A DNA stretch of 64,000 nucleotides from Allorhodopirellula heiligendammensis. Its GTDB lineage: Bacteria; Planctomycetota; Planctomycetia; Pirellulales; Pirellulaceae. Every line of letters starts with the position of its first letter. The stretch's first letter is position 1. A program made the position numbers and the translations under genes. Positions 1-64,000 of the stretch are shown piece by piece. The notes under the pieces were generated by a model that searched no databases, was not told the origin of the DNA, and saw nothing but the letters and a program-made list of their open reading frames with translations. The DNA is taken from positions 1,291,739-1,355,738 of the forward strand of contig NZ_SJPU01000002.1 in assembly GCF_007860105.1 (NCBI RefSeq), read 5' to 3'.

Positions 1-1383
1 GCAAATCGCCACGAATTGCGATTTCTCCACGACGGACAGTATGGGAACTCACGAAGTTGGATGTCCAACCAAGCTGGCCAAGGCTGGGTTGAGGTTGAAT
101 TCCCTGCAGTTGCTGAAATCGAGCGAGTGGTGTGGGGCCGTGATCGTGAAGGCAAGTACTCTGACCGTCTGGCGATCGAGTACACAATTGAAGTCGCCGA
201 TCCCAAGGTGCCTGCCTCGAGCGTTCAATGGACGCAAGTGGCCGATTCGTCCGACCGAGCCGCGTTGGAATCCGGTGACGCGAAAGCCTCGGCGGAATTT
301 TCGATCGACGACCTCGCCGCGGATGATGCCCTGCGAGCGACGGAGCTGCAGGGCCGCCGGAAACAGGTGGAAGAGCAAATTACGCGACTGACGGAGATCC
401 CTCTTGGGTTTGCGGGAAAATTCCGCACACCCGACGAGATTCATCTCCTTCTCCGTGGTGATCCCGAGCAGCCCGCGGAATTGGTCCCGCCCGCCGTGCT
501 CACCTCGTTTAGTTCGATTTCACTAGCGGCGGACGCGCCCGAACAGCAGCGACGAAAGGTACTCGCGGATTGGATTACCGATCCGGAAAACCCGTTGACG
601 GCGCGCGTGATGGTGAACCGAATTTGGCAAGGTCATTTCGGGATGGGGATCGTCGAAACCGCTAGCGACTTTGGTCGCATGGGAACGAAACCTACTCACC
701 CGGAATTGCTTGATTGGATGGCACAGCAGTTCATGGATTCAGGGTGGTCAGTCAAGCACATGCATAGGATGATTGTGCTGTCGGCCACGTATCGGCAATC
801 GAGTCAGTTCGACCAAGACGCCTTCGCTACCGATGCTGACGGGCGTTTGCTTTGGCGTTTTCCGACGCGCCGCTTGGATGCCGAGACGATTCGTGACGCG
901 ATGTTACTGGCCAGCGGACGATTGAATTTCAAGATGGGCGGACGCGGATTCAATCTGTTCAATCAACGAGGCGGTTTATCGGGGTTCACGCCTGTCGAAT
1001 CGTTTAGCGGCGACGGATTGAGACGGATGATTTACGCTCACAAAGTCCGTCGTGAGCGGGATGCGGTGTTTGGGGCGTTTGATTGCCCCGATGGTGGACA
1101 GAGTACCGCGCGGCGAATTGAATCGACCACGCCGATCCAAGCACTGAACCTGTTCAACAGTCGTTTTACTCTTGAGCAGTCCGCAGCGTTTGCAACGCGA
1201 GTGAAAACTGAATTGAACTCGGACGGTCTCGACGCTCAGATTCGCTCGGCGTACCAGATTGCGTTGAATCGAGCGGCGACCGCAGAGGAGATTTCCGATG
1301 CGATGCCCGTCGTGCGAGACCACGGATTGCAATCACTTTGCCGAGCTCTGTTCAACAGCAACGAATTTTTGTTCTTGCCCTAA
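1..1383 (+). CDS. DUF1553-domain protein, C-terminal part (5' end outside window)
   Basis: The reading frame is open from base 1, so the start lies outside the window. Numbered from base 1, residues about 1-90 resemble a discoidin/F5-8C-type carbohydrate-binding fold (SWMSNQAGQGWVEVEF). Residues about 165-440 match DUF1553, with VNRIWQGHFGMGIV near 204 and the typical segments SVKHMHRMIVLSATYRQSS and RRLDAETIRDAML. In planctomycetes such proteins usually carry DUF1549, and often a cytochrome c domain, further upstream, and sit next to a DUF1501 gene as here (18 bp gap). The biochemical role is unproven; polysaccharide use is the common suggestion. Family assignment is confident, function is not. 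Confidence 0.9.
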   Translation, partial: ANRHELRFLHDGQYGNSRSWMSNQAGQGWVEVEFPAVAEIERVVWGRDREGKYSDRLAIEYTIEVADPKVPASSVQWTQVADSSDRAALESGDAKASAEFSIDDLAADDALRATELQGRRKQVEEQITRLTEIPLGFAGKFRTPDEIHLLLRGDPEQPAELVPPAVLTSFSSISLAADAPEQQRRKVLADWITDPENPLTARVMVNRIWQGHFGMGIVETASDFGRMGTKPTHPELLDWMAQQFMDSGWSVKHMHRMIVLSATYRQSSQFDQDAFATDADGRLLWRFPTRRLDAETIRDAMLLASGRLNFKMGGRGFNLFNQRGGLSGFTPVESFSGDGLRRMIYAHKVRRERDAVFGAFDCPDGGQSTARRIESTTPIQALNLFNSRFTLEQSAAFATRVKTELNSDGLDAQIRSAYQIALNRAATAEEISDAMPVVRDHGLQSLCRALFNSNEFLFLP

Positions 1384-1401
1384 ATCGAAAATACTTCGCT
1401 G

Positions 1402-2868
1402 ATGAGTACTCACGACCCAACCCTCTCAGGTTCTGAATTCACGCCGCTGAATCGGCGTGGGCTTCTAAGCAGCACCGCCTCGGCACTGGGGTCGATCGCG
1501 CTGCTCGATTTGCTCGGCCAGAGGACAGCCCAGGCCTCGTCGCCAACGATCGACCCGGCGCGCCCCTTTATCGCTCGCGAGCCGCACTATCGCGCAAGAG
1601 CCAAGAATGTGCTGGTGATTTTCTGTGCCGGTGCCGTCAGCCAGCTCGAGACGTGGGACTACAAGCCTGAACTGATCAAACAGGATGGCAAGCCCCTCCG
1701 CGGTGGCCCAGCGGTGACGTTCCAGGGGCCAGCGGGCGATCTTGCTCGCCCCCAGTACGCGTTTCGCCAACGTGGACAGACTGGCAAATGGGTCAGCGAC
1801 ATGATTCCACATTTGGCTGAACTGACCGACGACATCGCGTTCATTCACTCCTTGACCAGCAAGAGTAATACGCACGGACCGGCTGAGAATTTTCTCTCGA
1901 CCGGCAATATTCTAGACGGTTTTCCCAGTCTCGGATCCTGGGCGACTTACGCGTTGGGCAGTGAGAACGCGAATCTGCCAGCATACGTAGCGATCCCCGA
2001 TCCTCGCGGTGTACCGCAGAATGGATCCAATAATTGGGGGCCCGGTTTTCTGCCCGCCGCTTTCCAAGGCACCCCGTTGAGCTCGAAGAATCCGATTCGA
2101 CATCTCGCTGCTCCTGGCGTCAGTGCGGACGCCGACCATGCCACCCGCTCGCTATTGCAACGAATGAACGATCGTCACCAGAGCCAAAATCCCGGTAACG
2201 GAAAACTGGCTGCGCGGATTGCCAGCTACGAACTTGCCGCTCGAATGCAGCTCAGTGTTCCCGAGATCAGCGACTTGAGTACCGAGCCGGCACATGTGCT
2301 TCGCAGTTACGGTGCCGATGATGAATCGAATCCAACCCGAGCCGCCTATGCACGTAACTGTATCCTCGCCCGGCGGATGATCGAGCGCGGCGTTCGCTTC
2401 GTGCAAGTTTTTAATGGTGCCTACGCCAGCGGAGGGGAATTGAACTGGGACGGGCATAGCAAACTGAAAGAACAATACGACAAACACGCGGCTATTTTGG
2501 ATCAGCCTACCGCCGCACTGATCAAGGACATGAAGTCGCGTGGTTTGCTCGAAGACACGTTGGTCGTGTGGTGTACTGAGTTCGGCCGGATGCCGTTTTT
2601 TCAAAAAGGCGCAAAGGGACGTGATCATAATCCCGATGGCTTTACGTGCTGGTTGACGGGTGCGGGAGTGAAGCCAGGTGTTAGTCACGGCATGACCGAT
2701 GAACTTGGCCAGAAGGCCGTCCAAGACATCCGCCCGCTGTACGACTTCAACGCCACCATTCTGCACCTGCTCGGCCTCGATCACGAGCGACTGACCTTCG
2801 AACACAACGGTGTCCAACGAAGGCTAACCAACGTCGAAGGCGACGTGATCCACGAGGTTCTGGCATGA
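1402..2868 (+). CDS. DUF1501 protein (sulfatase-like fold, secreted)
   Basis: 488 residues. The N-terminus has an arginine pair ([19 protein letters not shown], about 17-35) followed by a hydrophobic stretch and an Ala-rich cleavage region, which is compatible with Tat export. The rest matches DUF1501, a family related to the alkaline phosphatase/sulfatase superfamily: [20 protein letters not shown] near 70, the [12 protein letters not shown] segment, and [10 protein letters not shown] followed by GRDHNPDGF near the C-terminus. It lies 18 bp after the DUF1553 gene, the standard planctomycete gene pair, and is probably co-transcribed with it. The substrate is unknown. The ATG start is supported by the signal sequence that follows it directly. 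Confidence 0.92.
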
Positions 2869-3022
2869 GGGGCTCTGACAAAGATGCGGAGATTGCCGCG
2901 AAGGATGTCGCCTTTCACTCCGCGAAGACTGCGTGATGCATTTCCTGCGCAAGTTATTCGGCAACTATAAAAATAGTCTCTGATTCGGATCTGCGTTAAA
3001 AACTTGGCTTCCATCCGCTGTA

Positions 3023-5461
3023 CTAATCCTCGGTGACGACTTCGACCCGGTTCCAATAAGCCCACTCGTTCATCCAGTTGTTGGCCGTGTTTTCAACGAC
3101 GAGCTTGATCGCTGTCCCCGCAAAAGCAGTTAAGTCGATCGAGACGTCCAACCACTCGCTGTTGCCAACGGTTTTTGAGCTGACGATTTGATTGGTCAGT
3201 GTTTGACCGTTGGCCAGAACGTTCAGCTGCCAGTCTCCATGAGGATGATGGCTGACGCGAAGATTTAGTTTTGTTTTGCCACGGGCTGGCACCACGAGCT
3301 GGCGAATAAGACGACTGGGAGTTTCTCGAGTAAGAGGATGCATCTGTACCGCAATCTTGTTGCGAAAGACTTCGTGGTAAACCAAGCCGCCCTCACCGAC
3401 GCTGTCGACGCGAAAGCCCGGAGCCACCTTTTGAATTGTCCATTGCCATTCGGGGCTCGGGCCCGTGCTCTTCTGCACCGATTGATTGAGATTTGCTTCC
3501 ACGCTGCCTGATACCATTCGCCGAGCGACAAACTCCTGGAGTTTGGGGATCTGCCCGTTGACGACCAGTCTCAAAGCTTTTTCTGGATGATTGGGAACCA
3601 TCGGTTCCAAGCCGAACCAGTACATCCTCGGCAGGTTGCTATCGTCGATGTCTTCATGATGTGAAATGAGCCTTTGGAGAATCGACCAGCGATCTGAAAA
3701 CGGCAGTCGCTCCACCGCCGACGCCAAATACAAACGCACTATTTTCGAAGAATCGTCGCTGGCCATCGCAGCGAATTTTTCCAGCACGTCAGCTGTTAAA
3801 CCGGCAGGTTCAGCCGGTGAAAGTGCAGTGTTTAAAAGCCCTGGTCCTGTGGGCTGAAAGGCATTAATCGTGCTTTCTTCGGCGAGGAACTGGACCGCCC
3901 AGCCACGGATGTATTCATCTTCGTGATCGAGCAACGAGACCAGTTGATTCTTTTCCAAACCGGCGGTGACGTGCAACGCCCACATCGCGCGTAACCGTTT
4001 CGGCGACGTGCTAGCAGTATCCAGAAGCGTCAACAATTGTCGATGAACATCTGTCGCATTGAGCGTTCCAGCGGAGGCGCGAAATTGCAGCTGCGTTCTG
4101 GCTTGCCGGACGTACCAATCGTTGTCGTGCATTTGAAGCTGGACCAACTCGAGATCGGACATCTCGCGCAAGTTCGGGGGCGCGATCGGTTTGGCGCCCT
4201 GGGGCATGATGCGATAAACGCGGCCGCTGTTAGGGAAATTCACAGCATTCCCACAAACGTCGGTATCGTGCCAATCGAGAATGTAGACGCCGCCTTCCGG
4301 GCCAATTTCAACACTGAAGCCAACCCAAGCCATGTCGTTGGTCGGCATGAAGTCATCACCATGCTTGCCGATGAAGCTCGAGCCATCCGGGACCATGTAG
4401 TCTGTCAACACAGCGTGTTCATGAATATTGCACATGAACAAATGGCTTCTGTCGTTGTACGGAGCGGGAAACGTGTCGGCGAGGTAGAAGCGTGCGCCGC
4501 CGTGAGCGGAGAGATGCGTATGATCGCGAATCGTTTTGATGTCATCATAGATATAAGGATTGACGTGGGGGCGGCTTTGCTTGTGATACACGCCACCCTG
4601 AACGATGTGGAACAGATGCGGAATAACACAACACGTCGCGAAACCCTGGCCGTGATCGTCAAAATCAAATCCCCATGGGTTCGAGAGTCCGCGGGCAAAG
4701 ATCTCAAACGTTCGCTGCGTGGGGTGATACCGCCAGATACCGCCGTCGATAAATTGTCTTTGATCGTCATCGTCACCCGGCTTGCCGACTCGTGATTGCG
4801 TGAACACACCATGGCAACCATACAGCCAGCCATCCGGTCCCCAGTTAAAGCTGTTGAGTGTTTCATGCCGATCGTTGATCCCCCAGCCATCGAGCAACAC
4901 TTCCGGTGGCCCGTCGGGGACATCGTCGCCATCGGCGTCCGGAATAAAACTCAAATTGGGTGGCGAACCCACAAACGCGCCACCGAATCCGCAGGCCAAA
5001 CCCGATGTAAACGTTAGCTTGTCTGTGAACGTCTTCTTTTTGTCAAAAACGCCGTCGCCATTGGTGTCTTCGAGAATTTGAATTCGAGTGACTTGGTCGT
5101 CCGTGTGCTGCTTGCGAGTTTGGTAATTAAAATTTTCGGCGATCCACATGCGACCTCGATCATCAAAACAGAACGCAATCGGTTCAGCGATGTCGGGCTC
5201 CGACGCGAAAATCGAGACGTCGAATCCGTCCGGTATCGCCATTTTGGCAACAGCAGCGGCTGGCTCTAGAAACGGTGCATCACTGGTTTTATGTTGCTCG
5301 TGACGAAGCTGGTTTTTCGAGTCCTGAGCGATGGACGATTCAGCGAGCAATAGCAATGGGGGAATCGAGGCAATCAACCAGTAAATGTTTCGGCGAAAGA
5401 GGTTCGCCAGCGTCCGGTGGGCTGGCACCTGCTGAGATCGAAATTGAGGGGGCGTTCTCAT
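3023..5461 (-). CDS. PVC-type membrane-bound dehydrogenase domain protein (Piru_Ver, TIGR02604-like)
   Basis: 812 residues. An N-terminal hydrophobic segment near 26-45 indicates export or a membrane anchor. Residues about 65-430 form the beta-propeller dehydrogenase-like domain found in Verrucomicrobia and Planctomycetes (PDGFDVSIFASEPDIAEP, then FDDRGRMWIAENFNYQTRK). The middle (about 435-640) is helical and HEAT-like. The C-terminal part (about 690-812) is beta-rich, ends in NEWAYWNRVEVV, and looks like a carbohydrate-binding or jelly-roll module. No CxxCH motif is visible here; the upstream gene supplies one. The start overlaps the stop of that gene by 4 bp (ATGA), so the two are translationally coupled. 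Substrate unknown; periplasmic sugar oxidation is a reasonable inference. Confidence 0.88.
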   Translation of the reverse strand: MRTPPQFRSQQVPAHRTLANLFRRNIYWLIASIPPLLLLAESSIAQDSKNQLRHEQHKTSDAPFLEPAAAVAKMAIPDGFDVSIFASEPDIAEPIAFCFDDRGRMWIAENFNYQTRKQHTDDQVTRIQILEDTNGDGVFDKKKTFTDKLTFTSGLACGFGGAFVGSPPNLSFIPDADGDDVPDGPPEVLLDGWGINDRHETLNSFNWGPDGWLYGCHGVFTQSRVGKPGDDDDQRQFIDGGIWRYHPTQRTFEIFARGLSNPWGFDFDDHGQGFATCCVIPHLFHIVQGGVYHKQSRPHVNPYIYDDIKTIRDHTHLSAHGGARFYLADTFPAPYNDRSHLFMCNIHEHAVLTDYMVPDGSSFIGKHGDDFMPTNDMAWVGFSVEIGPEGGVYILDWHDTDVCGNAVNFPNSGRVYRIMPQGAKPIAPPNLREMSDLELVQLQMHDNDWYVRQARTQLQFRASAGTLNATDVHRQLLTLLDTASTSPKRLRAMWALHVTAGLEKNQLVSLLDHEDEYIRGWAVQFLAEESTINAFQPTGPGLLNTALSPAEPAGLTADVLEKFAAMASDDSSKIVRLYLASAVERLPFSDRWSILQRLISHHEDIDDSNLPRMYWFGLEPMVPNHPEKALRLVVNGQIPKLQEFVARRMVSGSVEANLNQSVQKSTGPSPEWQWTIQKVAPGFRVDSVGEGGLVYHEVFRNKIAVQMHPLTRETPSRLIRQLVVPARGKTKLNLRVSHHPHGDWQLNVLANGQTLTNQIVSSKTVGNSEWLDVSIDLTAFAGTAIKLVVENTANNWMNEWAYWNRVEVVTED

Positions 5462-6744
5462 TTTGCCAGCTCCACTTGCTGAGACGTTTGCAGGTACTTG
5501 ATCAAGTCGATCACCTCTTGCGATTTCATTTGATCTAATTGGCCGTCCGGCATGATCGACTTATCAGAAAGCTTACGTTCTTCGATGTCTTCTTTTGTGA
5601 TAACTACCCTCGGTTGCTGAGCTGTTTTCAGAACCAATTTGGTGTCGTCTTCTCCGGCGACGACGCCGTTGATCAGCCGCCCATCAATCGTTAGCACGGT
5701 AACCATTTTGTATCCGTCGGGCACGTCGTAGCTCGGGTCAACGCTGTTGAGCAAAATGTAATCCAAGTTGGCTCGATTGGAGCCGGTCAAGTCCGGGCCA
5801 ACCACGCCACCATCACCATAGAGCAGATGGCACGCACCGCACGTCCTCTCGAAAACGGCACGACCACGGGACGCATCAGCTTTGGCGAGTGCTGATGGCG
5901 TGAGCATGGCTCGGTACTTTGCGATTTGCTTTTCCCGATCAGCACCGATCGACTTCACCTCCCCATAGACTGCAGTGAAGCGACTACCAAGGATGTCTTT
6001 GAGAGCACGGGCCACATGAACCGGAATATCATCGCGAGAGACTTTTTCGGTCTGAATCGCGGCCAACAGCTCCTGTGCATAGCGCTGCCGTGTCGCCAGC
6101 GTTTCGATGACGGCTCTTTTTTGATCGGAGTCCATTTGCTGGTAGCGACCAAGCAAAACCGAAGGGGCCGTTGGATTTTCAACCACCGCGTAACCGCGAA
6201 TCGCTTCGATTTGGAAATCCGGGTCATCGAGGAGGGACTCTAGCAAGGATGATGCGTCCTGACTGCGTAGAGACAACAGCGAACGGAGGGCGTGCCGCCT
6301 GGCACTGGCGTCTGCAGATTGATCCGACAATGTCTCCAGTGACTTTTGCATTGCCGATTGATCGCCAAAGATCTGTGAAAGCTGAACGGACAGCTCGCGA
6401 ACGCTTCTGTCATCGCTCGCAGCGAGCCGTTCACTCAGGTCGGGCCAGCCTGCAGGGGGTGGGATGTTTCGTCGACCTTCCAGTCCGCTGAGCATGCCCC
6501 TCATCAACGATGCCTGGACAGCCGGATCGCTGCTCGAATTGATCGTATCGACGAGCAATACCAGCGATTTGGACTCGTCAATCAGATCTTCAATACCCGT
6601 CCCGCCAACGATATTGCCCGCGAAACGAACCGAGGCCGAAAAAATGATGAGCAGATAGATTGCCTGCCAGCACATTTGTCGGCGATTTTTGTTGGATGAC
6701 ACTGCTTGAATCCGTAAATTGGATGAATGCTTTTCGTCATCCAT
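5458..6744 (-). CDS. HEAT-like protein with C-terminal haem-binding cytochrome c domain (TIGR02603-like)
   Basis: 428 residues. A hydrophobic segment near 26-45 suggests a signal peptide or anchor. Residues about 55-260 are alpha-helical and HEAT-like. The C-terminal domain has CGACH at 302-306 for covalent haem c, then GGVVGPDLTGSNR and a long segment with the expected order of the PVC CxxCH domain, ending in QEVIDLIKYLQTSQ. It is the first gene of a two-gene unit with the dehydrogenase-domain gene, coupled by a 4 bp overlap. The obvious inference is an electron-transfer pair in which this protein takes electrons from the dehydrogenase. In many relatives both domains are one polypeptide; here they are split. 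Confidence 0.88.
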   Translation of the reverse strand: MDDEKHSSNLRIQAVSSNKNRRQMCWQAIYLLIIFSASVRFAGNIVGGTGIEDLIDESKSLVLLVDTINSSSDPAVQASLMRGMLSGLEGRRNIPPPAGWPDLSERLAASDDRSVRELSVQLSQIFGDQSAMQKSLETLSDQSADASARRHALRSLLSLRSQDASSLLESLLDDPDFQIEAIRGYAVVENPTAPSVLLGRYQQMDSDQKRAVIETLATRQRYAQELLAAIQTEKVSRDDIPVHVARALKDILGSRFTAVYGEVKSIGADREKQIAKYRAMLTPSALAKADASRGRAVFERTCGACHLLYGDGGVVGPDLTGSNRANLDYILLNSVDPSYDVPDGYKMVTVLTIDGRLINGVVAGEDDTKLVLKTAQQPRVVITKEDIEERKLSDKSIMPDGQLDQMKSQEVIDLIKYLQTSQQVELAK

Positions 6745-7079
6745 CGTAGTTCATTTCCCTGCGATGGGTGGTCGCGATCGCCGTCACAGGATGGGCGAAT
6801 AGGAGAGTGGTGGATTCGTTTTGGATCGAGGATCATAAGTTCCCAAAATTCGCGTCATCATTCACTTGGGGACGACGCATTGAACTTCAAGTCTGCTCGG
6901 ATCCACGCCCAGGTGCGATGGACCATGGTATCGAAATCTCTCAGGCTTACGTGCAACCCTATGGGAAGTATCATGATTACCGTTTGCCAGCGGAACTCAT
7001 TGATTGAGTGAAAGTCGCGGTCTGTTTCAGCAGCGACCTACCCGTGTTCTCCTTCGCCGCGTTTATGCTATGAATCGAT
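6745..7079. other. Intergenic stretch, 335 bp, no supported gene
   Basis: This lies between the divergent starts of the cytochrome gene and birA, so it must hold both promoters. A 79-codon open frame on the plus strand (6768-7007) exists but has no recognisable family and no good ribosome binding site. No repeat or hairpin stood out. Confidence 0.5.
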
Positions 7080-7913
7080 ATGACATCTAAAACGCCTTCT
7101 CAGCTCGACGAATCGATTTGCCGCGTAACGGACGCGATGATCGCGTGCGGGGTGCTTGCGTCGCGAGACTATCAGGTCTCGATGCCGTCGACCAATTCGG
7201 TGGCCTTGGAATGGCTCGGTGAGCAGCGCGGTGATTCGGACGCGACGGCTACGCTGCTTTCCCAAACTCCTCGGCTTGTCATTGCGGAATCGCAAACAGC
7301 TGGTCGTGGGCGGCGGGGGCGTGCTTGGCAGGCACAGGGTGATGGACTTGCGTTTTCGCTCGTGCTCGCTGACTGCCACCCGCTCTTGTCGATTGCCGTG
7401 GGCGTCGCGGTTGCTGAAGCGATCGAGCACGTTGCAGGCCCTGTTCGATGCGGTTTGAAATGGCCCAACGACGTTGCGATGGGGGGCACCAAGGTCGCTG
7501 GCACGCTGATCGAGCGGATCGATCTGCCATCTGCTGCGGACGGCTATCCACAACCCATGTCGGTGATTGGAATTGGTCTCAACGTTGGATCGAGCCCTCG
7601 ACTCGACGGCGCGCAGGCGACCTCGGTTTGTGAAGCCAGCGGCAAATGGGTGACGCGAACGGAAGTGCTCGAGGAACTCCTACCTGCCGTGATGCGAAAC
7701 GCTGTCATGTGCGAATCCGATCCTGGGGAGTTGCTGCAGTCATTTCGCGAACGCTGCGTTTTAACCGGTGAAGTGATTGGCTGCACCATCGACGGCCACA
7801 TCGTCCAAGGGCGATGTGAGGGCATTGATGATCGCGGAGAGCTGCAGGTGTGGACTGAGGCGGGGATGCGAGTGTGTCGCAGCGGGGAGGTCAGCCGGGT
7901 TCGGATATCCTAG
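7080..7913 (+). CDS. birA: Biotin--[acetyl-CoA-carboxylase] ligase (BirA/BPL, class I)
   Basis: 277 residues. It attaches biotin to the biotin carboxyl carrier protein through biotinyl-AMP. Signature motifs are in order: STNS at 37-40, GRGRRGR at 75-81 (biotin/ATP loop), KWPNDV at 127-132 and GIGLNVG at 164-170. The C-terminal part holds the small SH3-like domain (GEVIGCTIDGHIVQGRCEGI). There is no N-terminal helix-turn-helix, so this is a monofunctional enzyme and not a biotin-operon repressor. It is monocistronic in appearance. A biotin-synthesis gene, bioF, is in the same window about 38 kb away. Confidence 0.95.
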   Translation: MTSKTPSQLDESICRVTDAMIACGVLASRDYQVSMPSTNSVALEWLGEQRGDSDATATLLSQTPRLVIAESQTAGRGRRGRAWQAQGDGLAFSLVLADCHPLLSIAVGVAVAEAIEHVAGPVRCGLKWPNDVAMGGTKVAGTLIERIDLPSAADGYPQPMSVIGIGLNVGSSPRLDGAQATSVCEASGKWVTRTEVLEELLPAVMRNAVMCESDPGELLQSFRERCVLTGEVIGCTIDGHIVQGRCEGIDDRGELQVWTEAGMRVCRSGEVSRVRIS

Positions 7914-8012
7914 GCAATGAGTCTCTCCATGCCGATCGATCACGTTCAGCGAGGGGGCATGTAGTCTCGTCCACCGTGACTCTCGCCATGCGTTACTCGG
8001 CTATACTTACCG

Positions 8013-8672
8013 ATGATGTCAAACTCCAACACCCATGAACCGTCCACCTCCACCTCACTGCTCCAGCGCGTCCAGGGGGGTGAGGACGCGGGTTGGCGAT
8101 TGCTGACTCAGGTGTACGGGCCGATCGTTTACGGTTGGGCGCGTCGGTCGGGGTGCCAATCCGCAGACGCTGCTGACGTGATGCAAGAAACGTTCGTCGC
8201 TGTCTCACGGACGATCGGAAAGTTTGACCGCGACCGGGCCGAGGCGAGTTTCCGGGGATGGTTGTGGACGATCTGCCGCAACAAGATCCGCGACTTGGCC
8301 CGCCGCCGTTCGATTCGCGCCGAAGCGGGTGATCTCGCCGCTGGCGGCACGGCCGCTCAGCTCGCGATGGCTCAATTGCCGCTGCCTGCAAGTGCAGTCG
8401 ATTCGATGTGCGAGAAGACCGTAGAGGGGACACTTGGCAAATCTCCGCCGACGGGCGCGGATGAGGACTCCGCATGGGTGCGGCGGCGAATGATCGAGTT
8501 TTTGCGGCCCAGTTTCGATGAACGCACATGGTGGATGTTTTGGGAAACCGCCGTCATCGGTCGCTCACCCGATACGGTCGCCGATGAGGCGGGCGTGTCG
8601 CGATGGGCGGTGTACAAAGCCCGTGCCCGTGTTCTTCATCGACTCCGACGCGACCTCGAAGGGTTGAGCTGA
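8013..8672 (+). CDS. RNA polymerase ECF-type sigma factor (sigma-70 family)
   Basis: 219 residues. Sigma region 2 is clear (YGPIVYGWARRSGCQ, then DAADVMQETFVAVSRTI and FRGWLWTICRNKIRDLARR). Region 4 is at the C-terminus (WWMFWETAVIGRSPDTVADE, then VSRWAVYKARARVLHRLRRD). Two ATG codons are adjacent at 8013 and 8016; either could be used. The next gene, 73 bp downstream on the same strand, encodes a kinase whose N-terminus has an anti-sigma-like zinc motif. Planctomycetes have many ECF factors linked to Ser/Thr kinases, and this pair fits that pattern. The regulon is unknown. Confidence 0.93.
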   Translation: MMSNSNTHEPSTSTSLLQRVQGGEDAGWRLLTQVYGPIVYGWARRSGCQSADAADVMQETFVAVSRTIGKFDRDRAEASFRGWLWTICRNKIRDLARRRSIRAEAGDLAAGGTAAQLAMAQLPLPASAVDSMCEKTVEGTLGKSPPTGADEDSAWVRRRMIEFLRPSFDERTWWMFWETAVIGRSPDTVADEAGVSRWAVYKARARVLHRLRRDLEGLS

Positions 8673-8745
8673 GCCAGCCTGTCCAATGGCTGCGTTGAAC
8701 TGGGTGGGATTGTTTTTCTTACCCACCCACCACCCGGAATGAACG

Positions 8746-11700
8746 ATGATTGCTATGACGCCCAATGGGACCGAATTGAAATGTTTAGATCACTCGGATT
8801 TAGTCCGAGTGATCAATGGCGAGTGGCCCGCCGAGCGATTTGATTCTGTGCTGGCTCATCTCGAGCTTTGCGAGCGATGCCGCCGGGTCGCCGAATCGAT
8901 TCAGGCTGACGAGGTACCGTCGCTGGACGGACCCGCTGCCGATGAGCTGCAACAGGAAACGGCTTGCCAAGCCGCAATGGCTCGTTTGCTCGAACCATCC
9001 CCGTCGCCACTTTTATTGTCTTCCAGCGATCGGTTTGGCGGTATGGCAATGCCGATCGAGGATTCGTTTCACCGCGAGGTTGAGCCGCGGCAAACGCTCG
9101 GACCCTACCGGATTCTCCGTCCGCTCGGCGGTGGTGGGATGAGCAAGGTGTTGCTAGGTGAGCACGAGCGACTGCGTCGCCGCTGCGCGATCAAGCTGCT
9201 GCCTCGTGAGCGGGTCGATCAACCCGGTTGGTTGGATCGGTTCGAGCGGGAAATGGTCGTCGTTGCGGCTCTGCAGCACGCGCACATCGTCAGCGCCACT
9301 GACGCGGGGCACGAAGACGGCTGGCACTATCTCGTGATGGAATACCTCGACGGGCTCGATGTCGGTTGCGTGGCCCGTCGACTCGGTCCACTGCCGGTCG
9401 TCGATGCATGTGAGATCGTGCGGCAAGCAGCCTTGGGCTTATCTGAAATTCATGCCGCTGGGTTGGTCCATCGCGATATCAAACCTTCCAACTTGATGTT
9501 GACGCGGTCGGGTATCGTGAAGGTCCTCGATCTGGGCTTGGTGCTCGCCGGTGACGACCCTATTGGGATCGACGATCGCTTAACGACGGTCGGGCATTTG
9601 ATGGGAACGGTCGCATTCATGTCGCCCGAACAGCTCGCCGATAGCCGCTGCGTCGATGCCCGAGCGGACGTTTATTCGCTCGGCGCGACGCTTTTTCGTT
9701 TGATCGCCGGCCGCTCCCCATTTGAGTCTCGGGGCGGACTGACCAAGCAGATACTGGCGATCACGCAAACCGACGCGCCCCGTCTGGATAAGGTCCGCAA
9801 TGACGTCCCGGAGGAGGTTACCGATCTCGTTGCTGCGATGCTGGCCCGCGATCCAGCGTCGCGTCCGAGCGCAGCGACGGAGATTGCCGAGCGATTGGAG
9901 CCAAGCACGACCGGCCATCAATTGAAACGAATCGTTCGTGCTGCAGCATGCAACACCGAGGAGGAATCATCGAGGCTGCCGGGCCATCCACTAAGCCTCA
10001 CGGCAGTCGGACAGCCACCACGCCGTCGTCGCCGATGGTGGATGGCCGGTGGCCTGTTCGCCTTTGCAATCCTCGCCGCAATCGTCTTGAAAGTACAAAC
10101 CGATCGGGGCATCCTCGTCGTGCATTCCGAAAACGATGACTTGACGCTAGTCGTCAGCCAGGACGATCAGGTCGTCGAGCGATTGCAGATCGATTCGAGA
10201 GGCGACCATCGGACTGTGCTCAAAAAAGGCTCCTATCGGGTCGCGGTCGAAGGCGGCGGGAAGGCGCTGAAGCTTAGTGATGAGGTCGTCACGATCGGTC
10301 GCGGGACTCAGTCGACAATTGAAATTAGGGCGAAGGCACTCAACGCGGAGTCTGCCTCATCGGCACCGGGTCCCGAGCACATGGTGGTGTATCAAGGGCA
10401 TGATCTGGCCTATTGGATGCATGCGATCCGCTTGGAGCGCGATCTACCGATGGTGTGCCGCGCGATGCAGGCGGTACAGACCTTGGCGGAATCTCCCGAG
10501 CAACAACTCGCTGCAGCCGAAGCCACTCTGGCGTTGGCACGCCGTTGGGGCGGTACTACCTCAGTCGGGTTCACCAGCCCCGAGCAGATTGATCCCAACG
10601 ACGGCCCGTCCGTGGTGTATACGACCTACCTGCTCAAGATCTTCCCTAGATACGCGGTCGAAATGGCGTTGCTGGCAGCCGGTCACGAACTCGAAGAGGG
10701 CAATCCGCGTTCACTGCTGGCAATCACCTACCTGCTAAACACGCAGTACTTCAGTACACTCTCCAGCCATTCGCCAAGGCAAGACACGGGTGTGGTTGGC
10801 GAATGGCTCAATCAAGATGGGGGCGTGTCAGGTTCCGAAAAGCGTTCGCTATTGCGACAGCTCCAGCGACGGGTGGTGGAGAAGGCGCATTCGACGGCGC
10901 AGGATTTGATTTGGCCGTACTACACCGCCATGAGTATTCAGGACCTGCTGGATCGCCCGGTTATCGGTGATCCGCTGATGGAACCCTTCGTGGTGCGGAT
11001 ATTGAAGAGTGATGAGCCTATTGCCGACTCAAAGACTGTCGAACTCGGCATCGAATTGGTTAGCAGTGGTCACGACGGCATCACGTGGGATGATGTGATA
11101 GGCAAGCTGCTATTGATGGTTCCGAACCAGCCAAGCGAGGAGGTCGCCGTTCTATTTGACCTTGTCGCTGAGCGGGCATCCGACGTCTTGCTCCGCCGCA
11201 TCACACAGCGTCTCGACCAATTCGCCGAGCCTGAATCTGAGCCTTCGATGAGCAACCGCAGTGAAGGAGGAATGGGTGGCGGCGGTTTTGCAGGTGTTTC
11301 ATCAACGAAGACGTTTGAAATTGCCCATCCTGAGATCACCCTCTGGCAAAAGGCGATTCCTTTCTACTGGCGAAACGTGAACCCCAACGAACAGGCACTG
11401 CGTCGATTGATCCACATTCGCGATCGAATGACAGCTGAATCGATTCATCAGATGTTCAATCGCGGGTTTGGCGGCGAGAGTTTTACAGAAACAGAGGTTT
11501 ACCATGGGATGAACCGAGCCATCGAAGCACTCGCTGCCCGCTACGTTGACGCGCATGGCGAGTTGCCCACTGAATTGCGTGAACGCATGGCTGAGGCAAC
11601 CGATGCCGATTCTTCCTCAGCGAATACAGCAGCAACATCGACAACGCAGGCGACATCCACGCAGTCCACCAAGAACACCGAACCTAAAATCGATGCTGGC

Positions 11701-12918
11701 GTCACGTCAGCCGATTCGAGTTTGACCTACCAAGGCCAGTCTACTGGGTATTGGCTTGCCGTTCTCGCGCGGGAGCAAGACGTCGAGCAGGTTGGCGAAG
11801 CGATGAAAGCGCTCAGTATTCTATCGACCGATCCGGGGCAGAGGATGCGCGCGGCGATCGCGATACTCGAGCGATCTCAACAATGGGGCGGGATGCAAGT
11901 GGGACGGATTCCGAGGACGATGTTCGGCAGTAGTGGGGGCCAGGACGATTCCGAAGTCTACATGGCATATTTGACGTCACGTTTTCTCAATTTCTTGCCC
12001 TCCCCCGGATTCGCTGCGATCGACGCGACATTTGAAAACGCCAATCGTCCCACCCGTTCGGCGTTGGTACGCCTACTGGGTAACGCGATAAACGGAATCG
12101 TTGATAGCGCCGAAGATTCTGATTATCGCGATCAATCTCGATCGTGGGTCGCAGAATCTGTGAGAGATAGGAAACGCCGCGCACTCGTTGATTCCATAGT
12201 CGCTCATCTGATTCAGTCCGCAAGTCAATTTCGCAGTGAGAAAAATACCCATCAAGATGAGTACTGGACGTCTCAAAAGAGAGCAATGCACGCACTCGAT
12301 ACCGCGCTTGAATTTCGACAGGCGAGTGGGCGATCGTTCCTCAACGACCCCGTTTTGGTCGATCACGTGCGATTGGAGTTTTCCCGGTGGCGGGCATGGA
12401 GTTCAAGCCTTGCGCGGGATTCCCAGTTAGCCCCTCCCTATGTTTCGGAGTCTCAGTTGACCGCCGCCGTCCAGTGGGCCAGTGCCGATGAGTTGCCGCC
12501 TGAGGACTGGAGCGTCTTGGCGGCGATCGTCAACAGCTCGCATTACTATTGGCGTTCTGAAGGAAGCGAGCAGCTCTTTGAAACAATTGCCCAGCACGCC
12601 CCCGAAGCAACCCTTGAGATAATCGAAAGACGACTGCCCAGAATCGATGCCCCCGAAGACGGTATCGCAGCTGATGATACTTCGTCGAAAGCCGCGCTGG
12701 AGTTTTCAGATGGATTCCCGAGGTACTGGCCCGTCACTTTGTCGTACTATTCCGAGCATGCCGATCCACCCGGCCGCGCCAAGGAGCGGATTGAGAGCAT
12801 CCAAGCTGGCGTGAAATCGGCACCCCTGCAGAACGGACTCGAAGAGCCGTTCAAAGCTCAGGTACTGGAGATGCTTCAGTCTGCGATCACGCGGCTCGAA
12901 CAGCGGAGCAGCCAGTAG
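8746..12918 (+). CDS. Giant Ser/Thr protein kinase with zinc motif, TM helix and duplicated C-terminal domain
   Basis: 1390 residues. The N-terminus has an anti-sigma-like zinc motif H38-x3-C42-x2-C45. The kinase domain spans about 121-385: glycine loop LGGGGMSKV 127-135, Lys150, HRDIKPSN 242-249, DLG 262-264 in place of DFG, SPEQ 293-296. An arginine cluster (near 426) precedes one transmembrane helix (about 433-449). The presumably extracytoplasmic part contains two related units of about 400 residues, starting at 546 (VYQGHDLAYWM) and at 993 (LTYQGQSTGYWL), each followed by an EAM-A-L helical stretch and a QWGG or RWGG element. They are joined by a Ser/Thr/Ala-rich linker. The gene follows an ECF sigma gene and probably works with it as a membrane signalling pair. 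The ligand is unknown. Confidence 0.92.
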   Translation: MIAMTPNGTELKCLDHSDLVRVINGEWPAERFDSVLAHLELCERCRRVAESIQADEVPSLDGPAADELQQETACQAAMARLLEPSPSPLLLSSSDRFGGMAMPIEDSFHREVEPRQTLGPYRILRPLGGGGMSKVLLGEHERLRRRCAIKLLPRERVDQPGWLDRFEREMVVVAALQHAHIVSATDAGHEDGWHYLVMEYLDGLDVGCVARRLGPLPVVDACEIVRQAALGLSEIHAAGLVHRDIKPSNLMLTRSGIVKVLDLGLVLAGDDPIGIDDRLTTVGHLMGTVAFMSPEQLADSRCVDARADVYSLGATLFRLIAGRSPFESRGGLTKQILAITQTDAPRLDKVRNDVPEEVTDLVAAMLARDPASRPSAATEIAERLEPSTTGHQLKRIVRAAACNTEEESSRLPGHPLSLTAVGQPPRRRRRWWMAGGLFAFAILAAIVLKVQTDRGILVVHSENDDLTLVVSQDDQVVERLQIDSRGDHRTVLKKGSYRVAVEGGGKALKLSDEVVTIGRGTQSTIEIRAKALNAESASSAPGPEHMVVYQGHDLAYWMHAIRLERDLPMVCRAMQAVQTLAESPEQQLAAAEATLALARRWGGTTSVGFTSPEQIDPNDGPSVVYTTYLLKIFPRYAVEMALLAAGHELEEGNPRSLLAITYLLNTQYFSTLSSHSPRQDTGVVGEWLNQDGGVSGSEKRSLLRQLQRRVVEKAHSTAQDLIWPYYTAMSIQDLLDRPVIGDPLMEPFVVRILKSDEPIADSKTVELGIELVSSGHDGITWDDVIGKLLLMVPNQPSEEVAVLFDLVAERASDVLLRRITQRLDQFAEPESEPSMSNRSEGGMGGGGFAGVSSTKTFEIAHPEITLWQKAIPFYWRNVNPNEQALRRLIHIRDRMTAESIHQMFNRGFGGESFTETEVYHGMNRAIEALAARYVDAHGELPTELRERMAEATDADSSSANTAATSTTQATSTQSTKNTEPKIDAGVTSADSSLTYQGQSTGYWLAVLAREQDVEQVGEAMKALSILSTDPGQRMRAAIAILERSQQWGGMQVGRIPRTMFGSSGGQDDSEVYMAYLTSRFLNFLPSPGFAAIDATFENANRPTRSALVRLLGNAINGIVDSAEDSDYRDQSRSWVAESVRDRKRRALVDSIVAHLIQSASQFRSEKNTHQDEYWTSQKRAMHALDTALEFRQASGRSFLNDPVLVDHVRLEFSRWRAWSSSLARDSQLAPPYVSESQLTAAVQWASADELPPEDWSVLAAIVNSSHYYWRSEGSEQLFETIAQHAPEATLEIIERRLPRIDAPEDGIAADDTSSKAALEFSDGFPRYWPVTLSYYSEHADPPGRAKERIESIQAGVKSAPLQNGLEEPFKAQVLEMLQSAITRLEQRSSQ

Positions 12919-13170
12919 GAGAGCGGTTCAATAGCGGGATGAAGGTGTGCATTCGCCGCTTGCGTAACGTACATTGCGCGAGATTGTGGGGCGGAGCGGT
13001 CGGATGCCATGGGATTGTCTTGGAACGGTTTTGTTTTTTTGTGGGTTCCCTTTCCTCGGTGATGCGGCGTGTTCACTGCCTGCCGATGGACCGCGGCCGG
13101 CAGCTTCGTTTACAATCCACCTCCTTCAATTGCCGACGATTTTGGCGACCGCTACTCCTGTGAATGATTC

Positions 13171-14145
13171 ATGCTAGTCGACGCCACCGCGAACGCCCAC
13201 AATCGCAAAACCGCCTGCCTGATTTCGGGCTTGATCGCGATCGCCGGTTGTATCCTGAGTTGGTTTTCACTGTGGGGGCTGATTCTAGTTCCAGTTGCCG
13301 CGGGCGCGTTTTATCTACTGCGGCGGAAGACGCTTCGACGGCTACAGGTAATGGCCACACCGTTTCCCGAAGTCTGGGAAGCCACGCTGCAATCTCAGGT
13401 TGAATACTTCCGCGGACTCCAACCAGATCAGCAAGATCGATTTCGTAACTTGATGAAGGTATTTCTCGACGAAGTCACCATTACCGGGATCCGCACGGAT
13501 GTCGATGAAGCGACCCGGGCGTTGGTCGCTGCCAGCGCCGTGATCCCGATCTTAGGGTTTTCCGACTTTGAATATGCGGGCTTGGGTGAGGTACTGATCT
13601 ACCCCAATTCATTCGATGAAGGCTACCGGAGTGATGGTGGCGGGGATGCGCATACACTCGGCATGATCGGCACGCACCACCTCAGCGGCGTGATGATTCT
13701 TTCCAAGCCGTCGCTGATTCAAGGGTTCGCAAATACCACGGATAAACATAACGTGGGGATTCATGAATTCGCTCACTTGGTTGACAAAGCTGACGGTGAC
13801 GTCGATGGTGTGCCGCTGGGGGTCGATGCCGAAACATTCCAACCGTGGGTGCGTTGGGTCGGCAAAGAACTTCACCGCGAAGTGACCTCGAATGAATATA
13901 TCGATGATTATGCCTTCACTAACGAAGCGGAGTACTTCGCGGTTTTGAGTGAGTATTTCTTTGAAGCTCCCGAGCTGCTCGAGCAGAAGAATCCGAAGTT
14001 ATACGAGATGATGCAAAAGATGTATCACCAGAACCCCAAGCGTGTGCTCAGTCACGTTTTCAGTCGTCCCGGCCGGGTCGGTCGTAATGCAAGCTGTCCC
14101 TGTGGCAGCGGCAAAAAATTCAAGCATTGCTGTAAGGGTAAGTAG
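13171..14145 (+). CDS. MtfA-like M90 zinc metallopeptidase with C-terminal SEC-C motif
   Basis: 324 residues. An N-terminal hydrophobic region (about 14-46) probably anchors it in the membrane. The central part matches the MtfA/M90 family (VLIYPNSFDE, a GTHHLSGVMILSKP strand) with zinc site HEFAH at 198-202 and the downstream acidic segment FTNEAEYFAVLSEYFFE. In E. coli MtfA binds the Mlc repressor; Mlc is not expected here. Residues about 308-324 form a SEC-C zinc motif (CPCGSGKKFKHCC), as on SecA and many other proteins. The combination of membrane helix, M90 and SEC-C is not that of E. coli MtfA. The ATG at 13171 is chosen because the hydrophobic segment follows it. Confidence 0.88.
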   Translation: MLVDATANAHNRKTACLISGLIAIAGCILSWFSLWGLILVPVAAGAFYLLRRKTLRRLQVMATPFPEVWEATLQSQVEYFRGLQPDQQDRFRNLMKVFLDEVTITGIRTDVDEATRALVAASAVIPILGFSDFEYAGLGEVLIYPNSFDEGYRSDGGGDAHTLGMIGTHHLSGVMILSKPSLIQGFANTTDKHNVGIHEFAHLVDKADGDVDGVPLGVDAETFQPWVRWVGKELHREVTSNEYIDDYAFTNEAEYFAVLSEYFFEAPELLEQKNPKLYEMMQKMYHQNPKRVLSHVFSRPGRVGRNASCPCGSGKKFKHCCKGK

Positions 14146-14196
14146 TTGAACCATAACTGGGTCTAGCGCCCAACCGGCAAATAAATCACGAAACTG

Positions 14197-14213
14197 GTAG
14201 CGAGTTTCGCTAC
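14197..14213. repeat. Small perfect hairpin (7 bp stem)
   Basis: gtagcga and tcgctac pair across a gtt loop, between the M90 peptidase gene and the sugar isomerase gene. There is no T-run after it, so a factor-independent terminator is not proven. It may be a 5' leader element of the next gene. Confidence 0.4.
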
Positions 14214-14245
14214 GTAAATTACCTTCCTACCAAGGAATCTATTGA

Positions 14246-15094
14246 ATGTCTGATTGGCCACTAGGAGTTTTTGCATCGATCGACGCCGGGCTGGGCGTCG
14301 CCTGGCCGGTGATCCGCGAATTGGGCGTGCCGACAATTCAACTGCATGCACCGCACGCAGGAAATCGCACGCAGCAGGCTGCAGAAACGTTCGCCGCGCA
14401 GCTTCGTGAACAGGGCATTCGCTGTACCGCCGTCTTCGGTGGTTTTGATGGCGAGAGCTACGCGGACATCCCCACCGTCGTCCGCACCGTAGGGCTGGTC
14501 CCCGAGGCGACCCGTGCAGCGCGGCTCGCCGAGATGCTCGAGATCAGCGATTTTGCCAAATGGCTGGGAGTCGATTGCGTTGCGTTGCACTTGGGATTCG
14601 TGCCTCACGATGCGTCCGACCCCGATTACGCCAGTATCGTCGATGTCACGCGTCAGCTCTGTGATCATTGTCGCGACAATGATCAATTTCTGCACCTTGA
14701 GACTGGCCAAGAAACTGCCGCTGGATTGCTGGCGTTCATCGACGCCGTCGATCGCGCGAACTTGAAGATCAACTTCGATCCCGCCAATATGATTCTGTAT
14801 GGAGCCGGCGATCCAATCGAAGCCCTTCGCCAACTTGGTCCTCACGTGCGAAGTATCCACTGCAAGGACGCTTTGGCCAGCGATCAGCCGGGCGTGACCT
14901 GGGGGCAAGAGGTGCCATTGGGCGACGGCGACGTCGGGATGGAAACCTATCTGAAAACGCTCGCCGAGATTGGTTACACAGGACCATTAACGATTGAACG
15001 TGAGATCCCCGAAGACCCTGCTCGGCAGAAAGCTGAAATCGGGGCAGCAATTGAGCTGCTGACGAGACTGAAGGCTGACTTGGGGAAAAGCTGA
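14246..15094 (+). CDS. Sugar phosphate isomerase/epimerase family protein (xylose isomerase-like TIM barrel)
   Basis: 282 residues, typical for the AP_endonuc_2 family. The barrel strands can be followed: GVFASIDAGLGVAWPVIREL at the N-terminus, VDCVALHLGFVPHD, FLHLETGQETA (metal-ligand Glu), INFDPANMILYGAGDP (Asp ligand), VRSIHCKDA (His ligand), and a final TIEREIP strand. Such enzymes isomerise or epimerise sugars and inositols; the substrate cannot be read from the sequence. It lies alone on the plus strand, upstream of the convergent nag genes. Confidence 0.88.
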   Translation: MSDWPLGVFASIDAGLGVAWPVIRELGVPTIQLHAPHAGNRTQQAAETFAAQLREQGIRCTAVFGGFDGESYADIPTVVRTVGLVPEATRAARLAEMLEISDFAKWLGVDCVALHLGFVPHDASDPDYASIVDVTRQLCDHCRDNDQFLHLETGQETAAGLLAFIDAVDRANLKINFDPANMILYGAGDPIEALRQLGPHVRSIHCKDALASDQPGVTWGQEVPLGDGDVGMETYLKTLAEIGYTGPLTIEREIPEDPARQKAEIGAAIELLTRLKADLGKS

Positions 15095-15315
15095 CGCGTC
15101 TCCCCAGAGCTGACTTTTTCTGCGTCTTCGCGGAACAGTTTTAAGCCACCTGGATCCGATAAGCCATCTGCGCGGGTGGCGTCGGATCTTCTTTACAGTC
15201 GAGCTCGAACAGCCTGTTGAGCTCATTGGCTTTGCTGCCCGCATGCACGAACACTAACCTGTCGCACCAGCGAGGGACGAGCCGGACTGCCTCGCTGGCA
15301 TGTCGGGTTCGTACA

Positions 15316-16266
15316 TCAACAGGCAGCTAAGATTCGTTGCGGGGTTGCCGCTGTCAGGCGCATCACTGCGTCGTGGGGGAGGCCGAGATGGCGTTGAAGA
15401 TTGACCGCTACCTGTGGCATCGTTCCTGATGACCCGACCAGGTGTGAGCGGTCCGCTGCCCAGGTGGCACCGTCATGGTCAACGACCACTTCCCGCTGCC
15501 CAAGTTGGTACCGGCCGGGACCCAATCCCGCAGCGCTAATCGCGTCGGTCACGATGAAGCAGCGTTCGATGCCAGCGCTGCGAATGTAATTGCCCAGGGC
15601 TGGCCAGGGTACATGCACGCCGTCGGCGATCAGGCCGATCCAAAGCTTGCTGGAACGACTTAGGACGCGCTGGATGATGTTGTCGTGGCGGTGCATCGAC
15701 AGCGGGCAGCCGTTCCCCAGGTGAGTGAACATCGCCAGCCCAGCGTCGATTGCGGCATCGAGTTGATCCAGGGAAGGGTCGCAATGACCACCCGAGACAC
15801 AGATGTTTTGCTCAGCGAGCATGCGTGTGACATGAAAGCCTGGGTCGCGTTCTGGTGCGAGGGTGACGATCCGCGTGAGTCCCTCGGCGGCGTCCAAGAG
15901 TCGCTGCATGGATGTCGTTTCGGCGGGCCGCACGGCATCGCGGGGATGCGCCCCCACGTACCCAGGTTGCTCGTTGATAAAGGGGCCTTCGATATGAAAG
16001 CCCGCGATGATCTTGGCGGCGAGTTCGTCTTGACCTCTCAGCGTGGCAATCCGTTGGAGCCGTCTCGACATGGAGTGGACGTCTGCAGTGATGATGGTGG
16101 CAAGGATTTGTGCCACCCCATCAGCAGCCAACCGTTCACATGCGAGATGTAACGATTCGGCCGATAAATCATCGCCGTTAAAGTCAACGCCGCCGTAACC
16201 ATTGACTTGCAAGTCAACGTAGCCAGCGGCGGGAGTCTCACTTGATTCCATTCGATTCACAATCAT
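15316..16266 (-). CDS. nagA: N-acetylglucosamine-6-phosphate deacetylase
   Basis: 316 residues, shorter than the usual 380 or so because the N-terminal small beta domain is reduced. It removes acetate from GlcNAc-6-P. The amidohydrolase core is clear: [45 protein letters not shown] (metal His), FTHLGNGCP (metal His), and [16 protein letters not shown] with the catalytic Asp. The start overlaps the stop of nagB by 4 bp. Together the two genes convert GlcNAc-6-P to fructose-6-P. The shortened N-terminus could affect metal binding, but the core residues are present. Confidence 0.92.
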
Positions 16267-17039
16267 GAGTCCAATTGGGATTCAGATAGCTCTCGTGGGT
16301 CGATCAAGCTTGCTGCGGGGGGGTCGAGATACAGCGTTGCTGAAGGGTGTGATTGCAAGATCGAGGCCGGGATTGCGGGCGTGATCGGGCCGGACACGGT
16401 CTCACGGACAGCCATGGCTTTGCGAGCATCAGGCACGCTGCACACGATGTGTTTCGATTTCATGATTTGAGATACCGACATGCTGATGGCTTGACGCGGC
16501 ACGTCGGTCAATTCGTTGAACCAACCTTCGCCCTGTTGTTGTCGACGGCAGGCTTCGTCGAGATCGACGACCAAATAGGGCTGCTTGATTTCAAAATCCG
16601 CAGGTGGGTCGTTGAACGCGAGATGGGCGTTTTCGCCGATGCCAATGAACGCCACGTCGATCTGGCGGTCCGAGATTAGACCACCGAGCCGTTCGCACTC
16701 GGCCGCTGCGTCGTGCTCGCCATTGACATAGTGAAATTCACCGATGGGGACGAGGTCCACGAACCGCTCCTGCAGATACCTGCGGAATGATGCGGGATGT
16801 GTGATGGGCAGCCCGAGGTATTCATCGAGGTGAAAACCCGTCACGCGTGACCAATCCAGATCGGGTGCCTGCACCAAAGCGGCGAGTGTTTCGAACTGGG
16901 ACGCACCTGTCGCGACGAGAATGGTGGCATTGCCATGCTCTTGGATCGCCTCTCGGATTTTAGCGGCCCCCTCGTCGGCGGCTTGCTGGCCGAGGGCGGT
17001 TGGACTGGGACAGACTTTAACTCGCATTCGTATTCTCAC
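16263..17039 (-). CDS. nagB: Glucosamine-6-phosphate deaminase (isomerase family)
   Basis: 258 residues, normal for NagB. It converts glucosamine-6-P to fructose-6-P and ammonia. Visible motifs are [16 protein letters not shown] (phosphate loop), [12 protein letters not shown] with the catalytic Asp, and [19 protein letters not shown], where GENAH replaces the more usual GxDGH. It precedes nagA on the minus strand with translational coupling. The divergent neighbour 82 bp away is a sodium:solute symporter, which could import an amino sugar; this link is inferred from position only. A broader sugar-phosphate isomerase specificity is possible because of the GENAH variant. Confidence 0.9.
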
Positions 17040-17121
17040 TTTCGCATAGCAGCGGTTGGTTTTGCTACAGTTCTAGTCGACTCCCGCCACGAAAACGACC
17101 GGTCCATGTGAAGGATGACAG

Positions 17122-19248
17122 ATGACGCTGATCGACTACGCCGTTTTGGCGATTTACTTTGCGACCATGATCGCGATTGGGATCTGGGCGATGCGCCGCG
17201 TCCATAACCAGGAAGACTACTTCATGGGTGGGCGTGGATTCGGGAAACTCCTGCAGACGTTCGCGGCTTTTGGAGCTGGGACCGGAGCCCACGAACCGGT
17301 CACAGTCGGACGGACGACGTGGACCAGCGGGCTGAGCGGGGTGTGGTCAGCCATGATGTGGTTGTTCGTGACCCCTGTGTACTGGATTACAGCGGTTTGG
17401 TACCGACGAATGCGTCATTTGACGCTCGGGGATTGGTTTGTGGAACGATACCAGTCGCAGGCACTCGGGGCCGCCTACACGCTCTTCGCAATTGCGTTCT
17501 ACATGTTCTATCTATCCACGATGCTATCAGCGATCGCCAAGTTCGCGGTGCCACTGATCGGAGTGGACGTTGGATTGTTTGGTTACGAGCTGAAGTACAC
17601 ATTGATTCCCGCGATCGCCGTGATCGTGATTCTGTACGGTGTTCTGGGAGGTCTGACGGCGGCGTATTGGACGGATTTGATTCAAGGTCTGTTTATCATT
17701 CTGTTGTCGATTCTTTTGATACCCAATGGTCTGTGGGCGATTGCGGCGAAGTACGGTGGCGACGGCGAAGAGGGCTTGATGGATGGCTTTCGGATCATGC
17801 ACGAGCGTGTGTCCGCCGATTATTTTCAGCTGTTCGCAGGACCGAGCAGTGGCGAGTTTCCGGTTCACTATATTATCTCGCTATCGATTCTCGCCTTGAT
17901 CGGCATCGTCGTGCAGCCACACTTCATCGCCACCGGCGGTGGTTCAGCGAAGACCGAAGACGAAGCTCGGATCGGATTGGTGGTCGGCAATTTTCTGAAA
18001 CGACTGTGTACGATCGGTTGGGCGTTGACGGCATTGATCGCATTGGCGTTGTTGGCTGGTAACCCCGAGATTGCGGCCGATCCTGACCGCGTCTGGGGTG
18101 TTGCCGCGCGAGAGATTCTGGGCCCGTTGAATATGGGTTTGGTGGGGCTGATGCTAGCATGTTTGCTCGCCGCGATGATGAGTTCCGCCGACACCTATAT
18201 GATTGTGACGTCGGGGTTGGTGGTCCGAAATCTTTACGCGCCGTACATCAATCCTAGTGCAAATGAGCGGAAGTACGTGTTGGTAGGTCGCCTGACAGGA
18301 CTGCTGATCATTGTGGGTGCCTCGGCAGTGGCCCTACTCATTTCCGATGTCTTCACGCAGTTCAAGTTGGCGATGGAATTGCCCATTTTGTTTGCCGCAC
18401 CGTTCTGGGTCGGAATGTATTGGCGTCGTTCCAATCGCATCGCCGCCTGGGGAACAATCGTGTTCTCGCTCATGTTCTTCTTTGTCCTGCCGCAAGCCCT
18501 GCCACGATTGGTGCCGTCGCTGTACGAGTCCCCGGGACTGGCGGCGACCACTCAAGTCGTCACGACGACACTCCGCCGTGAAGCGACAGAGTCGGACGTT
18601 GCCCGGCATCAGGCTTGGCAGACGGTCCGGGAAAGTCAAGCGGCGGCGGACTCGCTCGGGCCACCGCCACCCAATGCTGAGGTGGGCGAAATGATTACGA
18701 TCGTCACCACGTCAGGGGGCGCACCGATTTTTTGGAATGGCCCGCTCACTGCCGTTGAAGACGTGCAGCTCGAAACGGTATCTGAATCCACACGCGGCGA
18801 AATTCACCGACGCGTCCAGCGACAAGTGGGTACACAAACCGGCAGTGGATCGTTGAATCTCGACTTTGTCCTGTACTCGGGACTCGGCTTCGATCTCAGT
18901 GGCGTGTCTGCGGCGACGCTCGAAACGCTGCGTCTACCCGCCCGAGTGCTGTTGCCGTTTTTGGTGCTCGGGGGATTGAGTCTGTTAACGCGAAAAGATG
19001 AACAGCGGATGCTCGATCGGTATTTTGCCAAGATGAACACCCCTGTGCTGGCGGACCCGGCCGCTGATGGTGCGAGGTTGGAACAGGCGTACGAGAATCC
19101 GCCGACAACCCGCAAGATTTTCCCCGAGAGCGACTGGGAATTCACGTGGCCAACCGCCCGCGATGTCATCGGGTTTTCACTCGCCTGCGCCGCCTGTGCG
19201 GTGATCATTGGTCTGCTCAGTTGGCTGGCGGGACTCGGGGGAACCTGA
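17122..19248 (+). CDS. Sodium:solute symporter (SSS family)
   Basis: 708 residues, longer than the common 500-550. The first about 470 residues hold a series of transmembrane helices with SSS features: an N-terminal DYAVLAIYFATMIAIGIWAM helix, a GGRGFGKLLQTFAAFGAGTG segment, and ACLLAAMMSSADTYMIVTSG, the characteristic LAAxMSS(A)D motif of sodium binding. A polar insert of about 130 residues (near 475-600) separates the last helices; the C-terminus returns to membrane segments. It is divergent from nagB-nagA. The substrate may be a sugar or amino sugar by context only. Confidence 0.9.
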   Translation: MTLIDYAVLAIYFATMIAIGIWAMRRVHNQEDYFMGGRGFGKLLQTFAAFGAGTGAHEPVTVGRTTWTSGLSGVWSAMMWLFVTPVYWITAVWYRRMRHLTLGDWFVERYQSQALGAAYTLFAIAFYMFYLSTMLSAIAKFAVPLIGVDVGLFGYELKYTLIPAIAVIVILYGVLGGLTAAYWTDLIQGLFIILLSILLIPNGLWAIAAKYGGDGEEGLMDGFRIMHERVSADYFQLFAGPSSGEFPVHYIISLSILALIGIVVQPHFIATGGGSAKTEDEARIGLVVGNFLKRLCTIGWALTALIALALLAGNPEIAADPDRVWGVAAREILGPLNMGLVGLMLACLLAAMMSSADTYMIVTSGLVVRNLYAPYINPSANERKYVLVGRLTGLLIIVGASAVALLISDVFTQFKLAMELPILFAAPFWVGMYWRRSNRIAAWGTIVFSLMFFFVLPQALPRLVPSLYESPGLAATTQVVTTTLRREATESDVARHQAWQTVRESQAAADSLGPPPPNAEVGEMITIVTTSGGAPIFWNGPLTAVEDVQLETVSESTRGEIHRRVQRQVGTQTGSGSLNLDFVLYSGLGFDLSGVSAATLETLRLPARVLLPFLVLGGLSLLTRKDEQRMLDRYFAKMNTPVLADPAADGARLEQAYENPPTTRKIFPESDWEFTWPTARDVIGFSLACAACAVIIGLLSWLAGLGGT

Positions 19249-19675
19249 GTTGTCAGAGTAGCCGAGGAGCGCGCGGACACGGACAGATTTTGATGGGGAA
19301 CGTTGATGGAAGGGTTGAGTGTTTTTACTCGATCAGCTCGTTGGCAGGCTCCAGCCTCACGCCGTGAACGGTCTTCATACAGCGTTTTGCTGGAGCGTTG
19401 TATGGTCCCATCGTCCCGTGTTTGCAGAGGTCCCGTGCGTGCAGAAGAAAGGGGCCGGACGGGACGATGGTCTCATCCTACGTTCCATCACGTCAACCTC
19501 CCGAGAGCACGCCTACGCAGGTGGAGGGCACGTTTTGATGAATGTCGCCACTTGGTTTATTTGCTTACGGGCGGATTACGTCATTGGCAGACGCAGTTCC
19601 GGTGTGCATAATGCAGTGGTCTGCATTCCCACCTCCTGTCCTACCTCTTCCCCGCTTTGCCGGAGTTCCCACATC
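19249..19675. other. Intergenic stretch, 427 bp, holding one copy of a dispersed inverted repeat
   Basis: The frame of the downstream oxidoreductase is open back to 19319, but the extra 119 residues look non-coding (Cys/Arg/Trp-rich, no family), and the Tat signal starts at 19676. The only structure seen is the inverted repeat at 19401-19483. Confidence 0.6.
19401..19483. repeat. Dispersed inverted repeat, copy 1
   Basis: ccatcgtcccg at 19408-19418 pairs perfectly with cgggacgatgg at 19460-19470 (11 bp). The reverse complement of 19460-19477 matches 38991-39008 at 17 of 18 bases and also resembles 47277-47294. The three loci therefore share one arm, and this copy is inverted relative to the other two. 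It is non-coding and lies upstream of the oxidoreductase gene. Confidence 0.75.
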
Positions 19676-21226
19676 ATGAATCGTCTGACTCGACGCGAAT
19701 TTTCTGTTTCTGCTGCTGCCGCCAGCGTGGCTACTGGGTTGGTCGCTGGTGTTCACACCAGTTCCCGTGCCGCTGCCGCTGACACCAAGGCCGAACAACT
19801 CGGCGTCGCGGTATGCGGGGTCAACAGTCGCGGGATGGCGCATGTGGGTGGTTTCCATCACGATCCGCGCACGATCATTCGGGTGCTCGTCGATGTCGAT
19901 TCGAAGGTCGGTGAACAACGCGCCGACCAAGTCGAAAAAACTCAGGGTGTCCGGCCTCGCGTAGTCTCCGACGTGCGTGAGGTCCTTGATGCTGACGACG
20001 TGCAGATCGTCACGGCAGCAACGCCCAATCATTGGCATGCGATCATCGGAGTGTGGGCCATGCAGGCGGGCAAAGACGTCTACATTGAGAAACCCGTTAG
20101 CCACAACATTGACGAAGGCCGAGCACTGGTAGCCGCGGCCAAGAAGTACGAGCGGATGTTTCAGACCGGCAGCCAATGCCGCAGTAGCAAGGCCTGCATC
20201 GATGCGGTCAAGTTCATGGCCGACGGCGGAATCGGTGACGTCAATCTCGCTCGGGGGCTGTGCTACAAACGACGCAAGTCGATTGGTGAATTGGGTGATT
20301 ATGCGGTGCCGCCTACCGTTGATTACAGTTTGTGGAGCGGTCCGGCAGAGTATACAACTCCTAAGGTGACGCGGCCCAAATTCCATTATGATTGGCACTG
20401 GCAGCGACTCTACGGCAATGGTGACTCGGGCAACCAAGGTCCACACCAAACCGATATCTCGCGTTGGGGAATGGGGCTCGATCGCCACCCCAATACCATT
20501 CTCAGCTACGGTGGACGTTTGGGATATCAGGCCGAACGCAAAAACCCAGACTACGTGGACGCTGGTGATACAGCCAACACGCAGGTTGCCATCTATGATT
20601 ATGGCGACAAGACGATTGTCTTTGAAACTCGCGGTCTGAGCGTCGACAATTCTGCTGACGAAGAACTCAACGCTTTGTTTCAGTCCAAGAATGGCAATAA
20701 GATTGGCGTGGTGTTCTACGGCAGCGACGGTTATGTCGTCCAAACGAGCTATGACTTGTGCCGTGTGTATGATCGCAATATGAACCAAACTCGTGAGTTC
20801 ACGCATGACTCACGATCTGACGGCGATTTGGTTGATGTCCACGTCAGTAACTTCATTGATGCGGTTGTCTCTCGGGATGCCTCGGCATTGACTGCGGACG
20901 CTCGCGTTGGCCATCTGTCGGCCGCGATGGCGCACCATGCCAATGTTTCCTATTACTTGGGCGATTCCAACAAATCGACGCCGGCAGAACTCGCTGCCGC
21001 TGTGGAAGCATTCAAATCTCGCGATGACGATGCTGCGACACTTGAGCGAACGCTGCAGCACCTTCGCGACAACGGCGTCGACCTTGAAGTGGATAAACTC
21101 TCACTCGGCCCGGTATTGAACTTCGATTTAGAAACCGAGCGGTACATTGATAATGATGCTGCCAACGCGATGTTGACTCGCGATTACCGAGAAGACTTCA
21201 CGGTCCCCTCACCGGCCGACGTTTGA
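19676..21226 (+). CDS. Gfo/Idh/MocA family oxidoreductase with Tat signal
   Basis: 516 residues from the ATG at 19676, chosen because NRLTRREFSVSAAAASVATG follows directly: a twin-arginine signal with a hydrophobic core. The N-terminal Rossmann fold binds NAD(P) (LGVAVCGVNSRGMAHVGGFH, then VLVDVDSK). The family motif EKPVSHN is present near the end of the nucleotide domain and follows VTAATPNHWHAIIG. The C-terminal domain contains the HWQRLYGNGDSGNQGPHQ and ISRWGM features seen in the planctomycete secreted subgroup. Substrate unknown; sugars or inositols are usual. The stop overlaps the start of mtnA (TGATG). Confidence 0.93.
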   Translation: MNRLTRREFSVSAAAASVATGLVAGVHTSSRAAAADTKAEQLGVAVCGVNSRGMAHVGGFHHDPRTIIRVLVDVDSKVGEQRADQVEKTQGVRPRVVSDVREVLDADDVQIVTAATPNHWHAIIGVWAMQAGKDVYIEKPVSHNIDEGRALVAAAKKYERMFQTGSQCRSSKACIDAVKFMADGGIGDVNLARGLCYKRRKSIGELGDYAVPPTVDYSLWSGPAEYTTPKVTRPKFHYDWHWQRLYGNGDSGNQGPHQTDISRWGMGLDRHPNTILSYGGRLGYQAERKNPDYVDAGDTANTQVAIYDYGDKTIVFETRGLSVDNSADEELNALFQSKNGNKIGVVFYGSDGYVVQTSYDLCRVYDRNMNQTREFTHDSRSDGDLVDVHVSNFIDAVVSRDASALTADARVGHLSAAMAHHANVSYYLGDSNKSTPAELAAAVEAFKSRDDDAATLERTLQHLRDNGVDLEVDKLSLGPVLNFDLETERYIDNDAANAMLTRDYREDFTVPSPADV

Positions 21227-22293
21227 TGCCGGACGCTGAAACGATCCGGTACCGCGCTGCCGATTCCGGTGCACCCGCTGCAGTTGATCTGCTCGACCAA
21301 ACTCGCTTGCCCGGCGAGGTCAGTCGCTTGGTGTGCACCGATTTGTCGGCGCTGCACGATGCGATCGTGCGACTGGTCGTTCGTGGGGCGCCCGCCATCG
21401 GCATCGCGGCGGCCTACGGCGTGACGTTAGCTCGGATTGAATCATCGGCCACTCCCGACGAGGTGAGAGAAACCTATCGCAGTGCGATTGATTATCTGGC
21501 CACGAGCCGCCCCACGGCGGTGAATTTGTTCTGGGCACTGGACCGCATGCGGACTGTCGTCGATTCGTTAGAGGATGCGGCAATTGCTGAACTGCCAAGT
21601 CGGCTAGCCGCTGAGGCCATTCAGATCCATCAGGAGGATCGCGCGATGTGTCGCGAGATGGGGCGGCACGGAGCTCCCCTGTTCAGCGAATGCCGCACCG
21701 TTTTGACACATTGCAATGCCGGATCGCTGGCCACGTCGGCGTACGGCACGGCCCTAGCGCCCATTTATTATTTGCATGAGCAGGGTCACTTGCTCGCTGT
21801 CTATGCCGATGAGACCCGGCCGCTCTTGCAAGGAGCGCGTTTGACGGCTTGGGAACTATCTCAGGCGGGCGTGAATGTGACGGTCTGCACCGACTCGATG
21901 GCCGGTGGCTTGATGCGACGTGGCATGATCGATGCCGTGGTCGTAGGGGCTGATCGAATCGCCGCCTGCGGTGATGTTGCCAACAAAATTGGGACCTACC
22001 CCTTAGCGGTGCTCGCTCGATATCACGCGATCCCGTTCTACGTCGTGGCCCCCACGAACACCTTTGATCTCGAACTCGCCTCCGGCGACCTGATTCCCAT
22101 TGAACAGCGGGGCGAAGACGAAGTGCGTTATGCCAGCGGTCAGGCCAGTGGCGTTATGACCGTGCCGCGGGAAGCCAACGTGATAAATCCTGCTTTCGAT
22201 GTCACACCCGCTGAGTTGGTCTCTGCGATCATCACGGAACGAGGAGTGATCGAAGAACCAAACGCGGTTAGAATTCAAGAGCATTTCGGTTAG
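21226..22293 (+). CDS. mtnA: S-methyl-5-thioribose-1-phosphate isomerase
   Basis: 355 residues. It isomerises 5-methylthioribose-1-phosphate to the ribulose form in methionine salvage. Signature segments: RGAPAIGIAAAYGV, RPTAVNLFWALDRM, THCNAGSLATSAYGTALAPI with the catalytic Cys, and VVVGADRIAACGDVANKIGT with the catalytic Asp. A TTG codon at 21223 directly precedes the ATG; the ATG overlapping the upstream TGA is the more likely start and implies translational coupling with the oxidoreductase. No other methionine-salvage gene is in the window. The eIF2B-alpha-like fold is clear, and MtnA is favoured over the related ribose-1,5-bisphosphate isomerase because of motif order. Confidence 0.93.
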   Translation: MPDAETIRYRAADSGAPAAVDLLDQTRLPGEVSRLVCTDLSALHDAIVRLVVRGAPAIGIAAAYGVTLARIESSATPDEVRETYRSAIDYLATSRPTAVNLFWALDRMRTVVDSLEDAAIAELPSRLAAEAIQIHQEDRAMCREMGRHGAPLFSECRTVLTHCNAGSLATSAYGTALAPIYYLHEQGHLLAVYADETRPLLQGARLTAWELSQAGVNVTVCTDSMAGGLMRRGMIDAVVVGADRIAACGDVANKIGTYPLAVLARYHAIPFYVVAPTNTFDLELASGDLIPIEQRGEDEVRYASGQASGVMTVPREANVINPAFDVTPAELVSAIITERGVIEEPNAVRIQEHFG

Positions 22294-22362
22294 TTATTCT
22301 CGCACTCGTTCAACTGTGGATTGGTTAGCTCGGCGCGCCAGCGCGGAAAAACGATATTGACC

Positions 22363-23586
22363 ATGGGCGCTAGTAACCCGATCCAAGCCGCGAGGCGACG
22401 TCGTTGCGAAGTGATGGGGATCGATTTCGACGCGGCGAGTGAGTCGTTTCTGGCCGCGATCTCACTTGCGCAACCGCTCGTGGCGATCGTGTGCAGTCGC
22501 GTGGGGCATGATCCCCGCCGTCATCGACGCTTGTCGCAGCAGATTGCCGTCTCGGTGCAACAGGCTCGCCGTGACGAGGCGACCTTGTTGATTGCAGATG
22601 GGACCGCGATCGATCCGTGGGTGACCCATGCCGCTGAGGTGTTTCAGGTCCCTGTGGTCCGACTTGCAGCGAGCGACCAAGGGGATCGAGACGTGATCGC
22701 CATGGCTGATCGTGTTGACGCAGCGTACGTCCGCAGCGGCGGGAAGGTCACGAAGATTTTACGGAAGCGAGCAAAACTGCAATCGGGAATGGTGCGCGTG
22801 GCGATCGCAGGTCCCACCAGTGACGGGCTGCAGAAGGACGGGCCGCAGAAGGACCGGCACGCCATCTGGCAGCTGCTCGATGCCGGTGCGGTGGGGCGGT
22901 ATCTGCCTCACGATCACCACACCGGACCCGATGACGGGGGTGATCACGGCTCGCGAGAACTGCAACGGAGCAGCTGTCCTCCGATCGACTGGTCGAATTA
23001 TCTCGTACACTGCACGCGGGCGGCAGCGGGACCATGGCCGGGACAAAGTTGGGCGAGTTACCGCGACGATCTGTTGTTAGCAGATCCCGCGGCTGCTGCC
23101 CGTGATGCCATCGACACGCTATGTCGGATCGTCAGATGTCAGCGGTTGATCGCTGGGGCGACCACATCGGACCAAGCGGCAGGGGTGGTATGTTTTTCCG
23201 CCGTAGAGCTGCCCGAGCTACTGGCCGCACGCACCTACCGCAGCCATCTGCACCGTTGGGACTATGAGCCATTTGGCATCGCGATTGAACGCCGCGCGGC
23301 GTTGCGAATGGGGATGCAGCCGGTGGTGTATGGTGACCGCGTCACGCGACAGAAGCTACCGACCCATCAGCGGTTTCGGTTCCAGTCCGCCGGAACAACC
23401 TATGATTGGACGAAGGAACGGGAGTGGAGAAGCAACACCGATATTGATTTGAGCCGGCTCGGCATGGGCGAGGTTCTCATCTTTGTTCCTGATGAAAACT
23501 CCGCCCGCCGAGTCGGCTCATGCAATCAAGCGACTTGGTCAATCATCCGGCTCGATCAGTTGCCAGCCGCAGAGAAGCCGGTTTGA
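22363..23586 (+). CDS. Unrecognised protein; Rossmann-like N-terminus, C-terminal EREWR motif
   Basis: 407 residues from ATG 22363; a TTG at 22321 would add 14. I do not recognise a named family. The N-terminal about 150 residues look like a nucleotide-binding alpha/beta fold (LVAIVCSRVGHD, then ATLLIADGTAIDPWV, VPVVRLAAS, and DAAYVRSGGKVTKILRKRAK). The C-terminal part has YEPFGIAIERRAALRMGMQP, then VVYG, then YDWTKEREWR, VLIFVP. That pattern, a GI-A-G-PV-Y segment then DW-EREWR, is reminiscent of AbiGi/DUF2971-type proteins; this is an impression, not a match. The 3' end overlaps the convergent secretin gene by 31 bp. Confidence 0.75.
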   Translation: MGASNPIQAARRRRCEVMGIDFDAASESFLAAISLAQPLVAIVCSRVGHDPRRHRRLSQQIAVSVQQARRDEATLLIADGTAIDPWVTHAAEVFQVPVVRLAASDQGDRDVIAMADRVDAAYVRSGGKVTKILRKRAKLQSGMVRVAIAGPTSDGLQKDGPQKDRHAIWQLLDAGAVGRYLPHDHHTGPDDGGDHGSRELQRSSCPPIDWSNYLVHCTRAAAGPWPGQSWASYRDDLLLADPAAAARDAIDTLCRIVRCQRLIAGATTSDQAAGVVCFSAVELPELLAARTYRSHLHRWDYEPFGIAIERRAALRMGMQPVVYGDRVTRQKLPTHQRFRFQSAGTTYDWTKEREWRSNTDIDLSRLGMGEVLIFVPDENSARRVGSCNQATWSIIRLDQLPAAEKPV

Positions 23587-26500
23587 GCGACTTCTTCTTC
23601 TTCCTGGATGATGATCCGTGGCGTGACCATGAGCATCAAGCTCGAGGAGGACCGACCCACACCCGTGTTCCGGAATAGCCGGCTGACGTACGGGATCTTG
23701 CTCAAGAACGGGATGCCTTGTTCGTTCCGGCCTTCACTTTGGCGTTTGATCCCACCGAGTAGGATCGTGCCGCCGTCAGGCACGCTGACCGTGGTGCTGA
23801 CCGACGTGGTGGCGAAGGTTGGTTGTTGCACGGTTGTACCTTGAGTCACTGTGTCTTCGGTCTCTTCGTCTTCGGCATCAATCACACCGTCACCATTGGT
23901 GTCGACGTTGGTGGTGCTTGACGATTTGGAAGTTCGGCTTCCCTCATAGGTGAAGGTATTGACTTCTCCGATTTGACTGAACGTCGGTACCAGTGTGAGG
24001 CGGACGAATCGTTTGTCTTCGCTGACGACGCCCTGGACATTCAACCGAGTGCCTTCGTCGAGAACAACGATGACAGGTTGTTGGGCGACGGCAAAGTCAC
24101 CGACGACCGGGATGATACTGGTCACGAACGGTCGCGACACGGTATCGTTGATCGTGGCAAACTGTCCATCGAACAGGGTCACCTTAGGTGCCTGCATGAT
24201 ATTGCTGCGGTTGTCACCCTGAGCGGCCTGCAAGAAGAAGTAGGCTTCGATGTCGCTGAGGATGGCGAAACCGATCGAGGACACTGCACTTGGGGCATTG
24301 AACGGGGGTACCGAACCAGCGAAGGTTTCTTGGTTGAGGGTGATATCCAAGTCATTCGTTGGGACACCATTGGGACCCGACAGGCCGATCGTCACTGCGG
24401 GACCGGAGTCATCCGCTGGGATCGATTGGGCGTTGTCGTCGAACTGTACGTCGAAGTCGATCCCGATCTGCTCGTAGAAGTTGTCCGAGAGAGTGATGAA
24501 GCGGACTTCGATCGTGATCTGCAGGTTTTGCAGTCGACGCAACGATTCGAGCAAGTCGACGATTTGATCGTGCACGTCGCTGGTCGTGCTAATGACGAGC
24601 GAGAGGTTTTGTGGGTAGGGAGCCATGGTACCAACACCACCCAGGGCTTCCCACGAGTCAGGCTCGATGGTTGTTTGGATCAAGCTCATGAGTTGACCAA
24701 AGTTTGCGATCGATCCACCGCCACGGCCCGTCGGCATGGCACCAGCGGCTCCGAGACCGCCAGCGAATGCGGAGTTGCCGCCCATGGGGCTGTACTGGCC
24801 GAGCATGTTCGTGCCGAGTTCGCCACTGGTGCTATTGGTCAGACCACCGCCGAGATTGGCCATCGAAACCGGGACGACTTGAACGTCGGTCGTGGGCCGT
24901 GTCATTTGATACGCAGACTTCAGAGCTCCCGCCAAACCATCCTCATATCCGGAGATAAAGTTTGGAATCGGCGTTACCAAGTCGGCGACTCGATAGGTAC
25001 GAGGGTACGTCATCGTCCGTCGTGCCTCGCGGCTGGTGACGTTGAGGACGTCGTTCTTGAGGACGTACGTCAAATCCAGATCTTCGAGCAGAATATTCAG
25101 TGCGCTCTTGAGCGGCAGGCGGCTGTTGACCGACTTGGAGACTGGTGTATCGCGAGTGATGCGAATGGCCGCGAGGGCACGCTGATCGATCACGATGGGC
25201 ACTCCCGTGACCGCGGACAGTTCGTCGAGGACTTCGCCGAGCGGACTGTTGCGATACTTCATTTCCACGCTGGTCTCAAGTTTTCGCTTGATTTCCTGTT
25301 CGCGTGGGCTCAGTTGGGTTTGTTGATCACGAGACGCCAGGCGACGACGCGACAGTGCCGCCCAATCCTGCGGGTCTTGGAATGAGAACGGGCGATCGGG
25401 GTCCGGCGCGATCATGGCTGCGTCGAGGGCGAGCATGTTGCTGTTGAATCCCTCTTCGCTCTGAGCGCGAATGTCGTTGCTCATCTGCAACCGAACTTGT
25501 TGTCGGCTGTTATGGAACATGGTCATTGCGATGGTCGAGTCAGGTTTCAGTTCACCGACCTGTTTGGCGATCACGAGTGCTTCTTCAAAGCGTTTTTGAT
25601 CCATCAAATCGTTGAAGCTATCGACGAGCTGGGAGATCTCTTGGTCAACCCGCGCTTCGCGAATGTCCTCGGTTTCCATCTCGGTACGAATTCGCTCGTT
25701 AGCAAGATCGAGGTCGATCTTGGCACGGTTGGCTTCGACGTAAGAGTTCTGTTCGCTGACGGCGCGTCCCACCATCGCGGTGAGCGAGGCTTTGGATGCT
25801 TCGTCAATGTTGGCACCATCGACTTTGCGGGCGAGCCGTTCGAGGTCATCAATGGCTTCGAGCGGTGCGGTTTCTCGTTTTTCGTTTGCTTTGGCGAGTT
25901 CAGTGGTGACCTCACGGTACAACCGTTTGACCTGCTGAGCAGCTTCGAGATCCGCTTGTTCGATCGGGGTCAGCGGCTCGGCAGGTTTACCCGTCGCGGG
26001 CATTCGAGACGGTTGGAGTAGCGTTAATTTATCTTGGAGGGCACGCCGCATTTCAGTCGGCAACTCGGCCTCGTACTCCCACGCTTTGACAAACTGGGCG
26101 CGGGCCTCGCTCTGTTTTCCCGTCGATAGCAATTGCATCCCAGCGGCGTACAGCGTCTCACCTTGGGAGGGGCTCCCGTTTGCGGGCGCGATCGCTTGTA
26201 CCTGTTGCACATTCGAAGAACCATCGGGCGAAAAAGCACCGCCGGCCTGAGCGACCATCGAGCTAGGTGCTTGCCGGTCCGCTTGGCCAATGGGCATCAC
26301 ACCGCCTGCGGGTGAGACGGTGCTCGGTGGAAGCTGGGTAAGGTCGATGCCCTGGCGGCGTGCGGCCGACTGCACATCGAGCAGCAACTGCCACGGGCGG
26401 GCGTCACCCGATTTGAATTCACTCTGAGCGACACCGAGTTTTTGAGCCGCAGAAGCATATTGGTGGGCTTGGCGAATGTCGCCTCGATCCAACGCCGTCC

Positions 26501-27038
26501 GGCCCATCGCGGTCCAGCGGCGAGTTTCCTGTTGGCGTCGTTCGAGTGACCACGTGGCGGGATTGTCAGCCGCTGCTGCACTGAGTGACTGTGCTGCGGT
26601 GTCCGCGTCGATCCCCTGCAAGGAGGATGGTGTCTGGGTAGTCGGGGCGATGTTCAGCAATTTCGCGTCGATACCGCGTGCGACTAGACGGTCAAACCGC
26701 TGACGCAGTTCGGCGTTGTCCGGGGCGGCTTGACGAGCTGCGCGGTAAGCCTGCACGGCACCGGTGTAATCCTTGGCCGCCAGGGACGCGTCGATCTTTT
26801 GCAGATACGAGCTGATGTCAGCAGCAGATTTTGCTGCCGACGGGGCCACCGAGTCCGGCAAGGTGAATTGCGCGCTCAGGGGCGTGCCATGCAATAGCAG
26901 GCATCCGAGCAGGCATCCGGGCAGCAGTGCTCGCCGTGCCACGGTTTTTCGTGACCGAGGGGCAATGCGATGCACAGCATCTCCACCGGCATCGCTGAGG
27001 CGATCCGCGAGGGAGGGGTCGAGGACCGATCGAGCCAT
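23556..27038 (-). CDS. Type II/III secretion system secretin (GspD/PulD family) with long N-terminal extension
   Basis: 1160 residues from the ATG at 27038. The frame stays open to 27359, but a signal peptide (RRALLPGCLLGCLLLHGTPL) lies soon after 27038. After it come TPR-like helices (near 50-80: YTGAVQAYRAARQAAPDN), a long coiled helical region, and an STN/N0-like domain (MKYRNSPLGEVLDELSAVTG). The secretin core occupies about the last 350 residues (ITIEVRFITLSDNFYEQIGI, VPDGGTILLGGIKRQ, IPFLSKIPYVSRLFRNTG, MLMVTPRIII). It would form the outer-membrane ring. No other secretion or pilus gene is in the window. A calcium-site-like DTNGDGVIDAEDEE loop lies near 1050. Confidence 0.92.
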   Translation of the reverse strand: MARSVLDPSLADRLSDAGGDAVHRIAPRSRKTVARRALLPGCLLGCLLLHGTPLSAQFTLPDSVAPSAAKSAADISSYLQKIDASLAAKDYTGAVQAYRAARQAAPDNAELRQRFDRLVARGIDAKLLNIAPTTQTPSSLQGIDADTAAQSLSAAAADNPATWSLERRQQETRRWTAMGRTALDRGDIRQAHQYASAAQKLGVAQSEFKSGDARPWQLLLDVQSAARRQGIDLTQLPPSTVSPAGGVMPIGQADRQAPSSMVAQAGGAFSPDGSSNVQQVQAIAPANGSPSQGETLYAAGMQLLSTGKQSEARAQFVKAWEYEAELPTEMRRALQDKLTLLQPSRMPATGKPAEPLTPIEQADLEAAQQVKRLYREVTTELAKANEKRETAPLEAIDDLERLARKVDGANIDEASKASLTAMVGRAVSEQNSYVEANRAKIDLDLANERIRTEMETEDIREARVDQEISQLVDSFNDLMDQKRFEEALVIAKQVGELKPDSTIAMTMFHNSRQQVRLQMSNDIRAQSEEGFNSNMLALDAAMIAPDPDRPFSFQDPQDWAALSRRRLASRDQQTQLSPREQEIKRKLETSVEMKYRNSPLGEVLDELSAVTGVPIVIDQRALAAIRITRDTPVSKSVNSRLPLKSALNILLEDLDLTYVLKNDVLNVTSREARRTMTYPRTYRVADLVTPIPNFISGYEDGLAGALKSAYQMTRPTTDVQVVPVSMANLGGGLTNSTSGELGTNMLGQYSPMGGNSAFAGGLGAAGAMPTGRGGGSIANFGQLMSLIQTTIEPDSWEALGGVGTMAPYPQNLSLVISTTSDVHDQIVDLLESLRRLQNLQITIEVRFITLSDNFYEQIGIDFDVQFDDNAQSIPADDSGPAVTIGLSGPNGVPTNDLDITLNQETFAGSVPPFNAPSAVSSIGFAILSDIEAYFFLQAAQGDNRSNIMQAPKVTLFDGQFATINDTVSRPFVTSIIPVVGDFAVAQQPVIVVLDEGTRLNVQGVVSEDKRFVRLTLVPTFSQIGEVNTFTYEGSRTSKSSSTTNVDTNGDGVIDAEDEETEDTVTQGTTVQQPTFATTSVSTTVSVPDGGTILLGGIKRQSEGRNEQGIPFLSKIPYVSRLFRNTGVGRSSSSLMLMVTPRIIIQEEEEVAQTGFSAAGN

Positions 27039-27543
27039 CGTAGCGAGTCTGCGTGAGACTCGGGGGGCGGCGATACGGGGGGAACTCTTCTGCCTGGATG
27101 GCTGATGTGAGCGGATCAACGCGACACTCCTTCTTCGCGTGAGGCATGGACATAATTCGGAAAGCTCTCGAATCGCCTCAAAATCCTTTCGAGTCGATAC
27201 GGAAACCTTCCGAGTGACTTGGCTGTACGATTTCGCGGCGACTGACGTCAAGTCGGCTTTGGCCGTTTTTTGTGCTGAATCCGTCCGCCGCGGCAGACAT
27301 CGGGTCGATGGAATCGGCAATCGATGTGAGCGGCGGGCGTCGCGTGCGAAAAACAGCATGCCGAACCTATTGCAAACAGGCTGGGCGATCGGCTGAGCTG
27401 AGGCGCGTCAGCGCGGGGGCTGGAGGTGCCGCCCGGTGCCTTTCGGCGCTCGGCTCACCAAGCAGCCGATTTCGCGTAGAATAGAGTCCCCACGAGAATT
27501 CTGGGCCGCCGCCGTGGCACATCGATGCAATTGATAATACCTG
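27039..27543. other. Divergent intergenic region, 505 bp, no supported gene
   Basis: This separates the secretin start from the divergent aspartoacylase-family gene and should contain both promoters. The open frame extending upstream from the secretin is Ser/Arg-rich and has no recognisable domain, so it was not accepted as coding. No strong hairpin or repeat stood out. Confidence 0.5.
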
Positions 27544-28602
27544 ATGAATGACTGGAAGACGCAATCTTGGTTTGGCCGCGATGTCGCGGCGGGCACGTAT
27601 CTGAACGCGGAACTTGAGATCACCGAGAGCTACAGCGGGCGAAACATCACGATTCCGATTCGCGTGTTGCGAGGAGACGCTCCGGGACCAACTCTGATGG
27701 TTACGGGGGCCCTGCATGGCGACGAGCTCAATGGTACCGGTGCGATCCGGTCGCTCATCAGCGATCCTGATTGGGGGCCTGATCGTGGCAACGTGATCAT
27801 GATACCAGTGCTCAATGTGCTCGGATTTGAGCGGCACTCGCGGTATCTGCCCGATCGCCGTGACCTGAACCGATGCTTCCCCGGCCATGCCGCAGGCAGC
27901 ATGGCGACCCGCATGGCGAGGGTGATTTTCGATGCCGTGGTGTCCCGCTGCGATTATGGCATTGATCTGCACACTGCTGCCGTGAGGCGCACGAATTACC
28001 CCAACGCTCGCGCCGACTTCGATAACCCCCAGTGCCTGCGATTGGCAACCGCCTTCGGAGCGGGCGTGATTCTCGATAATCGGGGCCCCAAGGGGTCGTT
28101 TCGACGTGAAGCCACCGCGGCGGGCTGCCCGACGATCGTGGTCGAAGGTGGGGAGGTCTGGAAGGTGGAGCCGTCGGTGCTCGAATGCATGGCTCGTGGC
28201 ATCGTCAATGTCCTCAAAGAACTCGATATGCTCGATGGTGAACCGGAAGTGCCCGACAATCAGGTCAAGCTGAAGACTACCAAATGGGTTCGCGCCGAAC
28301 GCGGTGGATTCATGGACATGCACGTCTCGCCAGGTTCGACGGTGGTGACGGGCCAGCCCCTAGCGACTAACAGTAGTCTGCTGCAGGAAGATCAAAACCG
28401 CTTGATCGCTCCTTTTGACGGGATCGTGATCGGCATGACAACACTGCCCGCGGTCCAGCCAGGCGAACCGGTGATCCACCTTGGTCGGCTCTCAAGCCCC
28501 AAGACCGCCCGGCGGGTACGTCGTCAATCCCAAGCCGACGAGATCCAACGCACCACTCAGCAACACCTGTCCACCAATATCCAAGTGACACCGCCGGGAT
28601 AG
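27544..28602 (+). CDS. Succinylglutamate desuccinylase/aspartoacylase family protein
   Basis: 352 residues. It is an M14-like zinc hydrolase: GALHGDELNG gives ligands His58 and Glu61, DRRDLNRCFPG holds the substrate-binding Asn-Arg, and GIDLHTAA gives ligand His143. The C-terminal part (about 270-330) is a small barrel-sandwich-like domain (VSPGSTVVTGQPLATN, LIAPFDGIVIGM). AstE proper usually works in arginine catabolism and is encoded with other ast genes, which are absent here, so the substrate is open. The gene is alone on the plus strand and convergent with the SHOCT gene. Confidence 0.88.
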   Translation: MNDWKTQSWFGRDVAAGTYLNAELEITESYSGRNITIPIRVLRGDAPGPTLMVTGALHGDELNGTGAIRSLISDPDWGPDRGNVIMIPVLNVLGFERHSRYLPDRRDLNRCFPGHAAGSMATRMARVIFDAVVSRCDYGIDLHTAAVRRTNYPNARADFDNPQCLRLATAFGAGVILDNRGPKGSFRREATAAGCPTIVVEGGEVWKVEPSVLECMARGIVNVLKELDMLDGEPEVPDNQVKLKTTKWVRAERGGFMDMHVSPGSTVVTGQPLATNSSLLQEDQNRLIAPFDGIVIGMTTLPAVQPGEPVIHLGRLSSPKTARRVRRQSQADEIQRTTQQHLSTNIQVTPPG

Positions 28603-28644
28603 CTGGTGCCTCGGTCTGTTCAGGCGGGCGTGGCAACGCGAGCC

Positions 28645-29118
28645 CTAGAAAAAGTGGATACTTCCTGGGTAGTCCCAGGGCTCGCCATCATTCGCTTTGA
28701 TCCCGCCCACGATCGGATAGATCAGCGATAACGCGGCGAGCACGATGAGTCCGATAAAACCGATCAAAATGATGGTCAGAAGGCCGGAGATTAAGTAGTA
28801 AATCATGGACGAAAGTAGCCAATTGGCCACGATCCGCCCGTGTACATCCAGTTCTGGAATCTCATCTTTCTTGAGTTGCCAGAACAGAATTGGAGCGGCG
28901 AAGCCCAGCAGTGGGATCATGTACCCGAGGTACTGAGAGAAGTGCAACAGCATCGCCATCTGGTTGGCCGACGCACTCGTCATCGCAAACGGACCTGGTG
29001 TCGCCGGTTCGGGCGAGCCGGCAAGGGCTTTCGCCTTGGCGGCTTCAAACTCCGCGTCCGTCAATGCACCTTGCTCACGAAGTTGGTTTAATCTTGTGAT
29101 CTCGTCGGCAACGGACAT
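28645..29118 (-). CDS. DUF4870 membrane protein with N-terminal SHOCT motif
   Basis: 157 residues from the ATG at 29118; a TTG four codons upstream is less likely. The first about 35 residues are a SHOCT motif (LNQLREQGALTDAEFEAAKA). Then come a Pro/Ala linker and four hydrophobic segments typical of DUF4870 (YLGYMIPLLGFAAPILFWQL, WLLSSMIYYLISGLLTIILI). The function of the family is unknown; SHOCT motifs are thought to mediate oligomer or membrane-protein contacts. It is monocistronic. Confidence 0.85.
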   Translation of the reverse strand: MSVADEITRLNQLREQGALTDAEFEAAKAKALAGSPEPATPGPFAMTSASANQMAMLLHFSQYLGYMIPLLGFAAPILFWQLKKDEIPELDVHGRIVANWLLSSMIYYLISGLLTIILIGFIGLIVLAALSLIYPIVGGIKANDGEPWDYPGSIHFF

Positions 29119-29271
29119 GATTTCTTTCAATGGGCTCGAGGGTCGCTTTTCCGAAATTGTATCACATTTTGTGACTGCGCCCCTTCTCTTGCGAATCGCC
29201 GCTCACCAGAATAGAACACCATTGACGCTGTATCGCGTCTCCCGCGTTCGATTGAATGAGTGCACCCCAAC

Positions 29272-31515
29272 ATGCGGCCAGTTCGTAGCGTTCTGAGTTT
29301 AGTTTGTTTGATTTCTCTGGTGGGCGTTCCCGCTCATCCTCTTGTCGCCGAGTCGGTCGACCCCCTGGACTGGCCGACCTGGAACGGTCCCCAACAAAAT
29401 CGCGTTTCGCTGGAAACAGGCTTGGTCGATCGTTTTGATCCCAAGGGCGGCGAGGGCAGCAACGTGCTCTTCAAGAGCGAGTTGGCCGCGGGTATCTCAA
29501 CCCCGATTGTCATGCACGGCCGCTTGTTCACGATCGTTCGCGACCAACCCGGCACGCGAATGGACGCCGAAAAGGTAATCTGCCTGGATGCCGAGACAGG
29601 CGAGCTGTTGTGGGAGAATGTGTATAACGTTTTCCTGTCGGACTTGCCTGCCGAACGCGTTGGCTGGTCGAACGTCTGCGGCGATCCCGAGACGGATCGT
29701 GTTTACGCACTCGGCGCATGCTGCCTACTCCAGTGCATCGATGCCCAGACAGGAAAGACCCTGTGGTCGCGGTCACTCAGTGAAGAGTTTGGGATGCTAA
29801 GCACGTATGGCGGCCGCACCAATACACCCGTGGTGTTTGAAGATTTAGTCATCATCAGTGGCGTCACGACGGGATGGGATGAGTCAGCCAAACCCGCACA
29901 TCGTTTCCTCGCGTTCAATAAACGAGATGGGCGTCTGGTGTGGATCACTAGCACCCGACCGCTGCCCGAAGACACCACCTATAGCACTCCCGTGATCCGG
30001 CAAATCGCTGGTAAAACGGTGATGGTGGCTGGTGCCGGCGATGGAAATATCTATGGGATGCAGCCACGTACCGGCAAGATTTTGTGGAGGGAAACGATCT
30101 CGCGGCGTGGCATCAACACGAGCGTTGCGATCGGCGAGGATGGCAAGGTCTACGCCACCCATGGCGAAGAGAACCCGACGGGGACGGCGATGGGCGCGAT
30201 CGTGTGTGTTGATGCTCCCTATGCCACGCTCGATTCGGCGTCGGCGGAGAAGTGGCGTACCGAAGAAATCACTGTCGGCAAGAGTTCGCCCCTATTGGTG
30301 GATAACCGTTTGTACGTGGTCGAAGACTCGTCAAGGATGCACGTGCTCGATGTCGACACGGGGGAAGCGGTCGGCAAACCTCTCAAACTTGGCACGGCCA
30401 TGCGGGGCAGTTTGTTGTATGCGGACGGGAAAATTTATGCCGCCACATCAACAGGGATCATTCATGTGTTGCGGCCCACTGACGAAGGTGTTGAGACCCT
30501 CTTTAAAATCCGCTTGCCCAAGGGGCATGACGTTGGCGGTTCGCCCATCGTTTCCCATGGCCGGATTTATCTACCGACCACCGGCGGGTTGTACTGCATC
30601 GGTGACTCGTCAGATGGTATGGAATCGCAGGCCGTTACCGCGACCGAGCCAGCGTCGACATCCCATGCATTATCGGGCGATGATCGCATCGCTAGACTGC
30701 AATTAATTCCGGCAGAGGCGATCGTGGCCCCGGGCAGCGACTTGGCACTGGAAGTTGCCAGCTATCTGGCTGACGGACGGCGCATCGATCCGCCCTCGAT
30801 GGAGCGAATTCGGTTTGATGTCAGCGGCGACGCCAGCGTGGACAAAAACGGGGTGCTGCGGGTGGCTGCGGACGCTGCTCCCCACAGTCAGGTCACCGTG
30901 ACAGCGAGCTTCGAGGAGGCCAGTGTGACGTCGCAGCTCCGCGTCATTCCCGCCTTGCCATGGTCATTTGATTTCGGTGCCGGCGACGTTCCAATCACTT
31001 GGATTGGTGCCCGGTATCGCCACGAAGCACGAGTGGTCGATGGGGATCCAGCCATTGTGAAAATCACGACGATTCCCAAGGGTACACGGAGTCAAACTTG
31101 GTTTGGACCGACGGATCTACACGACTATACAATCACTGCGGACGTGAAAGCACAGGAGGGCGAAGCGAAACTCCCCGATATCGGTCTGATCGCCCAACGC
31201 TACACACTCGACCTCATGGGGGAATCACAACAATTGCAAATCCGCACCTGGGCCGCCCAGCTTCGCATGGCCAAGAGCGTGCCTGTCGAGTGGAAAGCTG
31301 GTCAGTGGTACACGTTGAAGTTCCAAGCCACTGTCGAGAACGGTGTCGCGGTGCTGCGTGGCAAATTCTGGGAACGGCAACAGCCTGAGCCTCGTGATTG
31401 GAACATTACTGCGATTGACGAGGCAGCGAACGTGGAGGGCAGTCCCGGCATGTACGGCAACTCGACCAACGCCGAGATCTCGATTGACAACGTGAGTGTC
31501 AAAGCCAATCCATGA
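29272..31515 (+). CDS. Secreted PQQ-like beta-propeller protein
   Basis: 747 residues from ATG 29272, chosen over GTG 29260 because a signal peptide (SVLSLVCLISLVGVPAHPLV) follows it. About 35-450 form an outer-membrane BamB/PQQ-type propeller with repeated blades (CLDAETGELLWENVYN, CIDAQTGKTLWSRSL, MQPRTGKILWRETI, VLDVDTGEAVGKPL). The C-terminal part has an Ig-like segment and then a concanavalin-like fold (about 570-745; YTITADVKAQEGE, MYGNSTNAEISIDNV). No dehydrogenase catalytic residues are obvious, so it is probably a binding or scaffold protein. The last codons overlap the start of the MFS gene by 4 bp. Confidence 0.88.
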   Translation: MRPVRSVLSLVCLISLVGVPAHPLVAESVDPLDWPTWNGPQQNRVSLETGLVDRFDPKGGEGSNVLFKSELAAGISTPIVMHGRLFTIVRDQPGTRMDAEKVICLDAETGELLWENVYNVFLSDLPAERVGWSNVCGDPETDRVYALGACCLLQCIDAQTGKTLWSRSLSEEFGMLSTYGGRTNTPVVFEDLVIISGVTTGWDESAKPAHRFLAFNKRDGRLVWITSTRPLPEDTTYSTPVIRQIAGKTVMVAGAGDGNIYGMQPRTGKILWRETISRRGINTSVAIGEDGKVYATHGEENPTGTAMGAIVCVDAPYATLDSASAEKWRTEEITVGKSSPLLVDNRLYVVEDSSRMHVLDVDTGEAVGKPLKLGTAMRGSLLYADGKIYAATSTGIIHVLRPTDEGVETLFKIRLPKGHDVGGSPIVSHGRIYLPTTGGLYCIGDSSDGMESQAVTATEPASTSHALSGDDRIARLQLIPAEAIVAPGSDLALEVASYLADGRRIDPPSMERIRFDVSGDASVDKNGVLRVAADAAPHSQVTVTASFEEASVTSQLRVIPALPWSFDFGAGDVPITWIGARYRHEARVVDGDPAIVKITTIPKGTRSQTWFGPTDLHDYTITADVKAQEGEAKLPDIGLIAQRYTLDLMGESQQLQIRTWAAQLRMAKSVPVEWKAGQWYTLKFQATVENGVAVLRGKFWERQQPEPRDWNITAIDEAANVEGSPGMYGNSTNAEISIDNVSVKANP

Positions 31516-32873
31516 ATTCACCAACACCATCCAGCTACCAACCACCCACGGCGTGGGTGAAGTGGACCGTGTGCGCGATTGCCGCCATTGGGTTCGCGTT
31601 TGACATCTACGAACTGTTGATGCTGCCGCTGATTCTCCGTCCGGCACTCTCCGAACTGGTCGGCGCCGTTCCCGGCACACCCGAGTTTGAGTATTGGCGC
31701 GGCATTTTGTTCTTTGTGCCCGCGATGGTCGGTGGCGTGTTCGGATTGCTCGGCGGCTACCTCACGGACTTGTGGGGTCGGCGTCGCGTGCTGGTATTCA
31801 GCATTCTACTTTACGCATTCTCGGCAATGGCCAGTGGCTTTGTAACGTCCGTCGAGTGGTTGCTCTTTTTTCGCTGCACCACGTTCATCGGTGTGTGTGT
31901 GGAGTTTGTCGCCGCTGTCGCTTGGTTGGCAGAGCTGTTTCCCGATCCAAAGCAACGCGACGCCGTGCTGGGGTACACGCAGGCCTTTTCATCGATCGGT
32001 GGATTGCTGATCACGGGCGCGAACTATCTGTCGTTGCAGTATGCGGAGAGTTTTCCTGAAATCGCTGGCGGTCACGAAGCTTGGCGGTACACGGTCATCT
32101 CGGGCGTGATTCCTGCAATCCCGCTGATTTTGATCCGACCCTTCCTGCCGGAGTCGCCCATGTGGGCACATAAAAAGGCTCAGGGAACGTTGCAGCGACC
32201 GAGCATCGCAGAATTGTTCGCGCCGAAACTTCGTCGCACAACAGTGATTACCACACTGATGTTCGCGTGCAGTTATGGTGCAGCATTTGGTGCGCTCCAG
32301 CAGATGCCCTCGATCGTGCCGAATTTGCCGGAGGTGAAAGCAGCGACAGCGGACATGCCAGTCCCCCAGCGCAAACAGACTGAACAGAAGATCGCAGCGG
32401 AGGTCAACGGATATCAAGAAATGGGCGGCCTGATCGGTCGATTTTTACTGGCGTCGTTGGCGCTCGTGATCGTCAGCCGGCGGTGGCTGCTGCGGATCTT
32501 CCAGTGGCCGGGACTGATCGTTGTGCCGCTGGTGTTTTTCTATCCGGCCCGGGACAACCTCGAGCTGCTCAAGTGGGGGATTTTCTTGGCCGGGTTGCTG
32601 ACGGTGGCCCAGTTCAGTTTTTGGGGAAACTACCTGCCGCGAGTCTTTCCGCTGCACTTGCGGGGCACCGGTGAGAGTTTTGCCGCCAATATTGGCGGGC
32701 GGATGGTGGGGACCTCGTTCGCGGCGGTGACGGCCTATTTGACCACGTTATTGCCGTCGGGCAGCACTGCCGTGGCAGCCGCCATGGTGGCGTTGTTCGT
32801 CTATGCCGTCGGCAGCGTCCTGTCGTTCTGGTTACCTGAACCGCCCGTGGGGGGTGACCTCGACGAAGCATAG
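31512..32873 (+). CDS. MFS transporter (sugar/acid-proton symporter-like)
   Basis: 453 residues with about 12 hydrophobic segments. The MFS loop motif follows helix 2 (GGYLTDLWGRRRVLVFSI), and RFLPES-like residues follow helix 6 (LIRPFLPESPMWAHKK), as in sugar and aromatic-acid transporters. The central loop has an unusual charged segment (EVKAATADMPVPQRKQTEQK). It is coupled to the PQQ-propeller gene by ATGA overlap, so the two are probably one operon. Substrate unknown. Confidence 0.9.
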   Translation: MNSPTPSSYQPPTAWVKWTVCAIAAIGFAFDIYELLMLPLILRPALSELVGAVPGTPEFEYWRGILFFVPAMVGGVFGLLGGYLTDLWGRRRVLVFSILLYAFSAMASGFVTSVEWLLFFRCTTFIGVCVEFVAAVAWLAELFPDPKQRDAVLGYTQAFSSIGGLLITGANYLSLQYAESFPEIAGGHEAWRYTVISGVIPAIPLILIRPFLPESPMWAHKKAQGTLQRPSIAELFAPKLRRTTVITTLMFACSYGAAFGALQQMPSIVPNLPEVKAATADMPVPQRKQTEQKIAAEVNGYQEMGGLIGRFLLASLALVIVSRRWLLRIFQWPGLIVVPLVFFYPARDNLELLKWGIFLAGLLTVAQFSFWGNYLPRVFPLHLRGTGESFAANIGGRMVGTSFAAVTAYLTTLLPSGSTAVAAAMVALFVYAVGSVLSFWLPEPPVGGDLDEA

Positions 32874-32891
32874 GGCGGCATCGCAAATTTA

Positions 32892-32937
32892 CCCGGCCCG
32901 TTAGGCCGGGCTAGGCAAATCGATGGGCCTTTGGCCC
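32892..32937. repeat. Pair of GC-rich hairpins upstream of the transposase (REP-like)
   Basis: Hairpin 1: cccggcc (32892-32898), loop cgtta, ggccggg (32904-32910). Hairpin 2: gggcc (32925-32929), loop ttt, ggccc (32933-32937). They lie just after the MFS stop and about 190 bp before the RAYT-like transposase, so they could be REP-type elements or simply a terminator. There is no T-run. Confidence 0.55.
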
Positions 32938-33128
32938 GGAAAGCCTCGCGCAGAGGGAAAGCACAGCGTTTGGAGAGGGTGAAATCAGGCTGAACCGTAC
33001 TGCAGAGAGCAGAAAGGGAGCAGAAAGGGACAGGCTGTTTTTGCTTGACTGTTCCGCTCGGAACCGTAGGATAGAACTGGTCGCGGGGGTTTTGCGGCCC
33101 TGTTGTTCCTGCTATCGGAGTCGATGCC

Positions 33129-34205
33129 ATGCCTCGTCAAGCTCGTGGTGAAGTTCTTGATTCTTCTCAAGTGCAGGTGGTGCATTGCATCCAGAGATGC
33201 GTCCGTCGGGCGTTTCTCTGTGGAGACGATCCCCTGACTGGGAACTCGTACGAGCACCGACGTGCTTGGATTCGCGATCGTCTGGAGTTTTTGGCTTCGG
33301 TCTTCGCCATCGATTGCTTGACTTTTTCGGTGATGCATAACCACATTCACCTTGTCCTGCGCAGTCGGGCTGACGTTGTGGCAGCGTGGTCCGATGAGGA
33401 GGTGGCCCGGCGCTGGCTAAGGTTGTTCCCTCGGCGGCGAAATGAAGACGGTTCCCCCGCAGTGCCCAGCAAACCAGAGCTGGATATGATTCTCAACCAG
33501 CCAGAAGTACTCGCCGAAAGACGGCGACGGTTGTCGGACATCAGTTGGTGGATGCGGTGTACTGCCGAGAATATTGCTCGACGCAGCAATGCCGAGGACG
33601 AGGTTCGCGGCCACTTTTGGGAAGGGAGATATCACGCGCAAGTTTTGCTCGATGAAGCGAGTTTGCTGGTATGTGCGGCGTATGTGGACCTCAATCCGAT
33701 TCGTGCTGCATTGGCGGAAACACCGGAGACCAGCGACTACACCGGAGCGAAGGATCGGATCGACGATCTTAGCGAGCGAGAGGATCGCGGTCGGCCCAGC
33801 ACCCACGACTGGGAGCGGAGTCGTCGCCGACGGCGTAGCGGCTGGATGAGTCCGATCGAGATTGATGAACAGATCGATGAAGTCGGTCCCGCAGTTGAAT
33901 CGTCTGGACGCCGGGCCAGTAGCAAGGGCTTCCTGTCGGTGTCGATGGCACGGTATCTGGAACTGCTCGATTGGACGGGACGCCAGTTGCGCAGCGATAA
34001 GGTCGGCAGCATTCCAGAGCATTTACAACCGATCCTGCAGCGGATTGGTTTGGACACGCACGGTTGGTGCGATGTGGTGCGTAAGTTTGGGCGCATCTTC
34101 AAGCGTGCCGCGGGTACGCCCGAGAGTCTTGCCGGCGAAGCGCGCCGTCGCGGTCAGGGCTGGCTCTGTGCTCGAGAGAACCCGCTGGGCTTCTCGTCGG
34201 TCTGA
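33129..34205 (+). CDS. REP-associated (RAYT-like) HUH transposase
   Basis: 358 residues. The N-terminal about 190 residues match the Y1/REP-associated transposase domain: HCIQRCVRRAFLCGDD, then the HUH motif within HNHIHLVLR (His72 and His74), then a helix pair and LLVCAAYVDLNPIRAAL. The presumed nucleophile Tyr is likely in the later helix (near residue 188), by analogy. The C-terminal part is basic and specific to the planctomycete group. Such enzymes mobilise REP-type hairpins but are usually single-copy, domesticated genes. Nearby hairpins and the 26 bp tandem repeat fit this. The codon use looks like that of the neighbours, so recent transfer is not evident. Confidence 0.88.
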   Translation: MPRQARGEVLDSSQVQVVHCIQRCVRRAFLCGDDPLTGNSYEHRRAWIRDRLEFLASVFAIDCLTFSVMHNHIHLVLRSRADVVAAWSDEEVARRWLRLFPRRRNEDGSPAVPSKPELDMILNQPEVLAERRRRLSDISWWMRCTAENIARRSNAEDEVRGHFWEGRYHAQVLLDEASLLVCAAYVDLNPIRAALAETPETSDYTGAKDRIDDLSEREDRGRPSTHDWERSRRRRRSGWMSPIEIDEQIDEVGPAVESSGRRASSKGFLSVSMARYLELLDWTGRQLRSDKVGSIPEHLQPILQRIGLDTHGWCDVVRKFGRIFKRAAGTPESLAGEARRRGQGWLCARENPLGFSSV

Positions 34206-34369
34206 CGGCAAAGCAACCAACTGCTTTCGAGGTTGTCTTGCGATGTCTGCTGCGCGGCCCGCCCCTACGCAGCGATCCTTGCTCAAGTCACGGCCGCCAA
34301 TGAGCCGATTTTACCGTTGGTGGTTGCAGTTTTTCAGTCTGATTGCTGTCGCCTCCGCGCAGACGCGAT

Positions 34370-34421
34370 CTAAAAACTGGGTGGCCCTAACTGCTCTAAA
34401 AACTGGGTGGCCCTAACTGCT
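34370..34421. repeat. Perfect 26 bp tandem duplication
   Basis: The 26 bp unit occupies 34370-34395 and 34396-34421 with no mismatch; its core is aaaaactgggtggccctaac. It lies 165 bp after the transposase stop and 44 bp before the stop of the convergent cytochrome gene. It could be a duplicated target or REP-related sequence. Confidence 0.8.
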
Positions 34422-34464
34422 TACCACCGCGAGTATTGCGGTTCACCGATTCAATACATCGGCC

Positions 34465-35895
34465 CTACAAGCAGCGCAGAAACGCCACGAGTGATGTCTT
34501 TTCATCGTCGGTCAACTTTAGTTGTGTGACCACGTTGAAGAATTCGACGGTGTCTTCGAGAGTCAGCAGTCGTCCATCATGGTGGTACGGTGGCGAATCC
34601 TTGATTCCACGCAGTGTGAATGTTTTGATCGGTCCGTCGGCAATATTGTACTGGCCACCGATCATTTCCGGTTCGTAGAATCGTTCCAGGTGCAGGTCAT
34701 GCATCTTGTTGTCGAGATAGAATGGGGGTTCGTGGCATTCGACGCAGCGGCCTTTGCCAAAGAACACCTGCTGACCTTTGAGTTCTAACTCGGTTGCTTT
34801 TTCAGGGATCAGCTTGCCGAATTCATCTAACTTCGGGGCTGGCGGGAAATCAAGCATGTTTTGCATCTGAGCCATCATCGCAACCGCTTCAGAGCGTTTA
34901 GGCAAGTGCAGACCTTTCTTGGCCGCGATAACATGATCGCCATCGAAGTAGGCTGTTCGCTGCTCAAATTCTGTGAAATCTTCGACGCTGCGCAGCGAAC
35001 GCTTGGACCCGTGAATCTGCTGGTTGAACAAGCCGCGCAGGCTGACCGTGTCGAGACGGAATCGAGCCGCTTGCGGTCGGGTGTCCGGGTTGAGATGGAA
35101 GGCAGCATTGGTATGGCCGTTGGTATGGCAATCCAAGCAGGAGACACCGAGGCTCGGTTCCTCCACTTTGCGATCTTCGGTCTGGTTGAATTGCTGTTGA
35201 GGAAAGGGGGTCAGCAGTAACCGCATTCCTTCCATTTGCACAGGCGTGAGGCAGCCTTTGAGAAGAGAATAGTAATTCTTGATTGTCAGGACCTTCCCCT
35301 GCGAAACATCGCCCAGATCAGGGCGGGTGGTGAGGAAGACAGGGGGTGGAAACTCGGGGGTCAAATGCGTGGGTAGATCAAACTCGACGTCGAAGCGTTT
35401 GAGGTCTCGGCTCTCCGCCTCAGCGATTGCATCGACTTGATCCTGTGGGAAAACCTGGCCGCCCGTTCCGTGTTTGGTATGCGGCAGCGGTCGGAAGCCC
35501 ATGGGAAAGAGATCATTCTGCTTGATCTGATCTGGTTTCATGTCCGCCAATTCGTTCCATGAAAGACCATCGGGGAGTTTCACTCGGACGCCCTGCTGCA
35601 CCGGCTTTCGCCCAGCCGACATCATGGCGTCCGACGGGTTATCGGCTAGCTCGTAGCGCTGCTTCAGCAACTGGCCCTGCTTGTCCATGACATCGGCTTT
35701 CTGTTGCTTGTCGGCTTCGAAAGTCGCCTGGAAGTCCTCCTCTATGACGACCGGCATGTAGGTCTGATCGGGCAGATCGACCGGTTTCGACTGCCCCGAC
35801 CCAGGCGACTGCGCCTCAGCGGTGAAACAGATTCCGGACATTACGGATAGGCAGGCGTATCGGCTCACGGTGCCGAGTTTGAGAAGTCGCATCAT
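34465..35895 (-). CDS. Dihaem cytochrome c (MauG/CcpA-like peroxidase family)
   Basis: 476 residues. A signal peptide lies within residues 1-30 (LSVMSGICFTAEAQS). Two c-type haem sites are present: CLDCH at 253-257 and CVECH at 384-388. Between them is HGSKRSLRSVEDFTEFEQRT; the C-terminal segment has FTLRGIKDSPPYHHDGRL and the ending VEFFNVVTQLKLTDDEKTSL, typical of the second domain of the dihaem peroxidase/MauG group. It would act in the periplasm. The N-terminal about 200 residues are lineage-specific. Whether it is a peroxidase or an electron carrier cannot be decided. It is monocistronic. Confidence 0.88.
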   Translation of the reverse strand: MMRLLKLGTVSRYACLSVMSGICFTAEAQSPGSGQSKPVDLPDQTYMPVVIEEDFQATFEADKQQKADVMDKQGQLLKQRYELADNPSDAMMSAGRKPVQQGVRVKLPDGLSWNELADMKPDQIKQNDLFPMGFRPLPHTKHGTGGQVFPQDQVDAIAEAESRDLKRFDVEFDLPTHLTPEFPPPVFLTTRPDLGDVSQGKVLTIKNYYSLLKGCLTPVQMEGMRLLLTPFPQQQFNQTEDRKVEEPSLGVSCLDCHTNGHTNAAFHLNPDTRPQAARFRLDTVSLRGLFNQQIHGSKRSLRSVEDFTEFEQRTAYFDGDHVIAAKKGLHLPKRSEAVAMMAQMQNMLDFPPAPKLDEFGKLIPEKATELELKGQQVFFGKGRCVECHEPPFYLDNKMHDLHLERFYEPEMIGGQYNIADGPIKTFTLRGIKDSPPYHHDGRLLTLEDTVEFFNVVTQLKLTDDEKTSLVAFLRCL

Positions 35896-36378
35896 CGTGG
35901 TTCCCTTTCATACTGGATCGGATCACCGTTGGCGGGTACAGACACTTCCTCGGTGCAAATAGAGTGCCACGTGATGTCCTTCGGCGTTGATCAAGGCGGA
36001 AGGAGGGTCAGAAAACAATTCTCTCTGACAGATCTAAAGATGGCGTTTCGGGATTCAAGTCACCATTCCTCTTGCGCTCGGCATCGTCCATGTGTGCCTT
36101 GTATTTCTTCAAGTAATTCAACGCCGGGCCTAATTCCTTCTTGGTTCCCTTGAGTCCACCTCGCCGCTCAAGGTTTTCGGCTCGCTGCTACCAGATCGAC
36201 TGCACCCCTATTCTGTCACGAGATAGTCCTTGTGCAGACCCAACTGCGTCCTGCTGGATCGGGATTGGATCATTGACGATGCGATTTGTTACAGCAAAGA
36301 ATTCATGTTGGCGGTAGTGGATCTTGCGAACGATCCTGCAGCCAGGAGGATCTTTCGCAAGATCCACTACCCTCAAAC
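35896..36378. other. Intergenic stretch, 483 bp, ending in a long hairpin
   Basis: This lies upstream of the cytochrome gene and downstream of ymdB. Short open frames on both strands have no family and are built from the hairpin sequence. The only clear structure is the inverted repeat at 36314-36370. Confidence 0.55.
36314..36370. repeat. 57 bp near-perfect hairpin 8 bp after ymdB
   Basis: gtagtggatcttgcgaa (36314-36330) pairs perfectly with ttcgcaagatccactac (36354-36370); an inner gatcct/aggatc stem continues after one mismatch, with a 9 base loop. It lies 8 bp beyond the stop of ymdB, so it could end transcription from S1-ymdB. I believe related sequences occur elsewhere in planctomycete genomes and are often mis-annotated as small peptides; that is memory and not checked. 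Confidence 0.85.
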
Positions 36379-37161
36379 TCAGCTTCGATCGATCGATTCT
36401 TCAAATCGTTCGATTGAAATCGCCAGGCCGTCCTCGTTGGACTCAACGATTGCGCCACAGAGCCTCACGTCACGGGTGGCGACGTGAAAGTGACAGGGCT
36501 CGAACGTCATCGTGGTTTTGGTGACGCGTCCCACGTCGCGCCCGATGATGCTGTCGTAGGGACCACACATGCCCACGTCGCACTGCATCGCTGTGCCGCC
36601 GGCCATCACGTGGGCATCGGCGGTGGGGACGTGGGTATGGGTTCCCAGTACCGCGGTGACCCGGCCGTCGAGGTAGCGGGCGATGGTCTGTTTGTCAGAG
36701 GTCGCCTCGGCATGGACATCGACGAGAATCGCATCGGTTTGCCCGGCCATATCCTCCAATGCCCGATCGATGGCGGTAAAGGGGCAATCCACTGGTCGCA
36801 TGAAAACGCGGCCGAGGATCGAGATCACGCCCAGGCGTCCGGCTGGTGTGGGCACGATCACCCACGTACGTCCCGACGCATCGGTGGGATAGTTTGCTGG
36901 TTTGACGATCCGCTGACTCTTCTCCAGCACCGGAATGATTTCGGCGCGACGGTAGAGGTGATCGCCCATCGTGATCGCGTCGACGCCCGATTCGATCAGG
37001 CGTCGATACTGACGGGGCATCAATCCCGAGCCATCCGCTGCGTTCTCAGCATTGATCACGAGGGCATCGAGTCGATGCTGTTCTTTCAATCCGACGGCGC
37101 GATCGAGCACCGCCGAGTAGCCCGGTTTACCGACGACATCGCCTAGGAACAAAAATCGCAC
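36379..37161 (-). CDS. ymdB: YmdB-family metallophosphoesterase (TIGR00282)
   Basis: 260 residues, the normal length. It is a calcineurin-like phosphodiesterase: FLGDVVGKPG near the N-terminus holds the first metal Asp, then INAENAADGSGL (Asn/Glu ligands), GVDAITMGDHLYRR, VDVHAEATSDKQ, and VLGTHTHVPTADAH with the final metal histidines. In Bacillus the orthologue hydrolyses 2',3'-cAMP and affects biofilm genes. Here it follows the S1 gene by 13 bp, an apparent two-gene unit. Confidence 0.92.
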   Translation of the reverse strand: MRFLFLGDVVGKPGYSAVLDRAVGLKEQHRLDALVINAENAADGSGLMPRQYRRLIESGVDAITMGDHLYRRAEIIPVLEKSQRIVKPANYPTDASGRTWVIVPTPAGRLGVISILGRVFMRPVDCPFTAIDRALEDMAGQTDAILVDVHAEATSDKQTIARYLDGRVTAVLGTHTHVPTADAHVMAGGTAMQCDVGMCGPYDSIIGRDVGRVTKTTMTFEPCHFHVATRDVRLCGAIVESNEDGLAISIERFEESIDRS

Positions 37162-37174
37162 CGGTGCTGATCAC

Positions 37175-38872
37175 CTACCAACGCAGTCCGAAACGCTCGC
37201 CACCGGTGTCGCGATTGTTGCCGCCTTTGAGCGGGCCGCTGTGTTGCGGTTGGATGGCGACGTCACGCGGTGGTTCGTCGACTTCCTCTTCCGCTTTGGT
37301 GGCAACCGGCTCGTTGGCGGCCAGGGCGGCTTTGATCGACAGACCAATCTTCTGCGCGTCGCGATCGAAACTGAGGATTTTGACTTCGACAGTGTCGCCC
37401 GCATTCACCACGCTGCTGACTTTGGACACCCGGTGGTTGGCCAGTTCACTGATGTGGACGAGGCCTTCAACGCCTGCGGCCAAACGCACGAAGCAACCGA
37501 AATCAGCGGTCTTGGTCACGGTACCCGAATGCAACGAACCGACGGCGAATTCACTCTCGGCGGTATCCCATGGATTTTCGAGCAGGTCGCGGTATGACAA
37601 ACCGATCTTGCCAGTTTGCTTGTCGATCTTGTCGACTTTGACCTTCACTTTCTGGCCTTCCTTGATCACGTCGCTGGGGTGCTTGACGCGGTCCCAGCTC
37701 AACTTGCTGACGTGAATCAGACCATCGAGTCCGCCGAGGTCGACGAATGCGCCGAAATCGCGAACGCTCCGCACGATGCCCTCGAGGATATCGCCCGCTT
37801 CGATCTTTTCGAGTTGTTCTTGACGCTTGGATTCACGCTCACGTTCGAGGATCGCTCGCCGGCTGATGACGAGGTTGCCACGTCGTGCATTGGCTTCATT
37901 GACCAAGCAGACCATCTTCTGATCGACAAATTCCGACAGGTCTTCGACGCGGTACTCGGTGACTTGGCTGATCGGCATGAACGCCTTGATCGAGCCCACT
38001 TGGCACTCCAGCCCACCGGTATTGTGTCCGGTCACAAGTGCTTCGACGACGGAGCCCTCGTCGATATCGTCCCAGTCGCTGACTTCGATCGCCGATCCTG
38101 GCAAGGTGCAGGAGTACAGGCCGTCTTCGCGGCTGAAGCCACGGACGAGCACCTCGACGACGCTGCCCGGCGCCGGTTCCGCTTCGGTGAACTGCTCGAA
38201 AGGGACGGTGCCCTCGTCGGGCCCGCCGAGTGACACGAACACGGTGTCTTCTTTGATCTTCAAGACGGTGGCTTGGACGCGTGCGCCTTCCTCAAGCGAT
38301 CCGCGGCGATCGGGTAGACCGGCGGTGCCACCGTAGAACGAATCCAGGTCGGAATCGGCCAGCGAGGCATCCAGCTCGGCTTGCAAGTCATCGGACAAAC
38401 CATGCCGAATGTTTGGCACGCTGACCTTGCCGGGCTTGGGGGCTTCGACTTTGCGGGTGCTCGTGACGTCCTCGTCCGTTTCGCCAGCCAAGCGAGGGCG
38501 GGGCGCTTGCTTCTTTTGCCCGCCGCCGGATTTACCGCCCGATTTCGGTTTGGCTTTCTCGAGATCCTCGGTCGAAACTGCTGCGGGCGATTGTGGCTTG
38601 GCAACGCCAAGTCCCCGCGCAGCGAGTGGGCCACTGCCGATGCGTGGCAGCGGTGCCTTGGATTTCTTCGCCGCTACGGGGTTGGGTGTGGGTTGCGCAG
38701 GACTCTCGGTAGGTGCCGCAGAACTCTCCGCAGGTTGAGCCGAGTTCTCTGCACCCTCGCTCGGCGGCGCCGTATTGGGCGGAGAGGTTTCCGCAGGTGC
38801 CTCGGCAGCGTTGGCGGATGGGTCGGGGGAAGCGGAAGGCGGATTGGAGTCCGGATTCTCGGTCACTGACAT
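37175..38872 (-). CDS. rpsA: Ribosomal protein S1 homologue (four S1 domains)
   Basis: 565 residues from ATG 38872; the frame continues upstream to 39001 but the region is non-coding in character. The first about 190 residues are rich in Pro, Ala, Glu and Lys. Four S1/OB domains follow: LEEGARVQATVLKIKEDTVF, then DEGSVVEALVTGHNTGG, then AGDILEGIVRSVRDFGAFVD with GLIHVSKLSWDRVKHPSDVI, and VGSLHSGTVTKTADFGCFVR with GLVHISELANHRVSK. E. coli S1 has six domains; this shorter form with a disordered start is typical of this phylum. It binds mRNA at the 30S subunit. A general S1 RNA-binding role cannot be excluded. Co-transcribed with ymdB. Confidence 0.88.
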   Translation of the reverse strand: MSVTENPDSNPPSASPDPSANAAEAPAETSPPNTAPPSEGAENSAQPAESSAAPTESPAQPTPNPVAAKKSKAPLPRIGSGPLAARGLGVAKPQSPAAVSTEDLEKAKPKSGGKSGGGQKKQAPRPRLAGETDEDVTSTRKVEAPKPGKVSVPNIRHGLSDDLQAELDASLADSDLDSFYGGTAGLPDRRGSLEEGARVQATVLKIKEDTVFVSLGGPDEGTVPFEQFTEAEPAPGSVVEVLVRGFSREDGLYSCTLPGSAIEVSDWDDIDEGSVVEALVTGHNTGGLECQVGSIKAFMPISQVTEYRVEDLSEFVDQKMVCLVNEANARRGNLVISRRAILERERESKRQEQLEKIEAGDILEGIVRSVRDFGAFVDLGGLDGLIHVSKLSWDRVKHPSDVIKEGQKVKVKVDKIDKQTGKIGLSYRDLLENPWDTAESEFAVGSLHSGTVTKTADFGCFVRLAAGVEGLVHISELANHRVSKVSSVVNAGDTVEVKILSFDRDAQKIGLSIKAALAANEPVATKAEEEVDEPPRDVAIQPQHSGPLKGGNNRDTGGERFGLRW

Positions 38873-38987
38873 GATTCGGCGTCGGCAAGCAGGAGCGGGG
38901 TTATGAAACAAGGGTCCTTGAGCCTGCAGTCTAGCAATCCGAACGCTCAACCGGTAGCCTTCGGTGAATCCCAGGTTTAAATGAGCG

Positions 38988-39045
38988 TTGGATGAGACCA
39001 TTGTCCCGTCCGAGCCTCGTTTTCACGCTCGGGACAATGATCCCA
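38988..39045. repeat. Dispersed inverted repeat, copy 2
   Basis: gaccattgtcccg (38996-39008) is the left arm; cgggacaatgatccca (39030-39045) is the right arm. The core attgtcccg (39000-39008) pairs perfectly with cgggacaat (39030-39038), and cgagc/gctc pair inside it. It lies between the divergent S1 and 39072 genes, upstream of the accepted start. Confidence 0.8.
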
Positions 39046-39071
39046 AGGTACTTTCAGCCCCCCCTCTACTC

Positions 39072-39602
39072 ATGCCTAGTATCGACGCGTTTTTCGCTCC
39101 AACCTTCGATCGACTGCCCTCGAGACTTCGCGACGCAATCACCGAGACGCCGCTGCCGAGTCTCGCAGCTGGACCGCATGTGACGGCTTTAGCGGATGTC
39201 CTCCAGAAACCCACGACACTGCAGGTATCGTCGGGCGGCGAAGACGATTCACCGCTACCATCGCTGGCGCTCTCTGGGCTGTGGCTGCTCGCGGGGGATC
39301 TGGACCGCAGTCACACGATCAGCCAAGACGATTCGTCTGCGGCGGGGAGCTTTTGGCATGGGATCATGCACCGCCGTGAGGGTGATTATTCCAATGCCGG
39401 CTATTGGTTTCGCCGCGTTGGGTCTCATCCCGTTGTCAACGATCTGGCAGGCAGGTACGCAGACGACTACGGCGATCCATATCGATTCATCAACGCGGTC
39501 GAGACGGCCTGCAAGAGACGCGATGCAGATCGAATGGCTCGCCTGCAACAAATTCAGTGGACCGAGTGGCAACTGTTGTTGCAGGACTGCATGCTGGCAT
39601 GA
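39072..39602 (+). CDS. Conserved hypothetical protein
   Basis: 176 residues from ATG 39072. A longer frame from a TTG at 38988 would encode the dispersed repeat and is rejected. There is no recognised domain; FWHGIMHRREGDYSNAGYWF near 95-115 followed by RRVGSHPV is distinctive and looks like a TPR-like helical pair. It is probably cytoplasmic. It overlaps the next gene by 4 bp (ATGA), so a functional link with the AEC transporter is possible. Confidence 0.8.
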   Translation: MPSIDAFFAPTFDRLPSRLRDAITETPLPSLAAGPHVTALADVLQKPTTLQVSSGGEDDSPLPSLALSGLWLLAGDLDRSHTISQDDSSAAGSFWHGIMHRREGDYSNAGYWFRRVGSHPVVNDLAGRYADDYGDPYRFINAVETACKRRDADRMARLQQIQWTEWQLLLQDCMLA

Positions 39603-40720
39603 CGCTGCTTACTGGCATGACATTGCTTAATGGCATGACATTGGGGCCGAGCAGTGTCCTGGCCGTCTCCGATATTGCTCATGCGCCGTTTTGGGTGCAA
39701 TTTACCCAGATCGTCGGCAGTGTGCTGGGGGTGTTTCTGATCATTGGCATCGGAGCTTTTTGCCGATCGCAGAAATGGCTGTCCCGTGAAGCCGACTTTT
39801 CACTGGCCAAGATCACCGCCAATGTGCTGATGCCGGCACTCTTCCTCGACCGTATCCTCAATGATGAGACTCTCGACGCCTTGTCGACGGCGTGGGTGCC
39901 GCCGCTGTTCGGGTTCGGCTTCACCACCGGTGGACTTCTATTGGCATGGCTGATCGCTCGCGCTGCCGGGCCTTGGGTGGGGCTGAAAACGGATGCTCAG
40001 CAGCGGGCCTTTGCGATTTGTGCGGGCATCGCCAACTACGGCTACATCCCGCTGCCACTTTCGCAGATTTTCTATCCGAGTGCCGAGGTGGAACTCATTC
40101 TGCACAATGTGGGCGTCGATCTCGCGCTGTGGAGTGTCGGCATTGCGATCATTTCGGGCGGCACTCGGTCGGCCGCGGGTGCAGCTGGTGGCGAGCAAAA
40201 CGCTCCCATGAGAAGCAGCTTTCCGCGTTTGGGACTGTTTGGCAAGATCCTCCCGGCGCTCACGAGTGCGCCGTTGATTGCAGTCGTCATTGCGTTGTCG
40301 ATTCGCTCGCTCAACTGGGACGCGATGATCCCGCCGTCACTCATGAAATCCATTCATCTGCTAGCTGGCGCGTCGATCCCTATGGGACTGTTGCTCAGTG
40401 GCGCGATTATCATTGATTTTCTACGTGCGGCGCAGTGGACAGGTGCCACTCCCGTAATCCTATTATCGATTGGCTTTCGCCAACTTTTGATGCCGGTGAT
40501 CATGCTGGGGGTGGCCAGTGTCTGGGCGACCCAAACCGATATGAAGCACGTTTTAATATTGCAAGCGGCGATGTCGTCGGCGGTCTTTCCGATCGTCCTG
40601 ACCAGACTTTATCACGGCGATACCGCCACCGCCCTGCGCGTGGTGTTGTCGACTTCGTTGGCCGGGCTCGTGCTGATCCCGATCTGGATCTCGCTGGGGG
40701 CCTGGTGGCTGGGCGTGTGA
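39599..40720 (+). CDS. AEC family transporter (auxin efflux carrier superfamily)
   Basis: 373 residues from the ATG at 39599 overlapping the upstream stop. About 10 hydrophobic segments: VGSVLGVFLIIGIGAFCR, ANVLMPALFLDRIL, AFAICAGIANYGYIPLPLSQ (the NYGYIPLP region is typical), and a C-terminal LQAAMSSAVFPIVLTRLYHG. Substrate unknown; malate and similar carboxylates are known for other AEC members. The first 18 bases are repeated imperfectly three times, giving three in-frame ATG codons (39599, 39617, 39635), so the true start is uncertain. Confidence 0.88.
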   Translation: MTLLTGMTLLNGMTLGPSSVLAVSDIAHAPFWVQFTQIVGSVLGVFLIIGIGAFCRSQKWLSREADFSLAKITANVLMPALFLDRILNDETLDALSTAWVPPLFGFGFTTGGLLLAWLIARAAGPWVGLKTDAQQRAFAICAGIANYGYIPLPLSQIFYPSAEVELILHNVGVDLALWSVGIAIISGGTRSAAGAAGGEQNAPMRSSFPRLGLFGKILPALTSAPLIAVVIALSIRSLNWDAMIPPSLMKSIHLLAGASIPMGLLLSGAIIIDFLRAAQWTGATPVILLSIGFRQLLMPVIMLGVASVWATQTDMKHVLILQAAMSSAVFPIVLTRLYHGDTATALRVVLSTSLAGLVLIPIWISLGAWWLGV

Positions 40721-40850
40721 GTAGCAGCGTCTCTCCGAGACGCTATTCAATGGACGACAGGCTTCTAGATAAATCAATGTCTCCGAGACGCTGAGTTGGA
40801 TGCTCAATTTTTAAGGTTCTGATTCGAGTCTCGGAGAGACTCGGCTACTC
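40719..40850. repeat. Inverted repeat element between convergent genes, touching both stop codons
   Basis: gagtagc (40719-40725) pairs with gctactc (40844-40850). Inside are three related gtctc-type hairpin units: agcgtctc/gagacgct (40726-40744), a middle one at about 40778-40794, and gagtctc/gagactc (40826-40842). The left end overlaps the AEC stop codon (40718-40720) and the right end overlaps the stop codon of the RbsD/FucU gene (40845-40847). It could act as a bidirectional terminator. Confidence 0.75.
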
Positions 40851-41294
40851 ATCCATTCGCACGCCGACGCTAAGCAGCAAATTGGCGTAGCGTTGCTGGT
40901 CGCCGGTTTGAATGGTGAGCACATGATCAGCCGTGATGACGTGATCGTAGAAGGCCCACTTTTCGAGCGGTTGGAGTTGGACTTTGGATCCCGCTGCGGC
41001 AAACGAGGCACGGTAATCGTGCCATACTGGCGGATCACCATCGAGCGCGTACGGGCCCTCGGTTTCCGTTTGCATGGTCATCGCCGCTTCAATGGGAATC
41101 GCCGTCAGCAAAGCCTTCAGGGCTTGGTCGCAGGTGATCAAGCCCGGCGTTAGATTCATACTGACAAGTTTGGCGTGGGGCCCGCGTTTATTGAGAGCGG
41201 GGTAGTTTCCATCGGCGATGAGGATCGTGCTGTGATGTCCCGCTGCCGCCAGGATCGCGGAAATTTCAGGATGGATGAGCTGGGTCAGTAACAT
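40845..41294 (-). CDS. RbsD/FucU family protein (sugar mutarotase/pyranase)
   Basis: 149 residues. RbsD/FucU enzymes convert sugar anomers. Visible features: AAGHHSTILIADGNYPA with the catalytic His, SMNLTPGLITCDQALKALL, and the C-terminal YANLLLSVGV. FucU (L-fucose mutarotase) length and motif order fit better than D-ribose pyranase, but the sugar is not certain. It follows the gene at 41310 by 15 bp on the same strand and probably belongs to the minus-strand run of genes from 43676 down. Confidence 0.88.
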   Translation of the reverse strand: MLLTQLIHPEISAILAAAGHHSTILIADGNYPALNKRGPHAKLVSMNLTPGLITCDQALKALLTAIPIEAAMTMQTETEGPYALDGDPPVWHDYRASFAAAGSKVQLQPLEKWAFYDHVITADHVLTIQTGDQQRYANLLLSVGVRMDE

Positions 41295-41309
41295 CGAGTC
41301 GAGTCCATA

Positions 41310-42197
41310 CTACGGGGTTTCGGGGGCCGGCGCTGCCGGGTCTTGCTGAGGTGGGGCCGTCTTGGCGTCTTGCTTGGATTTTCTTCGTTCTTTGCGATTG
41401 GCTGGGTTGGGAGTCTCGCCCATCACTCGATCAGACGTGATCTTGATCCGCTGAGCCTTCACTTTGGTTTCATCGGGAGGATTGTAGAAACCCTCTACCT
41501 CGACCTCATCTCCAGCCTGAGCTAGCGAGAGATTGTTTACTTGAACTTCGATTTCAACGTCTTGGGTAACCATGGTGTTGACAGGAGTTCCGCCGGCCTG
41601 AACAGAGATGCCGCCTTGCGGGTTGACCATCATGAGCGTGCCGACCACGTCCACTTTGCCGCCCATCGACGCACCCGCTTGCCGTGGTTGGCGGCCAGCT
41701 TGATGAACGCCTGGGGTGAACCTCGCAGCTTGGTTCCGAGGCACCATGCCAGGGCCCAGCGGCGAGAAAATCTCGATTTTCTCAACCGGACTGATCGGCG
41801 CCCCATTGGGACCGATCGCCATCGCAAAGCGAATCGGGGTGCCCCGCTGGAGTGCTGCCGGCACTGCCTTGGCGGTGAAGCTTAACAGTGTGATGTCATC
41901 GGGAAACTGGACCATGCAGTCCGTGCCGTCTTCCCGCGTGACGATGATCACATTTCCGCGAGCGTCCTTGAGCGTCCCGCTGAACTTGGTCACCTCGTTC
42001 GCGGGTGCTCCCGTGGCATAACCTCCGGCGGCACCAGCGCCACCTGCGGTACCAACGCCCCCTGCGGCACCGATGGGCGCCGCGTTTTGACACTGGGCCA
42101 GCGGGCAGAGAACAATCGAACACACCACTGCCGCCGAAAGTCCGGCGGTGAACGACGGTGAGATACGAAGGCGGCGACGTGAGTATCGATTTCGCAT
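41310..42197 (-). CDS. Secreted hypothetical protein, Gly/Ala-rich N-terminus
   Basis: 295 residues from ATG 42197. It has a signal peptide (SFTAGLSAAVVCSIVLCPLA), then a Gly/Ala-rich segment, then beta-strand-rich regions with FSGTLKDARGNVIIVTREDG and PDETKVKAQRIKITSDRV; the last about 30 residues are Lys/Pro/Ala-rich. The pattern of short OB-like units recalls DUF5666-type secreted proteins, but I do not claim a family. A longer frame up to 42314 would overlap ndk and is rejected. Upstream gap to ndk is 113 bp. Confidence 0.75.
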   Translation of the reverse strand: MRNRYSRRRLRISPSFTAGLSAAVVCSIVLCPLAQCQNAAPIGAAGGVGTAGGAGAAGGYATGAPANEVTKFSGTLKDARGNVIIVTREDGTDCMVQFPDDITLLSFTAKAVPAALQRGTPIRFAMAIGPNGAPISPVEKIEIFSPLGPGMVPRNQAARFTPGVHQAGRQPRQAGASMGGKVDVVGTLMMVNPQGGISVQAGGTPVNTMVTQDVEIEVQVNNLSLAQAGDEVEVEGFYNPPDETKVKAQRIKITSDRVMGETPNPANRKERRKSKQDAKTAPPQQDPAAPAPETP

Positions 42198-42310
42198 GGA
42201 GTAGTTCCGAGAAAAGGTGATGGTGAACCGCCCAATCATAACCGATTGGAAATCGATTTGCCCGCTCACAACGACGCCGGCTGGAGAAGAAACCTCGGTC
42301 GAGGCTCGCT

Positions 42311-42769
42311 TCACTCGTCGTCGGTACGCATGAACCCGGTGAGGCAGAGCGAATAGTCGCAGAGTTCTTCGCTGCGAAAGTACAGATCCAGTTCGCGTTC
42401 CGCGGACGCTTCGGAGTCGCTCGCGTGGACCAGGTTCATTTGGCGGCTGCTGCTGAAATCGCCTCGCAGTGTCCCCGGTGCGGCTTTAAGCCCATTGGTG
42501 GCACCGAGCATCTCCCGCACGACGCCAATCGCTTCGAGTCCTTCCAAGGCGACCGCTACGACCGGGGCCGACGTGATGAAGTCTTCGAGCGACTGATAAA
42601 AAGGCTTCTCAACGTGTTCGGCGTAGTGTTTGCGGGACAATTCAGGGGTGACCTGCAGCATCTTCAAGCCGATGATTTGTAATCCCTTGGCCTCGAAACG
42701 GGACAAGACTTCGCCAATCAAGCGGCGTTGGACACAATCGGGTTTGAGCAGAATCAGTGAGCGTTGCAT
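42311..42769 (-). CDS. ndk: Nucleoside diphosphate kinase
   Basis: 152 residues from ATG 42769; a TTG four codons upstream is less likely. It transfers the gamma phosphate among nucleoside di- and triphosphates. Motifs: LILLKPDCVQRRLIGEVLSR, KHYAEHVEKPFYQSLEDFI, GATNGLKAAPGTLRGDF and NLVHASDSEASAEREL. The catalytic His is in NLVHASDS; the usual sequence is NxVHGSDS, so Gly to Ala is a small change. The C-terminus is slightly extended. Confidence 0.94.
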   Translation of the reverse strand: MQRSLILLKPDCVQRRLIGEVLSRFEAKGLQIIGLKMLQVTPELSRKHYAEHVEKPFYQSLEDFITSAPVVAVALEGLEAIGVVREMLGATNGLKAAPGTLRGDFSSSRQMNLVHASDSEASAERELDLYFRSEELCDYSLCLTGFMRTDDE

Positions 42770-42824
42770 GGAGTTCGACAATTTTGTTGACGGAGATTGA
42801 AAGAGTAGCGAGCGCAGAAAATAC

Positions 42825-43235
42825 TCAAGAACCAGCCTCCTTTGAAGTCCGGGCGTCCAACCATGCCATCAGCACACCGCCGAAAAACGTCCAGGCGCTT
42901 TCACCAACAGCCCACCAAGCGGGCAACCCCGCCATCGAGTCGACGATCAGTTGGAGGAATCCGAAGGACATCGTTCCGATCGCGGCCCACCGGATCAGTG
43001 GGCGATAACGCGGCAAATCTGCGGCGATCACGAGCAGGAATACCCCCACGTAGCCGTAAAACAACGACAGATTTCGCGCCAAATAAAACGTCAGCGGTGA
43101 ATCTGGAAACGGTTCGATGCCTAGCCAGAGAGAGATTTCTGCGATCCAGTGACTCGGCATCAACGCCGCCCCGAAGGCCAGCAGCGCAGCGCCGCCAATG
43201 ACACGCAGATAAACCAGCAGGTAAACGGGAGGCAT
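42825..43235 (-). CDS. Small membrane protein, function unknown
   Basis: 136 residues with four hydrophobic segments (LRVIGGAALLAFGAALM, LFYGYVGVFLLVIAADL, AAIGTMSFGFLQLIVDSM, SAWTFFGGVLMAWLD). No family recognised. It lies 3 bp after the thioesterase gene on the same strand and upstream of ndk. Confidence 0.75.
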   Translation of the reverse strand: MPPVYLLVYLRVIGGAALLAFGAALMPSHWIAEISLWLGIEPFPDSPLTFYLARNLSLFYGYVGVFLLVIAADLPRYRPLIRWAAIGTMSFGFLQLIVDSMAGLPAWWAVGESAWTFFGGVLMAWLDARTSKEAGS

Positions 43236-43238
43236 CGC

Positions 43239-43676
43239 TCACTCCCACGGTAACGGTGGTGGCGTGGCGCGGACCCGCACTGCGGCCGCAGCCTCCGCGG
43301 GGACTTCGAGGGCTCGGTGTTGGGTCAAATCCACGAATACCCAGCGGGTACTCGCCCGGCACAATAGCTGTTTGTCGGCAGGACGACAGATCTGGTAACT
43401 GCGCGTGCAGGCGTAACGGCGGATGTCACTGATCCATGTGCGGACTACGATTTCATCGCCCCCGAACGCGGCCGCGCGATACGTGATTTGATGATCACGG
43501 ACCACCCATCCAAGCCCCTTTGCTAATGCTGCCGCAGCATCCCACCCCCCCACGGCGTTGTGGTCGCGAGCCGCCCAGAGCGTCCACTGCAGATACTGCA
43601 GGTTGTGCACGTGCGCCTGTGCATCCACCTCATCATCAGACACGGTGTGACAGAGATCAAAATAATCGTGAGGCAT
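43239..43676 (-). CDS. Acyl-CoA thioesterase (hotdog, 4HBT family)
   Basis: 145 residues from the ATG at 43676. The longer frame to 43802 adds a hydrophobic stretch that is probably non-coding. The hotdog pattern is visible: DDEVDAQAHVHNLQYLQWTL with the catalytic-region Asp and His, then IVVRTWISDIRRYACTRSYQ and RASTRWVFVDLTQHRA. It is typical of YbgC/4HBT enzymes that hydrolyse acyl-CoA. Start of a minus-strand run with the 42825 gene. Confidence 0.85.
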   Translation of the reverse strand: MPHDYFDLCHTVSDDEVDAQAHVHNLQYLQWTLWAARDHNAVGGWDAAAALAKGLGWVVRDHQITYRAAAFGGDEIVVRTWISDIRRYACTRSYQICRPADKQLLCRASTRWVFVDLTQHRALEVPAEAAAAVRVRATPPPLPWE

Positions 43677-43828
43677 GTCGATATTTCGAGGGCACGTGGC
43701 AAGTAAGTTAATAAAAAGCAGCAAAAACAGGAAAATCGAGCAACCGATTCGATCCGATGGGATAGCAGTCGCGTAAAATAGCCCACCTGAAGTCCCATAC
43801 AACCGGTCTGTCCGATTGGAGTCGCCTG

Positions 43829-44536
43829 ATGTCCCGCCGTTCTCGCTCGCCTAAAATGATATCGCCCGCACGTCCCCTGATGACGAAGCTGGTAGTCCTC
43901 CTGGTAACCGTTTTTGCCTGGCCGCTGGCAACTCGTGTGCACGGCGAAGAAACCACAGCAAAATCGGCCGCTGCTACCACAGAAACGCCCCAGCAAGCCG
44001 TGGCGATTTTGGCGGGTGGTTGTTTCTGGTGCACGGAAGCGGTGTTCGAACGCATGGACGGTGTCACCGACGTGGTGTCGGGATACATCGGCGGTAAGAT
44101 CCCCAATCCTACCTATCAACAAGTTTGTACAGGAATGACTGGGCATGCCGAGGCGTCTCAGATCTTTTATGACCCCAGCAAAACATCTTACCAGGAGCTG
44201 TTGAAGGTGTTTTTCAAGACCCACGATCCCACCACGCTCAATCGCCAGGGGGTTGACACTGGCACCCAGTACCGCAGCGCGATTTTCTACGAAGATGAAG
44301 AACAGAAAAAGATTGCTGTCGACTACATCAAAGAGCTCGACAAGCACGGGGGATTCCGCAATCCAATCGTGACGACCGTGGGGCCGGCCACCACGTTTTA
44401 TCCCGCCGAGGAGTATCATCAGGACTACTTCCGGCGTAACCCTTACGCCGCTTATTGCCAACGCGTTGTCGTCGAAAAAGTGCGTAAGTTTAACTACAAC
44501 TTTCGCGACAAAATCAAGCCGGAATTGAAAAAGTAG
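43829..44536 (+). CDS. msrA: Peptide-methionine (S)-S-oxide reductase, exported
   Basis: 235 residues. The core matches MsrA: GGCFWC at 63-68 (nucleophile Cys65), ERMDGVTDVVSGYIGG, GMTGHAEASQIFYDP, FKTHDPTTLNRQGVDTGTQY and YHQDYFRRNPYAAYC. A hydrophobic signal (LMTKLVVLLVTVFAWPLATR) precedes it, so the enzyme probably repairs oxidised proteins outside the cytoplasm. The start may be the ATG at 43829 or one at 43856 or 43880. No msrB is in the window. Confidence 0.93.
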   Translation: MSRRSRSPKMISPARPLMTKLVVLLVTVFAWPLATRVHGEETTAKSAAATTETPQQAVAILAGGCFWCTEAVFERMDGVTDVVSGYIGGKIPNPTYQQVCTGMTGHAEASQIFYDPSKTSYQELLKVFFKTHDPTTLNRQGVDTGTQYRSAIFYEDEEQKKIAVDYIKELDKHGGFRNPIVTTVGPATTFYPAEEYHQDYFRRNPYAAYCQRVVVEKVRKFNYNFRDKIKPELKK

Positions 44537-44646
44537 ATCGTTGTTTGGGCCGGGAATGAACCCTAGCCGTTGATGGTGTCGCGCGTTAAGTTTTTCGGCA
44601 GTTCTCTGCTGACCACCTTTCTTTCGCACGACGTCTTGGTAGCTCG

Positions 44647-46077
44647 ATGAATCCCGAAACCGATGCCCCACCCGCGCTGGATCGTGGCGACTTTCGAGTC
44701 CTCGTCGTCGACAACGAAGCCGCCCACGCTCGAGCGATGACGGAGAGCCTGGAAAAGGTGGGGTACCGCTGCGAAGTGGCCACGAGCGGTCCCCAAGCCG
44801 CCGATTGGATCCAGCGGGAGACGTTTGATATCGTGATTACCGACATGGTGATGAACGATATCGACGGCATGAAAGTTCTCAAGCTCGCACGCGAACGCCT
44901 GCCGGACTGCGAAGTCGTGATGGTGACCGGCCATGCCACCGTGCCGATTGCCGTCGAGGCGATGAAGAAAGGCGCGTTCAGTTTTCTTGAAAAGCCGATC
45001 ACGCCCTCGGGATTGCGGGCGATCGCTGAAAAGGCCGCTGAAACAGTCGCCCTGCGACGCCAGAATACGGAGCTGATGCAGCGACTCGATGAACGTTTTG
45101 GGTTCGAAGGGATCATCTACACCAGCCAGAAGATGCAGACGGTCATCGATCGACTCAAACGCATTGCCGCAACCGATGCGACCGTGCTGATCACCGGGGA
45201 GAGCGGGACGGGCAAAGAGATGGTGGCTCAAGCAATTCACCAGAACAGCCCGCGACGAAACAAGCGGATCGTCGCGTTGAACACGCGAGCGGTGTCCGAG
45301 AGCCTCGTCGAAAGTGAATTGTTCGGCCACGTGAAAGGCTCGTTCACCGACGCGGTTTCCGACCGGGAGGGTGCGTTCGAATACGCCAACGGTGGCACGC
45401 TGTTCCTTGACGAAGTCGGCGATATGCCGATGAGCACGCAAATCAAGTTGCTGCGGGTGCTCGAAGAAAACCAGATCACACGGGTCGGCGGTAACAAGAC
45501 GATCAAGGTCAACGTGCGATTGATTTCGGCTACGAATCGTCCACTTGAGGAAATGATCGAAGCGGGGACCTTTCGAAACGATCTTTATTTTCGCTTGAAG
45601 GTGGTCACGATCGAGTTGCCGGCCCTGCGTGAGCGACGCGATGACGTGATCGCGTTGATGGACCATTTTCGCAAGATGTTCCTGCGTCGACATGCCAAGC
45701 CCACAGCTCGGTTCACCCCCTCGGTCACGAAGAAGTTTTACGCCTATGACTGGCCGGGCAACATCCGCCAATTGCGTAATTTTGTCGAAACGATGGTGGT
45801 ATTGGATACCGACGGGTCGCTCGACGACGACGACCTGCCCCCTGAATTAACCGACGATGAGGTCGCCGGTGATGATGATTCCCAGGCATCGGCGGCGTTG
45901 TCGACGGGGCCGTCGGCGCTGATTGGCCAACCGCTCGCCACAATCGAACGCTGGGCAATCGAGGAAACACTCAAGCTCGCAGGGGACAATCGCGAACAGG
46001 CCGCAAAGATGTTGAAGATCGGACCGCGCACCCTGTATCGACGGCTCGACGACTACAGCAAAAAAGACGAAGCGTGA
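44647..46077 (+). CDS. NtrC-type response regulator with altered GAFTGA loop
   Basis: 476 residues. Receiver domain 16-130: phospho-acceptor Asp66 in DIVITDMVM, Lys116 in EKPI. AAA+ domain from about 154: Walker A GESGTGKE 184-191, Walker B TLFLDEVG near 251-258, arginine-finger region FRNDLYFRL. The sigma-54 contact loop reads GSFTDA at 231-236 where GAFTGA is expected. The C-terminal Fis-type helix-turn-helix is intact (LKLAGDNREQAAKMLKIG). No cognate histidine kinase is adjacent. The stop overlaps the GTG start of bioF. Whether it activates sigma-54 promoters is doubtful without a test. Confidence 0.93.
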   Translation: MNPETDAPPALDRGDFRVLVVDNEAAHARAMTESLEKVGYRCEVATSGPQAADWIQRETFDIVITDMVMNDIDGMKVLKLARERLPDCEVVMVTGHATVPIAVEAMKKGAFSFLEKPITPSGLRAIAEKAAETVALRRQNTELMQRLDERFGFEGIIYTSQKMQTVIDRLKRIAATDATVLITGESGTGKEMVAQAIHQNSPRRNKRIVALNTRAVSESLVESELFGHVKGSFTDAVSDREGAFEYANGGTLFLDEVGDMPMSTQIKLLRVLEENQITRVGGNKTIKVNVRLISATNRPLEEMIEAGTFRNDLYFRLKVVTIELPALRERRDDVIALMDHFRKMFLRRHAKPTARFTPSVTKKFYAYDWPGNIRQLRNFVETMVVLDTDGSLDDDDLPPELTDDEVAGDDDSQASAALSTGPSALIGQPLATIERWAIEETLKLAGDNREQAAKMLKIGPRTLYRRLDDYSKKDEA

Positions 46078-47276
46078 TCCCTATCGGAGGTGATCCGCTG
46101 TCCGGTTTCGCAGCTGCGCTCGACCAAGTTGCGGCGCAGAATCGTCGCAGACAGCTGCGGCCCTCGCGGATTGCTGGGCCGTTTCTCATTCAACAAGATG
46201 GCACCCGGCTTCTCAATTTCGGCGGCAACGATTATCTCGGCGTCGTCGCCGATGCATTGACGGATTCTGGCGTCGCCGCCAGGAGCGAACTCCCCAGCGG
46301 TGCCACGGCGAGCGCCCTCGTTTGCGGATGGACGCCGCAGCATGAACGCTTGGCAACGGCGATTGCGCAGGCCGAGGGAAGCGAAGCGGCGGTGGTGTTT
46401 CCATCGGGATATGCCGCCTGCTGTGGTGCGGTGGCAACGCTCTGTCGCGCCGGTGATTTGATTCTTAGCGATGAGCTCAATCATGCCTCGTTGATCGATG
46501 GCTGTCGGTCCTCGCGTGCGCAACGAATGGTTTATCCGCATCGAGACGCAAGCTTTGTTCGTGCATTGCTCTCGCAAAAGCGAAGTCAATTTGAACAGGT
46601 GTGGATTGTCACCGATGGTGTTTTTAGCATGGACGGCGACGCGGCTCCGCTGCCTGAACTCGTCGCCATTGCCCAACAGTACCAGGCCACCCTGCTCATC
46701 GATGAGGCTCATGGAACCGGTGTGCTGGGTGAGCGGGGCAGCGGTTTATGCGAAGCACTTGGATTGCAAGAAAAAATCCCGATCCGCATCGGCACGCTCA
46801 GTAAAGCGGTCGGGCATCAGGGCGGTTTTGTCACCGGCCCGCGCACGGTGATTGATTACCTAATTCAGTTTTGTCGTACGCTGATCTACAGCACCGCGTT
46901 GGCTCCCGTCACTGCGGCGGGCGCGTGTGAAGTGATCGAGCAGATGGGGGGCTGGGGTGATCGGCGATCGCATCTCGCTTCGCTGGCACGCTACACCCGC
47001 GAGCGTCTTCAACGCGAATCCTGGTTCTCGCCCAGCGACGTAGCAGCACTTAGCGAGCTCGAATCAGGTATCCCGATCGTGCCCTTGGTCGTCGGTAGCG
47101 ATGAGCGGGCCGTTCAACTGAGCAGGCGACTCGCCGAGCGAGGGTTTTACGTTCCAGCGATCCGGCCACCGACGGTACCCGAAGGTACGGCGAGACTGCG
47201 TCTCTCGTTGTCCGCTGTGCATCAAACAGAGCATGTCGATTCGCTGATCGAAGCAATCACACACTGCTCGTCGTAG
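46074..47276 (+). CDS. bioF: 8-amino-7-oxononanoate synthase (alpha-oxoamine synthase family)
   Basis: 400 residues, PLP-dependent fold type I. The start is a GTG overlapping the upstream TGA. It joins an acyl group with L-alanine (biotin pathway). Visible: LNFGGNDYLGV, EAAVVFPSGYAACCG, DELNHASLIDGCRSS, TLLIDEAHGTGVLG and TLSKAVGHQGGF with the PLP Lys. The 2-amino-3-ketobutyrate CoA ligase paralogue is similar; BioF is favoured by overall fit, not certain. The stop codon is the first base triplet of a dispersed inverted repeat (47274). Confidence 0.85.
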   Translation: MIPIGGDPLSGFAAALDQVAAQNRRRQLRPSRIAGPFLIQQDGTRLLNFGGNDYLGVVADALTDSGVAARSELPSGATASALVCGWTPQHERLATAIAQAEGSEAAVVFPSGYAACCGAVATLCRAGDLILSDELNHASLIDGCRSSRAQRMVYPHRDASFVRALLSQKRSQFEQVWIVTDGVFSMDGDAAPLPELVAIAQQYQATLLIDEAHGTGVLGERGSGLCEALGLQEKIPIRIGTLSKAVGHQGGFVTGPRTVIDYLIQFCRTLIYSTALAPVTAAGACEVIEQMGGWGDRRSHLASLARYTRERLQRESWFSPSDVAALSELESGIPIVPLVVGSDERAVQLSRRLAERGFYVPAIRPPTVPEGTARLRLSLSAVHQTEHVDSLIEAITHCSS

Positions 47277-47376
47277 GATGGGACCCTTGTCCCGTCCGAG
47301 CAATCTGTCCCGTCCGAGCAATCTGTTCGGTTCACCATGCCCATACGGCGCGCTCGGGACAATGGTCCCAAACTAC
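47274..47376. repeat. Dispersed inverted repeat, copy 3, with an 18 bp internal duplication
   Basis: Left arm gggacccttgtcccg (47280-47294) and right arm cgggacaatggtccc (47355-47369) pair at 14 of 15 positions. The 18 bp unit beginning tgtcccgtccgagc is duplicated at 47288-47305 and 47306-47323. The left end overlaps the bioF stop codon TAG (47274-47276). It lies between bioF and the convergent thioesterase gene. Confidence 0.8.
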
Positions 47377-47384
47377 GCATCGGG

Positions 47385-47852
47385 CTAGGTGGGACTGAGG
47401 TCCGGCAGTCTCGCAGGCTTGCCGTTGACGTCCAAGCATGCGATCACCGACACTGCTTCGACCAATAGGGTGTCGCCTCGATGGATCATGTAGCGATGCC
47501 GCATGCGGACTTTCCTGACATCGAGCACCTCTGTGGTAACTGTCAGGAGATCGTCAAAATCTGCTGGTGCGTGATAGCGGACATTCATCTCCGTCACTAC
47601 CAGCATGCGGCCACTATCCTCGATGGCTTTGTAATCGTGGCCGATGCTGCGGAGCATTTCCACTCGGCCACGCTCAAAGTAGTTGAGGTAATTTGCGTGG
47701 TGGACCCGTCGCTGACCGTCGGTTTCTTGGTAGGCCACTCGAAACTCAAGGGAGTGTCGCAGTAGGCTGTCGGTCTCGCCCGATGTCGTCCCGGCCGCCC
47801 ATTGCGCCCCGCCCCCCGATGTTGTCCCGCCCACGGCAGAAGCATCTGTCAC
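47385..47852 (-). CDS. Acyl-CoA thioesterase (YbgC/FadM-like hotdog)
   Basis: 155 residues, GTG start directly after the stop of the DUF59 gene (1 bp apart). Hotdog core: FRVAYQETDGQRRVHHANYL with the catalytic Asp, NYFERGRVEMLRSIGHDYK, VTEMNVRYHAPADFDDLL, and RMRHRYMIHRGDTLLVEA. The N-terminal about 25 residues (Gly/Thr-rich) are poorly conserved, so an internal start is possible. Probably co-transcribed with the DUF59 gene. Confidence 0.88.
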   Translation of the reverse strand: MTDASAVGGTTSGGGAQWAAGTTSGETDSLLRHSLEFRVAYQETDGQRRVHHANYLNYFERGRVEMLRSIGHDYKAIEDSGRMLVVTEMNVRYHAPADFDDLLTVTTEVLDVRKVRMRHRYMIHRGDTLLVEAVSVIACLDVNGKPARLPDLSPT

Positions 47853-47853
47853 C

Positions 47854-48174
47854 TTAAAAGATGCCCAGGTGGTCGCGGGCTTCCTCGGTCATGCATTCGG
47901 GCGACCAGGCTGGTTCCATCACCACTTTGACTTCGCAGACATCGACTTCTGCGAGCGATTCTGCGGCGGCTTTCGTTCCAGCGACCAATTGTGGTCCTGC
48001 AGGACACATGGGGCTGGTCAGCGTCATTTCCACGTTCACGTCATGCCGACCGTCTTCCTTTTCTTCGCCCACGGCAACGACGTATACCAATCCCAAGTCC
48101 ACAATATTGACATACAATTCCGGGTCGATCACCTCCTTGAGAGCTTCGCGAACCTTGTCTTCGGCTAACGCCAT
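47854..48174 (-). CDS. DUF59/MIP18 family protein (Fe-S cluster assembly factor type)
   Basis: 106 residues. Matches the MIP18/SufT/PaaD-type family: LKEVIDPELYVNIVDLGLVY, then LTSPMCPAGPQL with the conserved Cys. Family members help assemble iron-sulfur clusters; the thioesterase follows 1 bp later. No suf genes are in the window. Confidence 0.9.
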   Translation of the reverse strand: MALAEDKVREALKEVIDPELYVNIVDLGLVYVVAVGEEKEDGRHDVNVEMTLTSPMCPAGPQLVAGTKAAAESLAEVDVCEVKVVMEPAWSPECMTEEARDHLGIF

Positions 48175-48355
48175 TTCAATCGTCCAGTATCAATGATGCG
48201 GGCAAAATATTTCTGAAACCGTGTGAGCAACGCCCCGCGTTTGGCTGGGGAGGACGCGGCCCAAGGGGCACAGGGTCGAAGGACTTGGTCGGCGAAATAC
48301 GTGACTACCCGCCGTCAGCCTGTCCCCTGCACGATAGAACGCTCAGGCGGGTTGG

Positions 48356-48751
48356 TCAATGATTGCTGGCCAGATCCTCGGTCACGGGCACGATGGCACA
48401 GTAGGGCTGAATCGTCTGGATCGTCGCTGGGCCCACCCCTGAAATGCTCTCAAATTCAGCCCAGTTACGAAACAGTGAACGCGAATTGCGGAAATGAATA
48501 ATCCGCTGGGCCATCTTGGGGCCGATCTGGGGCAGCAATCCGAGCTCGTTCGCGGTGGCATCGTTCAAACTCAGCTTTATCAAGGGGCCTCGCGGCAGGT
48601 TCTGGCGCCGCAGTGGGCTGTCCGGCGGGCGGGGCCCGACCCATTGGCACAGGATAAAGACGAGTGCCACACCGACCAGCGGGATGTCAACGCCCGGGTT
48701 CTGCAGCGGTCCACGTGTGTCGTTGAATCGTCGATCGAGCTGTCGTCTCAT
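48356..48751 (-). CDS. ComEA-like helix-hairpin-helix protein
   Basis: 131 residues from ATG 48751, preceded by ggggaagcaag; a GTG at 48778 is the alternative. One transmembrane helix lies near 22-40 (VDIPLVGVALVFILCQWV). The C-terminal about 60 residues hold two helix-hairpin-helix motifs (LNDATANELGLLPQIGPKMA and FESISGVGPATIQTI). ComEA binds DNA in natural uptake; this form could do so at the membrane, but no other competence gene is present here. Confidence 0.85.
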   Translation of the reverse strand: MRRQLDRRFNDTRGPLQNPGVDIPLVGVALVFILCQWVGPRPPDSPLRRQNLPRGPLIKLSLNDATANELGLLPQIGPKMAQRIIHFRNSRSLFRNWAEFESISGVGPATIQTIQPYCAIVPVTEDLASNH

Positions 48752-48818
48752 CTTGCTTCCCCGGAGGATGGGGGCCACGCTCAGTCGAACATGGCTACGA
48801 CGTGTTCTTTTGATATTG

Positions 48819-49370
48819 TTATATCTTCTCTCGAATCATCGAAACGGCGACCCCCAGGAGCGAGTCAGCGACTTGACGATCGTCCCAGGTCCGCAGTGCG
48901 ACGTGGCCGCCAGGGAATTGGCAGACCACGAGGTCGCCCTCCTGACCTTCGCGGTTTTGCTCGACAACGAGATAGTCGCCGTCCAAGATGCCCTGCTGCG
49001 CGAAGGCGCCACCGGAGACCTGAACCAGAACTCGGTCGCCGGTTGCGAGCGACTTTCCCAAGTCGATCACTTGAGGTGAATCCAGATTCAATGGGGCGGG
49101 ATGTTCCGAAACGATACCCAGCAGCGGCAGGGCGGTGGTACTGCGGGCGTGCTCGCCAGTCAACTCGATCGCCCGCGACTTGTTCGCTTTCCGCGTGATC
49201 AAGCCCTTTTTTTCCAACGCCCGAAGATGGCACATCACGCCGTTGGGGCTTTTAATGCCAAAATGCTCCCCGATTTCGCGAACTGTCGGACCATATCCAC
49301 GATCTTGGATCAGCGAGCGGATTAGCTCGTAGACATGCCGTTGGCGTTCTGTCAGTTGAGGCGTAGCCAT
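48819..49370 (-). CDS. LexA-like repressor lacking cleavage site and Ser-Lys dyad
   Basis: 183 residues. The N-terminal winged helix is intact and LexA-like (LTERQRHVYELIRSLIQDRG, FGIKSPNGVMCHLRALEKKG). The C-terminal S24/LexA fold is recognisable (LPLLGIVSEHP, VSGGAFAQQGILDGDYLVVE, GDLVVCQFPGGHVALR), but alignment with E. coli LexA gives Glu89-His90 at the Ala-Gly cleavage site, Ala122 for the nucleophile Ser and Leu159 for the catalytic Lys. The last strand region is also shorter. It should therefore not self-cleave after RecA activation. DNA binding and dimerisation could remain. A separate canonical LexA may exist elsewhere in the genome. Confidence 0.9.
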   Translation of the reverse strand: MATPQLTERQRHVYELIRSLIQDRGYGPTVREIGEHFGIKSPNGVMCHLRALEKKGLITRKANKSRAIELTGEHARSTTALPLLGIVSEHPAPLNLDSPQVIDLGKSLATGDRVLVQVSGGAFAQQGILDGDYLVVEQNREGQEGDLVVCQFPGGHVALRTWDDRQVADSLLGVAVSMIREKI

Positions 49371-49490
49371 AAAGTTTCATGGGCGAGAAATTCGATCACG
49401 AGTTCCTTAGCATACTATCCCTTCCCCCCTGTCGGGATAAGTGCCTCTTTATTTCTCTTTTGCAGATTCATCCTCTCCGGCGGCCCCGAT

Positions 49491-50279
49491 TTAGCCCCCG
49501 AGACCACCCCAATAATAGAGCGTGAAGACGGCGCCGACGGGGATGCACCAGTAGGCAAACCAGTGCAGGCGATCCTCTTGGCTCCAGCGAATCAGCCATT
49601 TCAGGGCAGCGATTCCAACGAGAAATGCCACGAGAGCTCCGATGAGTAGGGTCAACAGCGGCAGCTCGCTGGCCGCTTCGCTGCCGTCAACGAGATCTTT
49701 GATCGCCAGCGTCACCGCTCCGCATATTGCCGGAATCGCCAGCAGAAACGAAAACGTAACCGAGTCCTCCTTGCTTAATCCCAGCAAACGTCCAGCGAAT
49801 ATCGTCGAACCACTCCGGCTGATCCCGGGCAGAATCGCGACGGCTTGGAAACATCCCACCACGAACGCGCCCATCCAACTCAGTTGGGTGTAGCGTTGGG
49901 CGCGTTTGGGAAGCTTGCCCAGTCCCAGCAACAAGATGCCCGTCAAGATTAGCATCGGTGCCGCGACGGCGGGCGACTCGGTGAGCCACGGAAAACCTTT
50001 CTTGATCGTCAGGCCAATCACGACAGCGGGTACTGTACCGACCACCATCAGCCCAATGACCCGGCGATCGCGGGTTAGCAAATCGAGGATCCGCCGCCAG
50101 TAGACGACGAGAATCGAACCGAGGGTGCCGGCATGCAGGATGATTACCAGCGTCGCCGATTCATCGAGTCCGCCCAGCAGATCGTTGAGGATCACGAGGT
50201 GACCTGACGAGCTGATCGGCAGAAACTCCGCGATCCCCTGGACGACGGCAAGGATGAAAACACGTAAAAGGTCGGTCAC
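49491..50279 (-). CDS. uppP: Undecaprenyl-diphosphatase
   Basis: 262 residues, membrane protein. It removes one phosphate from C55-PP during peptidoglycan and glycan recycling. Motifs: VQGIAEFLPISSSGHLVI (13-30) and AILPGISRSGSTIFAGRLLG, both typical of BacA/UppP, plus about eight hydrophobic segments. It is divergent from the DUF368 gene. Confidence 0.94.
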   Translation of the reverse strand: MTDLLRVFILAVVQGIAEFLPISSSGHLVILNDLLGGLDESATLVIILHAGTLGSILVVYWRRILDLLTRDRRVIGLMVVGTVPAVVIGLTIKKGFPWLTESPAVAAPMLILTGILLLGLGKLPKRAQRYTQLSWMGAFVVGCFQAVAILPGISRSGSTIFAGRLLGLSKEDSVTFSFLLAIPAICGAVTLAIKDLVDGSEAASELPLLTLLIGALVAFLVGIAALKWLIRWSQEDRLHWFAYWCIPVGAVFTLYYWGGLGG

Positions 50280-50397
50280 GTCGGTGCGGTCTTTGTAAAA
50301 GGTGAAGTGCGAGGCGGCATTGCCAACGGTATGTAGGAAACTACCTTAGCCGTTGCCGCTGCCCACCCCAGGGTCCGCACATTTTCACCACAACTTC

Positions 50398-51441
50398 ATG
50401 TCGACGAAACTAACTGTGACGAACATCCCTGAAATTGACGATTGTGACACCTCCGCTGCGACGAAGTCGAGTGTTCGCCGGGCCGCGACGGGGCGGGCGG
50501 GAACGATCACCGGAGACGCTGTGAATGTATTTCGCGGTTTTTGCATGGGGGCAGCCGATACGGTTCCCGGTGTCAGCGGTGGGACGGTGGCCCTGATCCT
50601 GGGGCACTATGACCGACTCATCGCCGCGATCAGCCACATCGACAGTGACGCGGTCAAGATGCTCGCGGGCGGACGATTTCGTGCTCTTTTCGAGAAACTT
50701 GACCTCCGTTTTTTGATCGCTTTGGCTGCTGGCATTGTCATTGGCATCGGCACACTCGCCGGTCTGATGCACTGGTTGCTGCTGCACCGCATGAACGAGA
50801 CGATGGCGGTGTTTTTTGGGCTGGTACTCGCTAGTGTGTGGGTGGTTCGCCGCAACGTTTCGAAGTGGACGCCGGGAGGTTATGTCGCACTGATTGTCGG
50901 GGCTGCGATTGCGCTGGCGGTCTCGAGCATTCCCGCTAGCAACGGCGACATTCACCTGCTGTATCTATTCTTGAGTGCCTCGATCGCGATCTGTGCGATG
51001 ATTCTGCCGGGCATCAGCGGCGCATTCGTGCTGTTGCTGCTGGGCGTTTACGAGCCAGTGATTGGGATGGTGAAACAGTTTTTTAAGCTGGACATTGAAC
51101 CCCTGCTCTTGCTGCGTTTAACCGTTTTTACGCTTGGATGCGGCTTCGGCTTGCTGGCGTTCTCCCGTTTGCTCAATTATCTGCTCAGGCATCATCGCGA
51201 CGTCACGATGGCAACATTGATCGGGTTGATGATCGGTTCGGTGGGGCGGTTATGGCCCTTGCAGGTCGTCACGCCGGAGACGGCAGGCCTCGAGCTCAAA
51301 TTCCAAGAAACCGTTTATGTCACGCCGGCGCAGTACGATGGCAGCGTCATCGTGCTCATCGCCCTCGCCGCGATCGCCGGGAGTGTCGTACTCATTGCTG
51401 ATCTTGTCACTCGACGGTTGACACCTGAGAAGATCCAGTAG
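50398..51441 (+). CDS. DUF368 membrane protein (PopT-type polyprenyl-phosphate transporter)
   Basis: 347 residues from ATG 50398; a TTG at 50353 would add 15. DUF368 motif GAADTVPGVSGGT at 51-63, a second similar motif later (MILPGISGAFVLLLLGVYEP), and about nine hydrophobic segments. DUF368 proteins (PopT) have been implicated in moving undecaprenyl phosphate across the cytoplasmic membrane. Divergent to uppP, 118 bp between starts, which supports a shared lipid-carrier role. Confidence 0.9.
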   Translation: MSTKLTVTNIPEIDDCDTSAATKSSVRRAATGRAGTITGDAVNVFRGFCMGAADTVPGVSGGTVALILGHYDRLIAAISHIDSDAVKMLAGGRFRALFEKLDLRFLIALAAGIVIGIGTLAGLMHWLLLHRMNETMAVFFGLVLASVWVVRRNVSKWTPGGYVALIVGAAIALAVSSIPASNGDIHLLYLFLSASIAICAMILPGISGAFVLLLLGVYEPVIGMVKQFFKLDIEPLLLLRLTVFTLGCGFGLLAFSRLLNYLLRHHRDVTMATLIGLMIGSVGRLWPLQVVTPETAGLELKFQETVYVTPAQYDGSVIVLIALAAIAGSVVLIADLVTRRLTPEKIQ

Positions 51442-51459
51442 CCGCTGGGCAAACTGCAA

Positions 51460-52749
51460 TCATTCATTGCGAAGCGTTTCGGCAAACTGATTTGCCGTGT
51501 CCGCTCTTAGCCGAGCGACGTCGTTGACGTCCCACAGGTCGTCCGGCTTGAGGTAGAGGTGTCCCCGTGAGTCGGGTTCCCCGTGGTCGGTAGGTCGCTC
51601 GTCGTCGGCAGGACCCTGGTTGTCGTGGGAGGTTTGGCTGTCGCTGGAGGATTCCCCGTCGGCAGTGACTAGCTGGGTGGCATAGAACCAATCACGCGTC
51701 GTGATCGCGACATGTTGCTGGCCTTGGCGGGTCACGACGGCATCATCAGGAGCCACGCTTTCCTGGTCGTGTGCGCGACGGGCCGCCCACACCTCCGGGC
51801 TCAGGGGGGACCGCGTTGGCTCGCTGGTCACTGCGGCCATGATCGCGGGCAGTCGGTCCGCTGAGGCGACGTTTCGATCGCGGATACCGACGCCGGAGAA
51901 GCTTGCGTCGCTGCCGCCCACCCGGCCCTCCGCATGCAAAGGGGCGGCCACGATCGGCACATGCAGATGGCAAGAACGCAGTGGTCCGGCGCGATGTCCG
52001 ATCGCGCCATTCTGGCCAAGGGCAAAACCGCTGGTACCCGCCAACACGATGGCGTCGTGACCCGTTTCAGCAGCGACTGAGTGTAGCAACCCGAATAACG
52101 CATCCACGAGCCGAATCTGGCACCCATAAGTCCGCATCCACGCCATCACCAGATCGGGATCGTCCGCTGCTCGTCGCAAAAAATGGGGCGGTTGCCAGTG
52201 CGGCAGAATCGCAGGCATGCCCGGGGGCTCGTCCACGTCGCTGCGGTGCTGCTGTTCGAGTTCAAGTTCGAGCGACTCGGCCGCGTCCAGCGGCGCCAGA
52301 TCGGCTTCATCGAGTTGGTCGATCGGAAACAGGTCGCGGGGCGCGTCCCACAAGCGAGTTAAGAATCGGCTGTGCAGCCAAACATGGGGATTATCGGGCA
52401 ATTGCTCGGCGGCGATCGCGACCAAGGATGCGAGCGTCGTGTCTTCGAGCGAATCCGCAACGCGGTCGCCGCCGGGTTGTGGAATCACCATCAGTTCGCC
52501 GATGGCGTCGGCGGAGGGCAAGCGGCTCAAACGTTCATCATCGGTCACAACCACCATGTGATCGGCCGGAAATTGACCGCACGAAAGCCATCTGTCCAGC
52601 TGCGCGAGGGGGTCGGTGACGGGGGTGACAGCGCGGTCCCAGACTGTTCCGATCGACGCCGCTGCATCGATCGACTCCGTGCGATTCCAGGACGAACCGT
52701 AGCAGGAGAGTGCCGCCGGCGTGAATCCTTCCAAAGTGAACAACAACAT
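51460..52749 (-). CDS. Degenerate sulfatase/alkaline phosphatase-fold protein
   Basis: 429 residues. The overall order recalls sulfatases: LFTLEGFTPAALSCYG at the N-terminus (where metal-binding Asp-Asp would sit is Leu-Glu), TPVTDPLAQLDRWLSCGQFP where C/S-x-P-x-R is expected, GQNGAIGHRAG in place of the DHG metal motif, and VPIVAAP. The C-terminal HLYLKPDDLWDVNDVARLRA resembles the final sulfatase segment. The catalytic residues appear missing, so it is probably inactive as a sulfatase. It is downstream of the adaptor gene on the same strand; the two are 57 bp apart. Alternative: a divergent phosphodiesterase. Confidence 0.7.
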   Translation of the reverse strand: MLLFTLEGFTPAALSCYGSSWNRTESIDAAASIGTVWDRAVTPVTDPLAQLDRWLSCGQFPADHMVVVTDDERLSRLPSADAIGELMVIPQPGGDRVADSLEDTTLASLVAIAAEQLPDNPHVWLHSRFLTRLWDAPRDLFPIDQLDEADLAPLDAAESLELELEQQHRSDVDEPPGMPAILPHWQPPHFLRRAADDPDLVMAWMRTYGCQIRLVDALFGLLHSVAAETGHDAIVLAGTSGFALGQNGAIGHRAGPLRSCHLHVPIVAAPLHAEGRVGGSDASFSGVGIRDRNVASADRLPAIMAAVTSEPTRSPLSPEVWAARRAHDQESVAPDDAVVTRQGQQHVAITTRDWFYATQLVTADGESSSDSQTSHDNQGPADDERPTDHGEPDSRGHLYLKPDDLWDVNDVARLRADTANQFAETLRNE

Positions 52750-52806
52750 TAATTAATTTCTAGTTTGTTTTGTGGGGGGAGTGAGCTCGCTAACGGCGAT
52801 CATCAT

Positions 52807-54069
52807 TTACTTCGCGAGGACCACGCTCTGTCCCGGGCGCACGCGTTCGTTTCCACGTGTGATGATCGCATCACCCTGCTGGATCGCTTCTGGTTCGATG
52901 GGTGCGATGGATATCAATGCTCCGCTGGAGGGCCCCGTGCGGATGGGCACCACGACGGCTTTCCCGTCCACGACTTTCCAGATCACGGGTGTCGGCCCAC
53001 CTAGCTGGAGCGCATCCTTGGGAACCATCCAGCGCGGCTTGCTCTCTCCGGACGGCAGCGCGACCTTGGCAAGCATCCCCGGCAGCAATCTTGCGCGCCC
53101 AGCGACTTTGGGATTGGGCACGACCACCCGCACCGGAAACGTTCGCGAGCGCTCGTCGGCGACGGGGATAATCTGATCCACCTTGCCGGTGAATACCTCG
53201 CCATCGAGGGCTTCCACAGCCACGTGAACCTCCATCCCCGTTTCGACAAAGCGGATATTGGATTGGGGAACGAAAACCTCCACCTCAACAGGATCGATCT
53301 CGACAACCTCGGCGACCAAATCACCCTGGTTGACCCACGCACCGGTCTCGGTCAGTTCCGCAGCGACGTAGCCATCGAACGGGCAACGGATCGTGTATTT
53401 TCCGAAGCGATCTCGCAGTCCTTCGACCGTTTGTTCACTGACAGCGACCTGTGCAGCGGCTTGTTCAATGCGTTCGGCGCGGGGGCCTTCTGTGGCGAGT
53501 TCGAAGGAACTGTCAGCGATGGCGACCTCAGCGGCCGCTTTCAGCGCTTCTGCGCGGGCGGCTTCGAATTCGTCCTGAGAGGCCCCGGAAAGATTATCGA
53601 AGAGTCGTTCGAAGCGTCGGAATTTTGCCTCCGCGTATTGTCGAGCCGCCTCCGCGGACTCGGCCGTGGCCTTTGCCAGGGCGATCTCCGCCGGACGTGA
53701 ACCATTCTGCAACTCTGCTAACTCGGCTCGTCTTAATCTCAGTTCCGCTTCGGCTGCGGCGATCTCAATGCCAATGGTTTTCACCCTCAGCTGAGCGAGC
53801 GGCTGATCCTTCTGGACGGCTTGGCCCGCGTCGACGAGAAATTCTTCCACCCGGCCAAAAACGGCGCTACCGATCGTGCTGCGTCGCCGCGGCCGCACGT
53901 TGGCGACAAAGGACTGTTCGGCGGCGAGTTCCAGCTGCTGCACTTCGGTGACCATCACCACCGCAGGCCCGCCCTGGGCGGCAGCGCGCTGGCAAGGCAT
54001 TGCAGTTGCTCCCATCGTGACGGTGCAGCCGAGCAACAGAGTGGTGAGTCGTGTGGTTATCAAATTCAT
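52807..54069 (-). CDS. Membrane-fusion (HlyD/RND adaptor) protein
   Basis: 420 residues from ATG 54069, chosen because a signal peptide (TTLLLGCTVTMGATAM) follows it. Then the lipoyl/barrel half (VFGRVEEFLVDAGQAVQKDQ, with the second half at IRCPFDGYVAAELTETGAWV) flanks a long coiled coil of about 90 residues (AEAELRLRRAELAELQ...). The beta-barrel (VEVFVPQSNIRFVETGME) and the membrane-proximal domain follow. No RND or ABC pump gene is adjacent, so its partner is unknown. Confidence 0.88.
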   Translation of the reverse strand: MNLITTRLTTLLLGCTVTMGATAMPCQRAAAQGGPAVVMVTEVQQLELAAEQSFVANVRPRRRSTIGSAVFGRVEEFLVDAGQAVQKDQPLAQLRVKTIGIEIAAAEAELRLRRAELAELQNGSRPAEIALAKATAESAEAARQYAEAKFRRFERLFDNLSGASQDEFEAARAEALKAAAEVAIADSSFELATEGPRAERIEQAAAQVAVSEQTVEGLRDRFGKYTIRCPFDGYVAAELTETGAWVNQGDLVAEVVEIDPVEVEVFVPQSNIRFVETGMEVHVAVEALDGEVFTGKVDQIIPVADERSRTFPVRVVVPNPKVAGRARLLPGMLAKVALPSGESKPRWMVPKDALQLGGPTPVIWKVVDGKAVVVPIRTGPSSGALISIAPIEPEAIQQGDAIITRGNERVRPGQSVVLAK

Positions 54070-54326
54070 CGAGCTTGAGCGAACTGCGGGAGTGGGAACC
54101 GTCGCGTTGACACCGGGCGTGTTTGGGTAATTCTGTCGGTAGGCGGTCTGTTTCGATTTTAGTCTCTGGGTGACGAGTTGCTGTCGCCTCGCCAGAGCTT
54201 TTGATCGTTTCTCGTCGTTTTTCCTGGGTCCAGTACCCGGCGGATTCTCCCATTCTGGTCCCGCGCCGCAGGCGTGTGAGAGGGAAACCTGCGGCCGCGT
54301 GAAGCGCATCATCGCCGGGCAGGTCT

Positions 54327-54362
54327 GCTCAGCCGGGGGGCCATGCTCAGCCGGGGGGCCAT
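54327..54362. repeat. 18 bp tandem repeat at the HIT stop codon
   Basis: gctcagccggggggccat is present twice, 54327-54344 and 54345-54362. The second copy contains the stop codon of the HIT gene (54347-54349), so the 3' end of the gene was duplicated. Confidence 0.8.
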
Positions 54363-54685
54363 GTCATTTTGCGGCCGCCGAGAAGATGGAAGTGTACGTG
54401 GGGAACTTCCTGGCCGCCGTCGTCTCCACAGTTGACAATCAGGCGATAGCCACCGCTGAGACCTTCGGCGGCAGCGATTTGGGATGCGGCGATGACACAG
54501 CGTCCCATCACTGCTTCGTCTTCGGGTTGCAGTTCGGCGAGGGAGACAATTTCCCGCTTGGGAATTACCAGCACGTGTACGGGTGCCTTGGGGGCAATAT
54601 CACGAAACGCCAAACAGTCATCGTCTTCGTATACGATATCCGCAGGGATTTCACGGGCAATGATTTTGCTGAAAATGCTTGACAT
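54347..54685 (-). CDS. HIT family protein (HINT-type purine nucleoside phosphoramidase)
   Basis: 112 residues, the usual size. The histidine triad HVHFHLLGG is present near the C-terminus; other features are FSKIIAREIPADIVYEDDDC and APVHVLVIPKREI. It would hydrolyse AMP-linked substrates in the cytoplasm. It is divergent from radC (64 bp apart). Confidence 0.94.
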   Translation of the reverse strand: MSSIFSKIIAREIPADIVYEDDDCLAFRDIAPKAPVHVLVIPKREIVSLAELQPEDEAVMGRCVIAASQIAAAEGLSGGYRLIVNCGDDGGQEVPHVHFHLLGGRKMTWPPG

Positions 54686-54749
54686 GGGATCCTGTTATTA
54701 AAAGTGATATGCAATCCAACCCACTCGAGCCGATGATGGATGGTAGCGG

Positions 54750-55697
54750 ATGAGCGACCTGCGACGCAGACGGTATCAAAGCGTACTCTATCCGCTGGCC
54801 CAGCGGCCACGGTTTCGCCGCAGTGAGCTCGCCGAGCTCGTCGGGGAGGAAACCACCGGCTTCGTCACTCGCACGGTCAATGAGGTGGTCCGGGCTGGCG
54901 TGTTGGCGAAGGTTCGCGAAGCGGACGAGATTCTTTATGAGTGGACCGACGGCGATCCAGTGGTCGCCGTCGACCAATGGATTGATCGTCGTATTCATGG
55001 TGATCAGGTCAAGGAGACGCCTGAGCAGGAACGGCCCCGCGAACGCTTACTGCGGCTCGGAGCGGCGTCCCTGTCGGATGCGGAACTGCTCGCGATTTTG
55101 ATTCGTGTGGGTATCGTGGGTGAGTCGGCGGTGACGGGTGGCCAAAAACTCGCCAATCGATTTCACGACGAACTCGATCGTCTCCGCGATGCCGGTTTGC
55201 CGGAACTGCGCAACATCACTCCTGCAGTCACCAAGGCCAGTTATTGTCAAATCATGGCGGCACTGGAAATCGGTCGACGCGCCACCGAATCGCTGCGTCA
55301 ACGTCCAGTTGAAATTCACAAGATCACCTCGACGGTCGAGGCTACCCAGTACTGTGCGGAAAAATTTGCCTATCTCGCCGGTGATGCTGTGCAGGAGGAA
55401 TTCCACATTGTGACGCTCGATACCAAGCACAAACCAATTCGCTCGCACCGCATCACTGTCGGGACGCTCGACGCGTCATTGGTGCACCCACGAGAAGTGT
55501 TCCGACCGGCGATCCGAGATGCCGCTGCGGCGGTGCTGTTGATTCACAACCACCCCTCGGGCGACCCCACGCCAAGTCGGGAAGACCATGCCGTCACTGA
55601 CCGCTTAACCGAAGCGGGAAAACTCATTGGCATTGTCGTACTCGATCACATCGTCGTCGCCCGCCAGCGGTGTGTGAGTATCCGTGAGTTCTCGTGA
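54750..55697 (+). CDS. radC: RadC-type JAMM protein with N-terminal winged helix
   Basis: 315 residues. RadC core: SLSDAELLAILIRVG (near 107-121) and JAMM motif HNHPSGDPTPSRED at 266-279. About 90 residues precede it and look like a winged helix (RRYQSVLYPLAQRPRFRRSE, then LVGEETTGFVTRTVNEVV); ordinary RadC has about 225 residues. Function of RadC is not settled, although it was first linked to repair. The N-terminal domain could direct DNA binding. Confidence 0.9.
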   Translation: MSDLRRRRYQSVLYPLAQRPRFRRSELAELVGEETTGFVTRTVNEVVRAGVLAKVREADEILYEWTDGDPVVAVDQWIDRRIHGDQVKETPEQERPRERLLRLGAASLSDAELLAILIRVGIVGESAVTGGQKLANRFHDELDRLRDAGLPELRNITPAVTKASYCQIMAALEIGRRATESLRQRPVEIHKITSTVEATQYCAEKFAYLAGDAVQEEFHIVTLDTKHKPIRSHRITVGTLDASLVHPREVFRPAIRDAAAAVLLIHNHPSGDPTPSREDHAVTDRLTEAGKLIGIVVLDHIVVARQRCVSIREFS

Positions 55698-55751
55698 AAA
55701 CGAGCCGAATAACAACCCCACCGAGCGGCGCTGGCGAAACTGCGGGTTCCC

Positions 55752-57827
55752 CTAACGCACGGCAATCGAGATCCAGCCGTCGGTCAGGTCAATCGCTGAG
55801 ATCCGCACCACGCGGCCTGCCAGGGCGGCGATCTTGGCGTCAGCGGGGAAGGAAAAGTCTCGGTGCAGCAGTTCTTTCGGGAACAGTTTGTTAAAGCTCT
55901 GCTGCATGTTCGTCTTGATCGCTGTCTGGCTGATCGTTAGCCGGCGGGAGCCGGGGAACGACAGTCGCACATCATCTTCGCGACTCAGCCAGAGCGAGCC
56001 ATCCTCACCCCGGACAGGGCGATAGATCGCAGAAACTTCGAGCGTTCGCTCGAGTTCGCGGCCGCCTTGGGCGAACCGGGTGCCGCGAAGTCCAACCCGT
56101 AGTTCTTGATTATCAGCTTCCACGAACACCGGTCGAAAGTTCGCCAAGTCGACTTCGTAATCTTCCTGTTCCTGCTCGTCGATCATCTCATCGCTGTCGG
56201 TGTCCTGGTGCACATCGCTGCCGGTGGACTCTGCAAGAGACTCACGGTTGGGGAGTTCGATATCAAGCGTCTGGGCGAGTTGCAGAATGCGATCCGGTGT
56301 GAAGGTTTGTCCCGCCAGCAGTTGGGCAATGGAGTTGTCGACGATGCTCTGGTGGACCTGCACGGCGGCGAGGTAGGTGCCCGGCAAGACGCCGCCTGGG
56401 GTGGATGACCACAGGGACGCAAGTGCCGGAGGCTCCGCGGGAGCAGCTAAGCCGTGGGGGCGCTGAAGGCTCGCACGGGCGTATACGGTATCGGTTGTCG
56501 ACCCGATCGAGCGTGTCAGGGCGGGGAAATCTAAGCGATTCAGCCAGGGGTCGATGGTGCTGTCCAAGCTGGGGAAGGATCGGCCCGCCATCTCAGCAGT
56601 CTGCGCGTCAAACTGTGCGTGAACCTGCGTCCGCAGCTTTTCACGCGAAATTGCTTCAGCCAACGGCCGCTGCTCGGCGGCTTGCTCGCTCGCGATCCGC
56701 CGCACAATCCGTAGCGGGTGATTGATCCGATTGATTTGCGTCGACAATTCCGCCGTCGACACGGTTTCACCCAGTACGATGCTTTTCTCAGTGATCGCGA
56801 TCTGGCGGGCGGCGTAGACTCGACCACTACCCGTCGTATCTAGGGTGATGGGTTTGTGATAGCCACGCGCCGTCGTCGAAAAGACGCCGTTCATGCGGAT
56901 CAACAGACGCACGTCATTGTCGGAGGGCAAAAGTTGGGCGACGACGTTCCCGTCCACTCGTGCTTGGCCGATCATTCGTGTGCCAAGAATGCAGTCATTG
57001 ACGGCGCTGGGATTGTTCACGGGGCGTGAGATCGCTTCGCTTATCGATCGCCCGTCGACCCAGCCACGGATATTTCCATGACGGTAATAGGACTGGATCT
57101 TGTCAATTAGCGAGACGGCTTGATTGGCGTCAGCGAGGCCGCTGAGCAACTGATCCACCTGAGCGACTTCTTCGGGTGACAACTCGTGTGGTCGGCGAGC
57201 TGACGGAATGGGGGAACCGCCATCTTGAGTTGCGGGGGTGTCTGTCTCATCCGCGTCCGTCTCACCAGTGTCTGTCTCACCAGTGTCTGTCTCACCAGTG
57301 TCTGGGGCAGCGGGGGCCGATGAGAAGATTTCGGCGAGGGCGTCGAGTTGCTTTCGCGCTGACGCGAGCCCCCGCTCGGGATCGGAGTATCGCAGGGCCG
57401 CTATGTAACGTTGGACCGCACCGCGAAGTGACGTCATTGACTTCAATTCCAGGCCGGGGTGCACGTCGCGCAGTCGTGATTCCAGTTCCACCGCGGCGTG
57501 GCCGCGCTGAGCAATCGATTCATCGTCATGGATTGCGTCGGCCAGCGGTTCCAGCTGCAGGTAATCCAGCCAGGCAGCAGCGTTGGCCTCTGTCGCCCGG
57601 CGATCCAGGTATGCCCGGCAAGCTCCCATCGCGTCGAGCACGGCTGCTTCTGTGTCGGTCAAGCTGGGGAGACGGTCGGGATCTAAGCCTCCGCGAGCCT
57701 GCTCGAGTTCTTTATCGATCCAATTTGTGTCGGGCTGCTGTGCCGACAATTCGGCGGGCAAATAACTCCACGTTAGAGAAAATCCAGCTAGAACGAGGGA
57801 CGCATTGATCAGAAATTGCTTGAGCAT
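55752..57827 (-). CDS. Large secreted hypothetical protein
   Basis: 691 residues from ATG 57827. A signal peptide (INASLVLAGFSLTWSYLPA) is followed by a long helical region, a DTGET repeat segment (near 175-195, three units encoded by 57261-57305), and a large beta-rich C-terminal half with YHKPITLDTTGSGRVYAARQ and RVGLRGTRFAQGGRELERTL. No family recognised. It lies 86 bp downstream of the type III polyketide synthase on the same strand. Confidence 0.75.
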   Translation of the reverse strand: MLKQFLINASLVLAGFSLTWSYLPAELSAQQPDTNWIDKELEQARGGLDPDRLPSLTDTEAAVLDAMGACRAYLDRRATEANAAAWLDYLQLEPLADAIHDDESIAQRGHAAVELESRLRDVHPGLELKSMTSLRGAVQRYIAALRYSDPERGLASARKQLDALAEIFSSAPAAPDTGETDTGETDTGETDADETDTPATQDGGSPIPSARRPHELSPEEVAQVDQLLSGLADANQAVSLIDKIQSYYRHGNIRGWVDGRSISEAISRPVNNPSAVNDCILGTRMIGQARVDGNVVAQLLPSDNDVRLLIRMNGVFSTTARGYHKPITLDTTGSGRVYAARQIAITEKSIVLGETVSTAELSTQINRINHPLRIVRRIASEQAAEQRPLAEAISREKLRTQVHAQFDAQTAEMAGRSFPSLDSTIDPWLNRLDFPALTRSIGSTTDTVYARASLQRPHGLAAPAEPPALASLWSSTPGGVLPGTYLAAVQVHQSIVDNSIAQLLAGQTFTPDRILQLAQTLDIELPNRESLAESTGSDVHQDTDSDEMIDEQEQEDYEVDLANFRPVFVEADNQELRVGLRGTRFAQGGRELERTLEVSAIYRPVRGEDGSLWLSREDDVRLSFPGSRRLTISQTAIKTNMQQSFNKLFPKELLHRDFSFPADAKIAALAGRVVRISAIDLTDGWISIAVR
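57261..57305. repeat. 15 bp tandem repeat, three units, in a coding region
   Basis: ctcaccagtgtctgt occurs at 57261-57275 and 57276-57290, and once with a final g at 57291-57305. In the minus-strand gene it encodes a DTGET repeat. Confidence 0.85.
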
Positions 57828-57913
57828 AGGGCGTTTAGTCAAGATATGAGGCCGGTGACTACCGCAGTCTAACCAATCTGCCAGTAAAAGCACGGCCACA
57901 TTCTGAGGGCTTT

Positions 57914-59011
57914 TCAGCGAATCAGTGCGACCTCGATCTCCAGCCCCGGCCCAAAGCCGAGCATCACCCAAGGGCGTGGGACGCTGGCGTGATTAAATTC
58001 TTCCAAGACGAAACCGAGTGTGGCCGATGACATGTTGCCGTGTCGGCGCAGGGTATCGCGAGATGCTTTCAGTTTCTGCGTGGCCAGACCGAGTGCTTTT
58101 TCAACCGCGTCTAGAATTCGTGTTCCCCCGGGGTGGACTGCCCATCCGCCGATGCCATCCAGTTGTAGATTCTCTTGGGCCAGCCAGTTTTCGAGAAATC
58201 CGGCCAGATTCGCTTCAATGAGTTCTGGCACACTGGGGCGGAGAGTCATCTCGAAGCCGTGGTCCCCAATCAACCAACTCATCGCATCGCGACTGCCCGG
58301 AATCAAGCAAGATCCGGTGGCGGCGATTTCGCCTAGGCCACCCAGATGGTGACTACCGTTGAAATCGTCGCCAGCGACAATCGCGGCCGCCGACCCGTCG
58401 GCGAATATGGACCCCGAGACAATTCGCTGCGCATCGTAGCCGTATTGGTAATGCAGTGAGCACAGTTCCACGCTGGCGATCAGCACACAGGCTGCGGGCT
58501 CGGCTGCTACGAGTCCTCGGGCAACGCGAAATGCGTTGATCAGTGCGTGACAGCCCATGAATCCAATTTGAGTCCGCTGGGTGGTGGCGGGCAATCCGAG
58601 TTGCTCGATCAGGTCGATGTCGACGCCAGGGGCGCGGAATCCCGTGCACGTGACCGTGATAACATGCGTGATCTGCGACGCTTCGCACCCACTGAGTTCA
58701 ATCGCCTGGGCCGCTGAGGCAACCGCCAGTCGCGGTGCTTCGATCGCGAATCGGTCATTGCGCGTGCGTGTCGTGGGGCCATGAGCATCCACGCTCAACG
58801 CTTCGTAAAAGGACTGGGTCAATGCCCCTGAGGGCGCCTGGTCTAGCAAGACGCTGCCCCGGTTCTCGACACCGGTTCGCCGGTGCAGTTTCTCGACGGT
58901 GCTCGCTTCTCGGGCAGTCCGACAGGACATCCGCTGAGCCTGCGTCGTCGATAGCTGCCGATCAGCTTGATGGCGAGGGGCTGCGGATGCGACCGAAAGG
59001 AGTGATGCCAT
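57914..59011 (-). CDS. Type III polyketide synthase (chalcone/stilbene synthase-like)
   Basis: 365 residues. The thiolase-fold catalytic triad is present: Cys154 in GFMGCHAL, His293 in WAVHPGGTRIL and Asn326 in HGNMSSATLG. N-terminal half: ITHVITVTCTGFRAPGVDID. It elongates an acyl starter with malonyl-CoA, often giving alkylpyrone or alkylresorcinol type products. Next to an FAD oxidoreductase (30 bp upstream) it forms a small cluster. Product not inferable. Confidence 0.92.
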   Translation of the reverse strand: MASLLSVASAAPRHQADRQLSTTQAQRMSCRTAREASTVEKLHRRTGVENRGSVLLDQAPSGALTQSFYEALSVDAHGPTTRTRNDRFAIEAPRLAVASAAQAIELSGCEASQITHVITVTCTGFRAPGVDIDLIEQLGLPATTQRTQIGFMGCHALINAFRVARGLVAAEPAACVLIASVELCSLHYQYGYDAQRIVSGSIFADGSAAAIVAGDDFNGSHHLGGLGEIAATGSCLIPGSRDAMSWLIGDHGFEMTLRPSVPELIEANLAGFLENWLAQENLQLDGIGGWAVHPGGTRILDAVEKALGLATQKLKASRDTLRRHGNMSSATLGFVLEEFNHASVPRPWVMLGFGPGLEIEVALIR

Positions 59012-59041
59012 GGAGGGTCAATCGGATCTAATGAGAGGATG

Positions 59042-60367
59042 TCACGGCATTCGGGACGCAGTGGGTGCGAACGTCGGCCCCGCCGCCAGACTACGGGTGA
59101 TCGGCATGGCTAGCCAGGGAGCGCGAGTCAAACTGAAATGGGCCGCCCGCCGGAGTCCAGGCGAACGCAACGCTCGGGTGACGCTCCCGCAAAGGATGCG
59201 CCGCTTTTGCTGGAGTGCCCGCAACCTCGTGTGCCAATGGTTTGCAAAGTCGTCCTGCGAGCCTGGCTTGGCCCACAGGTCGGCCACGGCCAATCCGCTC
59301 TCGATCCCCCACGTCATCCCCTCACCTGTCATCGGCTCGACATAGCCAGCACAATCACCGATCGCCACGACACGCCCGCGACCGGGCCATCGCGTTCGAC
59401 GAAGGGGGGGCGCTGTCATGAGTCGCGCCTCCGATCGTAGCCAGTCGCTGATTCGCTCACCCAGACTGTCGGTGCAGCCAGGATGACTCCCAAGTAGTGC
59501 TGCCAGCCGTTCGGTTGGGCTTGGCGGACGAACTTGTTGGCTCGATGTCCGCAGCGCCGCCGCGATATCGATCGCGCCGCCCGGTAGGCGAACCAGCCCG
59601 ACGTACCCCTCGTCGCCACAGATCATCTCGATCTCGCCTTCGTCCAGACGCCAGTCGCAGGCGAGGGGGTGCTGGCTGGGCAGATGAGCCGCGATGCCGA
59701 AGGGACCGTGGGGAGATTGGATCCAGGGCAACTGCCAGCGACGTGGGTTCGCGCTGCCGTCGCTGTTGACGTTGGCGTTGGAGGCGCCGCTGCTTGGGAT
59801 AGAGTGGCTCCCAGAGAAATCGCCACTCAGTCCCGTCGCGACGACGACCAGGTCAAACTCGTCGGTCAGCTCCCAGTCGTGCGGTTTCTGCGAACCATCG
59901 GCGCTGCGGTATCGAACCAGGGTTTTGTTGTTGTCTGTTGAAACGATCTGGGCCTCGTAAGGTTGCCACGGGCGGACGCCTGCCTGCCGGGCTTGCTCGA
60001 CTAAGAACGTGTCCAACACGCTGCGAGCGATCGCGACACCCGCGGCAATGGGCAGATGGATCTCGCTCGCGCAGACCCGCGGGGCTGTATTTGTGGGTGA
60101 GAGACGCGGGATTTGCAAATAGCCAGTAAAACGCTCGGTGGGCACGCCCAGATCGCGAACGGATTGCGCGAGGCCGATCGCGTCGAGAGCCCGCAATCCT
60201 GCGGCACCGAGACAGCAGCCGCAGATTTTCTCGCGTGGAAACGAGGCCCGCTCGGCCAAAGTCACCTCGTTGCCCCGATGAGCAAACCGAATCGCTGCCG
60301 CACAGCCTGCGACCCCACCCCCAATCACCAGCACCCGCGAAGGAGCAGCGTTGAAGTGGGGTGACAT
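59042..60367 (-). CDS. FAD-dependent oxidoreductase (geranylgeranyl reductase-like)
   Basis: 441 residues. Dinucleotide fold GGGVAG at 16-21, KICGCCLGAAG near 47-57, and the second FAD motif VVAIGDCAGYVEPMTGEG near 360. The group includes tryptophan halogenase and geranylgeranyl reductase relatives; members often accompany type III polyketide synthases. It probably modifies the polyketide or its lipid tail; that is inference from neighbourhood. It is followed by the polyketide synthase by 30 bp. Confidence 0.88.
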   Translation of the reverse strand: MSPHFNAAPSRVLVIGGGVAGCAAAIRFAHRGNEVTLAERASFPREKICGCCLGAAGLRALDAIGLAQSVRDLGVPTERFTGYLQIPRLSPTNTAPRVCASEIHLPIAAGVAIARSVLDTFLVEQARQAGVRPWQPYEAQIVSTDNNKTLVRYRSADGSQKPHDWELTDEFDLVVVATGLSGDFSGSHSIPSSGASNANVNSDGSANPRRWQLPWIQSPHGPFGIAAHLPSQHPLACDWRLDEGEIEMICGDEGYVGLVRLPGGAIDIAAALRTSSQQVRPPSPTERLAALLGSHPGCTDSLGERISDWLRSEARLMTAPPLRRTRWPGRGRVVAIGDCAGYVEPMTGEGMTWGIESGLAVADLWAKPGSQDDFANHWHTRLRALQQKRRILCGSVTRALRSPGLRRAAHFSLTRAPWLAMPITRSLAAGPTFAPTASRMP

Positions 60368-60420
60368 AGGGGGGCCGTAGCGGTGAGAGGTGAAAGCGAT
60401 TCCTGGCGGGCGATCCGCCC

Positions 60421-60771
60421 CTAGCCAACGCTCAGTTCACGCAGTGTTTTGGGGGCCAGTCCCGCCGAGCGGAATAATCGGCTCAGTCCGGACATGGTTT
60501 GGTGCCAGAGTAGCAGAATTTCCGGCGTGCCGTGGGGGCTGGCGTCGGTGCGGTTGACCCCTTGCTCGCTGACGCGAATTTCCGGGGCCAGGGTGAGCAG
60601 GGCTTCGATGGCGAGGTGGGCGTGGCGGTCGCCATCGCTCAGGTCCGCGTCATCATAGATCCAAGCGTGGGGCTGCATGACCATATCCATTAAATGCATG
60701 GCAGCTGCTTCGCCATCGATGGCTTCGACGACAACGCTGCGGGGTCCACACTGAACGTAATACTTGGCCAT
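60421..60771 (-). CDS. Small conserved hypothetical protein upstream of the polyketide cluster
   Basis: 116 residues from ATG 60771, preceded by ggaagaga with good spacing. The frame remains open to 61674 as antisense of ffh, which is rejected. The protein begins MAKYYVQCGPRSVVVEAIDG and has an alpha/beta character; no family recognised. It precedes the FAD oxidoreductase by 53 bp on the same strand, so it may be part of the cluster. Confidence 0.8.
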   Translation of the reverse strand: MAKYYVQCGPRSVVVEAIDGEAAAMHLMDMVMQPHAWIYDDADLSDGDRHAHLAIEALLTLAPEIRVSEQGVNRTDASPHGTPEILLLWHQTMSGLSRLFRSAGLAPKTLRELSVG

Positions 60772-60996
60772 GTTGGATCTCTTCCGTGAAACTAGCGATG
60801 GGATGATCAGAAACGCCCCTCGGCACCTCGTGCGATGCCGTTGGGTCGACGGTGATAAGATCGCAGGCGGGTGGACACGTTTGGTCATGGCCGTAATTTC
60901 CGATGAAATACTAGCTGTCCATTTACAAAAACCCCTGTCGATGCGTAAACTGTCGGGCTTTCCGTTAACCTTGCCGTCTTTGCGTACCCGTCGCCC

Positions 60997-62469
60997 GTGT
61001 TCGATTCCCTCTCTGAAGGCCTGCAATCCGCTTTCAAAAGTTTGTCTGGTAAGGGCAAACTGACCGAAGGGAATATGCGCGACGGTCTCAAAATCGTCGA
61101 ACAATCGCTGCTCGAATCGGACGTCAGTTACAGTGTCGTGAAGGAATTCATGGCACATGTGACCGAGAAAGCACTTGGCAAGCGGGTCTTGCTCAGCCTC
61201 CGCCCGCACGAAGAACTGGTGCGGATCGTTCACGAGGAACTGGTCGAGATCCTCGGCCCCGTCGACCCTTCTCTGCATCTCAATGCCGATCGGCCGACCA
61301 TTTTGATGCTCTGCGGCTTGCAGGGTAGCGGTAAAACGACCACCTGTGGCAAGTTGACGCAGTTGCTCCGCGAGCAGAATATTCAGCCGCTGCTCGTCGC
61401 CGCCGACCTCCAGCGCCCGGCCGCCATCGAGCAGCTCAAGGTCATCGGTGAGCAGCTCGGTGTCCCCGTCCACGCGGAGACTGAGCACAAGGATCCGGTG
61501 AAGGTCTGCCAAAACGGCGTCGACCGCGCACGGCGTGATGGCAACCGGGTCGTGATCCTCGACACCGCTGGTCGACTCGCTATCGACGCGGAGTTGATGG
61601 ATCAGCTCAAGCGAATTGATAAGAAGGTTGGTCCGGATCAAGTTTATCTCGTCGTCGACGGCATGACGGGCCAAGACGCTGTCAACAGTGCTGGAGCGTT
61701 TAACGAAGCTCTGGAGCTCGATGGCGTGATCATGACCAAGCTCGATGGTGACGCCCGCGGCGGTGCATTGCTATCGGTCAAGCAGGTCACTGGCGTGCCA
61801 ATCAAATTCATCGGGACCGGTGAACGATTTGACGCCCTTGAGCCGTTTCGCCCCGAAGGCATGGCAGGCCGCATCCTGCAGATGGGCGACATGGTCGCCG
61901 CCGCCCGCGAAGCTCACCGGATCGTGGACGAGAGCGAGCGGGAATCGCTTGAGGAGAAAATGGCGTCAGGCCAATTCTCCCTCGATGATTTTAAAAACAT
62001 GATGCAGAAAATCGCTCAGCCCGGGCTGATGGGACGCATGATGGGTCTGATGCCGGGGATGTCCCAGTTCAAAGAGGCGCTCGACAGCGAAGAAGCTGGC
62101 GGGCAGATGAAACAGATTATCGGGGCCATCAATTCGATGACTCCGGCCGAGCGTAAAAACCCGAAGCTAATCGATGCAGCCCGGCGAACCCGCATTGCGG
62201 CTGGAGCCGGGGTGCCTTCGTCGTCGATCACACAGTTGATCAAGCAGTTCGACACGATGAAACCGTTGATGCAGATGATGTCGGGCAAGGGCGGCGGAGA
62301 CCGGATGGCGATGCTGCGTCAGCTCCAGAGCGGTGCGATGGCCGGCGGTGGTCTCGGTGCCACGAAAATCAAACAATCCACGGGCAAGCGTCTGTCGCCC
62401 GCCGAACGGGAGAAGCAGCGCAAAGAGCGTGACAAACTCAAACGCAAGATGAAACGAAAGGGCCGCTAA
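60997..62469 (+). CDS. ffh: Signal recognition particle protein Ffh
   Basis: 490 residues, GTG start. NG domain with GLQGSGKTT at 107-115 and LDTAGRLAID, then the Met-rich M domain (LMGRMMGLMPGMSQ, LMQMMSGKGGG). It binds signal peptides and the SRP RNA. First of a run ffh-rpsP-trmD-rplS, as in many bacteria. Confidence 0.96.
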   Translation: MFDSLSEGLQSAFKSLSGKGKLTEGNMRDGLKIVEQSLLESDVSYSVVKEFMAHVTEKALGKRVLLSLRPHEELVRIVHEELVEILGPVDPSLHLNADRPTILMLCGLQGSGKTTTCGKLTQLLREQNIQPLLVAADLQRPAAIEQLKVIGEQLGVPVHAETEHKDPVKVCQNGVDRARRDGNRVVILDTAGRLAIDAELMDQLKRIDKKVGPDQVYLVVDGMTGQDAVNSAGAFNEALELDGVIMTKLDGDARGGALLSVKQVTGVPIKFIGTGERFDALEPFRPEGMAGRILQMGDMVAAAREAHRIVDESERESLEEKMASGQFSLDDFKNMMQKIAQPGLMGRMMGLMPGMSQFKEALDSEEAGGQMKQIIGAINSMTPAERKNPKLIDAARRTRIAAGAGVPSSSITQLIKQFDTMKPLMQMMSGKGGGDRMAMLRQLQSGAMAGGGLGATKIKQSTGKRLSPAEREKQRKERDKLKRKMKRKGR

Positions 62470-62548
62470 ACGCGACCGACCGACTTTAGACTTTTAAATC
62501 AACCGCACCAAAACCAACGCTAATTATCTTTTTGGAGACCTGACCGAG

Positions 62549-62989
62549 ATGGCTGTCAAAATTCGCATGAAAAAAATGGGGCGTACCCATCGTCCTTTCT
62601 TTCGTGTTTGTGCAATGGACCAACGTAAACCCCGTGATGGACGAGTGATCGAGGAACTCGGCCACTACGACCCCATGTGCCCCGAAACCGACGCGCGTGC
62701 TCAATTGAAGAGCGACCGTATCGACTATTGGATCAGTGTGGGTGCCCAACCCACCGAAAAGTGCGCCACGTTGATCAAGAAGTATGGCACCGACGGCACC
62801 CATCTCGACGCACAGCGTGAAGCCTTGGCGCGTCTCGGCCGCCGCAAGGACTACACGCCCGCGCCCGTGACGGCCGCTCCTCAGCCCAAAGCGGAAGCAC
62901 CGCAGGCCGAAGAGCCCGCTCCCGCTGCAGAAGCTCCAGCCGAAGAGTCGCCTGCGGCTCCTGAAGCCGAAGCCACGGCATCCGAGTAA
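62549..62989 (+). CDS. rpsP: 30S ribosomal protein S16 with acidic C-terminal tail
   Basis: 146 residues; the S16 core is the first about 85 (KIRMKKMGRTHRPFFRVCAM). A Pro/Ala/Glu-rich tail of about 55 residues follows. The ribosome binding site ggaga is upstream. 79 bp after ffh. Confidence 0.95.
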   Translation: MAVKIRMKKMGRTHRPFFRVCAMDQRKPRDGRVIEELGHYDPMCPETDARAQLKSDRIDYWISVGAQPTEKCATLIKKYGTDGTHLDAQREALARLGRRKDYTPAPVTAAPQPKAEAPQAEEPAPAAEAPAEESPAAPEAEATASE

Positions 62990-63011
62990 GCTGTCCGGCG
63001 AGTAAAACCTA

Positions 63012-63719
63012 GTGAGGATTGACGTTGTTACCCTGTTCCCCGCGATTTTTGACGGTTACCTGACGCAAAGTTTGTTGCACAAGGCAATCGTCCGGGGGCT
63101 GGTCGACATCCAGCGTCATGACCTGCGGCAGTGGGCCGAAAACGTACCTCATCGCAAAGTCGATGACCGTCCGTTCGGCGGCGGCCCGGGAATGTTAATC
63201 CAAGTCGAGCCGACGGTGAGTTGCGTTCGTGAAATCGAGTCGGACGCTGCTGACGGAGCCGAACAGGCCCCCATCCGCAGAATCCTGCTCACGCCGCAAG
63301 GCAAGCCATTCGATCAACGTCTGGCCGAAGATATCGCTACGAGCGAGCGAATTGTTTTGCTCTGTGGCCGATACGAAGGGTTTGACCAACGGGTCCATGA
63401 CATCTTGGAGCCGGAAGAAATTAGCGTTGGCGATTTCGTTCTCAATGGGGGCGAGGTCGCTGCCATGACCATCATCGATGCCGTCGTTCGGTTGATTCCC
63501 GGCGTCCTAGGTGATGAAAACAGCCATCGAGATGATTCCTTCAGCCGCGGAAATCGGCTGCTGGAGTTTCCACAATACACCCGGCCCCGCGAGTTCGAAG
63601 GACACTTCGTTCCCGAGGTCTTGCTCAGTGGTGACCATGCGGCAATCGCCGCTTGGCGGGCTGAGCAAACACTGATCCGAACCAAGGCCCGCCGTAGCGA
63701 TCTGCTCGACGAGTCCTAA
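63012..63719 (+). CDS. trmD: tRNA (guanine-N1)-methyltransferase
   Basis: 235 residues, GTG start. SPOUT fold with CGRYEGFDQRV at 118-128 and DFVLNGGE at 141-148; it methylates G37 of tRNAs with SAM. Start 22 bp after rpsP. The rimM gene often found between them is missing. Confidence 0.96.
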   Translation: MRIDVVTLFPAIFDGYLTQSLLHKAIVRGLVDIQRHDLRQWAENVPHRKVDDRPFGGGPGMLIQVEPTVSCVREIESDAADGAEQAPIRRILLTPQGKPFDQRLAEDIATSERIVLLCGRYEGFDQRVHDILEPEEISVGDFVLNGGEVAAMTIIDAVVRLIPGVLGDENSHRDDSFSRGNRLLEFPQYTRPREFEGHFVPEVLLSGDHAAIAAWRAEQTLIRTKARRSDLLDES

Positions 63720-63771
63720 ATCATTCAACTTACCAATCCAGCCAGCCCTAAAAAATATTAGCGAGAGCGTC

Positions 63772-64000
63772 ATGAGCAATGCCATCATGGACATGGTCAA
63801 CAAGGCCAACCTGAAACCAGAAACCCCCAAGTTCGACATTGGCGACACTGTCGACGTCCACACCAAGATTCTCGAAGGCGCCAAAGAACGCATTCAGGTT
63901 TTCAGTGGTGTCGTGATCGGCCGCTCGGGCAAAGGATCGCAAGAGATGTTCATGGTTCGCCGCATTGTCGCCGGTGAAGGCGTCGAGCGCAAGTTCCCCG
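63772..64000 (+). CDS. rplS: 50S ribosomal protein L19 (5' part, cut by window end)
   Basis: 76 residues are visible from ATG 63772 (MSNAIMDMVNKANLKP, then FDIGDTVDVHTKI and IQVFSGVVIGRSGKGSQEMF). The gene continues outside the window. It has a gagag ribosome binding site and follows trmD by 52 bp. Confidence 0.95.
   Translation, partial: MSNAIMDMVNKANLKPETPKFDIGDTVDVHTKILEGAKERIQVFSGVVIGRSGKGSQEMFMVRRIVAGEGVERKFP

Follow-up and report, generated by a model that had tools for sequence, protein, structure and literature searches.

Predicted loss of self-cleavage in the LexA of Allorhodopirellula heiligendammensis and its relatives in Rhodopirellula sensu lato

LexA1, the LexA of Allorhodopirellula heiligendammensis, most probably acts as a non-cleavable, constitutive DNA-binding protein uncoupled from the SOS response, a reading to which sequence comparison leads us to assign a probability of roughly 0.78. 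Cleavage of LexA is the textbook SOS switch, and a LexA that cannot cut itself cannot be switched off by RecA. The protein is encoded at 48819..49370 on the minus strand of the window, the whole stretch of 64,000 nucleotides that was analysed (contig NZ_SJPU01000002.1, positions 1,291,739 to 1,355,738). A self-cleaving SOS repressor has a scissile Ala-Gly (or Cys-Gly) bond, a Ser-Lys dyad, and LexA boxes at its own promoter and at SOS genes. LexA1 has neither the bond nor the dyad (Ala122, Arg160), and boxes at the lexA and imuA promoters were not found in the window's genome.

The lexA open reading frame is intact, starts with ATG, and encodes 183 aa; its assignment draws on Pfam and NCBIfam matches, searches of its own genome, and the predicted fold. 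Both the LexA winged helix and the S24-like C-terminal domain are present. In the Pfam search, the match to PF01726 (LexA_DNA_bind) scores 83.9 bits, and that to PF00717 (Peptidase_S24) lies barely above the cut-off (24.2 bits against 23.3) and is partial, covering profile positions 22–80 of 116. The NCBIfam lexA profile TIGR00498 is matched with 118.6 bits over profile positions 3–164 of 203, above its cut-off of 110.95. The winged helix spans residues 5–67 (49170..49358, minus strand; Pfam, alignment, and dN/dS), and its residues 41–49 (SPNGVMCHL) are identical across all 34 aligned sequences.

All nine distinct PDB sequences that match LexA1 at E 0.001 are LexA. A structure model, a step that the first-pass annotation had recommended, was built with AlphaFold using 34 sequences of the family (mean pLDDT 84.2, pTM 0.63), and Foldseek ranks 1–15 for this model are LexA entries. 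The whole-chain TM-scores against LexA structures are 0.36–0.52, so that the fold match concerns the two domains, while their placement relative to each other is not reproduced. Among the five best structural matches are 1jhf and 1jhh, the G85D and S119A mutants of E. coli LexA. LexA1 is thus predicted to fold as a LexA, and it presumably also dimerizes and binds DNA.

The neighborhood of the gene is likewise that of its relatives. The adjacent uppP (undecaprenyl-diphosphate phosphatase; 49491..50279, minus strand), assigned by an NCBIfam match and synteny, matches TIGR00753 with 192.7 bits, below the 217.5 cut-off of that profile. In 10 of the 12 loci compared, cleavage-dead and canonical ones both, at most 0.45 kb separates it from lexA; the distance in Laterigemmans is 1.8 kb, and uppP was not found in the 16-kb stretch around lexA in one further genome (G011). 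In the LexA tree, the window's genus, Rhodopirellula sensu lato in the GTDB sense (13 genomes), is monophyletic. Because of the TIGR00498 match, the LexA fold matches, and the shared uppP neighborhood, LexA1 is by orthology the regular LexA of this family, inherited vertically.

When aligned with E. coli LexA and as many as 118 LexAs of the family, LexA1 has Glu89-His90 (codons GAA CAT; 49101..49106, minus strand) where the scissile Ala-Gly lies (Ala84-Gly85 in E. coli) and Ala122 (codon GCC; 49005..49007, minus strand) in the position of the nucleophile Ser (E. coli Ser119), both as the first-pass annotation had proposed. Its third substitution, Leu159 for the catalytic Lys, is off by one: Leu159 aligns with the hydrophobic residue preceding Lys, and the Lys itself (E. 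coli Lys156) aligns with Arg160 (codon CGG; 48891..48893, minus strand), the segment reading VALR160TW in LexA1, ATLKYW in relatives, and EVTVK156RL in E. coli. The comparison with planctomycete LexAs, also suggested there, leaves neither Ser nor Lys at the active site. The distal peptidase domain is shortened, as had been noticed, the segment that links the Lys strand to the last strand being about 20 residues shorter than in canonical relatives. The last strand (residues 170–180; 48831..48863, minus strand) is kept, with G173 and R180 invariant in the alignment and a strand at residues 170–179 in the model; we take it to be the counterpart of the dimer strand in E. coli LexA. By sequence, the active site of LexA1 is predicted to be dead and self-cleavage to be lost.

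The losses extend throughout the genus. A search of 241 genomes gave a family LexA match in 192, and 118 LexAs, one per genome, were examined, covering every member of the genus, its closest neighboring genera, and a selection from the remainder. A lexA ortholog with an intact reading frame occurs in 13/13 genomes of the genus. Scissile Gly and catalytic Lys are both lost in all 13, as well as in all three LexAs of genus g14 and all three of genus g38. Outside these 19, 98 of 99 LexAs keep Ala-Gly or Cys-Gly together with Ser and Lys, the sole exception (G035) having a Ser-Gly site with Ser and Lys retained, which brings the non-canonical LexAs to 20 of 118. The Lys is replaced by Arg in all 13 members of the genus, by Ala in g14, and by Arg, Cys, or Gly in g38. 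A sequencing error could hardly account for the changes, given that both residues, Gly and Lys, are missing in each of the remaining 12 genomes of the genus; with purifying selection on the gene besides, we reject such an error and a pseudogene alike.

The Ser persists in 16 of these 19 proteins; the exceptions are the window's genome and G125, both with Ala, and G119, with Thr. This retention, the uniform Arg for Lys in the genus, and a RecA above the family cut-off in 30/30 genomes searched would suit a LexA1 that still responds to RecA, whether through some remaining Ser/Arg chemistry, through cleavage elsewhere in the protein, or with the help of a host protease. In other LexAs, Arg for Lys might retain slight activity, and with Ser kept, weak activity might persist in the Rhodopirellula baltica branch. 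The LexA1 of the window lacks the Ser too, however, has no Ala-Gly bond, and matches the S24 domain only in part, which makes RecA responsiveness highly improbable here.

Two independent losses of the self-cleavage features are likely. In a species tree of RpoB and RecA from 30 genomes, the window's genus has the canonical genus g12 as its sister (support 98/96), g14 and g38 form a separate clade (100/99), and parsimony needs two changes. Forcing all proteins with the losses into one clade is borderline on these two genes (p-AU 0.051) and is rejected once stretches of RpoC and ImuB are added (p-AU 0.003; g12 sister 99/98), in a four-gene set from which RpoC is missing for one genome (G106) and ImuB for eight. 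The two losses are considered likely because g12 is canonical and sister to the genus and because a single clade is rejected on four genes; a single ancestral loss common to all is disfavored by the same tests. Rather than being a peculiarity of a single gene, the losses are fixed in the genus, with a second loss likely in g14 and g38.

Substitution patterns indicate that the protein is maintained. In Nei-Gojobori pairs, many of them with dS near or at saturation, dN/dS of the winged helix is 0–0.042 among LexAs with the losses (finite dS in 12 of 14 pairs), and three species pairs show no winged-helix replacement at all. For the C-terminal domain the values are 0.03–0.22 in these proteins and 0.028–0.059 in canonical LexAs (finite dS in 3 of 6 pairs). 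Judged by these ratios, constraint acts on LexA1 as a DNA binder and, less strongly, on its C-terminal domain. Purifying selection on the winged helix is strong. The same numbers bear on the alternative that LexA1 is a decaying pseudo-regulator which has lost its function and whose gene is on the way out. The long branch leading to the genus in the midpoint-rooted LexA tree (0.77), the shortened C-terminal domain, and the failure to find boxes in the window's genome would be expected of such decay, but intact frames throughout the genus, the constraint on both domains, and the preserved LexA fold and last strand make it very unlikely.

The targets of LexA1 were approached with a 14-bp box matrix built from 21 boxes at the lexA promoters of more distant genera, each genus contributing one; most of these boxes have the form TGTAC-N4-GTATA. 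In the 150 bp upstream of the window's lexA, no family LexA box was found (best score −6.3, p 0.96), nor was one found over the same distance in the sister genome G045 (4.2, p 0.15) or in 6/6 genomes of the R. baltica branch (−7.4 to −1.5). Five other members of the genus carry box-like sequences 133–148 bp upstream of lexA (7.7–10.3). A box is present within 150 bp in 6/6 genomes of g14 and g38 (7.8–9.5), 2/2 of g12 (9.7), 3/3 of g29, and 19/22 of g46 (7.0–10.2). Hence, the LexA target set in g14 and g38 probably still includes the lexA promoter itself. Low scores at lexA also occur with canonical LexAs, namely in 11 of 12 genomes of g37 and 5/5 of g39.

All 13 g46 and g12 genomes examined carry a box at imuA, in the mutagenic-repair (mutasome) operon imuA-imuB, immediately ahead of a conserved TAGCA(T) (12 score at least 8; G208 scores 7.3). 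The p values of single promoters are modest (0.005–0.09), and shuffled imuA stretches give a mean of 0–1.2 chance matches of at least 8 per region, so that the position of the box matters. In the imuA stretch of all five more distant canonical genomes, the matrix has a match scoring 11.5–17.3, whose position relative to imuA was checked for G109. No imuA box was found in any of 17 genomes whose LexA has lost Gly and Lys (12 of the genus including the window's, two of g14, three of g38; the G106 stretch is truncated). G045 was left out of this count since it gave no match to the IMS domain, in a search that missed ImuB in other genomes as well. The box is also absent from the imuA promoter in seven genomes with canonical LexA (5/5 of g37, G055, and G066; the G038 stretch is truncated), two of the five g37 genomes having one box match about 1.1 kb away from that promoter. 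Upstream of recA, inspection by eye of 30 genomes revealed no TGTAC-type box, the stretches of G106 and G013 not including the promoter. Three extra matches to the IMS domain of Y-family polymerases were observed in the window's genome (C1:880095, C12:9-359, and C24:3-212; loci L318, L319, and L320), two of them at contig starts and perhaps copies of a repeated mobile element.

Because family LexA sites were not found at imuA or lexA, LexA1 is unlikely to repress either gene now. Of the earlier prediction of a constitutive repressor, the non-cleavable DNA binder stands as the best-supported part, but repression of these two promoters does not follow from the sites found, and the other option named there, release by a non-proteolytic signal, stays conjectural. 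Since canonical genomes also occur without boxes, the link between box loss and cleavage loss is permissive at most.

The region between lexA and uppP (49371..49490, minus strand), which lacks a family LexA box in the matrix search, was also compared with the upstream regions of relatives. The element TCAAAGTGAT lies upstream of lexA near the likely −35 region in 10 of the 13 genomes of the genus, with a variant in G124, and is absent from this position in the window's genome and in G045. In G115, a longer TCAAAGTGAT pattern with at most one mismatch has its sole genome-wide match at lexA. As a candidate for a new LexA box the element is unsupported, its half-site spacing differing from that of the LexA box.

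No second LexA was found in the window's genome (7.18 Mb, assembly 97.6% complete). It yielded one PF01726 and one PF00717 match, both LexA1, and no other, so that the search for a canonical lexA proposed by the first-pass annotation came back empty at this completeness. A second LexA with intact VKAG, GDSMKD, and TVKRL motifs, LexA2, is very similar across genera; among the 13 genomes of the genus it was seen in G126 only, in two copies (one scoring 174.7 bits against TIGR00498), with one weak hit in G119 besides, and it was not found in the window's genome. In G115, we also observed a 298-aa protein with a LexA-like winged helix (L482:353-1249, minus strand) in which, by eye, the LexA-type C-terminal domain is absent; its remainder presumably resembles pRiA4b ORF-3 proteins.

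A different sequence marks the imuA region of the genus. The palindrome TTTGCTAGCAAA occurs there exactly in 12/12 genomes of the genus with an imuA region, against 1/13 of g46 and g12, 1/3 of g38, and 0/2 of g14. Genome-wide, it is found 4–12 times in each of nine genomes of the genus, always above its reversed-pattern control (0–5), and 0–4 times in 14 other genomes, against controls of 0–6. Contexts were read for a subset of sites. TTTGCTAGCAAA lies upstream of six of seven closely similar lexA2 genes, namely both G126 copies (L046:1384-2109, plus strand; L048:1354-2079, minus strand) and those of G011, G111, G036, and G063, and not upstream of that of G013 (L472), the remaining loci being L431, L470, L471, and L473. 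It is absent at four more distant second LexAs (L474, L476, L477, and L481). In the window's genome, it stands 110 bp upstream of an integron integrase near the end of contig C4 (L428:943-2328, minus strand; TIGR02249, 405.9 bits). In other bacteria, integron integrases can come under the control of LexA (PMC3108266). TTTGCTAGCAAA further precedes dnaA in four genomes of the genus (dnaA of the window's genome was checked by Pfam) and, in two g37 genomes, sits in the interval from recA to a helicase-like ORF.

Another recurrent neighbor is an XRE repressor followed by an M78 (IrrE/ImmA-like) peptidase (for example L439:162-1261, minus strand, and L432:1868-2967, plus strand). The XRE protein is 95–100% identical in eight genomes of several genera, for which reason the pair looks mobile, and TTTGCTAGCAAA lies upstream of seven of the eight near-identical copies. 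No near-identical pair was found in the window's genome, where the best hit has 33% identity. Neither lexA2 nor this pair can therefore be put forward as the imuA regulator there, since neither was found. A 152-aa protein beside one TTTGCTAGCAAA site, considered as a WYL regulator, was discarded, having matched nothing in Pfam up to E 10.

These contexts raise the alternative that damage control was handed to another regulator acting through TTTGCTAGCAAA, whether LexA2, the XRE/M78 pair, or a further factor, with LexA1 as a leftover. Such a handover competes with an important role for LexA1, not with LexA1 being cleavage-dead. Its attraction lies in the near-restriction of the imuA palindrome to the genus when set against g46 and g12, its enrichment over control in all nine genomes, and its recurrence at lexA2, the integron integrase, XRE/M78, dnaA, and the interval between recA and the helicase-like ORF. 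Against it, neither candidate regulator was found in the window's genome, counts in the 14 other genomes are 0–4 against controls of 0–6, and the four distant second LexAs lack the palindrome. Moreover, TTTGCTAGCAAA also occurs within ORFs and upstream of others that by eye resemble sugar-metabolism genes, while one repeat accounts for 4 of the 12 sites in the window's genome; because of such sites it may be an unrelated operator. We regard the handover as possible yet unlikely, and TTTGCTAGCAAA as a replacement imuA operator is a lead, not a result.

For the preferred reading, a non-cleavable LexA1 uncoupled from SOS, a sequence of events can be envisaged, which we infer together with the absence of cleavage and the DNA binding themselves. 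SOS promoters such as that of imuA-imuB would first have shed their LexA boxes, after which self-cleavage would no longer have been required. Loss of the scissile Gly and of the Lys would have come next, and that of the Ser last, the retention of Ser in most of the affected proteins being offered as the basis for this order. What remains may be a constitutive repressor, or one tuned by a ligand or modification, with a small non-SOS target set. The distribution of boxes fits an escape of the targets before the loss of cleavage and does not prove it. More doubtful is a broader scenario, in which two lineages independently dismantled the RecA-LexA proteolytic switch and kept LexA as a DNA binder, and in which the mutasome, dnaA, and the integron integrase of Rhodopirellula are run from TTTGCTAGCAAA by an unrecognized damage regulator that mobile elements also tap.

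The reading predicts that the ordinary LexA cannot be cut in a whole cultured genus, to which the model planctomycete Rhodopirellula baltica is assigned. In most of its genomes searched, a cleavable LexA was not found, and close relatives keep the switch, providing a natural before-and-after comparison for the rewiring of a stress regulon. Mutagenic repair and integron activity would then be either constitutive or under a control not yet recognized. In the literature searched, which mostly excluded subscription journals and included part of PMC8565304, we found no description of a cleavage-dead Rhodopirellula LexA. PMC3108266 states that planctomycete LexA does not recognize the E. coli motif.

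Known systems place LexA1 in context. The canonical LexAs of the Pirellulaceae Rubripirellula obstinata and Planctomycetes bacterium K23_9 share with LexA1 the nearby uppP and a very similar winged helix but, unlike it, keep A-A-G, GDSM, and LK. The E. coli G85D and S119A proteins (1jhf and 1jhh) are, like LexA1, folded despite a changed scissile Gly or Ser; they are laboratory mutants, whereas LexA1 belongs to a natural lineage. The comparison with non-cleavable cyanobacterial LexAs drawn in the first-pass annotation is apt, and LexA of Synechocystis sp. PCC 6803 comes closest. According to PMC3091678, its scissile dipeptide has become Gly-Gly and its Ser has become Asp on a long branch; it is thus, like LexA1, a LexA ortholog with replaced dipeptide and Ser. 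According to PMC7567884, it represses non-SOS genes and is possibly tuned by dephosphorylation of Ser173. In contrast to this case, a single cyanobacterium among those of PMC3091678, the Lys is lost in all 19 proteins described here, whole genera are affected, a second origin is probable, and the mutasome operator has been lost as well.
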